Shown here: positions 1 through 64,000 of the stretch, piece by piece
How the letters are laid out: the number at the start of each line of letters is the position of its first letter
How positions within the stretch are numbered: the first letter of the stretch is position 1
Source of the DNA: an uncultured Kordiimonas sp.
GTDB lineage: Bacteria; Pseudomonadota; Alphaproteobacteria; Sphingomonadales; Kordiimonadaceae
DNA length: 64,000 nucleotides
Direction: 5' to 3'
NCBI GenBank assembly: GCA_947492375.1
Contig: CANLMI010000002.1
Coordinates: forward strand, 62,001-126,000
Program-made: the position numbers and the translations under genes
Notes under the pieces: generated by a model
Told to the model about the DNA's origin: nothing
The model's database searches: none
The model's input: the letters and a program-made list of their open reading frames with translations, nothing else

Positions 1-71
1 TCGGCCCACGGTACCATCTCACCGTTCAACCAAATCCATCCCTCTCTATCGGCAAATGACATATCAGCCAT
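1..71 (-). CDS. ilvE: Branched-chain amino acid aminotransferase, N-terminal fragment (runs off the window)
   Basis: Reverse complement of 1-71 reads MADMSFADREGWIWLNGEMVPWA, matching the N-terminus of alphaproteobacterial branched-chain aminotransferases; GGAG upstream of the ATG. Confidence 0.75.
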   Translation of the reverse strand, partial: MADMSFADREGWIWLNGEMVPWA

Positions 72-184
72 TTCATTTCTCCAAATACCTACACTTTAGT
101 AATAATATACTTTTTTTATATTGATATTTGTAACATTATGTCAAATAATCAGTCAATATTCCTGACATAATAATTTGGAAAAAA

Positions 185-673
185 ATGCAAACACGTCTAC
201 CACCATCAAACTTATACCTCCGGGAGGAGGAACTGCGCCGCGGCGTTGAGCTTTTATATTTTGCGTATAGGGACTTTACCGGTGACCCTGATAATATCCT
301 CATTAAACAGCAATTTGGACGGGCACATCACCGCGTTCTTTACTTTGTGGGGAGAAACCCAAACATCCCTGTGTCAGGGTTGTTAAAGCTCCTTCGAATC
401 ACAAAACAAAGTTTATCTCGTGTACTTAGTCAACTCATGGACGAAGGTTATATTGTTCAGGAACAAGGAATAATGGATCGGCGCCAGAGACTTCTCAAAT
501 TAACTGAAAAAGGGATAAAGTTCGAAGCTGAGCTATTTTCCAGCCAACGCGAACGTATTGCACGCGCTTATAAAAATGCTGGACCCGAGGCGGTTTCTGG
601 CTTTTGGGAAGTGCTTTTAAATATCATCGACGGCGAACACCGCGACAGTGTTTTAAAACAGATTGAGAAATAA
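185..673 (+). CDS. MarR family winged-helix transcriptional regulator
   Basis: 162 aa ORF; wHTH pattern VSGLLKLLRITKQSLSRVLSQLMDEGYIVQEQGIMDRRQRLLKLTEKG; divergent from ilvE. Confidence 0.9.
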   Translation: MQTRLPPSNLYLREEELRRGVELLYFAYRDFTGDPDNILIKQQFGRAHHRVLYFVGRNPNIPVSGLLKLLRITKQSLSRVLSQLMDEGYIVQEQGIMDRRQRLLKLTEKGIKFEAELFSSQRERIARAYKNAGPEAVSGFWEVLLNIIDGEHRDSVLKQIEK

Positions 674-717
674 ACTGACCGACTTGCATTTTCAGCTAAT
701 ACGTGTTTGCATAAACT

Positions 718-1281
718 ATGGAGTATTTGGAAGGTTTTGAAGATTTTCTGGAAGTATGGGAACGCCTACCAAGAGGTAATAGCGCGCCAATTCCCTACCG
801 CCGTGATATAAACCCTGCAAACTTGGGAGAGCTCATGCCGAGCATAGGCGTAGCAGAACTCTTGGGAAGAAAAAACCTCACCTTTTCCTATTACGGAAGT
901 CGCATCGAAACACTCTCAAGCATGTTGTTAACTGATAAAAACTATTATGACTTGCTCTCTGATCAATTTAAATTGGCAATGGATAGTTTTCACCAGCAAC
1001 TCTTCGGCATGCCCTGCGGCGCTTATGTTGAAGATTTAATCTCAACAGCATCGGGAAATAAATATATCTTTCGGAATCTGCAATACCCACTCCTTGACGA
1101 AAAGGGTGTCCCCAGCTTTATGATTGTTTACGCAAGCGCACGCAAACCAGCCGAAGATAAAAGCTTACGTGACCAAAAACGATTACAAGCATCGAGCATT
1201 AAAACAGTCAGGTTCATAGATTTAGGCGCTGGAGCACCGTCCAGCTATGTTGAAGACTTTGCTTTTCACTCGGGCAAGTAA
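718..1281 (+). CDS. PAS domain-containing protein (PAS_5-like)
   Basis: 187 aa ORF with the alphaproteobacterial short PAS protein pattern (WERLPRGNSAPIPYRRDINPANLGELMPSIGVAEL). Confidence 0.7.
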   Translation: MEYLEGFEDFLEVWERLPRGNSAPIPYRRDINPANLGELMPSIGVAELLGRKNLTFSYYGSRIETLSSMLLTDKNYYDLLSDQFKLAMDSFHQQLFGMPCGAYVEDLISTASGNKYIFRNLQYPLLDEKGVPSFMIVYASARKPAEDKSLRDQKRLQASSIKTVRFIDLGAGAPSSYVEDFAFHSGK

Positions 1282-1383
1282 CAAACAGATAATCACGCCA
1301 ACGGCTTATTTCTGGATTAAGTATACATAATTTGAAACGTGTAATCGGCTTATATAAGCCCCAGCAACAAACAGGCCGCCAAT

Positions 1384-1683
1384 ATGCAAAAAGAAACTCA
1401 AAAATCAATTGCCCAATGGGCAGAGACCACCTTTGGAACCGCTTCGGACCACACAAGCTTAATAGACCGTACCCTCATTGAAATTGAGGAATTGCGTTCA
1501 GCAGTTAAAAGCGGCTCTAAAACTGATACCTCAAATGAACTTGCTGATGTTTTAATCATTCTATATCGACTTGCAGAATTAAATAACATCGATCTAACCC
1601 ATGCTATTAATCATAAAATGGCTATCAATCGATCCCGCCGCTGGGAACAAGCCGGAGATGGTACAGGCAAGCATATAAATTAA
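1384..1683 (+). CDS. MazG-like nucleotide pyrophosphohydrolase
   Basis: 99 aa ORF with EIEELRSAV...NELADVLIILYRLAE (ExxE...ExxD motif). Confidence 0.75.
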   Translation: MQKETQKSIAQWAETTFGTASDHTSLIDRTLIEIEELRSAVKSGSKTDTSNELADVLIILYRLAELNNIDLTHAINHKMAINRSRRWEQAGDGTGKHIN

Positions 1684-1702
1684 CATATGCACTAAATCAA
1701 AA

Positions 1703-1726
1703 GGCCGCAGTGATGCGGCCTTTTTT
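1703..1726. terminator. Intrinsic terminator (GGCCGCA-gtga-TGCGGCC-TTTTTT)
   Basis: Perfect 7-bp stem with a T run; lies between convergent mazG-like and petC genes. Confidence 0.85.
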
Positions 1727-1754
1727 CAATATAGAAAAATACGATTAATGACGT

Positions 1755-2558
1755 TTATTCGTCTTCGTAGAAGTTTTTACCTGCCTTAACTGGACGCCAG
1801 ATTTTCTTCATTGAGAAATACAGCAGAATCGTCAATACAGATAAGAAGATGATAACCATTACACCAAGCTTATGACGATCATGCAAATTAGGCTCTGCCG
1901 TGTACATCAAAAAGTTAACAACATCTTTCGACATCTGATCAAGATTAGCTTCAGGGTTTCCTGCTGCATATTCTACGATCCCTTCAGCAAGCGGCGGCGC
2001 CATAGAAATAACACTACCCTTAAAGTATGGGTTGTAATATTTACCAGCACTTACATTGATACCTTCAGGAGCATCGCTTTCATCTTCATAGCCTGTCAAA
2101 AGACTATAAACATAATTTGCACCGTCATGACGCGCTTTAACCATTAGCGAGAGATCAGGGGGAACTGCCCCACCATTTGCTGAAGCTGCTGCATTGTCAT
2201 TACGGAATGGGCTTGGGAAAGCATCCTGCGGCAAGCCTTTACGAATTGTCTGATCGCCTTCATCATCAATATCGCCGTCAACTTCATATTCAGCAGCAAT
2301 CGCCTTGATCTGATCTTCATTATAACCAAGCTTGTCAAGGTTACGGAAGCGGAAATATTTCAGGCCGTGACAGGCTGAACATACTTCTTTGTAAATTTGA
2401 AAGCCACGCTGAGCAGACTGATAATCAAAGTCACCAAAAATGCCTTGGAATTTCCACTCAACCTGTTTCGGGTGCTTACCAGCACCAGCAGCACTAGCTG
2501 CTGACGCTACGCCGGCTGTAACACAAAGGGCAACAGCAATGTTTTTAAGTAGTTTCAT
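1755..2558 (-). CDS. petC: Cytochrome c1
   Basis: 267 aa with signal peptide, CSACH haem motif, C-terminal TM anchor; follows petB. Confidence 0.95.
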   Translation of the reverse strand: MKLLKNIAVALCVTAGVASAASAAGAGKHPKQVEWKFQGIFGDFDYQSAQRGFQIYKEVCSACHGLKYFRFRNLDKLGYNEDQIKAIAAEYEVDGDIDDEGDQTIRKGLPQDAFPSPFRNDNAAASANGGAVPPDLSLMVKARHDGANYVYSLLTGYEDESDAPEGINVSAGKYYNPYFKGSVISMAPPLAEGIVEYAAGNPEANLDQMSKDVVNFLMYTAEPNLHDRHKLGVMVIIFLSVLTILLYFSMKKIWRPVKAGKNFYEDE

Positions 2559-2570
2559 GCTTATTATCCT

Positions 2571-4007
2571 TTATTCAGCAGGCATTGTTTTTGGTTTGAT
2601 AACCGCTGCCGCAATGCTTTCCGGCAATGGAAGCGTCTTCTCAACCCGACCTAGTACAGGAAGGATAATAAGGAAGTGTGCAAAATAATATGCAGTAGCT
2701 AACATTCCCAAATGTATCGCTTGTATACTGGATCTATACGTTTCAAGCATTTTTGCTAATTCAGCATCATTTACACCAGCGATTCGCGCCGCTTGATTAA
2801 TATCCATGCCACTATCGATAGACGCTTTGACAGCTTCAGGGGCCGCTTTAATAATTTGCTCAAGTATTGCTGCGGTATTAGGCCCCAAATCTACCAGAAC
2901 TAAATCTGGGGATATACCTCCAACATACATCAACACAAACATATCTACGACCAAGATTGTGAAGAATATCTTAAACATAGGTCTGAAGTTTCCTGATCGC
3001 ACTTTACTTCCATCCAACCAAGGCAAGAAAAACCAAACAAGGATAGATGCAAACATTGCAATTACACCCAAAAGCTTCGCATCAATTGGCCCAAGATCAA
3101 ATGTAATCGACCGCAGGATCGCGTAAAATGGCAGAAAATACCATTCAGGAACAATCGATGCAGGCGTTACAAGCGGGTCAGCTGGAATATAGTTATCCGG
3201 GTGACCGAGTGCATTTGGTGCAAAGAACAAGAAATAAGCGAAAAATATCAAGAAAACACCAAGTCCAAACGCATCCTTAACTGTGTAGAAAGGGTGGAAG
3301 GGGATTTGGTCAGCCGTTGATTTCACTTCGATACCAAGCGGATTGCCTGAGTCTGAGATCTTCTTTGCCCAAAGGTGAAGAATAACCACGCCAGCAATCA
3401 CAAATGGCAATAGATAGTGTAAGCTGAAGAAACGGTTCAATGTTGGATTATCAACAGAGAAACCACCCCAAAGCAGCGTTACAATGGATTCGCCGACTAC
3501 AGGAATTGCCGAGAACAGGTTTGTAATCACAGTCGCACCCCAGAAAGACATCTGCCCCCAAGGAAGAACGTATCCCATAAAGGCTGTCGCCATCATAAGA
3601 AGGAAGATTACAACGCCTAGCATCCACAGTACTTCACGCGGTGCCTTGTATGAACCAAAGTAAAGTCCGCGGAAAATATGGGTATAAACCACGATAAAGA
3701 ACATGGAGGCGCCGTTCGCATGCATATAGCGAATAAGCCAACCATAGTTCACATCGCGCATGATGCGTTCCACAGAATCAAAAGCAAACATGGTGCTTGC
3801 AGTATAGTGCATTGCCAAAACAATGCCTGTGATGATTTGCAGAACAAGCATGATTCCGGCGAGCGAACCGAAGTTCCACATGTAATTAAGATTACGCGGG
3901 GTCGGTGTTCCTGGCCCCATAACGCTATTTGCAACAGTTAGGATCGGCAAGCGTTCCTCAAGCCATGCAAGCGCTTTATTATTTGGTGTTACCGGTGAAA
4001 GTGCCAT
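2571..4007 (-). CDS. petB: Cytochrome b of the bc1 complex
   Basis: 478 aa multi-[26 protein letters not shown] motifs. Confidence 0.97.
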
Positions 4008-4019
4008 TTTTTGATCCCC

Positions 4020-4574
4020 TTACCCGATTTTCAAAACTGTATCTGACAGGAATGCATATTCCGGAACAGATAAATTCTTCGGCGCAGGCCCCTTACGGAT
4101 ACGGCCAGATGTATCATAGTGTGAACCATGGCACGGACAGAACCAGCCACCAAATTCACCTTTATCATCGCCGGATTTAGTTCCCAAAGGTACACACCCT
4201 AAATGCGTACAAACACCAACAAGAATAAGCCATTGCTCTTTCCCGGCAGTTACACGTTCTTCATCGAATTGCACATCAGGTAGGCCGATGTCATCAGCCA
4301 GGCGTGCTTCTTCGATTTCAGTTGGCGTACGGTGACGGATGAAAACTGGTTTCCCGCGCCACTTAACCAAAATTGACTCGCCCTCTTCAACCGCCGAAAT
4401 GTCAACTTCAACAGACGCAAGTGCAAGCGTATCAGCCGCCGGGTTCATTTGGTCAATAAAAGGCCATACCGCAACAGCAGCGCCAACAGCGCCCATCCCC
4501 GTTGCAGCAATATGAAGAAAGTCGCGCCGTGTAGCGTCGTCTTCATGGTTTTTCGTATCTTCGATAGTGCTCAT
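4020..4574 (-). CDS. petA: Ubiquinol-cytochrome c reductase Rieske iron-sulfur subunit
   Basis: 184 aa; Tat-like RRDFLHIAATGMGAVGAAVAVWPF, CTHLGC and CPCHGSHYD Rieske motifs. Confidence 0.97.
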   Translation of the reverse strand: MSTIEDTKNHEDDATRRDFLHIAATGMGAVGAAVAVWPFIDQMNPAADTLALASVEVDISAVEEGESILVKWRGKPVFIRHRTPTEIEEARLADDIGLPDVQFDEERVTAGKEQWLILVGVCTHLGCVPLGTKSGDDKGEFGGWFCPCHGSHYDTSGRIRKGPAPKNLSVPEYAFLSDTVLKIG

Positions 4575-4912
4575 CTATTCTTCCTTGGCAGGAATATGCT
4601 TTAAACAGCAAAAATTCATAATATCCCAGGTACTATTGTAACCTAACAAAGCACCATATCTATGCGTCATGAAGCCGCATAAATCTGATGCAGAGTAGCT
4701 TATCCCCAGAAGCAATTGCTAAATAACTAACCCCTTAGCCCCAGAGATTTCAGATTGGTTTAATCCCACGCGCCTCAAGAGGCAAGGATTTATCCTCAGA
4801 AACAATAAAAAAAACCTCCAAACAAAACGTTAAGATCAAGATTTGATTGCAAGAATGCCATTGATTTCATAGGGTCGGGGCAAATTTCACTGAAGATTAT
4901 GCAATTACCCTT

Positions 4913-5383
4913 ATGAATGTAGCGCTTTATCAACCTGATCAGCCACAGAATGCTGGCACAATATTACGCACTGGCGCCTGTCTTGATATACCGGTTCACG
5001 TTATCGAGCCTTGCGGCTTCCCTTTTTCAATTAAGGCATTCAGGCGCTCTGCGATGGATTATGCTGATTTGGCAACCATCAACCATCATGCTGATTACAC
5101 AGCATTTGAAAATACCTGCCGAAAAGCGAAACAGCGTATCATACTTTTAACAACCAAATCCGATTGCTCATATCTGGATTTCAAGTTTAAAGATAATGAC
5201 GTTCTAATGGTAGGCAGTGAATCATCAGGCGTGCCGGAAAACGTACACAATAATGCGGACGCAAGGATAACAATCCCCATGCGGACAGAAGCCAGATCTC
5301 TTAATGTTGCCATGTCGCTTGCAATGGTGCTTGGTGAAGCGATCCGGCAGACCGAACACTCTAATAAACTCTTAAATACTTGA
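4913..5383 (+). CDS. trmL: tRNA (cytidine(34)-2'-O)-methyltransferase (SPOUT family)
   Basis: 156 aa; [21 protein letters not shown] and [26 protein letters not shown] motifs. Confidence 0.92.
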
Positions 5384-5402
5384 CCAACATATTGGACATA
5401 AC

Positions 5403-6281
5403 ATGACCGACACGTTAGCTATCGCAGAATATAAAGAAAAAGCTGCCAAATGGTTTGAAAAATTACGCAATGAAATTTGCGACAGTTTTGAAGCAATCGA
5501 ATGCGATAACAAAGGCCCTCTCTCATCACGCGCACCAGGAAAATTTGAACGGAAAAGTTGGCAACGAGAAAACCAGGGCGACGGCCATGAAGGCGGCGGC
5601 GGTACAATGTCTATCATGCGCGGCGGTCGTGTCTTCGAAAAGGTCGGCGTTAACATTTCAACTGTACACGGTACATTCACTGAAGAATTTGCAAAGAATA
5701 TCCCTGGTGCCAGCGAAGACCCAAGGTTTTTTGCAACTGGTATATCGCTTGTTGCCCATATGAACAGCCCACGTGTGCCTGCTGTTCATATGAACACACG
5801 TTTTATTGTAACAACCAAAAACTGGTTCGGCGGAGGTGCCGATTTAAACGCGCCATTACCTAACACAGAAGATACAACAGCCTTTCATAAAGCCTTTAAT
5901 GAATGCTGTGATCGTCATGACCCTGAATATTATCCAAAATTTAAAAAATGGTGTGACGAATATTTTTATATCAAACATCGGAACCGTGCACGCGGTGAAG
6001 GTGGAATTTTCTATGATCAACTTAACACAGGTGATTGGGAGGCCGATTTCGCATTCACACAGGATGTAGGCAAAACCTTCAATGAAGTTTATCCTGCTCT
6101 AATTAGAGAACATATGAACGAAGAGTGGACTGATGCCGAGCGCGAAAAGCAATTAGAGTATCGGGGATATTACGCTGAATTCAATCTGGTTTATGACCGT
6201 GGTACAACATTTGGTCTTAAAACTGGTGGAAACGTAGACGCTATTTTAATGTCACTCCCTCCCGAAGCCAAATGGCCATAA
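5403..6281 (+). CDS. hemF: Oxygen-dependent coproporphyrinogen III oxidase
   Basis: 292 aa; [49 protein letters not shown] motifs. Confidence 0.97.
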
Positions 6282-6302
6282 GAATTTTCTTTATGCACCA
6301 TA

Positions 6303-6749
6303 ATGCTTGATGATTTGACCATATATGTAACGCTTTTCGTTAACGCTTTCATCGCGGCAACTTTATTTCCCGCATTATCAGAATTAACCTTTGCCGCTCT
6401 GCTTAGCGGCAACATTGGCCATCCTTTGATACTGCTGATTGCTGTGTCCACAGGTAATATTTTAGGGTCCGTCGTCAATTGGGTACTTGGGAGATTTATT
6501 ATCTCCCAAAACAAATTGAAGCAGAAATACAGTATCAAGCCTGCGTATATTCGCGCAAAAAAGTTTTTCAGTCGTTTCGGATTATACAGCCTGTTATTTG
6601 CCTGGTTGCCTATCATTGGCGACCCTATAACGTTTATCGCCGGTATTTTTCGCGTAAGGTTTATGCCTTTTATTATTCTTGTCAGCATAGGAAAAATAAC
6701 GCGTTATGCCATTATTCTATTTGTCTTTCAAACAGCTATCGATACGTAA
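6303..6749 (+). CDS. YqaA/DedA (SNARE-associated) family membrane protein
   Basis: 148 aa hydrophobic protein; GNILGSVVNWVLGRF and WLPIIGDPITFIAGIFRV typical of the YqaA family. Confidence 0.75.
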   Translation: MLDDLTIYVTLFVNAFIAATLFPALSELTFAALLSGNIGHPLILLIAVSTGNILGSVVNWVLGRFIISQNKLKQKYSIKPAYIRAKKFFSRFGLYSLLFAWLPIIGDPITFIAGIFRVRFMPFIILVSIGKITRYAIILFVFQTAIDT

Positions 6750-6884
6750 TCATACCTCCCGCCGCGCCTGCAAATGTCATGGCGAATTTGAGAATAACTT
6801 TTCGCCGAGGCCTCAAAACAACCAAGGCCACCCAAAACCTATCAGTAAAAAGACCTCAATTTTGAGAATACATTTCCAAGCGTT

Positions 6885-8141
6885 TTAGCTATCGTAATGC
6901 TCTTTATATTCTGTAATTAAATCCGCTTTACTCATAGCGAAATCACTATCAATCCATACTGTTTCAATAATCCTGAGCATGTTAGTAATCTCCGGCCCCG
7001 GTTCATAACCGCTGTCGATCAAATCACGACCTTTCACAGGGCATATGGGAACAGACCAGTTCTTCAAATCTTTTAGAGCACTCGCATTCTCAGAAACAAA
7101 CGTAAATAACTCGCTAGAGATTGGTACTAGATGCTCGAATATATCATGCCCAAATCGGTAGATTAGCACCTTTAATAGTGTATCAGTTATTGCTGAATGT
7201 TCAGTTTTCTCTTTTAAGAACTCACTCGCTTTATATATTTGCGTTAAGTGGCGAATTTGTACATTAGATAGTTTTAAGGCTTTGCCAACCTGCGCATATC
7301 CAGCATAGTCGGCACCATAAAAACATATAAATCGACGCCACGGCATTATACCAAACTGTATTGCAGTCTCTCGACCTGCTAAAACTTCCAAAGCTTTAAG
7401 GTAATCGATATGCTCAACATGGGCGCTATCAGGCATAATTTCAGAGACAATACGCGATGCTGACATTCGCTCTAACGCTTTATAAGGCTTTGGTGCTTTG
7501 AGTAGTTTAAAGAGTTCATCTCGAATACGTTCAATCGAAAGCTTTTCAAGGCACATCAAAGATTTACAACATGCCTCATAACCAGACTGATCTATATTCC
7601 CCACCCCATACCAGGCAAAAAACCTGAAGAAACGGAGAATACGAAGCGCATCTTCTTCAATACGCAAGTGCGGGTTACCGATAAACCTCACCTTCCCTTG
7701 CTTTAAATCAGCAACACCCCCACATGGATCAAAAAATTTACCTTTTGCATCCACATAAATTGCATTGATGGAAAAATCACGCCGCATTGCATCGAGTGTC
7801 CAATCATCTGTATATACAACATGTGCATGCCGCCCGTCGGTTTGGGCATCAACACGAAGTGTTGTTATCTCGACATCAAGGCCTTTCGAATGGGCGGTAA
7901 TAGTTCCGTGTTTCAAACCGGTTGGGATAACCGAAATACCGGCTTTTAAAAGCTTAGACATAACGGTTTCAGGTAATAATGATGTTGCGGCATCGATATC
8001 ATGGATTGGTTTGTCGATGATACTGTCTCGCACGGCCCCACCAACAAAACGGATAGCATCGACACCCAATATTTCCACGAGGCGCTTGATGAACGGATCA
8101 CCCAGCCATGAAAATGCCTTGTCGAAATTTTGTATAGTCAC
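6885..8141 (-). CDS. cca: CCA tRNA nucleotidyltransferase
   Basis: 418 aa; RFVGGAVRDSIIDKPIHDIDAAT, RRDFSINAIYVDAKGKFFDPCGGVADL. Confidence 0.92.
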   Translation of the reverse strand: MTIQNFDKAFSWLGDPFIKRLVEILGVDAIRFVGGAVRDSIIDKPIHDIDAATSLLPETVMSKLLKAGISVIPTGLKHGTITAHSKGLDVEITTLRVDAQTDGRHAHVVYTDDWTLDAMRRDFSINAIYVDAKGKFFDPCGGVADLKQGKVRFIGNPHLRIEEDALRILRFFRFFAWYGVGNIDQSGYEACCKSLMCLEKLSIERIRDELFKLLKAPKPYKALERMSASRIVSEIMPDSAHVEHIDYLKALEVLAGRETAIQFGIMPWRRFICFYGADYAGYAQVGKALKLSNVQIRHLTQIYKASEFLKEKTEHSAITDTLLKVLIYRFGHDIFEHLVPISSELFTFVSENASALKDLKNWSVPICPVKGRDLIDSGYEPGPEITNMLRIIETVWIDSDFAMSKADLITEYKEHYDS

Positions 8142-8542
8142 TTGTTTGAACCGTCGCCAGGCTTTGATTGGCTGGATTCTCGTTGCCTGGAGTTCATGTT
8201 ATCTCCGGCCTCAATACTCGGTTCATCATCAGTTGGAACGGCATTAGGGTCATCCGTAAAATAACCGGGAATAATCTTTCCAGCCTCAACACGCGCTGGT
8301 ACATAATATTGTCCGGGGTCGCCGCGATCATCCTCGGTAAAATACAGCGTTGCAGCAAGTAATATGACAACACCCAGAATAATTATCAGGGCTTTTCTAA
8401 TAGCGCCGATATCATTGAAGTCACGCGCATTGCCATTTTCATCGGCACTTGCCCGAGCCTTTTTAAACCGCAGATACAACCAGTAAATCAATAAAATGGC
8501 AGGAAGCGTTAACAGCAGTATTCGAATAATTGCAGCAATCAT
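8138..8542 (-). CDS. Small membrane protein (DUF6111-like)
   Basis: 134 aa with two TM helices; sits between cca and a NUDIX gene as in many alphaproteobacteria. Confidence 0.55.
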   Translation of the reverse strand: MIAAIIRILLLTLPAILLIYWLYLRFKKARASADENGNARDFNDIGAIRKALIIILGVVILLAATLYFTEDDRGDPGQYYVPARVEAGKIIPGYFTDDPNAVPTDDEPSIEAGDNMNSRQRESSQSKPGDGSNK

Positions 8543-8547
8543 AATAT

Positions 8548-9213
8548 TTAACGATGTTGTACCGCCTCCATCAAATCCACGAGATTAACCAGCATTGCAG
8601 CCGTTGCTCCCCATATATAGTAATCTTCATACGGTATACTATAATAATGTCTGCGCATACCTTTCCAGATTGCGCTTTCGCGTTTATGGTTTGCCCGGTT
8701 CAAGATAAAATCAAGCGGAACTTCAAACACTTCTTCTACTTCTGCATCATGCTTATTGATGGCAAACCCCGGCCGTAGCGTCCCGACAACAGGTATAATC
8801 TCAAAACCTGTTCCAGTATAATAAGTATCAAGCGTACCTTTCAAAGAAATAAAATCACCTGAAATACCGACCTCTTCATATGTTTCCCTCAGGGCAGCCG
8901 CATCAGCGCTGACATCCTGCGGGTCAATACGCCCCCCGGGAAAGCTAACCTGCCCTGCGTGTTTTGTAAGCGACTGGTTTCGTTTCGTTAACAAAACGGT
9001 TGGCGTTTTATGCATAACAACAGGAACAAGAACCGATGCCGGTTTTGCATCCACCATTAAATCGGACAGATCGCGGTCCCGTTCCCCTTGGAGAGAATTA
9101 ACATTGGCAGCATTTTGACCAAGATTTTTGTTTAAATCAGCATCGCTTCTAATCCCTTGGGCAGCAGGGTTTTCTCTCGCCAATGCTCGCTCAATCCAGC
9201 CTTCCAACATCAT
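8548..9213 (-). CDS. CoA pyrophosphatase-like NUDIX hydrolase
   Basis: NUDIX box GGRIDPQDVSADAAALRETYEEVGI; start revised from 9291 to ATG at 9213, which has an upstream GAGG and removes overlap with the next gene. Confidence 0.85.
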   Translation of the reverse strand: MMLEGWIERALARENPAAQGIRSDADLNKNLGQNAANVNSLQGERDRDLSDLMVDAKPASVLVPVVMHKTPTVLLTKRNQSLTKHAGQVSFPGGRIDPQDVSADAAALRETYEEVGISGDFISLKGTLDTYYTGTGFEIIPVVGTLRPGFAINKHDAEVEEVFEVPLDFILNRANHKRESAIWKGMRRHYYSIPYEDYYIWGATAAMLVNLVDLMEAVQHR

Positions 9214-9226
9214 GTATTCCTCAAAA

Positions 9227-9832
9227 CTATTCCAAATCACCCAAACGATAAAATTGCCCAGCACTTTCAACAAAAAAGGCCTCGTTACCATTCAGGATTT
9301 TCGCTACTGCATATTCAGCAAGCTCATAAAAAACCGACCGTGAAATCAATGCATCAAGTCGTCCCCTAACCCTGACATATGGCCTTGGTTCAGTCTTTTC
9401 AGCATTATCAACAACCCACAAAGGATGCTCTGCCCCCACAATAACCTCATCACCGACATTCGTGATAAAATGTAAATGGCGGCCCTTATGGCTATCCACC
9501 ATGTTCATTTTTGTCACTACAAAGGGAGCGTCCTCAACCGTAATCCCAATTTTTTCAACAGGTGTAACAAGATAGGTTTTACCATCGTCATCTTTTCGGA
9601 GAACACTGGCAAACAATTTCACCATCTTTTCACGCCCAATCGGTGTTCCCATGTAAAACCATGTACCATCCACAGCAATACGCATATCAATATCACCGCA
9701 AAAATCAGGATTCCATTTATCAACAGGAGGAAAAGACTGCCCCTTCACTTGTTTAATAATTTCTTCTAAACGCAAATTAGAAGTAGGCTCGCTCACTATC
9801 TTCTCCATTTTATTGGTTCTGTAAGGCCCCAA
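9227..9832 (-). CDS. DUF1285 domain-containing protein
   Basis: 201 aa; FPPVDKWNPDFCGDIDMRIAVDGTWFYMGTPIGREKMVKLFASVLRKDDDG is characteristic of DUF1285. Confidence 0.85.
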   Translation of the reverse strand: MGPYRTNKMEKIVSEPTSNLRLEEIIKQVKGQSFPPVDKWNPDFCGDIDMRIAVDGTWFYMGTPIGREKMVKLFASVLRKDDDGKTYLVTPVEKIGITVEDAPFVVTKMNMVDSHKGRHLHFITNVGDEVIVGAEHPLWVVDNAEKTEPRPYVRVRGRLDALISRSVFYELAEYAVAKILNGNEAFFVESAGQFYRLGDLE

Positions 9833-9880
9833 TATAACACCAAAGCAATTTATTATCTCAAGGATATTTAAAGTTATTGC

Positions 9881-10474
9881 CTAACTTATCTGAGCCATCT
9901 CAGGGCAAAAACGACTGTGCGGCAGATCAGCATGCCCAAAACTGGAAGCAGGCTCAATTGCCATAAGCTGACCAACTGTTGGCAATGAAGGCAAACTGCC
10001 CCATTCCCGAACCAGTAACCTACCTGCATCCCTGTTGCCCGGCATTGAAATATATTTTGGCTTCACAGAACGGAACCCGAACTCACCATAATATTTCAAG
10101 CAACCAACCAACATAATCCGGCTATAGCGTTTTGCATCCACATTTTCCAAGGCTGCCCTTAACAAAAGTTTACCTTGTCCAGAGCCCTGTATGCCCGGGT
10201 CCACCGCAAGCGGCCCCAAGAAAAGCGTGTCATGATTTACCCCACCAAGAGCGTCGCGGATGATAGCTGGCCAAAACCTAACGGTTCCGAGAATTTTACC
10301 CCGGGATCGCAAAACCAGATTAAGCTGATCAATGGGATCAACATTCTCTCTGATACTGTAGGAAGATTTTGATTTTCTACCCTTACCAAAGGATACATCC
10401 AGCAAAGTTTCTATCTGGGGAACATCAAGTGCATGTTCCTGATCGATAATGATCATACCATTTTTCCATATCAA
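9881..10474 (-). CDS. GNAT family N-acetyltransferase
   Basis: 197 aa; LFLGPLAVDPGIQGSGQGKLLLRAALE acetyl-CoA binding motif. Confidence 0.85.
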   Translation of the reverse strand: MIWKNGMIIIDQEHALDVPQIETLLDVSFGKGRKSKSSYSIRENVDPIDQLNLVLRSRGKILGTVRFWPAIIRDALGGVNHDTLFLGPLAVDPGIQGSGQGKLLLRAALENVDAKRYSRIMLVGCLKYYGEFGFRSVKPKYISMPGNRDAGRLLVREWGSLPSLPTVGQLMAIEPASSFGHADLPHSRFCPEMAQIS

Positions 10475-10723
10475 GGCGCGCGTACGCCGTCACAACAATA
10501 ATTACGAGAAAACCAGTAATTATCGTCGTCGAAGCCGTCGGGCTTTATTGATATGGATAGATTTCAGCATGTCGCCAGTAACACTTTCATTAAATCGAGG
10601 GCGCAACTTAATGAAAGCTATACTGTTATGCAACATGTTTAATGCAAATACTAAATGTTTCTGTCAACCAGTCCCATATGCCTTACAGAGCAACGATTCA
10701 CATATCAAAACCTATCGGCCTAC

Positions 10724-11980
10724 TTATTCTGCTGCATTGATAAATCCGTAAGCACTCAGTCGTGGAATACAGCTCAACTCTAATTCATATCGAGCCTTGG
10801 CAAAGACACCCAAAACCCTATCCAAATCCACACGGGTTAAGTTAGCATTTATAGTAAAACGCACAAGAGCTGCCCCTTCAGCCGTTGCAGGAGGCGCAAA
10901 TACTGATCCATATACGCCGTTTTGCGCAAGATAATCACGTAATGTAATTGTATCTGGATTTGACCCTGCAATAATAGCAATAATCTGACTATCACATTCG
11001 CCTACATCATACCCTAACGCCAACAAACCATCTCGTAAGTATGCATGATTTTCATGTAACTTCTCGCGGCGCCATGTTTCATTGTTTATGATGTCTAGTG
11101 TTTTTTCAAAGCCAGCAATTTCATATGCCAAGACAGATGTACTGAATATCATTGGAAAGGCCTCATAACGGAAAAATTCCATATTCCGTTTTGAACCAGC
11201 GACAACACCGCCCCTTGCAGCGATTGCCTTGGACAGACCAATTGTCCTAAAATGAATCCGGTCTTGTAGCCCCATCTCTACGGCAATACCCCCACCTGAT
11301 TCACCGTGACAGCCAAAGGAATGTGTTTCATCTAAAATTATTGCACAATCGTACTCTTCAGCTATCTCTACTAATTGTTCCAGCGGACATATTTTGCCGT
11401 TCGTACTATAGAGCGCGTCCACAACGATTAAACCCGGTCCATATCGCTTAACTTTACGGTGCAAGTCATCAACATTGTTATGTCGGAATGGCCGTGCCCT
11501 AGCCCTTGCGCAAGCTACCCCTTCCCAAAGGGACGCATGCGCTTTTATATCGATATAAATATTAGTTCCTTGCTTAGCAAAAGCCTGAATAATGCCAGTA
11601 TTAGCATTATAACCCGACATACACAGAACCGCGTCTTCGGTCTTTAAAATCGATGCCATTCGTGTTTCAAATGATTTGTAAGCATCCATCCGGTCATGAG
11701 TAAACACTCTGGACATAGCATCGCCATGCCCTTGTTCCATCAACATTTGAGCTTTTGCTGATGCAATCCGCTTATCAGAAGCAATTGACAAATAATCATT
11801 AGATTGCATTTTAATTGCATCATTATTTAAAGTGGCAGAGTCTCCTAATACAATATGTGAATGATGTTTATCTCGGTCCAATAAGAAACCTTGTTGAACA
11901 ATTTCATTTATAAAAAAGGGGTTTACTGGCGATTTACAATTTTCATCGACGCCACTACACTTCTGTATTGAATTCAGCAT
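10724..11980 (-). CDS. cqsA: CqsA/LqsA-like alpha-hydroxyketone autoinducer synthase (PLP-dependent alpha-oxoamine synthase family)
   Basis: 418 aa; NIYIDIKAHASLWEGVACARARARPFRHNNVDDL, RYGPGLIVVDALYSTNGKICPL, LDETHSFG, PLP-lysine region TIGLSKAIAARGG, SQIIAIIAGSNPDTITLRDYLAQNGVYGSVFAPPAT closely resemble recalled Vibrio cholerae CqsA segments; adjacent to a CqsS-like kinase. Confidence 0.85.
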   Translation of the reverse strand: MLNSIQKCSGVDENCKSPVNPFFINEIVQQGFLLDRDKHHSHIVLGDSATLNNDAIKMQSNDYLSIASDKRIASAKAQMLMEQGHGDAMSRVFTHDRMDAYKSFETRMASILKTEDAVLCMSGYNANTGIIQAFAKQGTNIYIDIKAHASLWEGVACARARARPFRHNNVDDLHRKVKRYGPGLIVVDALYSTNGKICPLEQLVEIAEEYDCAIILDETHSFGCHGESGGGIAVEMGLQDRIHFRTIGLSKAIAARGGVVAGSKRNMEFFRYEAFPMIFSTSVLAYEIAGFEKTLDIINNETWRREKLHENHAYLRDGLLALGYDVGECDSQIIAIIAGSNPDTITLRDYLAQNGVYGSVFAPPATAEGAALVRFTINANLTRVDLDRVLGVFAKARYELELSCIPRLSAYGFINAAE

Positions 11981-12090
11981 ATGGAATCCTTTCTAGAGTT
12001 GCTGATGACATTAAGAAAGAATAGTGTAATACTAAATATTGCTAACGGAAATATAGAGATAATGAATAGTCAGTATTTATCGAGAAAAAG

Positions 12091-13344
12091 ATGTTTCTGA
12101 AAACTAACCCAGTATATGATTTTGAATACACTCAAATAAAAGTACGGATGCTATCTTTATTAGCAATGTTAGGTTTCCCTACATATTATTATATTTGGCA
12201 ATATTTACTACCTCAGCAGTACGAAAACCTTACTTTAAGAATAGTCGGCACCATCTTTGGAATAATTTGCTTTTCAACAAGCTTTTCAAAAGATGAAACA
12301 AAACAAAAACACTTTAAATTACTATATTTTTTCTTATTCACATACAGCCTACCGTTTTTTTTTACTTACTTATTCTTGCAAAATAACGCTAACGGAGCTT
12401 GGCTCGGCTCATTAATTTGCGCTATTCTTTATCTCGCATTGATAATGAATCTGTCCAATTTCATAACCATGACTGCCTTTGGTGCAGGAACTGCTGTTAT
12501 TTATTTTTTACTTTCATCTAATACAGAAGTAGATATAGTAAATTTACTTGAATCAATACCAGTTATTATCTTTGCAATACTTGGCGGCTTAGTAATGAAA
12601 TTCTCAGAACATTGGGCAATTACTTCAAATCGCAAGAAAGCTATTGCATTAGCAGGATCATTAGCTCATGAATTAAGAACACCGATGTTGGGTTTAAAAA
12701 TGGAAATAGATAATTTCATACATTTACGAGAAGAACCAAATGAAGATCCATCATCAAACCTAAACGAGGATAATTATGCAGAAACATCTCAACGACTCCA
12801 GCGGCATATTGCTAAGTCATCTCTGATTATCGATAGTTTACTTCAAAACGTTAAAGAAGAAAAAATTAACACAAGCGCCTTTGTTTCATATTCATTAGAC
12901 ATGATTATTCAAGATGCAATTGCACACTTTCCGCTAACCGAGAAAGAGAAAAAACTCATTCATACTGACACTAAAAATGATTTTCATTTCTGGGGCGATG
13001 ATTTACTCATGTCTCATGTTATTATGAATTTGCTGAAAAACGCCCTTAGGGCAGTTTCGATCGCTGATCGGGGTACTATTACCATTAGCCTAAACCCTGC
13101 GGATAAAAAAGTAGACCGAAACAAGTATAATACACTCATCATACGAGATACAGGCACCGGCATAAAACGCAGAGAAGTTGCAAAAATATTTGACCGCTTT
13201 TACTCAGGCCCAAAAGGTGGGATCGGTCTTGGTCTTGCCTTCTGCGCTAGAGTGATTAATAGTTTCAAAGGAACAATCACATGTCGGTCTGAATACGGCG
13301 AATATACAGAATTCGTCATTCGATTACCACGGGAGGAAAACTAA
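12091..13344 (+). CDS. cqsS: CqsS/LqsS-like sensor histidine kinase (multi-TM sensor, no receiver domain)
   Basis: 417 aa; N-terminal AMLGFPTYYYIWQYLLPQQYENLTLR resembles the CqsS sensor domain; H-box AGSLAHELRTPMLGLKME, N-box NLLKNALRAV, G-boxes DTGTGIKRREVAKIFDRFYSG..GIGLGLAFC; ends after the HATPase domain. Confidence 0.87.
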   Translation: MFLKTNPVYDFEYTQIKVRMLSLLAMLGFPTYYYIWQYLLPQQYENLTLRIVGTIFGIICFSTSFSKDETKQKHFKLLYFFLFTYSLPFFFTYLFLQNNANGAWLGSLICAILYLALIMNLSNFITMTAFGAGTAVIYFLLSSNTEVDIVNLLESIPVIIFAILGGLVMKFSEHWAITSNRKKAIALAGSLAHELRTPMLGLKMEIDNFIHLREEPNEDPSSNLNEDNYAETSQRLQRHIAKSSLIIDSLLQNVKEEKINTSAFVSYSLDMIIQDAIAHFPLTEKEKKLIHTDTKNDFHFWGDDLLMSHVIMNLLKNALRAVSIADRGTITISLNPADKKVDRNKYNTLIIRDTGTGIKRREVAKIFDRFYSGPKGGIGLGLAFCARVINSFKGTITCRSEYGEYTEFVIRLPREEN

Positions 13345-13347
13345 ACA

Positions 13348-14394
13348 ATGCCATCGCCATATAATCCCGACATGCCATTTTTTCACCCATGCAGCACCCT
13401 CATACTTGATGATGATGAGGACTTTCTTGGTTCTATGCGTACCTTTATTTCACGCCAAGCCGCCAGTCTTTGTTATTCTTCCCCAGGTCAGGCGATGCAA
13501 AAATTGTTTCATACGCAGGAAATAACAAGCGAACTTCATGAGTTTTTCTCTAAATATGGTTACGGTGTCGACGGGAAAAGTGTTGAAACTGGTGACTGTG
13601 TTGTTCTGCTTAAATCATCAAAGCTTCGACAATATACGCAATTGGAAGATCGCTTTAAGATGATTTCAGTTGTCATCGTCGACTATCAAATGCCAACAAT
13701 GACTGGATTAGAATTTTGCCGGGCCATTGCTGATATTCCTGTCAAAAAAATTCTCCTGACCGGTAAAGCAAACACAGATCAGATTATTAATGCCTTTAAC
13801 GAAGGATTGATTGACCGCTTTATTTCCAAAAGTGACCCTGATGCTCTCGCAAAAATTACCCAAATGGTCAAACAGCTTCATCAGGAATTTATCGGGGACG
13901 CGCTATCACCCTATGCGAAAGCATTGCGCGTTGCCCATGCCCAGGAATTTGAACAGCATGATGTTAGTGTTGTTCTGGATCAAGTTTACGATCAATTCCC
14001 TTTCACTGAATATTATTACCTACCACAGCCCAGAAGTTTTCTTCTATGCAACGGAGAAGGCGAAACAAAACTTTGCCTGCTGGCAACCGCACAAGAACTG
14101 AGTGACCTCGCAGGCGTTGTTGAAAGCTCAATCGGTGACGGGGCAGCGGCCAAGATGCTACGCTCTGGCAAGGCAATCACATGGGGCCTATTTGACTGGC
14201 TGGAAGGCAGTGAAAGCCCAAAAGGTGCGCCGGAAAATATCTTCTTTCCCTGTCATACATATAAAACCTGGAAATGGACACTCCTGCCACCGACCATGTT
14301 TACAGATAATACCGAAGGTCAGGCGCCGTCATGGAATGAATACCGCAAACAAACGATGAAGTTTCCGTTTAACATAGCTGGGGATGCTGCTTAA
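13348..14394 (+). CDS. LqsR-like response regulator: enlarged receiver domain plus uncharacterised C-terminal domain
   Basis: 348 aa; LILDDDEDF acidic pocket, VVIVDYQMPTMTG phospho-acceptor (Asp112), KKILLTGKA, DRFISK; starts 3 bp after the kinase stop. Confidence 0.75.
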   Translation: MPSPYNPDMPFFHPCSTLILDDDEDFLGSMRTFISRQAASLCYSSPGQAMQKLFHTQEITSELHEFFSKYGYGVDGKSVETGDCVVLLKSSKLRQYTQLEDRFKMISVVIVDYQMPTMTGLEFCRAIADIPVKKILLTGKANTDQIINAFNEGLIDRFISKSDPDALAKITQMVKQLHQEFIGDALSPYAKALRVAHAQEFEQHDVSVVLDQVYDQFPFTEYYYLPQPRSFLLCNGEGETKLCLLATAQELSDLAGVVESSIGDGAAAKMLRSGKAITWGLFDWLEGSESPKGAPENIFFPCHTYKTWKWTLLPPTMFTDNTEGQAPSWNEYRKQTMKFPFNIAGDAA

Positions 14395-14442
14395 TTATTT
14401 AAGCAGAATGCCTAATAAAAAAGCCTATTCACCCAAACGTCC

Positions 14443-15441
14443 TTACCTTGCAGACACGATCATATCGAGCGACTGATCAATTTCGTAGCTTGCCATTATA
14501 ACGGTTTGCACGGAGCGTAAAAAGAAATCCTGAGGTATTGTATCAAAATCATCCGTTGGTTGATGATAATAGGGATGGTCCTCAACACCAAAATAGACGA
14601 ACGGTATACCTGCTTGATAAAATGGCCCGTGATCCGACTGTAATGTCCAGTCATTCACCCCCAGCGAAGGGTCATCATGTCCCATCGATAATGTTACGGG
14701 AACCAATGGTATCAAGCTAGTTATAACCGGCTTCAAATTTGGTGTGTGATATGCACCGGCTGCGTATAATTCATTTTTGTCTGAACGGCTCAGCATATCA
14801 AAATTAATATTAAAATCAGCCTTCGTTGACTGAGCATCATACTCTTTGATCAGCGCACGGGCGCCGTGCAGCCCCATTTCTTCTGCGTCAAGAAAGGCAA
14901 ACACAATATCATTAGCAGGTGGGTTATGCTGAAACGCCTCAATAACAGCCAGCAAGCCAACCACACCAGATGCATTATCATCTGCGCCGTTATAAACCTT
15001 CCCGCTGCGTACACCAACATGATCATAATGCGCAGATATGACAATTAATTTACGGTCATTTTCAGGCTTTGTACCCGATATTGTGGCGAGTATATTAACG
15101 CCAGTCATCGGTATCTCTTCTTCATCGCTGATATTATTCAGAAAATCAAAAGAATGTTCATAACGGCCATTTAAAGGAGCAGCATCAAGGGTCTTAAGCC
15201 GATTGATAATATAAGCCCTAGCCTTTGCATTTCCGTCAGTTCCAGTTCGACGGCCTGCCATTTCATCCGCGGACAATGTTTTCAAGGCTGATAAAATAAA
15301 TGTATCATCATAGGATAACTGAACAGAACTAGCTAAGGGTTGTTTATAAATAACCTTAGCTTGAATTTCTTCATGATTACTGCACGCAGCAATCAAAGCA
15401 AGCATGAATAATACTATAATACTAACCTTAGTTTTCACCAT
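14443..15441 (-). CDS. M28 family metallopeptidase, probable lipoprotein
   Basis: 332 aa; lipobox-like LALIAAC; VISAHYDHVG, NGADDNASGVVGLLAV, FLDAEEMGLHGA zinc peptidase motifs. Confidence 0.9.
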   Translation of the reverse strand: MVKTKVSIIVLFMLALIAACSNHEEIQAKVIYKQPLASSVQLSYDDTFILSALKTLSADEMAGRRTGTDGNAKARAYIINRLKTLDAAPLNGRYEHSFDFLNNISDEEEIPMTGVNILATISGTKPENDRKLIVISAHYDHVGVRSGKVYNGADDNASGVVGLLAVIEAFQHNPPANDIVFAFLDAEEMGLHGARALIKEYDAQSTKADFNINFDMLSRSDKNELYAAGAYHTPNLKPVITSLIPLVPVTLSMGHDDPSLGVNDWTLQSDHGPFYQAGIPFVYFGVEDHPYYHQPTDDFDTIPQDFFLRSVQTVIMASYEIDQSLDMIVSAR

Positions 15442-15710
15442 AATAATACATCAACGTTCACATCTAGCACATAAGTATATGTGTGTACAAAGCTCTTCAA
15501 AAAATACAACTTATAAAAAATTCAATATAGTTCAGTATATCTAGTTTTATGTAAGTCCATGTAATTATGATTTAAAATCATCTAGATACCGTATAAGTAA
15601 AATAAAACACATACCGGCTTTAAAATTTTCAATATTTTTAATACTTGAAATTGTATTTAAATCCTGAAAGTATAATTTACTCTACTAAATTTTATAATTG
15701 GAGGAATTTG

Positions 15711-15869
15711 ATGAATAAAATGAATAGAACAGAACCCCGCAAAAGTATGCTCGCAAAGATCGCAACAGAGTTAACTGATCAAGAAATCAAATCTGTAACA
15801 GGAGCTGGATGTACACTACCCAGTCACAGCTTCGTTCCAGACGAAGATTACTGCCCGAACGATAACTAA
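15711..15869 (+). CDS. Putative ATP-grasp RiPP (graspetide-like) precursor peptide, 52 aa
   Basis: MNKMNRTEPRKSMLAKIATELTDQEIKSVTGAGCTLPSHSFVPDEDYCPNDN; ATG at 15711 preceded by GGAGG at 15700-15704 (supplied ORF start 15645 lacks this); next to an ATP-grasp ligase. Confidence 0.75.
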   Translation: MNKMNRTEPRKSMLAKIATELTDQEIKSVTGAGCTLPSHSFVPDEDYCPNDN

Positions 15870-15880
15870 GTCATAAATTG

Positions 15881-15908
15881 GCTTTGCACATCAAACGGTG
15901 TGCAAAGC
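15881..15908 (+). terminator. Hairpin between RiPP precursor and ATP-grasp gene (attenuator or terminator)
   Basis: Perfect 10-bp inverted repeat GCTTTGCACA-tcaaacgg-TGTGCAAAGC followed by TTTATT. Confidence 0.75.
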
Positions 15909-15937
15909 TTTATTAAAACACAGTAAATAAACAAACC

Positions 15938-17047
15938 ATGCAAATCATAATCGTCACCGCACCAGCCGACATCGATGCAATCAGCATAGAAATACAGCTA
16001 CGAAATAAAGGTATTGATGCTCATAGAATTTTCTTTTCAGAGCTCGGGCACACTCAAAGATTAAGTTTTACACTTCCAAAGAAAAAACTCTCACTCACTA
16101 CCGCTGAAAATAAACAAATACATATAGAGCCTGATATTATATGGATGCGAAGGCCTCGCCCGCCTAATCCAAACAGTAATCTTAACGCTCAAGATGCTGC
16201 TGCAGTACACGCAGAAAACGTCAATGCAGCCCACGCAATACTTCAAAGCTTGTCGAAAACAACACGTTTTATCAATACCATACCAGGCAGAGATCAGGCA
16301 CGTTCAAAAACTTTACAATTAGAATATGCGAGTGAATTAAACTTTGCTATTCCGGACACGCTAGTGACCAATTGTAAAGATCATATAATTAACTTTATCA
16401 AACGTGATCAAGTGCCGGTAATAATGAAGACATTTGCACCGATACGATATTATGAAAACAAGCGAGTTAAACCTGTATATGCAACCATTATTACCGAAGA
16501 AAATTTGGACGAAGAACCAGAACTTTTGGATCAAGTTTCTATTTTTCAAAAAGCCATCCCTAAAGCATACGAAATAAGAGCTCTATTTTTAGGTAACTAT
16601 AGTATAGCCGTAAAGTTAGACACACAGTCCCATGCAATGGGTAAAGTTGATTCGAGAAGAGCAATGGCCGTTGAAAATGAACTCGATGGTCAATTAATTG
16701 AGCTTCCTGGTATATTAAAAAATCAATGTATCCAGCTCATGAAAAAAATGGGCTTGGTTACCGCTTCATTTGATTTAATCGTCACGCCCAATAATGAATA
16801 CATTTTCCTGGAACTCAACGAAACTGGCCAATGTATATTTCTTGAACAGTATAGAAACGTTCCCAACATTTTGGAAGCATACTGTGAGTTTCTAATTCAC
16901 CAAGGAAACGCTTTCAAATTTATGCCTATTATAGATCCTTTAGCACCAACTGGATTAAGTTTAGTAGAGCCAGCAAGAAAAATCGCAAAGCAGGAAATGG
17001 AAAACTATACATCTAGAGCAAGCCACGTTAATGCTGTCAGATTATAA
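15938..17047 (+). CDS. MvdD/MdnC-like ATP-grasp peptide ligase (RiPP maturase)
   Basis: 369 aa; N-terminal pre-ATP-grasp region, DIIWMRRPRPP, VIMKTFAP, IRALFLGNYSIAVKLD, FDLIVTPNNEYIFLELNETGQCIFLEQ characteristic of microviridin-type ATP-grasp ligases. Confidence 0.85.
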   Translation: MQIIIVTAPADIDAISIEIQLRNKGIDAHRIFFSELGHTQRLSFTLPKKKLSLTTAENKQIHIEPDIIWMRRPRPPNPNSNLNAQDAAAVHAENVNAAHAILQSLSKTTRFINTIPGRDQARSKTLQLEYASELNFAIPDTLVTNCKDHIINFIKRDQVPVIMKTFAPIRYYENKRVKPVYATIITEENLDEEPELLDQVSIFQKAIPKAYEIRALFLGNYSIAVKLDTQSHAMGKVDSRRAMAVENELDGQLIELPGILKNQCIQLMKKMGLVTASFDLIVTPNNEYIFLELNETGQCIFLEQYRNVPNILEAYCEFLIHQGNAFKFMPIIDPLAPTGLSLVEPARKIAKQEMENYTSRASHVNAVRL

Positions 17048-17073
17048 AGTATCTATGTATATAATTTAATAGC

Positions 17074-17105
17074 AAAACCCCCGAAGAATACTCTTCGAGG
17101 GTTTT
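17074..17105. terminator. Terminator between convergent ATP-grasp gene and groEL
   Basis: AAAACCCCCGAAG-aatact-CTTCGAGGGTTTT, near-perfect stem with flanking A/T runs. Confidence 0.85.
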
Positions 17106-17133
17106 GAAATTATCAGTGTATGATTGGGTTGGC

Positions 17134-18795
<1,662 letters not shown>

Positions 18796-18842
18796 CTAAA
18801 TAAAGTTGAAATAATTTAAAAGAAAAAGGCAAAATCGAATGA

Positions 18843-19130
18843 TTATTCGATGATGCCCATGATGTCTGATTCTTTCATAATAAGAAGGTCTTCACCGTCA
18901 ACTTTGACTTCTGTACCAGACCATTTACCGAAAAGAACCTTGTCGCCTGCTTTTACGTCAAGCGCTGTTACTGTACCGTCTTCAGCTTTTGTACCGTTAC
19001 CAGCTCCAACGATTTCACCTTCAGATGGCTTTTCCTGAGCTGTATCAGGCAGGATAATGCCACCAGCTGTTTTTGCTTCACTGTCTAGACGTTTTACAAG
19101 AACGCGGTCATGAAGAGGGCGTAATGCCAT
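18843..19130 (-). CDS. groES: Co-chaperonin GroES
   Basis: [35 protein letters not shown]; start revised from 19163 to 19130. Confidence 0.98.
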
Positions 19131-19172
19131 GGTTTTTCTCCCTAGTGGTAAACCAAGTTTCAAATACGTTTG

Positions 19173-19199
19173 TTAGCACTCATTAATTGCGAGTGCTAA
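19173..19199. promoter_or_regulatory. CIRCE operator (HrcA binding site)
   Basis: Exact TTAGCACTC-N9-GAGTGCTAA upstream of groES. Confidence 0.97.
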
Positions 19200-19356
19200 C
19201 GACTGACCTGTATTTAGGAGACGGGCGATTTTCATTCAAGAGGGAATAATAGTATTTTTTATTTTTCTTGATATTTTCAGTTGGAACGGCAGCGCGCCAA
19301 ACCTATATTAGGGACATATTATTCTGAAATTTAAAACACACTTTGGGGGTATCATT

Positions 19357-20898
19357 ATGAATTCAAAAGCAAAAATTCTCTTTATAACGGGTGTTACAAT
19401 CGTTATCGGTGTCGGGGTTTACTCATACTTGCAAAATCAGGTCGAAACCAACATTGAATCTGAAATCCGTGCATTCAATGAAGAGAACACTGGCAAATAC
19501 AATATCTCCTACGATACCGTTGAAGCGAATCCAGCACTAGGCGAATTTAACCTAACCAATGTAAAACTAAAGATCGCCGAGATTGACGGTTCATCAATAA
19601 TCAAAAACATGGCCTTGAAAGGCTCGCTGGAAGACGGTGAATTTGTTCTTCACGGAATAAATGTAGACTCCTTCGACCTACAAAGCGATACCATAAATAT
19701 TTCTTTTTCTGACTTTGAACTTTCAGGACCAGACCTATCTGTTTTTGGCAGTGAAGATGCCTTCCGAAAGATCGACTTCTTTCCCATAAACAACTTCAAT
19801 ATCGAAGATGTAAAATTCGATATTAAAACACCAAAAAATAACCAACCTTTCCAATTTCTTCTGAAAAACTATAAAATGGTAACTGATAGCAAAGCGCAGT
19901 CGCTGTTAACATTTGAAATAGACGGCTTGGAACTCAACACTATTCTTGATAATGGCCTGCCATTGAACATGGATTATGGAAACATCTTACTTAGGGGTGG
20001 TGACTTATCTTGGTTTGGTGACTTCATCAAAGCTTCGTCAGCGTCATTTGACGACATTTCTGATGACCTGGATGACGAAGAAACATTCAAAAAATACCAA
20101 CAAGCGCAAAATGAGATAATGCAGGGCCTCATGCCTGTTTTTGCCAACTATATGGGCATAGAAAGTTTTGAATGGGGTAATTTTAATGCATCGCTGCCAA
20201 ACGGTTCCAATATTTCTTTCGACACACTCTATATAAAAGATATTGAACGCCTTGATGAATTTGTCGTCGGCGCCAAATCGGGCTGGGTTAATGTTTCTGC
20301 TCCGAACCTGAAAGGCTTTGACCCCGCATTTGACACTCAACTTGATTTACTCGGGCTAACAGGCACTACATTGAACATAACTTCAGAAGCACACTATAAT
20401 GCTGCACAAAAAACCAGCGTATCCAGCAGTGATATATCTATTGAAAATATTATGGATATATCGCTTGATTTTACACTGAATAATTATGACCCGAAAACAT
20501 ACTATGAAACAACATTAGCCTTATATTCACCGCAAGCACAGCAAAACCCTGAGCAAATTGCTGAGGCTTACATCAAACTAGTGAATGACTTTTCGAGTAC
20601 GATTAAGCTAACTGATCAAAGTATCATTAACAGGCTTATCAATGGCTATGCAGAACAAAGCGGAGCTGACGCCGAAGCCCTGCGGGCACAATTCACCGGG
20701 CTTGCGATTGCAAACCTCGGCCAAGTATTCGGCAATTATGTGCCTGAAAATCTCTCAACAGCGATATCTGGTTATATGGCTTCAAAATCATCTCCGATAA
20801 CATTTAATGTTGCCACAAAAAAGAAGATAACACCTGAGATCGTCGCACAAATGACCGCTGCAAACTGGGGCGAGCATATCAAGGTTGAGATTGAATAA
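19357..20898 (+). CDS. Hypothetical protein with N-terminal TM/signal anchor (DUF945/YdgA-like)
   Basis: 513 aa ORF; N-terminal hydrophobic segment; family assignment weak. Confidence 0.6.
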   Translation: MNSKAKILFITGVTIVIGVGVYSYLQNQVETNIESEIRAFNEENTGKYNISYDTVEANPALGEFNLTNVKLKIAEIDGSSIIKNMALKGSLEDGEFVLHGINVDSFDLQSDTINISFSDFELSGPDLSVFGSEDAFRKIDFFPINNFNIEDVKFDIKTPKNNQPFQFLLKNYKMVTDSKAQSLLTFEIDGLELNTILDNGLPLNMDYGNILLRGGDLSWFGDFIKASSASFDDISDDLDDEETFKKYQQAQNEIMQGLMPVFANYMGIESFEWGNFNASLPNGSNISFDTLYIKDIERLDEFVVGAKSGWVNVSAPNLKGFDPAFDTQLDLLGLTGTTLNITSEAHYNAAQKTSVSSSDISIENIMDISLDFTLNNYDPKTYYETTLALYSPQAQQNPEQIAEAYIKLVNDFSSTIKLTDQSIINRLINGYAEQSGADAEALRAQFTGLAIANLGQVFGNYVPENLSTAISGYMASKSSPITFNVATKKKITPEIVAQMTAANWGEHIKVEIE

Positions 20899-20929
20899 AC
20901 TTATATTGGCATTCGCTCAAACATTACTT

Positions 20930-20953
20930 AAAAGCCGAGGCTCCTCGGCTTTT
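20930..20953. terminator. Bidirectional intrinsic terminator
   Basis: AAAAGCCGAGG-ct-CCTCGGCTTTT between convergent genes. Confidence 0.85.
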
Positions 20954-20965
20954 GCCCAACCAACA

Positions 20966-21337
20966 TCATACATGCTGATCAATAAGGATCGAATTACCAT
21001 CAGGGTCATTAATCATAAAACTACCCGGCCCTGATGATGCTTCATCAACTTCATTTATTATCACAACACCATCAGCCTTCAGCTTTTTCTGGATCTCCCG
21101 AATATCTATCGCCCCTTCTACAGTTTCGGCTTCGTTTGTCCAACCCGGATTAAAAGTCAGCATGTTTTTATCAAACATTCCTTGAAACAGGCCGATCACA
21201 CAGCTTGGGCTTTTCATAATCAGCCAACCCTGCCCTGTATCGCCGTGAAATTTCTCAAATCCCAATTTTTCGTAAAAAGCACGAGATACCGCGATATCCT
21301 TCACTGTTAAACTAAGTGAAAATGCACCAAGTTTCAT
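20966..21337 (-). CDS. VOC/glyoxalase family protein
   Basis: 123 aa; LTVKDIAVSRAFYEKLGF, FMINDPDGNSILIDQH. Confidence 0.88.
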   Translation of the reverse strand: MKLGAFSLSLTVKDIAVSRAFYEKLGFEKFHGDTGQGWLIMKSPSCVIGLFQGMFDKNMLTFNPGWTNEAETVEGAIDIREIQKKLKADGVVIINEVDEASSGPGSFMINDPDGNSILIDQHV

Positions 21338-21458
21338 GATAGTCTCCCTATTCAGCGTTAAGTACCGAGCATCAAGATCATATCACATAAGCGACAGATA
21401 AGTTTGTTTTTAATGAGAGCATATATCATATTACAACATATCAACTGAGGAAAATATT

Positions 21459-22457
21459 ATGTCTAAAAGCAATAAAAACCCTAATAGAAGAGAGCTTCTC
21501 GCCGGAACTGCAATGTTAGCCGCAACAGCTCCTTTGGCGGCGACTTCGATTAAATTTGATGAGACAAAAACAGACCTGTCAGGAAAATCCATCCTGATTA
21601 CAGGTTGCTCATCTGGCTTTGGCCGGCTGGGGGCCGAGTATTATGCACAGCGGGGTGCTAAAGTATTTGCAACCATGCGAAACCTGCCACGCTCGGAAGC
21701 AACCGAACTCGCGAACATTGCAAAACGTGATAACCTTGATATTGAAATTATCGAAATTGATGTCCTCTCAGAAGAGAGTATTGAGGCAGGTGTTCAAAAA
21801 GCGCTTACGTCAGCAGGCGGCAAAATAGATGTCCTGATCAATAATGCAGGGATTGGCATCACTGGGCCGGTTGAAGTACAGGATATGGCAGCGACCGAAC
21901 TTATCTTCAGTACCAACGTCTTTGGCCCTCAGCGCATGATAAGGGCGCTCTTGCCATCCATGAGGAAAGCGCAAAACGGCCAAATATTTAATATTTCATC
22001 GCAGTTAGGTCGTGTAATTCTGCCAAGCGCCGGTCATTATTCCGCAACAAAATTTGCTCTTGAAGCATTAAGCGAACAGCTTGCTTACGAACTTGTTCCA
22101 TATGGAATTGATGTAACCATCATCGAACCCGGTGGCTATCCAACACAAATCTGGAGTAAGCGTGTAAACTATAATAAAGATTTGCTAGGTCGCATGCCTG
22201 AAGAACAGAAAAAAGCATATGCCCCATTTGTTGAGCGAATGACTGAGGATAGCGGCGGCGGGAATACCAACCCAATTGATATTCCGCGCAACATTGTTGA
22301 GATTATCTCCATGCCCAAGGGCGAACGCCCGCTAAGGCGCCCAGTACATCCGGTTTATATTCCACAGGCCAAAATTAATCAGATAAGCGCTGATGTACAG
22401 ATTGAAATGCTAGGGAACTCACCATTCGGGCCTTGGGTAAAAAGCGTTTTAACGTAA
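21459..22457 (+). CDS. SDR family oxidoreductase with Tat-like N-terminus
   Basis: 332 aa; ILITGCSSGFG, LINNAGIG, YSATKFALEALSE motifs; N-terminal NRRELLAGTAMLAATAPLAATS. Confidence 0.88.
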   Translation: MSKSNKNPNRRELLAGTAMLAATAPLAATSIKFDETKTDLSGKSILITGCSSGFGRLGAEYYAQRGAKVFATMRNLPRSEATELANIAKRDNLDIEIIEIDVLSEESIEAGVQKALTSAGGKIDVLINNAGIGITGPVEVQDMAATELIFSTNVFGPQRMIRALLPSMRKAQNGQIFNISSQLGRVILPSAGHYSATKFALEALSEQLAYELVPYGIDVTIIEPGGYPTQIWSKRVNYNKDLLGRMPEEQKKAYAPFVERMTEDSGGGNTNPIDIPRNIVEIISMPKGERPLRRPVHPVYIPQAKINQISADVQIEMLGNSPFGPWVKSVLT

Positions 22458-22528
22458 TTTTTGATGCAAACACGCGTAATTATGCTAAAGGAACGCTCAA
22501 ATTCATTTAGATATTTGAAGAGCGTTCC

Positions 22529-23596
22529 ATGGCACCTGGCATTACCAATCAAGCCCCAACAGAATTAACCATCACTCGCCCTGATGACTGGCATGTTCAC
22601 TTGCGTGACGGTGATATGCTTAAATCAGTCGCCGACTATACGGCCCGCCAGTTCGCGCGTGCTATCATTATGCCAAACCTGGCACCGCCAGTTACAACAA
22701 CTGCCCTTGCTAGTGCATACCGTGAACGCATTCAGGCTGCTGTGTCGCCGGAGCATGATTTCACTCCTCTGATGACATGCTACCTCACCAACACAACAGA
22801 TGCTGATGACCTTCGCGCCGGATTTGAAAGTGGTGTTTTAACAGCCTGCAAATTATATCCAGCGAACGCTACCACCAATTCCAGCCACGGCGTTACCGAC
22901 ATCAACAAAACCTACCCCGTTCTCAAAGTGATGGAAAAAATTGGCATGCCGCTCTTGGTCCACGGTGAAGTGACCGATAAAGAAATTGATATTTTTGACC
23001 GCGAAGCAGTGTTTATCGAGCGCATCATGAGCAAGATTGTAAAGGACTTCCCTTCGCTCAAAGTTGTGTTCGAACATATCACAACCGCTGACGCTGCGGA
23101 CTTCGTTATGGAAACCAGTGGCCCGGTTGCAGCCACCATTACACCCCATCATCTTGAATTTAACCGAAACGCGATTTTTGAAGGCGGGATCAGACCACAT
23201 TATTACTGCCTGCCTATTGCCAAGCGCGAACAACATCGCATTGCCCTTAGGAAGGCTGCAACGTCTGGATCAAACAAATTTTTCCTTGGAACAGATACGG
23301 CCCCCCATACTTTGGATAAGAAGGAAAATGCATGCGGGTGTGCCGGTATCTTTAATGCCCCCTATGCGATCGAGAATTACGCAAGTGTGTTTGAGGAAGA
23401 AGATGCCCTTGATAAACTAGAGGCCTTTGCATCACTTAATGGCCCCCAATTCTATGGCATGGCAGTAAACAAAGAAAAAATCACCCTGAAACGAGAAAAA
23501 ACAATTGTTCCTGAACGTCTAAATGCCGCAGGAACCCAGATTATGCCTTATCACGCAGGCGAAACACTCCGGTGGCGATACAATGGTATTGTATAG
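22529..23596 (+). CDS. pyrC: Dihydroorotase
   Basis: 355 aa; [42 protein letters not shown] typical of PyrC class II. Confidence 0.95.
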
Positions 23597-23687
23597 CTAA
23601 GTATACAACCCTTGTTATAACGCTGACGTGAGTATGCATATCACGGCTTCCTATGTATGGTGACGACGTATTATTTGGGAGGCAGAT

Positions 23688-24569
23688 ATGTGCGATCAAT
23701 TCACTGAAAATGACAACGAAACCTTTGAGAAAAAGGGCGGCTCTTTAAACCGCCGTGATTTTACAAGTATGAGCGCAGCCGCGATTATGGCTGCCATGTT
23801 CCCGGCGTCCGCGATGGCAGACGAAAACATCACAGAATCTGACGTAACAGTTGATATGGCCGAAGGCTCGTCGGATTGCTATTTCGTACGACCAAGCAAA
23901 GGCAAGCACCCAGGTGTCTTAATGTGGCCAGATATCAAAGGTTTGCGCCCTGCATTCCGCGCAATGGGTAAACGCCTAGCGATGGCTGGATACTCTGTTC
24001 TTGTAGTAAACCCTTTTTACCGGGATGCAAAAGCGCCAGTTGTTGGCCCGGATGCAAGTTTCCATGACCCTGATACCCGCAAATTCCTTATCGGCATGGC
24101 ACGCAAGCTAACGCAGGATGCCAGCATGTCTGATGCACGTGCATATATCAGTTTCCTTGATGCACAAGGCAGTACCGATACATCAAAAAAGGTTGGCACC
24201 ATGGGATATTGCATGGGCGGTCCATTGATTATGCGAACGGCTGGCGCAGTCCCAGAACGTGTGGGGGCGGCAGCCTCTTTCCACGGCGGTGGCTTGGTAA
24301 CCGACCGCGAAGATAGCCCGCACCTTCTCATACCGACATCTCCAGCGCATGTACTTCATGCTATTGCTGAAAACGATGACGAACGCTTCCCTGATGCGAA
24401 AAACGTTCTCAAAGAAGCATATGAGAAAGCAGGCGTACCAGCCGAGATCGAGGTTTACAAAGACACGCTTCATGGTTGGTGCCCACCTGATAGTCAGGTT
24501 TACAACAAGGCTCAGGCTGAAAAAGCATGGTCCCGTACGCTCAAATTATTTGAAACAGCGCTTGTATAA
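23688..24569 (+). CDS. Dienelactone hydrolase family protein with Tat-like signal
   Basis: 293 aa; LNRRDFTSMSAAAIMAAMFPASAMA, GTMGYCMGGPL, LHGWCPPDSQVYNKAQAEKAW. Confidence 0.88.
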   Translation: MCDQFTENDNETFEKKGGSLNRRDFTSMSAAAIMAAMFPASAMADENITESDVTVDMAEGSSDCYFVRPSKGKHPGVLMWPDIKGLRPAFRAMGKRLAMAGYSVLVVNPFYRDAKAPVVGPDASFHDPDTRKFLIGMARKLTQDASMSDARAYISFLDAQGSTDTSKKVGTMGYCMGGPLIMRTAGAVPERVGAAASFHGGGLVTDREDSPHLLIPTSPAHVLHAIAENDDERFPDAKNVLKEAYEKAGVPAEIEVYKDTLHGWCPPDSQVYNKAQAEKAWSRTLKLFETALV

Positions 24570-24577
24570 AAAGCAAC

Positions 24578-25477
24578 TTATTCAAACGGCAAACGTTTGA
24601 TCCAATCAGTCACAGTGGTGAATGTCGCATTCATATTATTGTGGCCAAGGTTGGAAAATAAAGCATACTCATAGTCGTGCCCTGCGGCTATGAGAATGTC
24701 CAGCCGTTCCATTGATAAATCAACAGGCACGCTACCATCCTGTGCACCAAAAACCCAGAAGCCAGGAATATTTAATTTTGTAAGATTTTCGCTCGGGACG
24801 CTATCACGGCCAAGAAAGTCGGGCCAAATATATTTGGAAGTACGTGCATCAAGGGCCTCACGGTAACTGGGCACCTTTTTATCATCTCTGTCCCGTGTAT
24901 ATTTGCTAAAGATATCTTCCTCACTCACTTTGCAAACAGGGCCACTCCAAAGCACTATATAGTCAAGATACTCTGCCTTTTCAGCCGCTACAGGCACAAT
25001 CCACCCTGCTTGGCTAATTCCTGTTAGTCCGAGAGGTAAGCCTTTAGTTCTTTCATGTTCTCTTAGAACATTAAGTGCTGCAAGCGCATCATCAGCGAGC
25101 AAATCAATATTTTGACCGCTAACACTTTGTTTGCTTTCATACTCACCACCAGATTTTCCCACGCCGCGTTTATCATATACAAGCGCCGCAATCCCCTCTG
25201 CGGCAAAACGTTTGGCCCAGTGTAGGCTTCTTGATTGTTTGCCAGAACCATGAACAAACACAACAGCCGAGTGAATAATCTCGGTTTTCGGCAACACAAT
25301 TGTACCTGAAAGCATCACCGCCTGGCTTGGAAAAGTAACTTCTTCCATACTATACTCATCACTGTAACCAGGAAATGTGCACAAAGTAAAAAATGCAAAA
25401 ATACCAATACATCTAATGCTAAATATTTTTATTATTTCCTCCCCACATAAAATTTGAATTCGTTTAACAAACATCAC
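24578..25477 (-). CDS. Secreted alpha/beta hydrolase
   Basis: 299 aa; signal peptide, VFVHGSGKQSRS, YDKRGVGKSGG, GLTGISQAGW. Confidence 0.85.
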   Translation of the reverse strand: MMFVKRIQILCGEEIIKIFSIRCIGIFAFFTLCTFPGYSDEYSMEEVTFPSQAVMLSGTIVLPKTEIIHSAVVFVHGSGKQSRSLHWAKRFAAEGIAALVYDKRGVGKSGGEYESKQSVSGQNIDLLADDALAALNVLREHERTKGLPLGLTGISQAGWIVPVAAEKAEYLDYIVLWSGPVCKVSEEDIFSKYTRDRDDKKVPSYREALDARTSKYIWPDFLGRDSVPSENLTKLNIPGFWVFGAQDGSVPVDLSMERLDILIAAGHDYEYALFSNLGHNNMNATFTTVTDWIKRLPFE

Positions 25478-25615
25478 GGAACCTCAAAATCCAGTTCTTG
25501 CATCCATTCAAAAGCTGACAGATACTAAGGACTGTATCCAGTAAACTTTGGAGTATTTTGTTCAAGCGCGTACGCGGTAATACGCAGGATTAACCAAACA
25601 ATAGGAGATCATCAC

Positions 25616-26842
25616 ATGTTCCATTCAAAACCTTATGGTGCAATCATGTGTTTGATTTACAGTATAATATGTCTCACCAATTACTCGGCCCCACTGTCAG
25701 CTTCGGAGTTTACCACCCGAACATTAACCGAACAAAATCTAGTTGATATTCTTGTAGGGTCCTGCATTCAATCCACGCGCAACTGTGATCCTTCCGGCCC
25801 GATAAAGGAAGTAAAAGCAGCGTTAAAAGCTGGTAAAACTTTCAAAATTATAAAAGTAAAAGACGTTCCCGGTAACGGTATGGTCGTTGCCGTTCAAGGC
25901 ATTGGAGGCGGCGGCCCATGGCAATATGTTATTGACCGTATCAATCAACAAAACCTCGCTGTCCTTCAAAGCCCTGAACGTGCAGTCGTTGAACTTTTCA
26001 GTGAATATACAGGTAAAGATGTGGTCGCGCTGGTACGTTCAGAAGCTGCCGGAGCTACCGCCGCCGCCCTTCTACTTAGCGCAGATATGAATATACCAAC
26101 GCTTGACGGTGGTATCACAGGGCGGGCAGTGCCGGAAGTACAACAATCAATTCCCTGGATTAACGGCATTGCCTCAATTCCCACAGCCATCATTACTCCC
26201 TGGGGCGATCAGATTATTATCAAGCATGCGGCTGATGAATACCGTGTTGAAGATATTAGCCGTGCAATCGCGGTTGCAAGCGGCGGTGATGCCTATATTA
26301 CCATGACCCCCATGTCTGGAAAAATGCTGGAAAAGGGCGTAATACAAGGCAGTATCACTGAGGCTGAGTTGTTTGGCCGCACAGTGCGCGAAGCTACACA
26401 AAAGGGTAAAGACCCCATCGACGCCATAGTTGCTGTATCAAAGGGGTATAAACTTTTTGATGGTATAGTCATAAAAGCGGAGGAACGAGGTGACAGAGGA
26501 TTCAATTGGGTAGAAGCGACCTTGGAAGGCAGAGGTGATTTCGCGGGTCACGTTTATAAACTGTTCGTTAAAAACGAAAATATAGTGGGTTGGTTAGATG
26601 GTAAGCTAAACGCTATTTCACCAGACTATATCTATAACCTTGATCCAGACACCGGGCGTTCCACGCTTGGTATCGGATATGGCGGATACGTTGTTGGAGA
26701 AAAGGTTGCATTGATCGGTGTTCCTGCCCCAAGCCAATGGCGAAGCAAAAAAGGAATTGAGCTCATAGGGCCGCGACATTTCGGTTTTGATTTTGACTAT
26801 ATCCCAATTGAACAATTACAACGGGTAAAAGTTAAGAAGTAA
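25616..26842 (+). CDS. DUF917 (hydantoinase-like) protein with N-terminal signal-like segment
   Basis: 408 aa; LTEQNLVDILVGSCI, SEAAGATAAALLLSADMNIPTLDGGITGRAVPEVQQS, PMSGKMLEKGVIQGSITEAELFGRTVREA match the DUF917 pattern. Confidence 0.8.
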   Translation: MFHSKPYGAIMCLIYSIICLTNYSAPLSASEFTTRTLTEQNLVDILVGSCIQSTRNCDPSGPIKEVKAALKAGKTFKIIKVKDVPGNGMVVAVQGIGGGGPWQYVIDRINQQNLAVLQSPERAVVELFSEYTGKDVVALVRSEAAGATAAALLLSADMNIPTLDGGITGRAVPEVQQSIPWINGIASIPTAIITPWGDQIIIKHAADEYRVEDISRAIAVASGGDAYITMTPMSGKMLEKGVIQGSITEAELFGRTVREATQKGKDPIDAIVAVSKGYKLFDGIVIKAEERGDRGFNWVEATLEGRGDFAGHVYKLFVKNENIVGWLDGKLNAISPDYIYNLDPDTGRSTLGIGYGGYVVGEKVALIGVPAPSQWRSKKGIELIGPRHFGFDFDYIPIEQLQRVKVKK

Positions 26843-26867
26843 TCCAAAACAGGAGACACAATTACAT

Positions 26868-27509
26868 CTAACGACGTAAACCAAGCTTGTTCAGGCGCCA
26901 ACGAAGCGTCTCAATTCGGTCCTGTCCAAAAAATGGCTCACCGCGCACGACCATTGTTGGCACACCCCAGTGGCCTGCGGCCTCCAGGCTTTCATGATTA
27001 CGTTCGATCTCTTGTAAATGATCACCACCTTCAATCGCAATATCCATATCAGCCAGATCAAGGCCCGCAGCCTGCGTAGCGCTAGCCAAGTGATCACCCT
27101 TATTCCAATTCTCGGTTCCACCATAAATCAGATGTGATATTTCCTTTGCGAAAGCAATGCCCTTACCACGCCGTTGTGCTTCAACACCTAATTTTACAAG
27201 GCGCAGAATAAGCGATTGATCTTCAGCAACTTCATAGGTTTCATAATTCTGATTAACTGGGTCAGGTTTGGGCGGAAAATGCATTGGCATACCAAGATAT
27301 TCCGCACGGCGTATACTATCCCGAATGATATAAAGCGCCGGCTTTTTGTTGGAGGCATCAAACAATGTTTGTTTGGACCTGAGTGCCACCGGCAACACCA
27401 CCCGCAAGTTCACTTCAACATCATAATCCTCAGCAAGCTGAACCAGTTCCGGTGTTGCAAGGTAGGAATACGGACTTCTGAATGACCAATAAACATCGAT
27501 AACTTCCAT
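26868..27509 (-). CDS. 2-hydroxychromene-2-carboxylate isomerase / DsbA-family oxidoreductase
   Basis: 213 aa; DVYWSFRSPYSYLATPEL, WGVPTMVVRGEPFFGQDRIETLRWRL. Confidence 0.87.
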   Translation of the reverse strand: MEVIDVYWSFRSPYSYLATPELVQLAEDYDVEVNLRVVLPVALRSKQTLFDASNKKPALYIIRDSIRRAEYLGMPMHFPPKPDPVNQNYETYEVAEDQSLILRLVKLGVEAQRRGKGIAFAKEISHLIYGGTENWNKGDHLASATQAAGLDLADMDIAIEGGDHLQEIERNHESLEAAGHWGVPTMVVRGEPFFGQDRIETLRWRLNKLGLRR

Positions 27510-27695
27510 ACTTTACACCACAAGCTTTTCAAATCATATTTCACTTCAGTAAAGTATGGTAATTTATATAGATGTCAAATTACAAAGTAGTAAGTTAGCC
27601 AGGGCGTCTCTGCAGCCAAATCACCCTAGCCTTCAGCAAAACTTGCGATCCTTGTCTCTAACACCTGTTATGATATACTAAATTTATCAAACTTA

Positions 27696-29066
27696 GTGGA
27701 GGGGGTCAAAGCGGTGCGATATTTAACAGTTTTATTTTGGTGTCTCTGTTTTTCTTTAAATGCAAATGCTGACAAAGAAATATATCCAGAATCGATAATT
27801 ATTGATATTGATAATCATATCATTGAACGCTGGCAAAGAAACGAACCTGGCGGAGGCGTAGTTATAATTGAAAACGGCGAGATAATTTACGAGAACTATC
27901 GAGGCCTCAGTAATATACAACAAAAAACACTTTTCACTGACGACACTATTATCCAATATGCATCTGTTACCAAACGTTTTACAGCTGCAGCAATTTTGAA
28001 ACTAGTTGCGAAAAATAAACTTAAACTCGATAAAAAAATTGGCCAATACTTACCATCACTTGATAAGAAATTTAACAAGATAACTGTTCGGCATCTTTTA
28101 ACGCATAGTAGCGGTATACCGTCTCTATTTGAAGGCGACTCAAGCTATAATTACTCAACCAAAGAAAACTTAGAACAAATAAATACTCTGGGGTTACAGT
28201 TCGAACCAGGGACAAACTCTTCCTATAGTAATAATGGGTACACTGTTCTAGGGGCAATTCTAGAGCAACAAACAGGCAAAGCGTGGCATGAGGTAATCAA
28301 GGAATATATCGCGCCCACTAAAAACTATAAAAGCATTCAGTATTTGGGGGATTACCTAAACAGCAATAATCTACCTGCTGTAGGATATTATGAAGAACAC
28401 GACGGCTACCCAATAGCACATATGAAATCACCTGGAATATTACATGCTAATGGTGGGCTCGCTGGTACTACAAAAGATTTAGCTTTATGGGTATATGCTT
28501 TTCATAATAGCGATATACTTTCACCCGCTATGTTAACAATTGCTCATGAAAAACAAGCACTTCCAAATGGCAACATAGGCTGGGCTGCAGGAATGTTCAG
28601 ATTTAATTATAAAGGCGTGGATGTTGTTGGCCATGACGGTAGCGTATCAGGCACCAACGCGTACACACTTTACATACCCAAAAATGATAGAGTTATTGTG
28701 ACGGCTAGTAATACACCACACGATGCACGTCATTTAGCATTCAAAGTACTATCACATTTCCTGAAAAAGCCCATCAAGAATTTCAAGCACCATGTTTTTG
28801 ATAGCGAACAACTGCAAGCTAACTTTGGCGCTTATAAATATAATAATGGAAATTTCGATCATTTTTTTATGAAAGATGAATCCCTCTTTATAAAAAGAGG
28901 TGATCAAACACCTGATAGATTATTATATGCTGGAAATGATATCTATTTTTTCAAAAGACGGAATCATTGGTTCCAGATTATAACTGATACAGCTGGGAAA
29001 AAAACTATGGCATTTCATCGCTTCGGCAATGCAAAAGCTATAGAAGCGAATAAATTTTCCAGATAA
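27696..29066 (+). CDS. Serine hydrolase, beta-lactamase class C-like
   Basis: 456 aa; YASVTKRFTAAAIL (SxxK), YSNNGYTVLG (YxN), VVGHDGSVSG; signal peptide; exact start uncertain (non-ATG options at 27696 and 27714). Confidence 0.85.
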   Translation: MEGVKAVRYLTVLFWCLCFSLNANADKEIYPESIIIDIDNHIIERWQRNEPGGGVVIIENGEIIYENYRGLSNIQQKTLFTDDTIIQYASVTKRFTAAAILKLVAKNKLKLDKKIGQYLPSLDKKFNKITVRHLLTHSSGIPSLFEGDSSYNYSTKENLEQINTLGLQFEPGTNSSYSNNGYTVLGAILEQQTGKAWHEVIKEYIAPTKNYKSIQYLGDYLNSNNLPAVGYYEEHDGYPIAHMKSPGILHANGGLAGTTKDLALWVYAFHNSDILSPAMLTIAHEKQALPNGNIGWAAGMFRFNYKGVDVVGHDGSVSGTNAYTLYIPKNDRVIVTASNTPHDARHLAFKVLSHFLKKPIKNFKHHVFDSEQLQANFGAYKYNNGNFDHFFMKDESLFIKRGDQTPDRLLYAGNDIYFFKRRNHWFQIITDTAGKKTMAFHRFGNAKAIEANKFSR

Positions 29067-29067
29067 C

Positions 29068-31698
29068 TCAATATCCTAAATTTGGGCTGAGCCATTTCTC
29101 GGCTTGCTCAATGCTCACACCGCGGCGTTTGGCGTAATCCTCAACCTGATCCTTGTTCACCTTGCCAACGCCAAAATATTTGGCTTCAGGGTGGCTGAAA
29201 TAATAACCGGAAACAGCGGCTGTTGGTGTCATCGCAAAACTTTCCGTTAACTCAACACCCGTATTTTCCTGTGCGTTCAACAGATCAAACAAGGCTGGTT
29301 TTTCTGAATGATCAGGGCAGGCGGGGTAACCCGGTGCTGGGCGAATGCCCTTGTACCGCTCTTTGATAAGTTCTTCGTTATCTAGTGCCTCATCAGTTGC
29401 ATAGCCCCAGAATTCCTTCCGTACACGTTCATGCATATGTTCTGCAAACGCTTCCGCCAAACGATCTGCGAGCGCTTTGATCATGATCTCATTATAATCA
29501 TCGTGTGCTGCCTTAAAACGTGCAACATGTTCATCAATACCGTGCCCTGCGGTCACGACAAAGCCCCCCATCCAGTCAGGCTTGCCATCAACGGGACTAA
29601 CAAAATCAGCGAGGCAATCATTGGTGCGGCCAGCACGTTTTTCAATTTGCTGCCTTAGGCAGTGGATCGTTCCCTTGATATTGTCGCCGCCACTCTCGCC
29701 AAACAGGATGATATCATCCCCGTCTCGCGCAGCAGGCCAAAAACCAATCACGCCCTTTGCGGTTAACCATTTCTCGTCAACAATCTGCTTAAGCATTGCC
29801 TGCGCGTCTTTAAATAAACTACGGGCGCTTTCACCCACGACATCATCATCAAGGATTTGCGGATATTTGCCTGCCAGCTCCCATGTGCGGAAAAATGGTG
29901 TCCAGTCGATACGCTCCACGAGCTTTTCGAGCGGGTAATCATCAAATACTTTTGTACCTGTAAACAGCGGTTCGCTTGGTGTATGATCAATAAAATCAAC
30001 ATTGGCGGCATTTTCCCGCGCAGTTTCAATCGACACCAATCGATCGCTTTTGGGTTTAGCTAAGCGTTTTTCACGAATATCATCATATTCGGTTTTAATA
30101 CCCGTGACATACCCTGTCTTCATCTCATCAGACATCAAGGTACTCGCCACACCAACGGCGCGGGATGCATCAAGCACATGAATAGCAGGCCCCGAATAAT
30201 TGGGTGCGATTTTCACCGCTGTATGCACGCGGCTAGTGGTCGCGCCGCCGATCAAAAGCGGCATTGCCATGCCCTTACGCTCCATCTCTGCCGCAACAGT
30301 TACCATTTCATCCAGCGACGGTGTGATCAGGCCTGAAAGGCCGATGATATCAGCACCGTGATCATTCGCAGCCTTAAGAATATCGGCCCACGGCACCATA
30401 ACACCGAGGTCGATGACCTCGTAATTATTACATTGCAAGACAACCCCGACGATGTTTTTACCGATATCATGTACATCACCCTTAACGGTTGCCATGATGA
30501 TCTTGCCTTTGGCTCTCGAGCCCTCTTCCTTCTCCGCCTCGATATAAGGCTGGAGATACGCAACAGATTGTTTCATCACCCGCGCGGATTTCACCACCTG
30601 CGGCAGAAACATTTGGCCAGAACCAAACAAGTCCCCCACTGTGTTCATACCGTCCATCAAGGGGCCTTCAATAACCTGAATAGGGCGGTCGAATTTTTGG
30701 CGAACTTCTTCCGTGTCTGCAACAATATAGTCGGCGATACCCTTTACAAGCGCATGTTCGATACGTTTCTCAACAGGTTTTTCACGCCACGAAAGGTCTT
30801 CAACACGCTTTTTACCGCCCTGCCCTTTAAACTCTTCAGCGATATCCAACAAGCGCTCGGTTGCATCTGCGCGGCGGTTCAGGATAACATCCTCCACACG
30901 CTCTTTAAGCTCAGCAGGAATATCGGAATACACCGTTAGCTGGCCCGCGTTTACAATGCCCATATCCATACCGGCCTTAATCGCGTGATAAAGGAAGACA
31001 CTGTGCATTGCCTCGCGAACCGGGTTATTACCGCGGAATGAGAATGAAATATTGGAAACGCCGCCAGACACCTTGGCATGCGGCAGGTGTGTTTTGATCA
31101 ACCGCGTTGCTTCGATGAAATCAACACCGTAATTATCATGCTCTTCAATCCCGGTCGCCACAGCGAAAATATTTGGGTCAAAGATAATATCCTCAGGCGG
31201 AAAACCAACCTTGTTAACGAGCACATCATAACTGCGTTTACAAATTTCAAACTTACGCTCGATGCTATCGGCTTGTCCGTTTTCGTCAAACGCCATCACG
31301 ACAACAGCAGCGCCGTAACGCATAATCTGTTTCGCTTGCGATACGAAAGATTCTTCACCTTCCTTAAGGCTGATCGAGTTAACCACCGCCTTGCCTTGCA
31401 CGCATTTAAGGCCAGCCTCAATCACAGTCCATTTCGAACTATCTATCATGATGGGAACACGCGCAATATCAGGCTCGGACGCGATAAGTTTCAGGAATTT
31501 TTCCATCGCTGCCTCGGCGTCCAGCATCGCATCATCCATGTTGATATCGATGATTTGCGCACCGCCTTCTACCTGATGGCGGGCGACCGAAATCGCTTCC
31601 TCGTAATTTTCTTCAAAGATCAGTTTTTTGAACTTGGCCGAACCCGCAACATTGGTTCGCTCGCCAACATTAATAAACTGTGCGATAGGTTTATTCAT
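29068..31698 (-). CDS. metH: Cobalamin-dependent methionine synthase, pterin-, B12- and SAM-activation-domain subunit
   Basis: 876 aa; [37 protein letters not shown] (B12), [26 protein letters not shown]. Confidence 0.95.
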
Positions 31699-31703
31699 TT
31701 TTC

Positions 31704-32798
31704 TTACTCTGCTGGCGCTAGGCGGGTTTCAATCGGTTCTAAGCTGGCGATTTGAACCGGATCGATCCCCGAAAGCTTCATCATCGGTTCAAGCGTCGGG
31801 ATTTTACGCGGGCTCACACTTTTAACTTGCTCTGTAATCTCGCGGATATGATCCGGCGTCGTACCGCAGCAGCCGCCAACAATGTTTAAAAGCCCTTCAT
31901 CAGCCCAGCCCTTCAAATGGCCTGCCATTGTCTCAGGCGTTTCATCATATTCACCCATTTCATTGGGTAGACCCGCGTTTGGGAACACACATACATGCGT
32001 ATCGGCAATGCCCGCGATCGTAACAGCGTGGGAGCGAAGAAGGTCTGCTCCAAAGGCGCAGTTCAGCCCAACAGAAAATGGTTTCACATGACGAATACTA
32101 TGCCAGAAGGCTTCTATCGTTTGCCCCGACAGGTTACGACCTGACATATCAGTGATCGTGCATGACATCATCACAGGTAACCTGCGGCCAATTTCATCAA
32201 ACACTTCTTCAGTCGCAAAAATTGCGGCCTTCGCGTTCAATGTATCGAACACTGTTTCAATCAAAATAATATCGACACCGCCTTCAATCAAACCATCGAT
32301 TTGCTCTTTATAAGCTTCTTTCACTTCATCAAAACTGACAGAACGGTAACCCGGATTATTCACATCTGGTGAAACCGAGAGCGATTGGTTCATTGGCCCG
32401 ATTGAGCCTGCGACAAATCGGGGCTTTTCAGGTGTTTTCAATGTCCACTCATCCGCAACACGGCGCGCGAGTGCAGCGCCCGCCACATTAATCTCACGAG
32501 CATATTCCTGCATATCATAATCTGCCATTGAAATACGGGTCGCATTGAACGTATCGGTTTCAATGATGTCAGCGCCGGCGGCTAAAAATTCACCATGAAT
32601 TTTCCCGATGATATCTGGCTTGGTGATAACAAGCAGATCATTGTTGCCCTTAAGGTCGCTTGGCCAATCTGCGAAACGTTCGCCGCGATAATCAGCTTCT
32701 TCCAAGCCTTCTTTCTGGATCATTGTACCCATCGCACCATCAATGATAAGGATACGTTCTGCGGCCAATTCTTCTAATTTTTCTTGTGCTAAAGTCAT
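31704..32798 (-). CDS. metH: Homocysteine S-methyltransferase subunit (MetH N-terminal module encoded separately)
   Basis: [28 protein letters not shown]..., [15 protein letters not shown] zinc site; start revised to 32798. Confidence 0.93.
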
Positions 32799-32799
32799 A

Positions 32800-33726
32800 T
32801 TACGCTTCCGCCACGTCAGTACCGCGCAGACCAAGCATATGACAGATTGCATATGTCAGTTCAGCACGGTTTAATGTATAAAAATGGAAATCACGCACCC
32901 CGCCAGCATATAGCTGCTTGCACATTTCACCAGCAACGGTTGCTGCGACAAGGCTGCGCGTTTGTGGGCGTTCATCAAGCCCCTCGAACAGTTTATGTAA
33001 CCAGTCAGGTACGTTTGTTCCGCAAGAACCCGCAAATGATTTTAAGGTGTTAAAATTGGTCACTGGCAATATTCCCGGGATGATAGGAACATCGATACCG
33101 TATGACTGACAGTGGTCAAGAAAACGAAAATAGCTATCCGGTTCAAAGAAAAACTGCGTGATGGCCCGTGTGGCGCCAGCATCAACCTTGCGCTTAAGAT
33201 TTTCAAGGTCAGCAGCAAGGGTTGGGCTATCAGGGTGTTGCTCCGGGTATGCGGCAACAGAAATTTCAAAATCACTTGAAATGGAACGGATACCTTCAAC
33301 AAGTTCTGCCGCATTTTGATACCCCGAAGGGTGCGGTGTATATGGCTTACCAATCGTTGGAGGGTCGCCCCGCAACGCTACAATATGATCAACACCCGCG
33401 TCACGGTAAGCCCGGATAATACCATCCACTTCATTCCTACTCGCATCAACGCACGTCAGATGGGCCGCTGGTTTAAGCGATGTTTCGTCCAGTAAGCGCT
33501 TGACAGTTTTGTGCGTACGTTCACGTGTTGAACCACCAGCACCATATGTTACCGATACAAAGCTTGGATCAAGTGTTTCGAGCGTTTTGATTGACTGCCA
33601 TAATGTGTTTTCCATTTTTTCCGTTTTTGGCGGAAAAAACTCAAAGGATACATTCACGTCACCCAGCATATTAGAAAGCAAGCTTTTCGTGTGGTGTTTC
33701 CCGATAGGGTTTTGAATTGTTTGCAT
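32800..33726 (-). CDS. metF: Methylenetetrahydrofolate reductase
   Basis: 308 aa; [29 protein letters not shown]; true start may be the internal Met of [12 protein letters not shown]. Confidence 0.95.
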
Positions 33727-33746
33727 ATTATTTAACCTTACACACG

Positions 33747-34691
33747 TTATACTGCTTTGCGCGTTTCTGATTTTTCAAATGACCAGAGAACAATTGTTAG
33801 CTCACCACCATCGAGGTATTTAATTTGAGTAGCAACCAGCCCTGCCTTATCAGCCCAGCCTTTCATCTCATTTTCACTAAAACCGAGGCGACGATGTGCA
33901 TGTTCATTACGCAAAGATTCGCGGTCATGCGGGGCAAAATCAATAATCAACAGTTTTCCGCTCACACTCATGGCTTTGGAAGCCTCAATAATAGCTTTTT
34001 GAGGCTGATCGGCAAAATGCAACACCTGATGAAATATAACTAAGTCCTGACTGGCTTCACCAACTGGCAAATCATACATATCGCCTAATTGTACATGGCA
34101 GTTAGAGAGGTTTTTTGCAGCCAATTGACTTCTTGCAACACCTAACATCTCACGCGATACATCAACCCCGAGTGCTACATCCGCGTATGGGGCAAACAAT
34201 TCCAGCATCCGCCCTGTACCCGTACCAACATCGAGAATATTAAGGCCTTTACCGTCACCGACCATACCGAGTAAAGCCGTTTCAACTTCAGCCTCAGAGG
34301 CATAAAGCGATCTAATTTCATTCCAGCTATCTGCATTTTCACGAAAATAAATTTGTGCGCGTTCAAATCTTTGCGACCTGATATATTCAGCTGCCCTTAT
34401 ATCTTCACGGAGCAATTCGTCATTACGGTCTATAAAAGTAAACGTAAAATGGATAAATTTCCGAACAAGTTGACTATCGCACAAGCGATAGAAAACCTGT
34501 GTTCCTTCCTGCAATCTATCGATAAGCCCAGAATCACTTAAAAGCTTTAAATGTCGGGATACACGTGGCTGGCTCTGCCCAAGGATTTGCACAATTTCAC
34601 CCACCATCAACTCCCCCTCACCCAGTAAGGTCAGAATTCGCAAACGTGTAATTTCACCCGCAGCGCGAAGTGTTGAAAGCAGTTTTTCCAT
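33747..34691 (-). CDS. ArsR-family regulator fused to a SAM-dependent methyltransferase domain
   Basis: 314 aa; wHTH GEITRLRILTLLGEGELMVGEIVQILGQSQPRVSRHLKLLSDSGLI then NILDVGTGTGRMLELFAPYAD. Confidence 0.92.
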   Translation of the reverse strand: MEKLLSTLRAAGEITRLRILTLLGEGELMVGEIVQILGQSQPRVSRHLKLLSDSGLIDRLQEGTQVFYRLCDSQLVRKFIHFTFTFIDRNDELLREDIRAAEYIRSQRFERAQIYFRENADSWNEIRSLYASEAEVETALLGMVGDGKGLNILDVGTGTGRMLELFAPYADVALGVDVSREMLGVARSQLAAKNLSNCHVQLGDMYDLPVGEASQDLVIFHQVLHFADQPQKAIIEASKAMSVSGKLLIIDFAPHDRESLRNEHAHRRLGFSENEMKGWADKAGLVATQIKYLDGGELTIVLWSFEKSETRKAV

Positions 34692-34706
34692 AGTACCTTT
34701 TCCTAT

Positions 34707-34738
34707 AAAGAATTCTTAATATAAAGAATTCTTTATAT
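34707..34738. promoter_or_regulatory. Putative operator: tandem AT-rich palindromes upstream of the arsR-methyltransferase gene
   Basis: AAAGAATTCTT at 34707-34717 and TATAAAGAATTCTTTATA around 34723-34734, immediately upstream of the start codon at 34691. Confidence 0.65.
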
Positions 34739-34902
34739 ATGTAAAGAATAATATTCCAAATCCGCTCATTTGATTGTGATATCAAATCCAAAACTTTTGG
34801 TATGAATATCTATTTCATAAGGTTATGGTCTGCCGCAATAGGGAAATAAGTTACGTACTGAATATTACAGATAGTATAAAATAAAAAAACTATGAGAAAA
34901 TA

Positions 34903-35655
34903 ATGACTATGAAATCGCCTCTTAAGTTGATAGCCATTGCGGTGTTGGCATCTATGACATCTGCTTGCGCAACAACAAACACAGACCCCGAAGTCAACGA
35001 TCCTTATGAAAACACAAACAGAGCAATCTGGAAATTCAACCGCGTCGTTGACAAAGCAGTAACACGTCCCGTTTCTACTGTATATAGAACGCTTATCCCT
35101 GAGCAACCCCGTAAAGGTATCTCTAATGTCTATCGAAACCTAGGGGAACCATGGAGTTTCGTGAATAATATTTTACAAGGTGAACTGGGTGATGCCGGCA
35201 CCACACTTGGCAGGTTTCTTATCAACACAACACTTGGCCTTGGTGGCTTATTCAAAGTGTCGGATAAGATGGGCATCAAATATCAAAGCGAAGACTTTGG
35301 TCAAACCCTTGCAGTATGGGGCGTGAATGAAGGCCCATACCTCGTTCTTCCATTCCTTGGACCATCGAATGGCCGAGATGCGCTGGGTTCGGTTGGAGAT
35401 TTCGTAGCGGAACCGGTGAATATTGGTATTGATCAGCTTGATGAAAAAGGTTTACTTCTCGCCAAACTATCACTTGGAGTGATCGAAGCACGAGCACGAT
35501 TACATTCCACTATCGAAGGCCTGTATAAGGAAAATGACCCTTATGTATTTGCACGAGCGGCTTATCGTCAGCAACGCAACTTCCAAATTAGAAACGGTGA
35601 ACGCGTTACATCAGAAGAAGATGACCTTTTCGATACATTAGAAGATGATGAATAA
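34903..35655 (+). CDS. mlaA: MlaA/VacJ family lipoprotein
   Basis: 250 aa; ASMTSACATT lipobox, NDPYENTNRAIWKFNRVVD, GPYLVLPFLGPSNGRD. Confidence 0.95.
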   Translation: MTMKSPLKLIAIAVLASMTSACATTNTDPEVNDPYENTNRAIWKFNRVVDKAVTRPVSTVYRTLIPEQPRKGISNVYRNLGEPWSFVNNILQGELGDAGTTLGRFLINTTLGLGGLFKVSDKMGIKYQSEDFGQTLAVWGVNEGPYLVLPFLGPSNGRDALGSVGDFVAEPVNIGIDQLDEKGLLLAKLSLGVIEARARLHSTIEGLYKENDPYVFARAAYRQQRNFQIRNGERVTSEEDDLFDTLEDDE

Positions 35656-35680
35656 AATAGGTTTTAAAACACCTCAACAA

Positions 35681-35706
35681 AAAAGGAGCCAACTGGCTCC
35701 TTTTTT
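35681..35706. terminator. Intrinsic terminator after mlaA
   Basis: AAAAGGAGCC-aact-GGCTCCTTTTTT. Confidence 0.9.
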
Positions 35707-35738
35707 AGTACCTGAAACAATGAACACAGTGAATGGTA

Positions 35739-37409
35739 TTAGCGTTCAAACTTACGGAATTTAATTCGATGTGGCTGATCAGCATCCGCCCCAAGGCGGC
35801 GCTTTTTATCTTCTTCATAATCAGCGTAATTACCTTCAAACCATTCCACATGGCTATCACCTTCAAACGCTAGAATATGAGTAGCAATACGGTCCAGGAA
35901 GAAACGATCGTGGCTGATCACTACAGCACAGCCTGCAAAATTCTCAAGCGCTTCTTCAAGCGCAGACAGAGTTTCCACATCCAGGTCGTTTGTTGGTTCA
36001 TCAAGTAAAAGTACGTTACCGCCTTCTTTCAACATTTTTGCCAAGTGAACCCGGTTACGTTCACCGCCAGACAACAGGCCTACCTTTTTCTGCTGATCTG
36101 TACCTTTAAAGTTAAAAGCGCCAACATATGCGCGGGTATTAACTTCGCTTTTTCCAAAATAGAAAATATCGTGGCCGCCGGAAACTTCTTCCCACACATT
36201 TTTATTAGCATCTAATGCATCACGTGATTGATCAACATAGCCTAATTGAACAGTGTCACCGACTTCCATTTCACCAGCATCAGGGGTTTCCTGACCCGTT
36301 ATCATTCTAAATAATGTTGTTTTACCCGCGCCGTTCGGGCCAATCACACCCACGATGCCTCCCGGCGGTAATGTAAACTCCAGATTTTCAAATAAAAGCT
36401 TATCACCAAATGCCTTGCTGATACCGCGCGCTTCGATCACTTTACCACCAAGACGTTCCGGTGGCTGAATTTTAATCTGTGCAGGACCTGCGGCAAAATC
36501 CTTGCTGGCATTAAGAAGCTCGTCATATGCCTTAATACGCGCTTTTGACTTGGCCTGCCGTGCTTTCGGGCTTTGTCTAATCCACTGAAGTTCAGCATCC
36601 AATGCCTTTTGACGTGACTTCTCTGTACGCTCTTCCTGCGACATTCTCTTGGATTTTGCTTCTAACCAAGCTGAATAATTCCCTTCGAAAGGGATACCTT
36701 GGCCGCGGTCAAGTTCAAGCACCCAACCAACAACATTATCAAGGAAATAACGATCGTGGGTTACAAGGATTACACATCCTTTATAGTCCTGAAGATATCG
36801 CTCTAACCAAGCAACAGTTTCAGCATCTAAATGGTTTGTTGGCTCATCCAACAATAACATCTCTGGCTTTTCTAAAAGCAGCTTACAAAGTGCAACCCGC
36901 CGTTTTTCACCGCCAGAGAGTTTATCAACAGTCCAATCACCCTGGGGGCAACGAAGGGCATCCATCGCCACCTCAGCTTGCCCTTGAAGGTCCCAGGCGT
37001 CTGCCGCATCAATTTGTTCCTGAAGTTCGCCCATCTTAGTGAGCAGATCCATATTTTCTGGATCCATACCATAATCGCCAGCAACCTGATTAAACTCATC
37101 AACAATTGACTGCATTTTTGCAAGGCCGAGCATAACATTGCCCATTACGTCCAGGCTTTCATCAAGTTCTGGTTCCTGAGGCAAATAACCTACCCGAACA
37201 CCATCAGCAGCCCAGGCTTCACCACCAAACTCAGGGTCATAACCAGCCATAATCTTCATTAATGTCGACTTACCAGCACCGTTTTGACCAATAATAGCAA
37301 TCTTGGCATCAGGTAAGAAATTAAGAGAAACGCCGTTCAGAATTTGCTTACCACCCGGATATGATTTGGTAAGGCGCTGCATCTGATAAACATATTGATA
37401 TGCGGCCAT
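35739..37409 (-). CDS. ettA: Energy-dependent translational throttle protein EttA (ABC-F)
   Basis: 556 aa; two ABC cassettes, GQNGAGKSTLMKIMAG, LSGGEKRRVALCKLLL, PPERLGGKVIEARGI. Confidence 0.96.
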   Translation of the reverse strand: MAAYQYVYQMQRLTKSYPGGKQILNGVSLNFLPDAKIAIIGQNGAGKSTLMKIMAGYDPEFGGEAWAADGVRVGYLPQEPELDESLDVMGNVMLGLAKMQSIVDEFNQVAGDYGMDPENMDLLTKMGELQEQIDAADAWDLQGQAEVAMDALRCPQGDWTVDKLSGGEKRRVALCKLLLEKPEMLLLDEPTNHLDAETVAWLERYLQDYKGCVILVTHDRYFLDNVVGWVLELDRGQGIPFEGNYSAWLEAKSKRMSQEERTEKSRQKALDAELQWIRQSPKARQAKSKARIKAYDELLNASKDFAAGPAQIKIQPPERLGGKVIEARGISKAFGDKLLFENLEFTLPPGGIVGVIGPNGAGKTTLFRMITGQETPDAGEMEVGDTVQLGYVDQSRDALDANKNVWEEVSGGHDIFYFGKSEVNTRAYVGAFNFKGTDQQKKVGLLSGGERNRVHLAKMLKEGGNVLLLDEPTNDLDVETLSALEEALENFAGCAVVISHDRFFLDRIATHILAFEGDSHVEWFEGNYADYEEDKKRRLGADADQPHRIKFRKFER

Positions 37410-37570
37410 GGCTAGTTTGTCCTTATTTATAGAATATATTAAATTATACGGTCACGTGATGACCTTAAATTACGCCATGTGTTACAGGAGAAAATCGTCA
37501 GGAGCAAGCAGAGACATATAATGCTTAACAACAAACTCACTAACTAAGAATAAAAGTCTACAAACAGAAA

Positions 37571-37972
37571 TTACTCTGAAAATTTGTCAAACTTCGGCAA
37601 GCCATCTTCTTCAATATGCAACCATTCCAGCTTTGTTTTAGTATATACATGTGCTTCGGGTTTTAGAGTATCAGCTTCTTTAATAAAACCAATATGCAGA
37701 TGAATTTCCTCTGGCCATGCTTCGCCTTCAAAAGCGACCGAACTACCACAGGCCGAGCAGAAATACCGGGTGGCACCGGGGCTGGATTTATATTCGCATA
37801 GAACATCACCCCGCAATTTTACAGAAGCAAAGTCAAAACCTGCATAAGTCGTATATGCAGCACCAGATACTCTGCGGCAACTTGGGCAATGACAGTTGCC
37901 AACCCATTTAGGTTCAGAAAAAATCTCAGCAGTGATAGCACCGCAAAGGCATTTACCTGTATAATTCACCAC
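37571..37972 (-). CDS. GFA family protein (glutathione-dependent formaldehyde-activating enzyme-like)
   Basis: 133 aa; GKCLCGAI, GNCHCPSCRRVSGAAY, YFCSACGSSV. Confidence 0.93.
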   Translation of the reverse strand: MVNYTGKCLCGAITAEIFSEPKWVGNCHCPSCRRVSGAAYTTYAGFDFASVKLRGDVLCEYKSSPGATRYFCSACGSSVAFEGEAWPEEIHLHIGFIKEADTLKPEAHVYTKTKLEWLHIEEDGLPKFDKFSE

Positions 37973-38087
37973 TTTAATTCCCCCTTATTACAGCCACCTT
38001 TACGATCAATTACGATAGATGGAGATGGCTAGAAAATGCAAGCCGCCGCTTAAAAATGTGATCAAGCGACAGCATTGCTTTTGTAGG

Positions 38088-38750
38088 TTATTCAGCGCTA
38101 CGTTCTTGCATTTTCTTTAAAACAGCCATCATACGACCGTGGCTATTCTGGGCAGTATCGGTATCTTTTACACTGTTCCACCACCGAGTAAGATTAGGGC
38201 GGTCGCCAAAGCCAGCATACCCAAACTGGGATACTAATGTATCCAACTGAAACACCATTGGAATCAAAGCTGCATCCGCAACAGTCCAATCATCACCGAC
38301 AGCGCGTGTCCCAACTTTAGTCATACAAGTATTTAAAAGATCAAGCGCTTTTGGAAGTGCCTCCTTTAAGGCATTTTCAATCGCAGCGTCGTCACGGCGT
38401 TGAAAGATCAGAGCTAATAACATGGGCCCAATTGCTGGAATGATATACATATCGTAAATACGTGCAAGCAGCTTGGCATTTGCGGCTGCATCAGCATCTA
38501 CGGGCACAAGGCTTACACCGTCAAAGACAGAATCTATATATTCCAGAATAACCTGCCCTTCGATTAAGACATCACCGTCATCTTTAACAAAATAAGGTAT
38601 TTTCCCCGTAGGGCTCGCCGCCATTAATTCTGGCGTACCGAACGCATGCGGCAAGCCGCCAAATTCAACTTGATCGCTCGCTTCTTTAAGCTCAAGACCA
38701 ATAACAACACGCTCATAGAATGGGGATAGGTTTACACCGAAGAGCTGCAT
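38088..38750 (-). CDS. Glutathione S-transferase family protein
   Basis: 220 aa; thioredoxin-fold start with SPTGKIPYFVKDDGDVLIEGQVILEYID and WTVADAALIPMVFQ. Confidence 0.9.
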   Translation of the reverse strand: MQLFGVNLSPFYERVVIGLELKEASDQVEFGGLPHAFGTPELMAASPTGKIPYFVKDDGDVLIEGQVILEYIDSVFDGVSLVPVDADAAANAKLLARIYDMYIIPAIGPMLLALIFQRRDDAAIENALKEALPKALDLLNTCMTKVGTRAVGDDWTVADAALIPMVFQLDTLVSQFGYAGFGDRPNLTRWWNSVKDTDTAQNSHGRMMAVLKKMQERSAE

Positions 38751-38787
38751 AAAATGCCTCCAAAATAATAAAAAAGACCCCTCACAC

Positions 38788-39423
38788 TTACAACAAATGC
38801 CCTATAAGTGTGACAGATATTACCAACATAATGATCGTGATTAAAGTATCAAGTATCTGCCATGTCTTTTTTTGTGCAAATAATGGTGCCGCCTTCGTCG
38901 CTCCAATAGCAAGACCTGAAAACCAGATACCAGACGCAACAATCGACCCTAACAAGAATGAAATTTTACCCTCACCGAAAGGATATTTGATACTCACCCC
39001 GCCAAGAAGCGCCATAGTATCCACATATGCCCAAGGATTGAGCCAGGCAAAAGCAAGTGCATGTAAGATAGCAACTTTTACCCCCTGCCCGGCCGCAGCT
39101 CCAGCGGATTGATCAATGATATCGTGGTCAATAGCTTCAGGCTTTAATGCTCGCTTTGCACTCGATAAAGCAAACCATAGTAAAAACAAAACACCGCTCC
39201 ATCCCAGAATTGTAGCTAATAACGGCGATTGCTTAAGCGCAATCTCAGCACTCAAAATGCCCAGGCAAATCATTAAAGTGTCCGAGATAAAGGTTGTTGC
39301 AGTTACTGCAAACACGTGTCTGCGCTTCAAGCCTTGACGCAAAACATAGGCATTTTGTGGGCCAATTGCCGTCAAAAGCCCAAGGGATATCAAAAAACCT
39401 TCCAAGAAGACCGTAATTATCAT
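38788..39423 (-). CDS. LysE/ArgO family amino acid exporter
   Basis: 211 aa; GFLISLGLLTAIGPQNAYVLRQGLKRRHV, LAFAWLNPWAYVDT. Confidence 0.92.
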   Translation of the reverse strand: MIITVFLEGFLISLGLLTAIGPQNAYVLRQGLKRRHVFAVTATTFISDTLMICLGILSAEIALKQSPLLATILGWSGVLFLLWFALSSAKRALKPEAIDHDIIDQSAGAAAGQGVKVAILHALAFAWLNPWAYVDTMALLGGVSIKYPFGEGKISFLLGSIVASGIWFSGLAIGATKAAPLFAQKKTWQILDTLITIIMLVISVTLIGHLL

Positions 39424-40418
39424 TTAACGAAATGCTCGTTTAGCCACCCCATGATCGCGCCATTAACGACCTCTGGCATCTGTTGCTGGCTCCAGTGGCC
39501 ACAGTTCTCCAGATGCACCAAAGTAAGCGGCGTTACACGTTCTTCCATACCCTTAGCCAAGTGGGGCGGGCAAGCACGGTCCATATCAGCCGTGATCATT
39601 AAGCTTGGTTTCTCAATAACAGGCAGTTTTCCATCAATTAAATGTTTTTTCTCAGCTCGCCAATTATTTCCCATGTTGCGGTACCAGTGAAGCGGCCCCG
39701 TAAAACCACCAGCTTCAAAGGCATCGATATAGATTTGCATTTCAGCATCATCCAATAAAAGCTCGCCGCCCCAACCTTCTTCACCTTTCTGGAGAAGCCC
39801 TAACATATCAAGGCTTTCAGTTTGCTTGGACGGTTTTCTATCTTGATCGCGTTTATCACCTGGAATACGCATGAAAAATCGCACCGTATCGCGCACATTC
39901 GCTTCTAATGTTGGCTCACAGGCACCCTCGTCTTGAAAGCGAACAATATACATATCAGGGCCAAATCGCCCTCTAAAAAGTTCAATTGGGTCAGCGCGGT
40001 AATGGGCAACATGCGCAACATTTAAACCAGCAAGGCCGAGTATACGGTCATTCATATAAAGTGGTAAGGACCATAAAATAATCGCCCCCCAATCATGCCC
40101 GACAAAAACTGCTTGCTCGATCCCATAATGATCCAACAGGCCTTCGATATCGCCCGCAAGTTTCGCCATAGTATAATTTTCAGCGCCGTCTGGTTTATCC
40201 GAATTGCCGTACCCACGTTGATCATGTGCAAAAACTGGGTAGCCCGCATCGCCAAACGCCTCCATTTGCGCACGCCAACTATAAGCAAGTTCAGGAAAAC
40301 CATGGAGGAAAAAAATCGCAGGTTTATCGCTTGTCTTATGGTCGGGGCCGTGCCTATAGACGGCAAGCTTTACGCCGTTAGTCTCAACATAATCAGGCGT
40401 TTTATAAATGGGATGCAT
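39420..40418 (-). CDS. Alpha/beta hydrolase (epoxide hydrolase-like)
   Basis: 332 aa; FLHGFPELAYSWRAQ, GHDWGAIILWSL, ENCGHWSQQQMPE. Confidence 0.92.
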   Translation of the reverse strand: MHPIYKTPDYVETNGVKLAVYRHGPDHKTSDKPAIFFLHGFPELAYSWRAQMEAFGDAGYPVFAHDQRGYGNSDKPDGAENYTMAKLAGDIEGLLDHYGIEQAVFVGHDWGAIILWSLPLYMNDRILGLAGLNVAHVAHYRADPIELFRGRFGPDMYIVRFQDEGACEPTLEANVRDTVRFFMRIPGDKRDQDRKPSKQTESLDMLGLLQKGEEGWGGELLLDDAEMQIYIDAFEAGGFTGPLHWYRNMGNNWRAEKKHLIDGKLPVIEKPSLMITADMDRACPPHLAKGMEERVTPLTLVHLENCGHWSQQQMPEVVNGAIMGWLNEHFVK

Positions 40419-40424
40419 ATGGAA

Positions 40425-41798
40425 TTACCCTCCAAAAATCGCGTTCAAAAATAACGCTGAAATAGCAATAGGCACGATATAGCGCAGACAAAAATACCAA
40501 ACCTTGAAAAGAACCGTTTCCTGCATTGGAAGGGCTGCTTTTACACGCTCTTTTTTAATTCCCCACCCAACAATTAATGCACAGGTAACACCAACAACCG
40601 GTAAAATAACATTACTCACGCCCTCACGCACAAGTGCAAACGCCGTTAAACCGTCAAAGCCAAGCACCGCCAAAGGATAATAATCAGACCAGATATTAAA
40701 TGAGAATATCGTCAGAAAACTGAGCACGAATGCCGCGAATGACATTGCCCATGCTGCATGAGGGCGCTTCCACCCAGCTTCCTCGAGACGCGCAACTGTT
40801 GGCGACAATAGCGAAATTGATGAAGTAATCGCCGCAAAAGCAAGCAACATAAAAAACAAAACCGCGACAACACCGCCACCGGTTATTTTTGCAAAAATGA
40901 TTGGCAGCGTAATAAAGATGAGACCCGGCCCCGCAGACGCGTCAACACCCTCACCAAACACAAGTGGGAAAATAGCAAGGCCTGCCAAAATCGCCACCCC
41001 CAAATCCATTAATACGATCCACATTACAGCCTTTGGTAAATTGACATTATTACCCATATAGGCGCCGTACATCATAATTGCCCCCACACCGACAGAAATG
41101 GTAAAGAACGCTTGCCCAACAGCCTCCAACAACACTCCGGGTGTTAAAACTAAATGATCAAATCCAAAAAGAAAATTGAGGGCAGCTGGCATATCACCGT
41201 ATATGCCAGCATAAATAACAATTATCACAAGCAAAACGAACAATATTGGTGTCAGCCATTTACCCGCTAGTTCAATCCCTGTTGTAATATTGGAGGATAC
41301 GATCAATGCGGTCAGCCCCACAAAAACGGCGGACCAAAACGCCATAAGCAAAATGTCTGATTTATATGCTGCGTCGAAGGCAATAATATCTTCAGGCGTC
41401 CACCCATGAAAGCTCTCGGTCATCGCTTCAAAACCATAGAAAATCGCCTGCCCGGCAATAACCATGTAAAAGCTTAAGATTAAGATGGTCCCCATAAGGC
41501 CAACCCACATGATAACAGGCCAAGGCTCCTTACGGCCTGCTTCTATCTGCAAGTTCTTAAGTGCTGTCGGTGGGCTCGCACGCCCCATACGCCCCAGCAA
41601 GAGTTCAGCCATCAATACAGGTGTCGCCACAAAAGCAAGCGCAAGCAGGTAAATAAGCATAAAACCGCCGCCGCCGTTTTTCCCTGCTACGTATGGAAAG
41701 CCCCAAACATTGCCAAGGCCAACAGCAGCACCAGCCGTCACCAAAATAAAAGCCATTCGTGATGTAAAGTTTGGCAACTCTTTACGTGTTATAGCCAT
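40425..41798 (-). CDS. Sodium-dependent transporter (NSS/SNF family)
   Basis: Multi-TM; FTSRMAFILVTAGAAVGLGNVWGFPYVAGKNGGGGFMLIYL; start revised to 41798. Confidence 0.93.
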   Translation of the reverse strand: MAITRKELPNFTSRMAFILVTAGAAVGLGNVWGFPYVAGKNGGGGFMLIYLLALAFVATPVLMAELLLGRMGRASPPTALKNLQIEAGRKEPWPVIMWVGLMGTILILSFYMVIAGQAIFYGFEAMTESFHGWTPEDIIAFDAAYKSDILLMAFWSAVFVGLTALIVSSNITTGIELAGKWLTPILFVLLVIIVIYAGIYGDMPAALNFLFGFDHLVLTPGVLLEAVGQAFFTISVGVGAIMMYGAYMGNNVNLPKAVMWIVLMDLGVAILAGLAIFPLVFGEGVDASAGPGLIFITLPIIFAKITGGGVVAVLFFMLLAFAAITSSISLLSPTVARLEEAGWKRPHAAWAMSFAAFVLSFLTIFSFNIWSDYYPLAVLGFDGLTAFALVREGVSNVILPVVGVTCALIVGWGIKKERVKAALPMQETVLFKVWYFCLRYIVPIAISALFLNAIFGG

Positions 41799-41958
41799 AT
41801 AGACTGTATCCCCAAGTGATCTTCCCTGCGGCAAAGAAATATAACGCATTTAAATACGTACAATTTATCCTTGCCTTCTCCCTAAGCTAACCCCAAAATC
41901 CACAGCAGATGGGATTTGGGTCACCCTTGACTATAAGGGGTATCATAACGGGGTTAAG

Positions 41959-43596
41959 ATGAAAATATATAGAAAATGGATTTCATTAATAGCGGTTACT
42001 TCGGCGTTATCATTAGCATCAATAGCACAGGACAAGGATGTTTTACCCGGTGATGAAGGTGCAGCCCGTATCGCACAATTAGGGCTAAAATTACCACAAG
42101 AAGCCTCCCCTCGTGAAAGCCGTATCAGCCAAGGGCCTTTCAATCGCCTTGTTATTCGAGGTGCAAATCTTGTTGATGGCACAGGGGCCCCGCCAATTGG
42201 CCCTGTTGATATCGTTGTAGAAGGCAATAAAATCACTTCCATATCAGTTGTCGGCAGCCCTGGTGTTCCCATCAATGAAAAGGCGCGCCCTGCCAAAGGC
42301 GACCATGAAATCGATGCCTCTGAGGCCTATATTCTGCCCGGATTTGTTGACGCGCACAGTCATATTGGTAATGCGCTTTGGGGCTTAACCGGCGACATGC
42401 CATCGATGGATTATATTTTCAAACTTTGGATGGCACACGGCATTACAACCAGTCGGGAAGTCGCCTGCGGTATGGGCGCAGACTACACCCTTCGGCAAAA
42501 ACGGCGCTCTGCCAACAATGAAATCACAGCGCCGCGCCTGATGGTTCATTGTGGTTTCCCAACAGATTTTGCAACAGCAAAAGAAGCACGCAGTTGGGTG
42601 AAAGGCCTAAAGAAACGCGGGGCTGACGGCATCAAATTTTTTGGTGGAAACCCAAAAATATTAGAGGCTGCCTTTGATGAAGCGAAAAAACAAGAGCTTC
42701 GAACTGCATTTCACCATGCCCAATTATCTGTTTCACGCGTAAATGTGCTTACATCAGCACGCTGGGGCCTGAATTCGATGGAGCATTGGTACGGCCTGCC
42801 GGAAGCTTTATTTGATGATCGTATCGTTCAAGATTACCCGCTCGACTATAATTACGCGAATGAACAAGACCGCTTTGGTGAAGCTGGCCGCTTGTGGCGT
42901 CAAGCAGCGAAACCCGGAAGCGATAAATGGAACGAAGTGATGGATGAGCTGTTAAGTCTTGATTTCACGCTTGATCCAACCTTCACGATATACGAAGCCA
43001 ACCGCGATGTCATGCGGGCGCGTAACGCAGATTGGCATGATGAATATACCCTACCGTCTGTATGGGAGTTTTTCCAACCAAACCGCATTCTTCATGGCTC
43101 TTACCATTTTGACTGGACGACAAAGGATGAAATCGATTGGAAAAACAATTTCCAGATGTGGATGCAATTTGTAAACGACTATAAAAACAGGGGAGGCCGC
43201 GTAACCGCAGGCTCTGACTCTGGTTTTATTTTTAAACTATTTGGCTTTGATTATATTCGGGAGCTTGAATTATTACAGGAAGCTGGCTTTCACCCACTTG
43301 AGGTTCTAAAATCAGCGACACTGAACGGCGCCGAACTAATTGGTCGCAACGATGAACTTGGTAGCATTGAAGTTGGTAAGCTTGCAGACATGGTTATTGT
43401 CTATGAAAACCCGGTCAACAACCTGAAGGTTTTGTATGGAACGGGCCACATGCGCCTCAATGATGAAACCAATGAAGTCGAGCGAGTTGGTGGCATCAAA
43501 TGGACGATCAAAGACGGTATTGTTTATGATGCAGAAGCCATGCGCGCCGATGTTCGTAAAATGGTAAGCGATGCGAAAAAAAAGATAAATAAATGA
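41959..43596 (+). CDS. Secreted amidohydrolase family protein
   Basis: 545 aa; signal peptide; GFVDAHSHIGNALW, HHAQLS, TAGSDSGFIFKLFG, LGSIEVGKLADMVI. Confidence 0.9.
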   Translation: MKIYRKWISLIAVTSALSLASIAQDKDVLPGDEGAARIAQLGLKLPQEASPRESRISQGPFNRLVIRGANLVDGTGAPPIGPVDIVVEGNKITSISVVGSPGVPINEKARPAKGDHEIDASEAYILPGFVDAHSHIGNALWGLTGDMPSMDYIFKLWMAHGITTSREVACGMGADYTLRQKRRSANNEITAPRLMVHCGFPTDFATAKEARSWVKGLKKRGADGIKFFGGNPKILEAAFDEAKKQELRTAFHHAQLSVSRVNVLTSARWGLNSMEHWYGLPEALFDDRIVQDYPLDYNYANEQDRFGEAGRLWRQAAKPGSDKWNEVMDELLSLDFTLDPTFTIYEANRDVMRARNADWHDEYTLPSVWEFFQPNRILHGSYHFDWTTKDEIDWKNNFQMWMQFVNDYKNRGGRVTAGSDSGFIFKLFGFDYIRELELLQEAGFHPLEVLKSATLNGAELIGRNDELGSIEVGKLADMVIVYENPVNNLKVLYGTGHMRLNDETNEVERVGGIKWTIKDGIVYDAEAMRADVRKMVSDAKKKINK

Positions 43597-43937
43597 TCGA
43601 TAAATTTACAGACTGGATTTCAATACGATCGACCAATTGGGAGAATATTGGAATACGTTACGAAACTTGGTGTGGAACAAATAATGATGAATGCCAAATA
43701 CCAGAGATGAATGGACGCTTTGTAACACTTGATCTTATTGGCAAAACATCTATCGGACGCATCCAAGTATATGAAAACGGGTTTGCAATTTGTGACTATG
43801 CGGGGCCTAATACTCTTAAAGATACTTTTCTGAAAGTAACAGGCATCCGCAAATATAAAACAAATTATTTCATTAAGTTGTCGAACCATGATGACCTAGA
43901 CACAAGATTCAAATCAGTTTTAAGTAGGTTTTACTAA
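43593..43937 (+). CDS. Hypothetical protein
   Basis: 114 aa ORF overlapping the amidohydrolase stop by 4 bp; no recognised domain. Confidence 0.55.
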   Translation: MIDKFTDWISIRSTNWENIGIRYETWCGTNNDECQIPEMNGRFVTLDLIGKTSIGRIQVYENGFAICDYAGPNTLKDTFLKVTGIRKYKTNYFIKLSNHDDLDTRFKSVLSRFY

Positions 43938-43940
43938 TAT

Positions 43941-44489
43941 ATGAAAACATACATAGCACTCTTTCGCGGTATTAACGTCGGCGGCAACAACGTGCTGCCG
44001 ATGAAAGAACTTGTGAGCATGATGGAAGCATTAGGCTGTGCTTCAGTTAAAACATATATTCAAAGCGGTAATGCTGTTTTCACCTATGACGGCGATATCA
44101 AAAACTTGAATGACCAGCTAACGAGTGAGATCGAGCAGCAAAAAAGTTTTCATCCCAACATTCATATTCTAACCAAAGATGAGTTTAAACGTATCGCGTT
44201 ACAAAACCCCTATGCTGAAATTGAGACGGACCCTAAAACTGTTCATGTCAACTTCCTTCTTACACCAGCCGTGGATGCAAATTTGGCTAAGATTGAAGAG
44301 TTACAGGCGGATACTGAACAGTTTAAATTAACCGATGATGCCTTTTTCCTTCATGCACCAGATGGCATAGGGCGCTCAAAGCTTGTGGCGAAACTGGAAA
44401 AACTTCTTGGTGTCCCAATAACCGGGCGTAATTTACGGACCGTCAACAAACTTTCAGAATTGCTGCATAAAATTGCTGAGGCCTCTTAG
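43941..44489 (+). CDS. DUF1697 domain-containing protein
   Basis: 182 aa; YIALFRGINVGGNNVLPMKELVSMMEALGCASVKTYIQSGNAVF. Confidence 0.95.
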   Translation: MKTYIALFRGINVGGNNVLPMKELVSMMEALGCASVKTYIQSGNAVFTYDGDIKNLNDQLTSEIEQQKSFHPNIHILTKDEFKRIALQNPYAEIETDPKTVHVNFLLTPAVDANLAKIEELQADTEQFKLTDDAFFLHAPDGIGRSKLVAKLEKLLGVPITGRNLRTVNKLSELLHKIAEAS

Positions 44490-44497
44490 TTGCGGAA

Positions 44498-45298
44498 ATG
44501 ATATACTTTTCAAACACATTGCTCTCTCTCATCCTTTCTTATCTGTTCCTAACAGGCAACATCGCTATGGCCGCTGACCATTCAGTTACACAATCAGCAG
44601 AGACTCATGCGACTAAGATAGGCAAAGACAAGGTCATCGTTGACGCAAGCCAACACCCGTTTTCCGCAATTGGCCGCTTAAACGGCGCTGGCATTGACCG
44701 CCGCAGCCATTGTACCGCAACTCTCATAACGCCAAACCATATCCTGACAGCTGCCCATTGCCTGTATTTTAACGCCCGAAAGCGCTGGTTCCTACCAAGC
44801 GAATTACATTTTTTAGCGGGCTATCAACGCGGTGATTTTATTGCACACGGCAGAATTAAAGCGATCCATGCCAAAGGGACCTATGCCCCTAATAAAAGGT
44901 TAGATACTAAAAACATCGAAGGTGACTGGGCAATTTTAACATTATCAACGTCAATTGATATTGCCCCTATTCCCTTACTTACCCTCAGTAAGACTGAAGC
45001 CAATAGTAAGTTTCAGCAAGTGGGATATCACAAGCAACGCCCGCATGTTCAAAGCCTTAACCCTGAGTGCAACATCACAGGGCGTTTTAAAAGCATTTTA
45101 CGGCATGACTGCATGCTTGCGCCCGGCGATTCCGGAAGCCCCATCCTTTATGAAAAAACAGGAAAATATTATGTTGCAGGCCTAAATAGTGCTGCCATTC
45201 AAAACCATAAAGCCAAAAGCTCAGGCCTTGCAATTGCAAGCGAGTTTTTGGCTCAACATATTGATAACATCAAAGCCGCTACAGATAACGCTCAATAA
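44498..45298 (+). CDS. Secreted trypsin-like serine protease
   Basis: 266 aa; [42 protein letters not shown] triad motifs; signal peptide. Confidence 0.9.
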
Positions 45299-45758
45299 TA
45301 CCGCGAATATTTGCCGGTGTATCATTGGGCGCGAAGCGTTTTACGACCTTACCGTCTTTATCAACAAGGAATTTTGTAAAGTTCCACTTAATGCCTTTAG
45401 TTCCCATCAAGCCGGGCTTTTCTTTCTTTAAATGCGAATAAAGCGGCGTTTCGTTCGTGCCGTTCACATCCACCTTTGCAAACATTGGAAAGCTGACACC
45501 GTAATTGATCTGGCAAAATTCACCAATTTCGTCATTACTGCCAGGGTCCTGCTTGCCAAACTGATTGCAAGGGAAGCCAAGGATTTCAAGACCCTTTTCT
45601 TTCAAGTCACCGTAAAGCTTCTCCAGCCCCTCAAACTGCGGTGTAAATCCGCATTTAGATGCAGTATTTACAATCAAGAGCACCTTGCCTTTATAGGCAT
45701 CCAGGCTTTCTTGTTTACCGTTCAGGCGCTCACATTCAAAATCGTAAACCGACGTCAT
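45279..45758 (-). CDS. Glutathione peroxidase family protein (Cys-type)
   Basis: [38 protein letters not shown]; start revised to MTSVYDFE. Confidence 0.94.
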
Positions 45759-45794
45759 TATTGTATCCACTCGATAGCTAATTAATATAAGTCA

Positions 45795-46172
45795 TTAATT
45801 AGCTATTTTAGCGTTTAATCGTTCAATAGCAAGCTCTACGCGCTTGATTTCCCGTATAATCGACTGCCGGTTCATTTCATTGAAATGCCACATCTTCAAC
45901 ATGCCCTGTCCAAGTGATGCAGCAAGCGCTATTGCCCCCCAAAACACCCTATCATCAGTTGATACCGCTATCCAAAATTCATAAATCGACCAGAACATGA
46001 ATATTGTAATAATAAAAGTTACAATATTGACCATTACCAACCAATATCGCATGCCCCCTTTATAACTATTTATCAACATACCGGGCAAACCTTCCTCACC
46101 GGCTACCATGGCATCAATTTCTTTTACTTCGCTTTCTAGTTCAGCTTTGATCCGTTCATCAATACTTGTCAT
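45795..46172 (-). CDS. Two-TM membrane protein (DUF6768-like), possible ECF sigma partner
   Basis: 125 aa; downstream of and co-oriented with an ECF sigma factor. Confidence 0.65.
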   Translation of the reverse strand: MTSIDERIKAELESEVKEIDAMVAGEEGLPGMLINSYKGGMRYWLVMVNIVTFIITIFMFWSIYEFWIAVSTDDRVFWGAIALAASLGQGMLKMWHFNEMNRQSIIREIKRVELAIERLNAKIAN

Positions 46173-46217
46173 ATACCGTCTCCTAAAGTGGGCTGTCGTG
46201 ACCCGGATGTATTGTTT

Positions 46218-46802
46218 TCATTGTGTTTCACTTTTTGTATAAGCTTTGCGAAGGCTCGCACGGGCGCGGTTAAGACGTGATTTCACTGTTCCCACAGGAA
46301 TTTTAATCACATCAGAAATTTCAGTAATACTCATGCCCTCAAGATAAAAAAGATACACCGCTTCGCGTTCATTAATTGGAAGCAAACTGATCAGTTTTCG
46401 CAAGTCGCCTCCATCTGTTTTATTATCCTCGCTTGTCGCGACCAGAGCATCTTCTACATCACCAAGGGCAACTGTCTCTTTACTTTTCCTTCTAACCAAA
46501 TCAATCACACGCCAGCGAACCGTTTTAAAGGCCCATGCCCGAAACCGCGTTGCATCTTCAAGGCGTATCAATGTTTTACTAATTGTAATCCATGCGTCCT
46601 GAACAGCGTCTTCTGCGATATGGTTTTCATTGGTTAATCGCCGTGCAAAGCCAACAAGCGAAGGAAGATAAGCTTTATAAAGGGTTTCAAAAGCCGCCAT
46701 GTCGCCGCCCTGCGCCCTCAACACCAAAATTTTTTCGGCAGATCTGATACTATCAGCTTGTATGCCTTTTGGCGCCTTTGCCATAAAACCTTTTCCTTTC
46801 AC
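46218..46802 (-). CDS. ECF RNA polymerase sigma factor
   Basis: 194 aa; sigma2 HIAEDAVQDAWITISK, sigma4 YLEGMSITEISDVIKIPVGTVKSRLNRARASLRKAY. Confidence 0.94.
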   Translation of the reverse strand: MKGKGFMAKAPKGIQADSIRSAEKILVLRAQGGDMAAFETLYKAYLPSLVGFARRLTNENHIAEDAVQDAWITISKTLIRLEDATRFRAWAFKTVRWRVIDLVRRKSKETVALGDVEDALVATSEDNKTDGGDLRKLISLLPINEREAVYLFYLEGMSITEISDVIKIPVGTVKSRLNRARASLRKAYTKSETQ

Positions 46803-46881
46803 TCATACTATAGACGCAGCAAAAGAGAAAAAGGTTCGGAAATTCCGACAGAAAAATTAACCCCTTGAAATAAAGGAGTTA

Positions 46882-47700
46882 TTATAAGGAAAGGGTGCCA
46901 CGCATCACTTCAACAGCCCGTCCTGTTATATCAAGTCTATCGCCTTTCACGTCTAATAATAAATCACCACCACGGGCTGATATTTGACGTGCTTTCAAAG
47001 TGTTCTTCCCTAACTTCTGCGCCCAAAACGGCGCCGACAAGGAATGTGCCGACCCTGTAACCGGGTCTTCGGCGATACCATGATTTGGAAAAAAGCAACG
47101 CGATACAAAATCAAGGTCACTATTATTCGCTGCGGCCGTACACACAAAACCATAAGGCGCATGGGCTTTCAGCGCCTCCATATTGGGTGCTAATTGCTCC
47201 AGCGTGCTTTGATCTGGATAGACTATCAATAAATCACGGTCTGCACCTTCATAAATGGCATCAGGCAAATATACTTGCTCTGGTTCAATACCAAGTGCGG
47301 CACCAAGGCCATTCGGTGTAACTATTGGCGCACATGAAATAGCTGGAAAGTCCATCGTGAAGCCACTGTTAGTGCGTGCGACAGTCAAAATGCCCGATAG
47401 TGTTTGAAAGCGAACAATATCAAGTTCGGGCATCAAATGCATAAAAACAACATAGGCGCTCGCAAGCGTCGCATGGCCACACAGCGTTACTTCACAGCCC
47501 GGCGTAAACCAACGCAGATGATAGTCTGCCTCATGCCCCTCAAGTTTAACTAGATACGCCGTTTCCGATAGATTATTTTCAATAGCAATATTTTGCAGTA
47601 GATCATCGTCAGGAAACTCACCCAATGGGCAAACAGCCGCTGGGTTTCCACCAAAGGCTTTATCGGTAAAGGCATCTATCTGATAAATCGGTATTTGCAT
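46882..47700 (-). CDS. PhzF family phenazine biosynthesis-like isomerase
   Basis: 272 aa; IYQIDAFTDKAFGGNPAAVCPL, LRWFTPGCEVTLCGHATLAS, DPVTGSAH. Confidence 0.95.
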   Translation of the reverse strand: MQIPIYQIDAFTDKAFGGNPAAVCPLGEFPDDDLLQNIAIENNLSETAYLVKLEGHEADYHLRWFTPGCEVTLCGHATLASAYVVFMHLMPELDIVRFQTLSGILTVARTNSGFTMDFPAISCAPIVTPNGLGAALGIEPEQVYLPDAIYEGADRDLLIVYPDQSTLEQLAPNMEALKAHAPYGFVCTAAANNSDLDFVSRCFFPNHGIAEDPVTGSAHSLSAPFWAQKLGKNTLKARQISARGGDLLLDVKGDRLDITGRAVEVMRGTLSL

Positions 47701-47743
47701 CGCTCAAACCTTATGACATTCTAAGCCTTCGATATAGGTGAAA

Positions 47744-48100
47744 TTATCCTTTAACCCATGCTTCGATATCTGCCTGGTCTTTAGCAGCAAAACCAAGGCG
47801 GTATTCATCACCCTTTTGCCAAACAGGCCGTTTCACCAGTGCGTCATTGGCAAGCAACAGGGCCTTTGCCTTGGCTTCATCAACACCTTGCGTTTCCTCA
47901 TCAGGTAATTTACGCCACGTTGTGCCACGACGGTTAAGCACAGCTTCCCAGCCAAGTGCATCAACAAAAGCATTTACCATATCGTCCGTCAGGCCGTCTT
48001 TCCTAAAATCATGGAAGCTATGCTCAACACCTTCTGCTTCCAGCCACTTACGGGCCTTTTTTACGGTGTCACAATTTTTAATACCGTGAATGATCAACAT
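47744..48100 (-). CDS. ArsC/Spx-family protein
   Basis: 118 aa; IHGIKNCDTVKKARKWLEAEGVEHSFHDFRKDGL. Confidence 0.9.
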   Translation of the reverse strand: MLIIHGIKNCDTVKKARKWLEAEGVEHSFHDFRKDGLTDDMVNAFVDALGWEAVLNRRGTTWRKLPDEETQGVDEAKAKALLLANDALVKRPVWQKGDEYRLGFAAKDQADIEAWVKG

Positions 48101-48170
48101 AATAAAACTCCTAAAATCAACTTGGTTTCTTTTTACATATGATCGGCTTGTGGGGAACCGTTAAAAATAA

Positions 48171-48198
48171 AAAAGCCCCACCAAAGGGTGAGGCTTTA
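48171..48198 (-). terminator. Terminator of the F0 ATP synthase operon
   Basis: AAAAGCCCCACC-aaag-GGTGAGGCTTT. Confidence 0.8.
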
Positions 48199-48221
48199 AA
48201 ATACATAAATTCAGAATACGT

Positions 48222-48722
48222 TTAGTGAAGTTTATCACCAACCTGATCAATCGCTTCGTTAATAATTGCGGAACCAGAACGGCCCTTTAATTTCTCACCA
48301 AGAACGCTTGTCGCCGCTGAAATTGCAGCATCAACTGCAACTTTCTGCACTTCCTTAACAGCAGAAGCTTCAGCTTGTGCAATCTTATCCTGAGCAACAC
48401 GCGCACGACGCGCCGTCATTTCCTTGATGTCGCTTTTCGCTTCATCAAGCATAATTTTTGCGTCTGCTTTTGCATGCTCGAGCATTTCTGCTGCTTCTTT
48501 TTCTGCATCACGTTGCTTGCGCTGATATTCACCCAGAAGGTTCTCAGCTTCTTCGCGAAGTGTTTTAGCTTCATCAATTTGCGTTTTGATTGCTTCTACA
48601 CGCTCATCAAGCATATCACCGATTTTCTTGTGAGCTTTCGTCGCGATAACACCGCCAACGAACACAACGAAAGAAGCACCTGCCCAGAAGCTAGTGTCAG
48701 CATACCATACGTCGCCAGCCAT
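48222..48722 (-). CDS. atpF: ATP synthase F0 subunit b
   Basis: MAGDVWYADTSFWAGASFVVFVG then a long coiled coil; in atp operon; start revised to 48722. Confidence 0.92.
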   Translation of the reverse strand: MAGDVWYADTSFWAGASFVVFVGGVIATKAHKKIGDMLDERVEAIKTQIDEAKTLREEAENLLGEYQRKQRDAEKEAAEMLEHAKADAKIMLDEAKSDIKEMTARRARVAQDKIAQAEASAVKEVQKVAVDAAISAATSVLGEKLKGRSGSAIINEAIDQVGDKLH

Positions 48723-48723
48723 C

Positions 48724-49287
48724 TTATGTTCCCTTCGCGTTATCAAGTGCTGTTGAAACAGCGTTTGTAACTGCCTTATCAGTAACTTTTACATCACCGG
48801 CAAGTTTAACAATCACATCTTTCGCAACATCAGCAGCAACATCTGCTATGCTTTCTAACGCTTCGTTTTTGGCAGCAACGATACGTGCTTCAGCAGCCTC
48901 TGCTTCACTGCCCAATTTTGCATCCAATTCAGATTGAGCTTTCGCGATTTCTGACTGAATATCGGCTTTGGTATCAGTGATAATTTGCTGGGCTTTCGCA
49001 CGGGCATCAGCAACAGCAGTTTCATAAGCTGTTTTCACAGCTTCTGCTTCGCTGCGCAAACGCTCAGCAGTATCAAGATTACCAGCGATATTTTCTTCGC
49101 GTTCCTGAAGGACATTACCAATCTTCGGTAATACCATTCTTGAAATAACCACATAAAGAACAACAAACGTCAATACAAGCCAAGCAACCTGGTTGGTGTA
49201 TGTTCCATCCTTGATCACATTAAGCTGCGGCAAACCGCCTTCTTGTTGTGGTACTTCTGTAATAGCCTGGGCCATCATATGCCTCAT
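48724..49287 (-). CDS. ATP synthase F0 subunit b'
   Basis: 187 aa; TM followed by RMVLPKIGNVLQEREENIAGNLDTAERLRSEAE. Confidence 0.92.
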   Translation of the reverse strand: MRHMMAQAITEVPQQEGGLPQLNVIKDGTYTNQVAWLVLTFVVLYVVISRMVLPKIGNVLQEREENIAGNLDTAERLRSEAEAVKTAYETAVADARAKAQQIITDTKADIQSEIAKAQSELDAKLGSEAEAAEARIVAAKNEALESIADVAADVAKDVIVKLAGDVKVTDKAVTNAVSTALDNAKGT

Positions 49288-49371
49288 TGCTTATAATCCA
49301 AAAGGGTAAGGCTCGCCTTACCCTGCCGTCTAGTCTCAAAGCCAATTCAAAGAACAGGCCTTAAAGTTTCC

Positions 49372-49596
49372 TTAGCCGTTGAGGATAAGGAAGGCAATTA
49401 CAAGCGCGAAAAGGCCTGTTGCTTCTGTCAGTGCGAAACCGATAAGCAAGTTAGTGAACTGCTTTGGTGCAGCTGATGGGTTGCGAAGCGCACCAGAAAG
49501 GTAGCTACCAAAGATATTACCAAGACCGATACCAATACCTGCAAGTGCAAGTGTAGCAAGGCCAGCGCCGATCATTTTTGCTGCTTCTACGTCCAT
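49372..49596 (-). CDS. atpE: ATP synthase F0 subunit c
   Basis: 74 aa; AKMIGAGLATLALAGIGIGLGNIFGSYLSGALRNPSA, ALTEATGLFALVIAFLIL. Confidence 0.97.
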   Translation of the reverse strand: MDVEAAKMIGAGLATLALAGIGIGLGNIFGSYLSGALRNPSAAPKQFTNLLIGFALTEATGLFALVIAFLILNG

Positions 49597-49664
49597 TTCA
49601 AATCCTTCTCTGTATAAGCAATAGTGATAGAATAAATAAGTTCAGTTTAGTCCCCGACTTTTAT

Positions 49665-50414
49665 CTAGTGAGCTGGATGCATCGCATCATTCAAATAGAT
49701 ACAAGTCAAAATCGTGAATACATATGCCTGCAAGCAAGCAACCAATATCTCTAATCCTGTTAGAAGCACATTCACAGTGAATGGTAATACTGCGCCTGCA
49801 GCCGCAAGGCCGCCGAGGCTCGCAATACCAATCACAAAGCCCGCAAAAACCTTAACCATAATGTGGCCTGCCAGCATGTTTGCAAACAAACGAACCGAGA
49901 GGCTGATTGGGCGTGTGCAGTAAGAGATTACTTCAATAATAAAGATAAGAGGTAACAACCAAAGCGGTACACCCGCTGGTGCAAACAGTTTCATATAGCC
50001 AATACCGTGCTTGGCAAAACCAATAAGTGTTACGCCCAAGAAAATAAAGCCTGCAATCGCAAAGTTAAAAGCGATGTGGCTTGTTGTTGTAAAGGCATAT
50101 GGGATCATACCTGCAAGGTTAAGACCCAAGATAAACATAAAGAGTGTAAAGATGAACGGGAAATAGGCTTTGCCTTCTTTTCCGACGTTATCGCGGATCA
50201 TACCGGCGATAAAATCATAAAAGATTTCAACCATCATCTGCCAGCGGCCAGGTACAACGGCGCTTTTGCGTGATCCACCAATAACAAACAATGTAACAAC
50301 GGCAACAACAGCAACCATCATCAACGAGCTATTCGTGAAGGAAACATCGATCCCGGCAATTTCAAAATGAGCAAGAGGTTTGATTTTGAACTGATCAATA
50401 GGACTTTGGGCCAC
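49665..50414 (-). CDS. atpB: ATP synthase F0 subunit a
   Basis: 249 aa; RPISLSVRLFANMLAGHIMVKVFAGF, LEILVACLQAYVFTILTCIYLNDA. Confidence 0.97.
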   Translation of the reverse strand: MAQSPIDQFKIKPLAHFEIAGIDVSFTNSSLMMVAVVAVVTLFVIGGSRKSAVVPGRWQMMVEIFYDFIAGMIRDNVGKEGKAYFPFIFTLFMFILGLNLAGMIPYAFTTTSHIAFNFAIAGFIFLGVTLIGFAKHGIGYMKLFAPAGVPLWLLPLIFIIEVISYCTRPISLSVRLFANMLAGHIMVKVFAGFVIGIASLGGLAAAGAVLPFTVNVLLTGLEILVACLQAYVFTILTCIYLNDAMHPAH

Positions 50415-50484
50415 GGCGTTTGTCTCTTTTCTAACGCCTTTGCTGATCTATTCAGCAAAGGTAATCAAAATTCTTATGCTTTAG

Positions 50485-50805
50485 CTATGTTTCTTCTTGT
50501 TGCGATTTGTTGGCGTCTCTAACAACATTTGTAATTCCAGCCGTAAAGCCAAGAATTAGAAATACAATCAAAAGCCACGGCTTTGATCCAAACACATCAT
50601 CAAGTGCCCATCCGATCAAACCGCCTATACCAGTACCAACGACAAGCTCTACACCCATCTTAAACGCTATGCCCATCGCCTCCGATCGTTGTTGCTTTTC
50701 AACATCAACATCTTCTTCTTGATGAACGCTTTTTCGCGCTTTTTTTAATCGCTCTTCAAGGTCATGCAAATCAGCGGGCTTTTTATTATCAGCCAATCTC
50801 TGCAT
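50485..50805 (-). CDS. AtpZ/AtpI-family ATP synthase accessory protein
   Basis: 106 aa; two TMs, GTGIGGLIGWALDDVFGSKPWLLIVFLILGFTAGITNVVRDA. Confidence 0.9.
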   Translation of the reverse strand: MQRLADNKKPADLHDLEERLKKARKSVHQEEDVDVEKQQRSEAMGIAFKMGVELVVGTGIGGLIGWALDDVFGSKPWLLIVFLILGFTAGITNVVRDANKSQQEET

Positions 50806-50967
50806 CCCTTTCCTAGCAACACTTGGTACTGCTTAAACAAACCGCTTTAACCTAAGTCAAAACGCTGCCAAATGCGGTTGCAACATAGTGATTGCCCCTG
50901 AATATGTCAAGAACCAATAAAACATATATAAGTCATTGTTTTAAAATGATTTTATATAAAATACATT

Positions 50968-53900
50968 CTAACTGGCATCCCGAAGAGCTTCTGCACGCTC
51001 AAGGTCAACAGAAACCAGCGTGGAGATTCCTCGTTCTGCCATCGTAACCCCGAAAAGCCTTTTCATCCGCGACATAGAGACCGCATTATGGGTCACGATC
51101 AAGAAACGAGTATCGGTTCGGTCCATCATATCATCGAGCAAATTACAGAATCGCTCTACATTTGCATCGTCAAGCGGGGCATCAACCTCATCCAAAACAC
51201 AGATCGGAGCTGGATTTGTAATGAACACAGCAAAAATCAAAGCAAGCGCAGTAAGCGCCTGCTCCCCCCCCGACAAAAGTGAGAGTGATTGAAGCTTCTT
51301 GCCCGGTGGGCTAGCGAATATTTCAAGCCCTGCATTCAAAGGGTCATCTGATTCTGTAAGTTTCAAATGGGCGGCGCCGCCACCAAACAAGCTGGTGAAC
51401 AAATCACCGAAATGCCTGTTTACGATATCGAACGCCTTCAATAGTCGCTCGCGGCCTTCACGGTTCAAACCATTGATTGCCTGCCTCAGCCGCGCGATAG
51501 CTTCTTCAAGATCTTCGCGCTCGCTTGTTAAATGTGTGCGCTGTTCATCAATTTCATTAAGCTCTTCATCGGCACGCAGGTTCACCGCCCCCAGACGATC
51601 ACGCTCACGCTTAAGCTTTTCCAGCTTATCGTCAAGAACAACAATATCGGGCAGATTATCGCTTGTTTCAACACCAGCCTTTTCCAAAAGCTTGGTCGGC
51701 GCACATTCAAAACGCTCACCGATAAGGCTCGCTATATCCTTCCGGCGTGCAACAGTGGTTTCAACGGCACCTTCACCGCGAATTTGCCGTTCGCGAACTT
51801 CATTCAAAGCAACCTGAACATCATGAAGTGCTTTATCTTTTTCTCTAAGCGAGTTTTCCGCACTTACTAAAATTTCTGATGTTACCCGGCGTGCGTCCTC
51901 TGCAAGTTTCAACGCATCCAGAAGGCGTGCACGGTTCGCTTCTGTATCTTCTGGGCGCGCACGCAAGGCCTCTAACTGTTTTTTAGCGTCTTCACGGCGC
52001 TCCAGAAGTGATTTAACTTGCTTTTCTGCACTCGTCACTCGCAATTGCCAAGCGCCCATTTCAGTTGAAATCGCGCGCAAACGGTCATCACGGGCCTGAG
52101 CTTCTCGTCGCAGGCCATCAAAGGCAGCCCGTGCCCTCGAAAGAATGTTTCTAAGCTCTTCAACTTCACCGCGTTTTTTAGCAAGAGCATCTTCGAAACC
52201 TGTCTGCTCAGGAATTGCCTTTAATTTTGTTTCAATTTCTTCCAGCCGGCGGCTTGTATCTTCACTGTCGCTATCAAGCCGCAATAGTGTATCCTGAAGT
52301 GTGTTGAGACGGCTGGCCTTTTTTGCAGCATCAGCCTCTGCCGCAACAAGGGCACGCCTTGCATCAGCCAAAGCACGTTCAATCGTTTGCCGCTCATTAC
52401 GCGTTTGCTGTTCTTTTATTCGGGCTTGTTCCAAGGCCTCTTTGGCAGTTTGCACCGCTGCACTCAGTATTTTTTGCTCTGACTGCAGCCCAGACAAATC
52501 ACCTCTCAGTTTTTCAAGGCGGTTTTGCTGCTCAAAACGCATAGCAGTGCGACTAGGTGCTCCCTCTCTCACAACAAACCCGTCCCAGCGCCAAACACAA
52601 CCAGCCTTATTAACAAGGCGCTCGCCGGGCTTTAATGCCGCGACACATGCTTCAATATCAGCGCCTTCATCTATAAAACCGATACGGCTAAACCTCTTCT
52701 CGAGAAAATCTGGCACATCGACATATGCATTAATCGTTTCAACCCCGTCCGTCCATGTATGCGAAGATCGAGCATCGCCAACACCCTTTATGCGCCAGAA
52801 ACGATCCGCCGTGTCATTTGCGCTAGCGTCAAGGTCGTCACCAAGCACAGCACCAACAGCACGTTCAAACCCAGCCTTCACTGTTAAAAGGTTTGCCGCT
52901 CGGTCCCCATCTATATTATCATCTTGCTTTAAAAGGCTTTCTAAGCCCTCTATCTCGCTCGAAAGCGATTTAACGCGCCCATCAATACCAGACCGGTTAT
53001 TTTCTTGCGTTCGGTATTGCTCTCTAAGTGCACTTACCTGTTGTTCCGAATTATTGAGGCTTGACTGAACATCTTCCAGTTTTTTTTCATAGGCACTGAT
53101 GTTTTCCTGTGCTTCGCGCACCTTGGCAGCAGCCTCATCCATTGCTTCAAGAGCTGTAATTTCACCCGTAATGCGCTCTTTCTCATTTTGGATTTGTTCC
53201 ACACGCCGTGCAACAGCGAGCTTATCGCTCTCTAGTGATGACCTTTTGGCTCGCGCTTGCGCGGCCTGCTCGCTTAATTGGTCATAGGCAGCTTCAGTGT
53301 TACCAGCCGAACGCACAGCCTCTTCCAGTTTTTCTCGTGCCTCCTGCTCTGCTGTTTGCTGGCCTTCCTTATCGGTTCTTAGCCGTGTTTGTTCGTTTTC
53401 AAGGCGGCTCAATGACGCCTTCGCATCTTCAGCAATTTCATTTTCGCGGGTATGATCGGCCTCGCTTTGCTCAATCACACCTTCAAGGGATGCAGCCATT
53501 TCACCGCGTCTCGCGGCTTCTGCTTCCATATTTTCTTTTTCAATTGTAAGACGCTGTAGTTTTGCAGCCGCTTCGGCGTCAGCATCCCGGAGTGCAGGGA
53601 TCGCAGCCGCAACCTCTGTCTGCTCTGTCGTTGCCTTATTGACCAATGACTGCGCATCCACCACCAATGAGGAAGCTTCACGGAGCAAACGTTCCTGATT
53701 AATTACATCATCGGATGCCGCTTTCCATTTCAGAAAAAGCGCGCTTGCCTCTACTTTTCGTATATCGTTCGATACTTCGCGGTACCTAATAGCCTGCCGC
53801 GCCTGTCGTTTAAGGCTTGCAATCTGGCCATCCATGGCCTGAATGACATCCTGAACACGAACAAGGTTCGCTTCGGCACTCCTTAGCCTGCTTTCGGCTT

Positions 53901-54435
53901 CTTTGCGGCGGGTATGTAAACCTGAAATACCTGCGGCCTCTTCAAGAATAGCACGGCGGTCTTGCGGCTTGGCGTTTATCAAGCTACCGATACGACCCTG
54001 CGACACCAGAGCAGGTGAATGCGCGCCCGTAGCGGCATCAGCGAACAAAAGCTGTACATCCTTTTGCCGGACATCCTTGCCATTAATCCGGTATGCAGAA
54101 CCAGATTCACGCTCAATACGGCGGGTTACCTCGATAAACTCTTCATCATTGAACTCAGCGGGCGCAGTTCGGTCAACATTATCAATAACCAGAGTAACTT
54201 CAGCAAAATTACGCGGAGATAGTTTATCAGTACCAGCGAAGATAACATCATCCATACCATTGCCTCGCAGCGATTTTGCACGATTTTCGCCCATTACCCA
54301 GCGTAGAGCTTCAAGTAGATTGGATTTACCGCAGCCATTTGGACCAACCACACCAGTAAGGCCCGGCTCGATCAATAATTCGGTCGGATCAACAAAGGAT
54401 TTAAACCCTGATAGCCTTAACCGCGAAAACCGCAT
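50968..54435 (-). CDS. smc: Chromosome segregation protein SMC
   Basis: 1155 aa; GVVGPNGCGKSNLLEALRWVMGE Walker A, LSGGEQALTALALIFAVF signature, CVLDEVDAPLDDANVERF Walker B. Confidence 0.97.
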   Translation of the reverse strand: MRFSRLRLSGFKSFVDPTELLIEPGLTGVVGPNGCGKSNLLEALRWVMGENRAKSLRGNGMDDVIFAGTDKLSPRNFAEVTLVIDNVDRTAPAEFNDEEFIEVTRRIERESGSAYRINGKDVRQKDVQLLFADAATGAHSPALVSQGRIGSLINAKPQDRRAILEEAAGISGLHTRRKEAESRLRSAEANLVRVQDVIQAMDGQIASLKRQARQAIRYREVSNDIRKVEASALFLKWKAASDDVINQERLLREASSLVVDAQSLVNKATTEQTEVAAAIPALRDADAEAAAKLQRLTIEKENMEAEAARRGEMAASLEGVIEQSEADHTRENEIAEDAKASLSRLENEQTRLRTDKEGQQTAEQEAREKLEEAVRSAGNTEAAYDQLSEQAAQARAKRSSLESDKLAVARRVEQIQNEKERITGEITALEAMDEAAAKVREAQENISAYEKKLEDVQSSLNNSEQQVSALREQYRTQENNRSGIDGRVKSLSSEIEGLESLLKQDDNIDGDRAANLLTVKAGFERAVGAVLGDDLDASANDTADRFWRIKGVGDARSSHTWTDGVETINAYVDVPDFLEKRFSRIGFIDEGADIEACVAALKPGERLVNKAGCVWRWDGFVVREGAPSRTAMRFEQQNRLEKLRGDLSGLQSEQKILSAAVQTAKEALEQARIKEQQTRNERQTIERALADARRALVAAEADAAKKASRLNTLQDTLLRLDSDSEDTSRRLEEIETKLKAIPEQTGFEDALAKKRGEVEELRNILSRARAAFDGLRREAQARDDRLRAISTEMGAWQLRVTSAEKQVKSLLERREDAKKQLEALRARPEDTEANRARLLDALKLAEDARRVTSEILVSAENSLREKDKALHDVQVALNEVRERQIRGEGAVETTVARRKDIASLIGERFECAPTKLLEKAGVETSDNLPDIVVLDDKLEKLKRERDRLGAVNLRADEELNEIDEQRTHLTSEREDLEEAIARLRQAINGLNREGRERLLKAFDIVNRHFGDLFTSLFGGGAAHLKLTESDDPLNAGLEIFASPPGKKLQSLSLLSGGEQALTALALIFAVFITNPAPICVLDEVDAPLDDANVERFCNLLDDMMDRTDTRFLIVTHNAVSMSRMKRLFGVTMAERGISTLVSVDLERAEALRDAS

Positions 54436-54505
54436 TTTTGGCTAAAACTCCCCATCCTCAGTGGGCCATTATAGCCCAAAGCGCCACTACCAAACGGTAG
54501 AGACA

Positions 54506-54537
54506 AAAATGGCCTGATAATTCTTACAGGCCATTTT
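54506..54537 (-). terminator. Intrinsic terminator-like hairpin between the DsbA-like gene and smc
   Basis: Perfect 11-bp AAAATGGCCTG-N10-CAGGCCATTTT. Confidence 0.8.
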
Positions 54538-54551
54538 ATCAGTTTAAAATT

Positions 54552-55262
54552 TTATAGTGCTGCCTCTACTGCTTTCTCGATAGCTTCAAGGCCATAGTTA
54601 TCCAACTTGTTACCATTAACAATAATAGTTGGTGTTGCTTCTACATTAAACTCTTTCACGCCGTCCTGGCCGATTTTCACAAGATTTTTGTGCATTTCGG
54701 TGTTGGCCAAACAACGGTCAAACTGCGTACGGCTAATACCTGCTTTTCTTGCTATCCCCGCAAGGGCACTGATAGGATCTTGAGAAGTACCCCAGTCACG
54801 TTGCTTTGCAAAAAACTCTTTCGTTAGCTTTTGTGCGACTTCCTGATTTGTACAGCGGGCAACGGTTGACGCAGCCAGATCAACTTGATTGGTCACAAGG
54901 TTACGGAAAAGAAACCTTACTTTACCAGTATCAATATATTTTTCTTTTACTTTCGGGAAAATGCTTGATGAAAAGCTGGCACAGTGCGGGCATGTCATCG
55001 AAGCATATTCAATAATTTCAATCGGCGCGTTCGGGTCACCGTATGCGATATCACCCCAAACACCTTCGCTCTCAGCAGCGCCCGCTGCTTCAGTAACCTG
55101 TTCTACTTTATCGACAACTGCGTTTGCAACAGTAGTTACTTCGCCAGAATCAGCAACTGTTGATTCTGTAGAACTATCGGCTTCACCGCATGCCGCAATC
55201 AAAGTTACACCAAATAACAGCCCTAATATACGCAACATCTTAACACTTCCCTTGTGGTTCAT
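54552..55262 (-). CDS. DsbA-family thiol:disulfide interchange lipoprotein
   Basis: TLIAACGEADS lipobox; EYASMTCPHCASFSSSIFPKVKEKYID; EATPTIIVNG. Confidence 0.92.
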   Translation of the reverse strand: MNHKGSVKMLRILGLLFGVTLIAACGEADSSTESTVADSGEVTTVANAVVDKVEQVTEAAGAAESEGVWGDIAYGDPNAPIEIIEYASMTCPHCASFSSSIFPKVKEKYIDTGKVRFLFRNLVTNQVDLAASTVARCTNQEVAQKLTKEFFAKQRDWGTSQDPISALAGIARKAGISRTQFDRCLANTEMHKNLVKIGQDGVKEFNVEATPTIIVNGNKLDNYGLEAIEKAVEAAL

Positions 55263-55416
55263 CTCATTACATCCACTATATATAGTATATAAACAGGAAA
55301 AATTTGGTATTACGAGTCTTTTTTAAGTCAAAACTACGCCCACCAAATACATTCCCCAACATGGAAACAGTATTACCCTAAATACCTATTCAAGAAAACC
55401 GTATCTTTAGGTCTAC

Positions 55417-55959
55417 TTAACGCTTTTTACTGAAAACTTGCTTTCCCAAGCTTTTCAGGGCTTCTTGAAGCGGCGATAAATCACCAGAACCAACCAACGC
55501 TTCCAGGTTATTATTTTCCATCTGCGTCAACTCACGCACTTCGCGCTTTCGTGGGCGTAATTTACCAAGTGTTGGCCCCTGTTGGAGGGTAATTTTAGCC
55601 ACAGCACCGTAACCAAAAAACGTATTTACCATTTCGATAATACGCCCCGTTTGATGTTGTAAGAGAGGCGCATAGGCAGATTCGCACCTGACAACAAGTG
55701 TTGCGCCTAAGCGCTGACCACCCGGGAAAGCCAGCTTAACCGGAAGCGAGCAACTCGCCAAATCATGCCCTACTATCTGCGGCCATTTCACAATCACTTC
55801 GGCCTGAGCAAACCCTTTGGCCCGCATCGCACGGTCTGTAAAAGCCCGTGTAAGATTGGAAGCGCGAACAGTCTTAGCCTTACGCTTAACCTTAAACTTT
55901 GTAGTTGCTTTAGCAGAGGTTTTATTTTCAGGCTTTTTGGTGATTCCTCGTCTCCTCAA
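55417..55959 (-). CDS. DUF721 / DciA-like protein
   Basis: 180 aa; W-P-IVG-LA-S-P-KL pattern (VKWPQIVGHDLASCSLPVKLAFPGGQR..GATLVVRCESAYAPLLQHQ). Confidence 0.85.
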   Translation of the reverse strand: MRRRGITKKPENKTSAKATTKFKVKRKAKTVRASNLTRAFTDRAMRAKGFAQAEVIVKWPQIVGHDLASCSLPVKLAFPGGQRLGATLVVRCESAYAPLLQHQTGRIIEMVNTFFGYGAVAKITLQQGPTLGKLRPRKREVRELTQMENNNLEALVGSGDLSPLQEALKSLGKQVFSKKR

Positions 55960-56045
55960 GCAAGATACTACCCCAGAATATGCGCTGTGGATAGATCAGG
56001 ATTTGTTCCTTTGACTATCGTTCCCTGTCAAGCTATCAGAACAGT

Positions 56046-57089
56046 ATGAATTCCTCAGCAACAGACCTATTAAATTGGTACGATACCCACAAGCGCACCC
56101 TGCCCTGGCGCGCTGGAAATGGCATTACACCAGACCCATACCGTGTATGGTTATCTGAAATCATGCTGCAACAAACCACCGTCGCTACGGTTAAGAGCTA
56201 TTTTGAAAAGTTCACAACGCTTTGGCCAACAGTGCAAGCGCTTGCAAGCGCTCCCCAAGAATTGATTTTAAAGGAATGGGCCGGCCTCGGATATTATGCC
56301 CGCGCCCGTAATTTACATAAATGTGCGGGTGTTGTCATGAATCAGTATGGCGGCAACTTTCCGGATACAGAGGCTGAATTAAAGAAACTACCTGGTATCG
56401 GCGACTATACGGCCGCCGCAATTGCCGCAATTGCTTTCAATGAGCGAGCGGCAGTTGTAGACGGGAATATTGAACGCATCATTAGTCGCACCCACTATAT
56501 CGAAACACTGCTTCCAAAAGCGAAGAAAGAAATTCGTGAAGCCGTGGCACAAATAACACCAGCTGAGCGCCCCGGCGATTTTGCACAGGCCATGATGGAT
56601 TTGGGTTCAAGCATATGCAGCCCCAAAAACCCTGAATGCCTTCTCTGCCCTTGGCAAACGAGATGCCAGGCACAAAAGGCTGGTGATATGGAACGTTTCC
56701 CCGTTAAGCCACCAAAGAAAGTTAAACCAATACGCAGGGCCATATCTTTCTGGTTAGAACACGACAGACATGTTTTACTGGAGCGCAGACCAGATAGCGG
56801 GCTGTTGGGTGGTATGCCGGGCTTTTTCTCTACCCCTTGGGTTGAACGAAGCGAGATACCAAGCCTTATTGAAAGTGAAGGGTTTCAGCCATACCCGGCA
56901 AAATGGTTAGTTGGTAACAAACTTGCGACACATACTTTTACCCATTTCCATTTGGAAACAGCTTTGGCAATAAGCCAGACTGGATCAAAGATAAATGTCG
57001 AGAGCGGATTTTGGCACCCCATCGCCCAATTAGATGAGATAGGACTGCCAACAGTTTTCAAGAAAATTGCAAAACTATACAAATGTTAG
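56046..57089 (+). CDS. mutY: A/G-specific adenine glycosylase
   Basis: 347 aa; LPWRAG, SEIMLQQTTVATVKSYFEKF, LPGIGDYTAAAIAAIAF, FeS cluster CSPKNPECLLCPWQTRC. Confidence 0.97.
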   Translation: MNSSATDLLNWYDTHKRTLPWRAGNGITPDPYRVWLSEIMLQQTTVATVKSYFEKFTTLWPTVQALASAPQELILKEWAGLGYYARARNLHKCAGVVMNQYGGNFPDTEAELKKLPGIGDYTAAAIAAIAFNERAAVVDGNIERIISRTHYIETLLPKAKKEIREAVAQITPAERPGDFAQAMMDLGSSICSPKNPECLLCPWQTRCQAQKAGDMERFPVKPPKKVKPIRRAISFWLEHDRHVLLERRPDSGLLGGMPGFFSTPWVERSEIPSLIESEGFQPYPAKWLVGNKLATHTFTHFHLETALAISQTGSKINVESGFWHPIAQLDEIGLPTVFKKIAKLYKC

Positions 57090-57135
57090 CCAAAGAAGCC
57101 GACTAGACGAACGCATAGATCCCCAGCAATAAAAA

Positions 57136-57203
57136 TGGGGCATCCCCTCAGGCAATCGGGACGCCCCACCAACGAAGAGCACGAACGGGCATAAGTGCTC
57201 TTC
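57136..57203. terminator. Tandem hairpins between convergent mutY and ccrM
   Basis: TGGGGCATCCC..GGGACGCCCCA (57136-57168) and perfect 9-bp GAAGAGCAC..GTGCTCTTC (57174-57203). Confidence 0.7.
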
Positions 57204-57226
57204 TATCCTTATTGATATAAGATGAC

Positions 57227-59163
<1,937 letters not shown>

Positions 59164-59224
59164 TCTGAACAAAATCCATATTTTGAGAAACTGTACTTGA
59201 TATCTCATAGTTGAAAGCGCTTTT

Positions 59225-60232
59225 GTGAGCCACACTGAAAATATCCATACCATTATAAATGACAGGCTTAATGAGTTAAACTCAAAAGCTAAATGGCACA
59301 TTGAAGGCCCGGTTATCTTGTCCCGAGAATGTCATATCTATAAGGCATACAATAGCACCGATAAAACATACTATGCAGTTAAACAGTACAAGCCTGAGAC
59401 AAACACACACGCCATAACTGCGCAGTATAACGCTCTCTCGTCTTATCAGGGCGCTATGACGCTACCCAGCACAACAAACCGCGTACCAAAAATATTTTTA
59501 TGTGACGAAAGTAATCGTTTAATCATTATGGAGTGGTTAAACGGCAAACGCTTACATGATTATTTGTGGCGGTACGCGCTTAATAAAAGCAAATTTTTAG
59601 AGCTTGTATTTCTATCTGGTGCCTGGATCTCAGAGTTTCATAATCAGGAAAAGTTAATCCCAGCGTCGGTAGCTAATATAAACCTAATTGAGCAGCTTGA
59701 AAAACGTATCAATAGATACAACTCAACCTCATCAGCTTTACGGGAAGCCAAATTTAAAAGTGCCTACTCAACTTTACAAACCTGGGAAAAAAGCTTCGCA
59801 TCAAAGGAGATATTTTTAGGTACTCTTCACAATGACTACACCCCGACAAATATGATAGTTGATGAAAAGTCACTCACGGGCATTGATATATGGGCGAAAC
59901 CAAATTCACCATGCTATACTGACCTGGCACGTATGTCAGTATATTTACTGATCGCCTACCCAACGATAATAAATACCAATATTATTAGCAAAAAGTTGGA
60001 AGTTACACCAATTATCAAGAAATTGATTGACGGATATCAACACAAACACACCGCACCGATTGATATAAAAATACTAATACTGTTTATTTTTGCAGAGCTG
60101 CTTCGACGCTGGATTGTAATTGCTGATAAACATAGTTTTGTTTCCAGCCCAAAAACATATGTTAAATTCTATCAATTGCGCAGAATTAGAAAACAGGTTG
60201 ACCTAATCCAGCAATACTTACAAATCACTTGA
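59225..60232 (+). CDS. APH-like phosphotransferase / kinase-fold protein
   Basis: 335 aa; YAVKQYKPE, LGTLHNDYTPTNMIVDEKSLTGIDIW (HxDxxxxN then a GID in place of the usual metal-binding Asp motif). Confidence 0.65.
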   Translation: MSHTENIHTIINDRLNELNSKAKWHIEGPVILSRECHIYKAYNSTDKTYYAVKQYKPETNTHAITAQYNALSSYQGAMTLPSTTNRVPKIFLCDESNRLIIMEWLNGKRLHDYLWRYALNKSKFLELVFLSGAWISEFHNQEKLIPASVANINLIEQLEKRINRYNSTSSALREAKFKSAYSTLQTWEKSFASKEIFLGTLHNDYTPTNMIVDEKSLTGIDIWAKPNSPCYTDLARMSVYLLIAYPTIINTNIISKKLEVTPIIKKLIDGYQHKHTAPIDIKILILFIFAELLRRWIVIADKHSFVSSPKTYVKFYQLRRIRKQVDLIQQYLQIT

Positions 60233-60737
60233 GCTATCCCCTCTCATCAAAATAAGAAAAGACTCGCCAATTAAATTGAGGCTCCTTCACCCTCGCTGTG
60301 AAATAGTAAGTTGCGCCATCATAATTTATGTAACTTTTATGCAACAACCATGATTATACTGACACTTTGCGCTTCAAAATCACACTTATATCAAAGCAAA
60401 TACATATCACATTAGGGCTATTTATTTCTATATAAACTACGGCAAAAATACGACATCTGAATAAACTTTATAAATATAGTATTTTCAGTCCTTTTCGATA
60501 AATCAATCAAATCCTTAAATTTACCACCTATAATTGCTTTTATAAGCATTAGATTATACCCAAAGAACTATGAGTTATAATCCTCATGCTGTCCCTATAT
60601 GGCAAATTTTTTTAATTGTTTTCATATACTTATAAAATTACACCTATTTCAGGCTGGTTAAGAAATTACAAATACTCACCGGCATTTTCTTTGATATTTT
60701 TAGAGAAAAATCAACCTTGGGATATATAGGAAAAGAA

Positions 60738-63677
60738 ATGGATAGTTTAGATTTATGGAAAAACCGTTTCCGGGCAGGAACGGCTTTTACACTGATTTCA
60801 GCATTGGGTCTGATGGGCTCTGTGAGCCTCGCGGCACAAGATGCAAGCGTAGACGAAGAAGAAGTCGAAGAAGTAGTGGTAACAGGGTCGCGTATTAAAC
60901 GCTCAGGCGCGTCAGCACCCAGCCCAGTTACAATTGTTGATTCTGAGGCAATTTCCTTACAAGGTGAAATTAACCTTGCGAATATCTTGAATCAGCTTCC
61001 AGCTCTTGGATCAACAAGAACAAATGCTTCAGCTACAGGCTTTATTGGAACAACTGGCACAAGTAACCTAGACCTTCGCCGTTTAGGTATCAACCGTACG
61101 CTTGTTCTTGTTAATGGACGCCGACACGTCGGGTCTCAAGCAGGTAGTGCAGCAGTTGACATCAACTCAATCCCCCAAGAACTTGTTGAACGTGTAGAAG
61201 TTCTAACAGGCGGTGCCTCTGCAATCTATGGTGCAGACGCGGTAACAGGTGTTGTTAACTTCGTTACAAAAAAAGACTTTGAAGGTGTTTCAGTTTTTGG
61301 CCAAGCAGGTCAAGCGGATGAAGGGGATGCCTTTAGCTATACTACACGCTTAATCGCAGGCAGTAACTTTGATGACGATAAAGGTAATGCTGTATTTTCT
61401 GTTGAGTGGGCAGAAACAGACGGCTTCCTAGCAAATGATCGTTCTTTCCGTCGTAACAATTTCAGCATTAGACCAAACCCAACTGATGGCGACACACCAG
61501 CAAACTCAAATGACGGTATTCCTGATCAAATCCTTTTTGAAGGTGTTTCACTCGACTTTATTAATGCAGGCGGCATATTCCGGGTTCCGGGAAGAGCGGC
61601 TTCTGACCCACTTGGTCGTGATTTCGTAGTTGATGGAAATGGTTTTCGTCCCTTTGATTTTGGTGAAAATATTGGCGGTGGACGTTCTATCAATGGTACA
61701 GGCGACGGTATCCTACTGAGCGATATTGGCGGTTCTGCGAATGGTGAACTCCAACGTGCTATCGTAACAGGCGCTTTAAATTATAAATTCCGTGACGAAC
61801 TTAACCTGTTCATAGAAACAAAATATGTAAATTCACAGTCTGCTTCAGAAAGCGGCACAGGTGCATTCGATATTTTCAGCATTTCAATCAATAGTGACAA
61901 TGCCTTTCTTACTGATGAACAACGTCAATTTTTCGTAGACCAAGGAACTGACACTCTACTTGTTAGCCGTTCAAGCCAAGAAGTACCTAGATTTGATGAT
62001 GTAGAACGTCAATTATTCCGTGGTGTAATTGGATTTGACGGTACTTTTGATAATGGTATTAGTTATGATACATCTTTCGTATACGGACGCGCTACTGTAA
62101 CGAATATTCAAGGCAACAATAGAATTAACGACCGCTTTAACGCTGGTATTGATGCTGTCTTTGATAATGATGGTAACATTGTCTGTCGTTCATCTATCGA
62201 CCCCGATGCCGCGTCAGGTCTACCTGATTTTGCAGTGAATGGCTGTGTACCTATTAATATCCTAGGTGAAAACGCTATCAGCCCCGAGGCTGCTGAGTTT
62301 GCTTTCTTTAATGATAGTTTAGTTGAAACACTTGAACAGAAAGTTGTTTCACTTAACATTTCTGGTGATAGTGAAGCTATTGGATTTTCTCTACCTGCTG
62401 GCGCTATTAGCTGGGCAATCGGCGGTGAATACCGTGAAGAAGATTCGACATCACTTACAACTGGTATTGACCGGCTAGGCTTAACGTTTCTTAATGTAAT
62501 TCCACCAGAGGCTGGCGGTTTTGATGTTGCAGAAGTCTACGGTGAGGTTTCTGTACCTGTTTTGAACGATGTGTTCCTTGCCAAACAACTGAGCGTTGAC
62601 GCAGCCATTCGTTTCTCTGATTATTCTACAGTTGGTGGTACAACAACCTGGAGCGTAGGTGTAAACTGGCAACCAGTTGAGGACCTAAGGTTCCGTGGAA
62701 CATATTCACAGTCTGTGAGAGCACCAAACATCGCTGAACTTTTTGGCCCACAAAGCCAGACATTCTTCGGTGTTGATGACCCTTGCGACGTTGACTTTCT
62801 TGATCAAGGTTCACCGACACGAGCAGCAAACTGTGCAGCTCTAGGTCTTGGGCCAGACTTCCAAGAAGACGAAACTCGTGGCACACAACCTGGTCTACAG
62901 GGTGGTAATCCAAACCTTGAAGAAGAAACTGCTGATACATTCACTGTCGGAGCAGTCTTCACACCAAGTTTTGCCCCAGGTTTAACAATCACGGTCGATT
63001 ATTTTGACATCGAAATATCAGATGCCATCGATTCTGCTACCTTCCAGCAAATTTTTGACAACTGTGTTGACGCCCCTAATATTAATAATGCTTTCTGTGC
63101 AGCAATCCAACGAGACTCATCAGGGCAGTTTGTGAGTGCGAACAGGACCCTTAATAATATTGCCGGTCTTGAAGTATCAGGTATTGATTTCGAAGTTGGA
63201 TACAACTTTGACCTAGAAGACATCGGTGTTGGGGACCTTGGTAACCTACGGATCAGAACACTTGGTACATACTTGATTGACCGTACTGACTTCCCATTCC
63301 AAACTGCTCCTGATCAGTTTGATGAAGAAGCCGGTGAACTTGGTGACCCGGAATGGGCAGTTAATACAAGCGTTACTTGGACATATGGCAAATTTAACTT
63401 AAACTACGAACTTAGGTTCCAGGATAGCCAACTACTTGTTGAACAAGATGACCTTGCAACAGACCCAGACCTTCAATTCCCTTTCGAGACTGGTGATGTA
63501 TGGACGCATGATATTCGTGTTGGTTACAAATTAACTGACAATGTTGATATCTTTGCTGGCGTAAATAACCTGTCTCAAGAATTCCCAAGGTTTGACCTAT
63601 CGGGTGCTGGGGTAGATTCTGCTATCTTTGATACTGTTGGACGTTTCTATTACGGTGGTATCCGCGCAAACTTTTAG
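60738..63677 (+). CDS. TonB-dependent receptor
   Basis: ATG at 60738 with signal peptide; EEVVVTGSRIKRSGASAPSPVTIVDSEAI plug, VEVLTGGASAIYGADAVTGVVNFVTKKDFEG, C-terminal ...VGRFYYGGIRANF. Confidence 0.95.
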   Translation: MDSLDLWKNRFRAGTAFTLISALGLMGSVSLAAQDASVDEEEVEEVVVTGSRIKRSGASAPSPVTIVDSEAISLQGEINLANILNQLPALGSTRTNASATGFIGTTGTSNLDLRRLGINRTLVLVNGRRHVGSQAGSAAVDINSIPQELVERVEVLTGGASAIYGADAVTGVVNFVTKKDFEGVSVFGQAGQADEGDAFSYTTRLIAGSNFDDDKGNAVFSVEWAETDGFLANDRSFRRNNFSIRPNPTDGDTPANSNDGIPDQILFEGVSLDFINAGGIFRVPGRAASDPLGRDFVVDGNGFRPFDFGENIGGGRSINGTGDGILLSDIGGSANGELQRAIVTGALNYKFRDELNLFIETKYVNSQSASESGTGAFDIFSISINSDNAFLTDEQRQFFVDQGTDTLLVSRSSQEVPRFDDVERQLFRGVIGFDGTFDNGISYDTSFVYGRATVTNIQGNNRINDRFNAGIDAVFDNDGNIVCRSSIDPDAASGLPDFAVNGCVPINILGENAISPEAAEFAFFNDSLVETLEQKVVSLNISGDSEAIGFSLPAGAISWAIGGEYREEDSTSLTTGIDRLGLTFLNVIPPEAGGFDVAEVYGEVSVPVLNDVFLAKQLSVDAAIRFSDYSTVGGTTTWSVGVNWQPVEDLRFRGTYSQSVRAPNIAELFGPQSQTFFGVDDPCDVDFLDQGSPTRAANCAALGLGPDFQEDETRGTQPGLQGGNPNLEEETADTFTVGAVFTPSFAPGLTITVDYFDIEISDAIDSATFQQIFDNCVDAPNINNAFCAAIQRDSSGQFVSANRTLNNIAGLEVSGIDFEVGYNFDLEDIGVGDLGNLRIRTLGTYLIDRTDFPFQTAPDQFDEEAGELGDPEWAVNTSVTWTYGKFNLNYELRFQDSQLLVEQDDLATDPDLQFPFETGDVWTHDIRVGYKLTDNVDIFAGVNNLSQEFPRFDLSGAGVDSAIFDTVGRFYYGGIRANF

Positions 63678-63711
63678 ATAGTAGCAATACCAATAAGATA
63701 TTGAAAAAAAT

Positions 63712-63739
63712 GAGGTTAACTCTTAACGGAGTTAACCTC
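63712..63739. terminator. Terminator-like hairpin downstream of the TonB-dependent receptor
   Basis: Perfect 11-bp GAGGTTAACTC-ttaacg-GAGTTAACCTC; no T run on the + strand. Confidence 0.6.
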
Positions 63740-63968
63740 TCTCATACAATAAAATACAAAATATAATAAACAATAACACGACTAGTAAAAGCATCATTTT
63801 GCGGATAGAGCAGCAAGACATAATCATACCCATTAAAAAATGTATAAGTTTTAACTACTTAAAATTTTTTTTAACAATTTTATATAAACTACTGAGGTAA
63901 ACTTTGATCTTTGTCGTCTTAATATTCGCACGGGAAAATAAAAAACAAACTGATATATTGGGATCGAG

Positions 63969-64000
63969 ATGAAAGCGTTAATCATAGACAATGAGGATTT
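63969..64000 (+). CDS. Truncated CDS, probable response-regulator receiver start
   Basis: MKALIIDNEDF resembles a receiver-domain beta1/acidic pocket; runs off the window. Confidence 0.45.
   Translation, partial: MKALIIDNED

Follow-up and report, generated by a model that had tools for sequence, protein, structure and literature searches.

The gene at positions 13348-14394 of the window (the whole 64,000-nucleotide stretch of DNA from an uncultured Kordiimonas sp. analysed here) encodes a true LqsR-family response regulator, and it is almost certainly the lqsR gene of a complete alpha-hydroxyketone quorum-sensing cluster (lqsA, lqsS, lqsR) in Kordiimonadaceae. Membership of the LqsR family follows from a full-length sequence relationship, from the receiver residues and from a fold that includes the output domain. 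The cluster is regarded as complete because an LqsS-type kinase gene lies 3 nt upstream and a hydroxyketone synthase gene is located divergently next to it. An earlier note on this DNA had described the gene as an LqsR-like regulator and did not mention the two neighbours. The relevant features are as follows.

10724..11980, minus strand: lqsA/cqsA, PLP-dependent alpha-hydroxyketone autoinducer synthase, 418 aa (PRK07179, CqsA structure; PLP-lysine candidate K251)
11981..12090, no strand: lqsA-lqsS divergent intergenic region, 110 bp, presumably carrying the promoters of both genes
12091..13344, plus strand: lqsS, 417-aa membrane histidine kinase with a hydrophobic sensor at the N-terminus (H193 within HELRTP; HATPase_c)
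13348..14394, plus strand: lqsR, response regulator, 348 aa (ORF, PDB sequence match, AlphaFold, Foldseek, residues)
13348..13902, plus strand: receiver domain of LqsR, beta2-beta3 stretch enlarged (residues 46-104; AlphaFold elements, Pfam Response_reg 104-169)
13903..14391, plus strand: LqsR-type output domain, no Pfam family (isolated-domain model; only PDB match 6sy9, LqsR)

Identity of the regulator and its receiver

The lqsR reading frame starts with ATG, 3 nt past the stop codon of the kinase gene, and is preceded by the Shine-Dalgarno-like stretch GGGAGGA. The best sequence match of its product in the PDB was 6sy9, the structure of Legionella pneumophila LqsR (E 1.7e-26, runner-up E 1.2e-05). 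A profile made of the window LqsR and nine homologues, which contained no Legionella pneumophila sequence, matched 6sy9 with an E value of 2.7e-89 over positions 8-335, i.e. almost the full length. Pairwise identity to Legionella-type LqsR proteins was 20-30%, and about 24% to L. pneumophila LqsR. The AlphaFold model (mean pLDDT 81), when compared with known structures as the earlier note had proposed, had its best Foldseek match in 6sy9 (E 6.7e-19, TM 0.65/0.73, the value of 0.65 being moderate), followed by receivers at about E 1e-6. The nearest solved relative is thus LqsR both by sequence and by fold, as the earlier note had supposed.

The positions given in that note for the acidic pocket and the phospho-acceptor proved to be accurate: LDDDEDF occupies residues 20-26, and VVIVDYQMP begins at residue 108, which makes D112 the acceptor. 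The receiver residue set is complete (D21/D22, D112, T138, K161), and D22, D112, T138 and K161 were invariant among the homologues (alignments A1 and A5). The spacing between D21/D22 and D112 is 90 residues, whereas the acidic pair and the phospho-Asp of CheY are about 44 residues apart, so the receiver of LqsR has an excess of about 45 residues. The enlargement recognized in the earlier note is therefore real, although its size, put at 35-40 residues, was slightly underestimated. In the AlphaFold model the extra residues are placed between beta2 and beta3, where a long helix (46-69) is followed by a loop of low confidence (72-86) and a pair of short helices (90-104). The receiver spans residues ~12-185 and the output domain residues ~186-348; the only Pfam match was Response_reg at 104-169.

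D112 aligns with the Asp at chain residue 128 of 6sy9, the acceptor, which is consistent with D108 (PMC3376566) shifted by what we infer to be a 20-residue tag. The late acceptor is thus common to the two proteins (D112 here, D108 in L. pneumophila LqsR), and the position near 108, which the earlier note had given for Legionella, was correct. L. pneumophila LqsR (6sy9; Hochstrasser et al. 2020, doi 10.1111/mmi.14477) resembles the protein studied here in length, in the enlarged receiver and in the output fold.

The lqs cluster and its distribution

The product of the divergent gene matched the NCBIfam equivalog PRK07179 with 452 bits (cut-off 428). LqsA is homologous to Vibrio CqsA (3hqt, 2wk8), and its nearest PDB structure was 3hqt (E 2.7e-84). 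LqsS has a hydrophobic N-terminus, H193, N and G boxes and HATPase_c; its homologues in other genomes are paired with LqsR. W104 was invariant in ten LqsS homologues, and W104 and S107 share residue numbers with head-group residues of V. cholerae CqsS (PMC3376566), a correspondence based on numbering only. Vibrio CqsS is a hybrid kinase acting through LuxU/LuxO, whereas LqsS has no fused receiver and its partner is LqsR. In L. pneumophila lqsR is likewise clustered with lqsA and lqsS, but there hdeD is inserted between lqsR and lqsS (PMC3376566), whereas here lqsS and lqsR are adjacent and lqsA is divergent.

Except for lqsS, which is AT-rich (GC 0.352, window mean 0.438), the lqs genes do not appear clearly foreign by composition. 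The promoter and terminator scan returned chance-level numbers, and sigma-70-like matches in the lqsA-lqsS intergenic region were no more frequent than expected by chance. This region contains AT-rich candidate inverted repeats. Rfam families were not found within the window.

Since a true LqsR sits together with a partner sensor kinase and a signal synthase, this Kordiimonadaceae bacterium very probably signals to its kin by a hydroxyketone, by analogy with Legionella and Vibrio. LqsA would convert an acyl-CoA and an amino-acid-derived substrate to a CAI-1/LAI-1-like alpha-hydroxyketone. Binding of the signal by LqsS, presumably a multi-helix membrane histidine kinase, would alter the balance of kinase and phosphatase activity at H193; from there the phosphate state would be handed to D112 of LqsR, and LqsR would dimerise. 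The C-terminal domain of LqsR, which has no DNA-binding motif, would relay the signal by protein or nucleotide contact.

In the genome from which the window was taken (3.94 Mb), LqsR, full-length LqsS and LqsA each occur once. A scan of genome contigs with the single protein gave no relative. A congener has retained the divergent lqsA / lqsS-lqsR arrangement (85, 73 and 82% identity for lqsA, lqsS and lqsR, respectively), and Kordiimonas gwangyangensis has it as well (60, 45 and 43%). The conservation of lqsR at these two levels shows that the reading frame is not a chance one. LqsA was detected at E 1e-60 or better in three of 30 Kordiimonadaceae genomes, and the lqs cluster is missing from most of the family. 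In four other Kordiimonadaceae genomes (K. marina and three MAGs), lqsR has no lqsA nearby, and the genome gives no strong match to LqsA. The decoupled lqsR of two or three of these genomes adjoins genes for a histidine kinase with a GAF domain and for a HisKA-REC protein (loci L043/L064 and L045/L065), and in one of them (L043) it adjoins an FeeM-like N-acyl amino acid synthase gene; one decoupled copy is interrupted by undetermined assembly bases.

These decoupled genes bring up the question whether the window LqsR, too, could serve another kinase or signal (e.g. AHL) rather than the adjacent LqsS and LqsA. Such decoupling is documented in Ralstonia and Cupriavidus (PMC10653808): PhcX of Ralstonia solanacearum, which also belongs to the LqsR family, is associated with phc genes instead of lqsA/lqsS. 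Besides the four family members with lqsR next to other kinases, the AHL-synthase matches in the organism's own genome (see below) would fit such a role. In contrast to the PhcX case, the lqs cluster, with lqsA and lqsS, is intact here, only 3 nt separate lqsS and lqsR, and a second full-length LqsS was not found in the genome, nor was an LqsT-like full-length kinase, in which it differs from L. pneumophila. A PhcX-like role is thus very unlikely, and assignment of LqsR to the adjacent LqsS and LqsA is preferred.

Two regions of the genome scored above the cut-off of PF00765, the AHL synthase family (C3:366379-366789, L079, and C4:386176-386508, L080). Judged from these matches, the organism may use AHL quorum sensing in addition, and the Lqs system is perhaps not its sole quorum-sensing input.

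The Lqs system, the structure of LqsR and the question of its output have been published, and so have LqsR proteins (PMC10653808) and lqs clusters of Alphaproteobacteria. Orthologues are already on record from 310 proteobacterial genomes, including 16 from Alphaproteobacteria (PMC10653808), and the window LqsR adds a member to a known system. A complete Lqs-type hydroxyketone cluster is now placed in the marine Kordiimonadaceae. As these bacteria are not known to cause disease, they would allow work on the circuit, including its unsolved output step, outside pathogens. The occurrence of intact (three genomes) and decoupled (four genomes) lqsR in one family provides a natural test set for the output contact.

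More distant LqsR proteins were found across Alphaproteobacteria, several of them in small genomes and in up to five copies. Two small alphaproteobacterial genomes of 1.4-2.6 Mb (G250 and G085; loci L050 and L056) have five LqsR-like genes each. LqsR is also plasmid-borne in Legionella, Massilia, Polaromonas, Rhodoferax, Burkholderia, Rhodanobacter and Dyella. The loci on plasmids of Polaromonas and Dyella (L059, L061) and of Massilia, Legionella and Rhodoferax (L057, L058, L060) consist of LqsS-LqsR pairs or a lone LqsR, and LqsA was not found within the stretches examined around them (L057-L061). It is possible that plasmid LqsR/LqsS without LqsA serve for eavesdropping on signals.

The output domain

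The C-terminal part of LqsR (residues 186-348) matched no Pfam family, and nothing significant was obtained. Outside the receiver, there was no Pfam or NCBIfam match to HTH output domains of the OmpR, NarL or NtrC type, in agreement with the earlier note, which had seen no recognisable HTH in this part. Modelled in isolation, the domain had a lower confidence (pLDDT 73.5), and its Foldseek comparison with the PDB yielded only 6sy9 (E 5.1e-4, TMq 0.47), all other matches being no better than E 0.35. There were no GGDEF structures among its 50 best matches. Neither Pfam GGDEF nor a GG[DE]EF signature was found in LqsR, whose hairpin region reads EYYYLPQPRSFLLCNGEGE, and a GGDEF search of the own genome identified eight genes elsewhere without listing lqsR. 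Confident matches to HTH, GGDEF or HD-GYP domains, any of which the earlier note had named as evidence against its reading, were thus absent, and the structural similarity to LqsR was clear.

In the literature the output domain of LqsR is likened to the cyclase domain of PleD: a five-stranded antiparallel sheet with a degenerate GG[DE][DE]F motif, for which cyclase activity was not found (PMC10653808). Putative binding of nucleotides has also been described for it (PMC11237717). The likeness to GGDEF/PleD was not recovered by the search with the isolated domain; as this gave 6sy9 alone, our own data provide no ground for claiming homology to GGDEF or nucleotide-binding domains. The earlier note was right to call the output mechanism unknown, and the same applies to all members of the family.

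A further proposal is that the LqsR output domain, matched in isolation by LqsR only, has a distinct fold and acts as a non-catalytic sensor of nucleotides or proteins. In Kordiimonas the LqsR family would then have been put to new use where the hydroxyketone synthase is missing, next to a HisKA-REC protein and in one genome or more to an FeeM-like acyl amino acid synthase, a hint that LqsR can serve other lipid-like signals. We consider this proposal rather improbable.

That the protein is a generic response regulator with a degenerate GGDEF output, which is convergent with LqsR and lies near the synthase gene by accident, is extremely improbable: the full-length fold search also listed PleD and WspR (PA3702), and the published PleD-like output would agree with it, but the match of the whole protein to PleD may be explained by the receiver, 6sy9 was ahead by 12 orders of magnitude in E value, the isolated output domain had no other credible match, no GGDEF model matched LqsR in a genome with eight GGDEF genes elsewhere, and the cluster with lqsS and lqsA is conserved. 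LqsR membership is therefore retained.

Downstream of lqsR, the window contains at 15645-17047 a gene for an ATP-grasp ribosomal-peptide maturase (TIGR04187/MvdC-like, 149 bits, below the cut-off). It is preceded by a small ORF ending in LTDQEIKSVTGAGCTLPSHSFVPDEDYCPNDN, a possible precursor of the graspetide type.

Follow-up and report, generated by a model that had tools for sequence, protein, structure and literature searches.

Graspetides are omega-ester/amide RiPPs whose products hold ester or amide links between side chains; they are recognised by an ATP-grasp ligase of the MvdC/MvdD family, by a core peptide carrying Ser, Thr or Lys donors together with Asp or Glu acceptors, and by an adjacent short precursor whose leader is common to other such precursors. 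According to PMC13097080, it is established for graspetide synthetases that an acyl phosphate is formed on Asp or Glu and then attacked by Thr or Ser hydroxyls, and graspetides fall into 24 plus 19 groups. The survey in PMC8939145 counts 174 families, describes conserved Cys in many of the new precursors, and places a Phhx(1,2)h leader motif in about half of graspetide precursors without requiring it of the class. The microviridins (MdnA/MdnB/MdnC; graspetide group 1) resemble the locus described here in the sequence family and fold of the ligase, in the pairing of a precursor with an ATP-grasp gene and, loosely, in a short hydrophobic-basic leader stretch (MLAKIA here versus PFFARFL). In contrast to the microviridins, however, our locus has one ligase instead of two, a GA-type cleavage site, and a core with two Cys but no Lys; its ligase is only about 24% identical in structural alignment. 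Neither of the features that mark the microviridin subgroup, the TxKxPSD core and the PFFARFL leader, is present in the window sequence, and the first-pass annotation had been right to note that the TxKxPSD motif is missing.

The window, a stretch of 64,000 nucleotides from an uncultured Kordiimonas sp., contains on its plus strand a 52-amino-acid ORF (positions 15711–15869) encoding the leader MNKMNRTEPRKSMLAKIATELTDQEIKSVTGA followed by the core GCTLPSHSFVPDEDYCPNDN. A strong Shine-Dalgarno sequence, GGAGG (15700–15704), stands ahead of the ORF with the ATG 6 nt further on, and 68 bp separate the ORF from a 369-amino-acid MdnC/MvdD-like ATP-grasp ligase gene (15938–17047, plus strand), all as originally described. 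We read this arrangement, with a probability of roughly 82%, as a stand-alone two-gene graspetide cassette with a singleton core, in which the leader would dock on the ligase, ester rings would form in the core, and a C39 transporter would provide cleavage and export in trans.

Among NCBIfam models, the ligase matched TIGR04187 (1.1e-43), TIGR04185 (MvdC; 1.9e-43) and MvdD (8.4e-37); since each NCBIfam model has a curated cut-off that its score fails to reach, it is assigned at the family level and not at the equivalog level. Pfam gave no match for the ligase. An alignment of 46 ligase relatives has 12 invariant positions, all 12 of which are kept in the window ligase (including K124, Q127, K164, Q204, R214, D238, D279, E292 and N294). 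The usual D-W-R, with Trp in 39 of the 46 relatives, reads D-S-R in the window ligase, and this Ser at position 239 could mean an altered ligase activity. Compared with the PDB, the profile of the same alignment matched AMdnB (7.8e-85) and MdnC (2.2e-83), and further MdnB, CdnC, the MvdD-like ligase PruB and PsnB, with RimK far behind. The AlphaFold2 model of the ligase (pLDDT 90.7, pTM 0.90) returned MdnC with its bound precursor MdnA and CdnC as the best Foldseek hits, MdnC first. Thus family models, PDB profile, predicted fold and conserved residues all place the enzyme in the MvdC/MvdD family. An enzyme of the RimK type, adding amino acids to a peptide C terminus or to side chains without macrocyclisation, would belong to the same superfamily, and RimK structures do occur lower in the fold list; however, the RimK model TIGR00768 reached only 5.9e-8, graspetide maturase models and the MdnC and PsnB structures score much better, and the precursor has a RiPP leader with ordered donors and acceptors, so that we regard such a function as very improbable. 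A quick tree put the ligase of the window on a long and deep branch that falls outside both the Legionellales and the beta/alphaproteobacterial clades, a placement that is unsure because of the branch length. Close homologues were absent from the family, order and class samples and from the genome contigs and plasmids, the best being about 35% identical, and the ligase family is patchy (3/30 genomes in the family and 4/401 in the order sample).

Neither NCBIfam nor Pfam had a match for the precursor. It was assessed with a leader HMM of 26 columns built from 24 precursors adjoining other ligases, drawn from small ORFs upstream of ligases in relatives with the window ORF left out. When every window ORF of at least 25 amino acids (n = 761) was scanned with this HMM, the proposed precursor ranked first with an E value of 0.0015, the runner-up having 2.7, which argues that its identification as a precursor reflects more than chance. 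The match pairs KIATELTDQEIKSVTGA of the window with qlAReLtaeEleeVSGG of the HMM. The HMM matched upstream ORFs on the sense strand at 63 of 85 ligase loci and on the antisense strand at none, a count that is partly circular because training members are included; likewise, the match of a precursor profile in the whole genome (E 1.3e-12) comes from a profile of which the window sequence is itself part. The Phhx(1,2)h motif is absent from the window leader, in which the sole Pro precedes RK.

Alignment to other leaders places a double-glycine-type site at GA (VTGA/GCTLP, that is, SVTGA/GCTLPSHSFVPDEDYCPNDN), so that the predicted leader extends over 15711–15806 and the core (15807–15866) is probably 20 amino acids long with Gly first. 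This cleavage site lies one residue earlier than that of the first-pass annotation. Conservation of the precursor beside homologous ligases, which had been set in advance as a test, gave a divided answer: it is confined to the leader, and the core has no recognisable homologue, so that conservation gives no guide to its functional residues. The core offers T35, S38 and S40 (precursor numbering) as candidate donors, followed by D44, E45 and D46, with another D near the end, as candidate acceptors. All three T/S precede all D/E, an order found in 2.8% of shuffles in a post hoc test.

Two Cys, C34 and C48 of the precursor, flank this donor and acceptor stretch, and Cys-rich cores occur in several alpha- and betaproteobacterial relatives (L025, L091, L093 and L095). 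It is conceivable, but in our view unlikely, that a Cys serves as donor in a macrothiolactone, or that a disulfide between the two is the main constraint alongside fewer ester rings. Thioesters are known as non-native products of graspetide synthetases (PMC13097080, PMC12291112), but a native thioester graspetide is not reported in the cited graspetide papers as far as these were covered, T and S donors are present in the core, and a single Cys in L001, a precursor-ligase pair of the same genome, indicates that paired Cys are not required in the family. The Cys pair alone is also not distinctive because, according to PMC8939145, Cys is common in graspetide cores.

The gap between the two genes of the proposed cassette contains a 13-pair hairpin (15880–15909, plus strand); the 80-nt region around it folds at -20.9 kcal/mol (z -4.36), and no known RNA element in the gap scored above the Rfam gathering scores. 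Stems of at least 9 bp were present in 30 of 48 comparable gaps of relatives, where an approximate dinucleotide shuffle would lead one to expect 3.9. This excess is indicative only, because the gap limits were set automatically, the relatives share ancestry and do not count as independent, and it was the hairpin of the window itself that suggested the test. The hairpin sequences are unrelated among relatives (e.g. L040, L059, L095, L091 and L037). A likely role is that of an attenuator or mRNA stabiliser favouring the precursor over the ligase.

The surroundings of the cassette point to an insertion. In the sister species G001, a histidine kinase, a response regulator, an M28 peptidase gene and groEL follow in the same order, the gap between M28 and groEL is 183 bp, and the cassette is absent; in the window the spacing is 1692 bp. 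The terminator of the convergent groEL gene (17074–17105), aligned to G001, G009 and G011, is common to the occupied and the empty site and forms the right side of the insertion. M28 and groEL adjoin in the same way in a dozen other genomes of the family, and Kordiimonas-like genomes likewise have the empty site. Because the two genes adjoin in the sister species and the terminator is shared, the cassette is a two-gene insertion or, less simply, has been lost repeatedly, and the two-gene unit was probably acquired. No direct repeats of the kind left by transposon ends flank it. The M28 peptidase (14443–15441), which belongs to the core genome, was considered as leader protease of the cassette and ruled out, since it adjoins groEL in cassette-free genomes.

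Unlike many related loci, the cassette has no transporter or protease gene. Three C39 peptidase-ABC transporters are encoded elsewhere in the genome, at C2:257303, C4:44126 and C5:24541, one of them directly before the precursor-ligase pair on C4. The genome has four ligases: that of the window, one at C1:211184 beside a precursor with the core IRAPGCSIGTSTITGEISIEPDGSINGSDGGPD, one at C4:46867 whose precursor has FFSQGCGSCSPGFSWVSDPCPQCPGGEQGYCGDTC as its core, and a fourth at C3:128750 that is truncated; the two additional precursor-ligase pairs (L001 and L017) have different cores. In the locus of the fourth ligase (L010, G000:C3:128750–129430), the ligase is truncated at its N terminus, no precursor was seen, and an ABC transporter adjoins on the other strand; L010 is possibly a remnant. 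One could suppose the same of the window cassette, namely that it is a decaying orphan and that modification and export of its peptide have ceased, given the missing dedicated transporter, the state of L010 and the Ser for Trp at position 239. Both ORFs are intact, however, with a strong Shine-Dalgarno sequence before the precursor, all invariant ligase residues are kept and the gap hairpin is intact, and we consider decay quite unlikely.

Two further sets of small peptides were seen in this genome. A small double-glycine peptide containing NNVEIEEVSGGCAGTFPPGDGAGASSNCGTSHV is encoded with HlyD on one side and a C39 peptidase transporter on the other (L103, 1936–2184, minus strand; G000:C2 at about 257.8 kb). 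Five tandem ORFs of 42–47 amino acids, whose leaders are short and of the double-glycine kind (e.g. MKKIQNLTDKEIIAISGG) and whose cores are for the most part rich in Pro and contain Lys, lie between RecO-like and parC-like genes (G000:C1 at about 474900–476500; L122, 720–1617), with no ATP-grasp gene in the 3 kb seen around them.

Equivalent gene pairs occur in other proteobacteria. The Legionellales and other proteobacterial graspetide-like loci (leader RVLAY.LA.E....EL..VSGG) share with the window the leader type, a precursor directly upstream and a frequent gap hairpin, whereas their cores are Thr-rich with regular Asp spacing (T..T...TG..D..YDV..DW) and many of them include genes for a HEAT-repeat protein, for HlyD and for a C39 transporter, none of which is present in the window locus. 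L022–L083, mostly from Legionella and other Legionellales, form a large graspetide-like family, often with two to three precursors per ligase. In 48 of these loci the ligase is directly followed by a conserved protein of ~356 amino acids, which could be a partner protein; the two examples that were checked have HEAT repeats. The leader closest to that of the window belongs to alpha- and betaproteobacterial Cys-rich loci (Nitrosomonas, Bradyrhizobium, Azospirillum and Massilia; RILAR.LA..LT.EEI..VAGG; KIAHELTSEEIKKIAGG compared with KIATELTDQEIKSVTGA); their cores are likewise short and acidic with Cys, but the core residues are not alignable and the ligases are at most about 35% identical. Overall, ligase family and fold, leader homology and the equivalent pairs in this genome and other proteobacteria bear out a graspetide-type locus.

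We propose that the short ORF is translated to the precursor, whose leader segment MLAKIATELTDQEIKSVTGA would dock on the ligase. The ligase would then phosphorylate side-chain carboxylates of Asp and Glu in the PDED region of the core, and the Thr and Ser hydroxyls of the TLPSHS region, guided onto the activated carboxylates, may close up to three ester rings, each with a loss of 18 Da. Meanwhile, the gap hairpin would probably hold ligase expression below that of the precursor. One of the three C39 peptidase-ABC transporters could cut after GA and export the product in trans, after which a disulfide between the two Cys may enclose the ring segment.

The suggestion of a new graspetide class was too strong; at most, the locus may plausibly represent a new group within graspetides. 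Legionella is not mentioned in the main text of PMC8939145 and PMC13097080, nor Kordiimonas in that of PMC13097080. More tentative, and on balance doubtful, is a group defined by a deep-branching ligase, a compact multicycle in a 20-amino-acid core (T-x2-S-x-S / D-E-D) bracketed by a native disulfide, and a mobile two-gene cassette borrowing a host C39 transporter. The precursor-ligase pair is very small and easily expressed, and its core is unlike those beside any related ligase examined. The source lineage has few graspetides; if the rings form, the locus would add a topology, and its ligase could be put to use in cyclising peptides. The hairpin that recurs between the precursor and ligase genes of the family offers a testable expression device.
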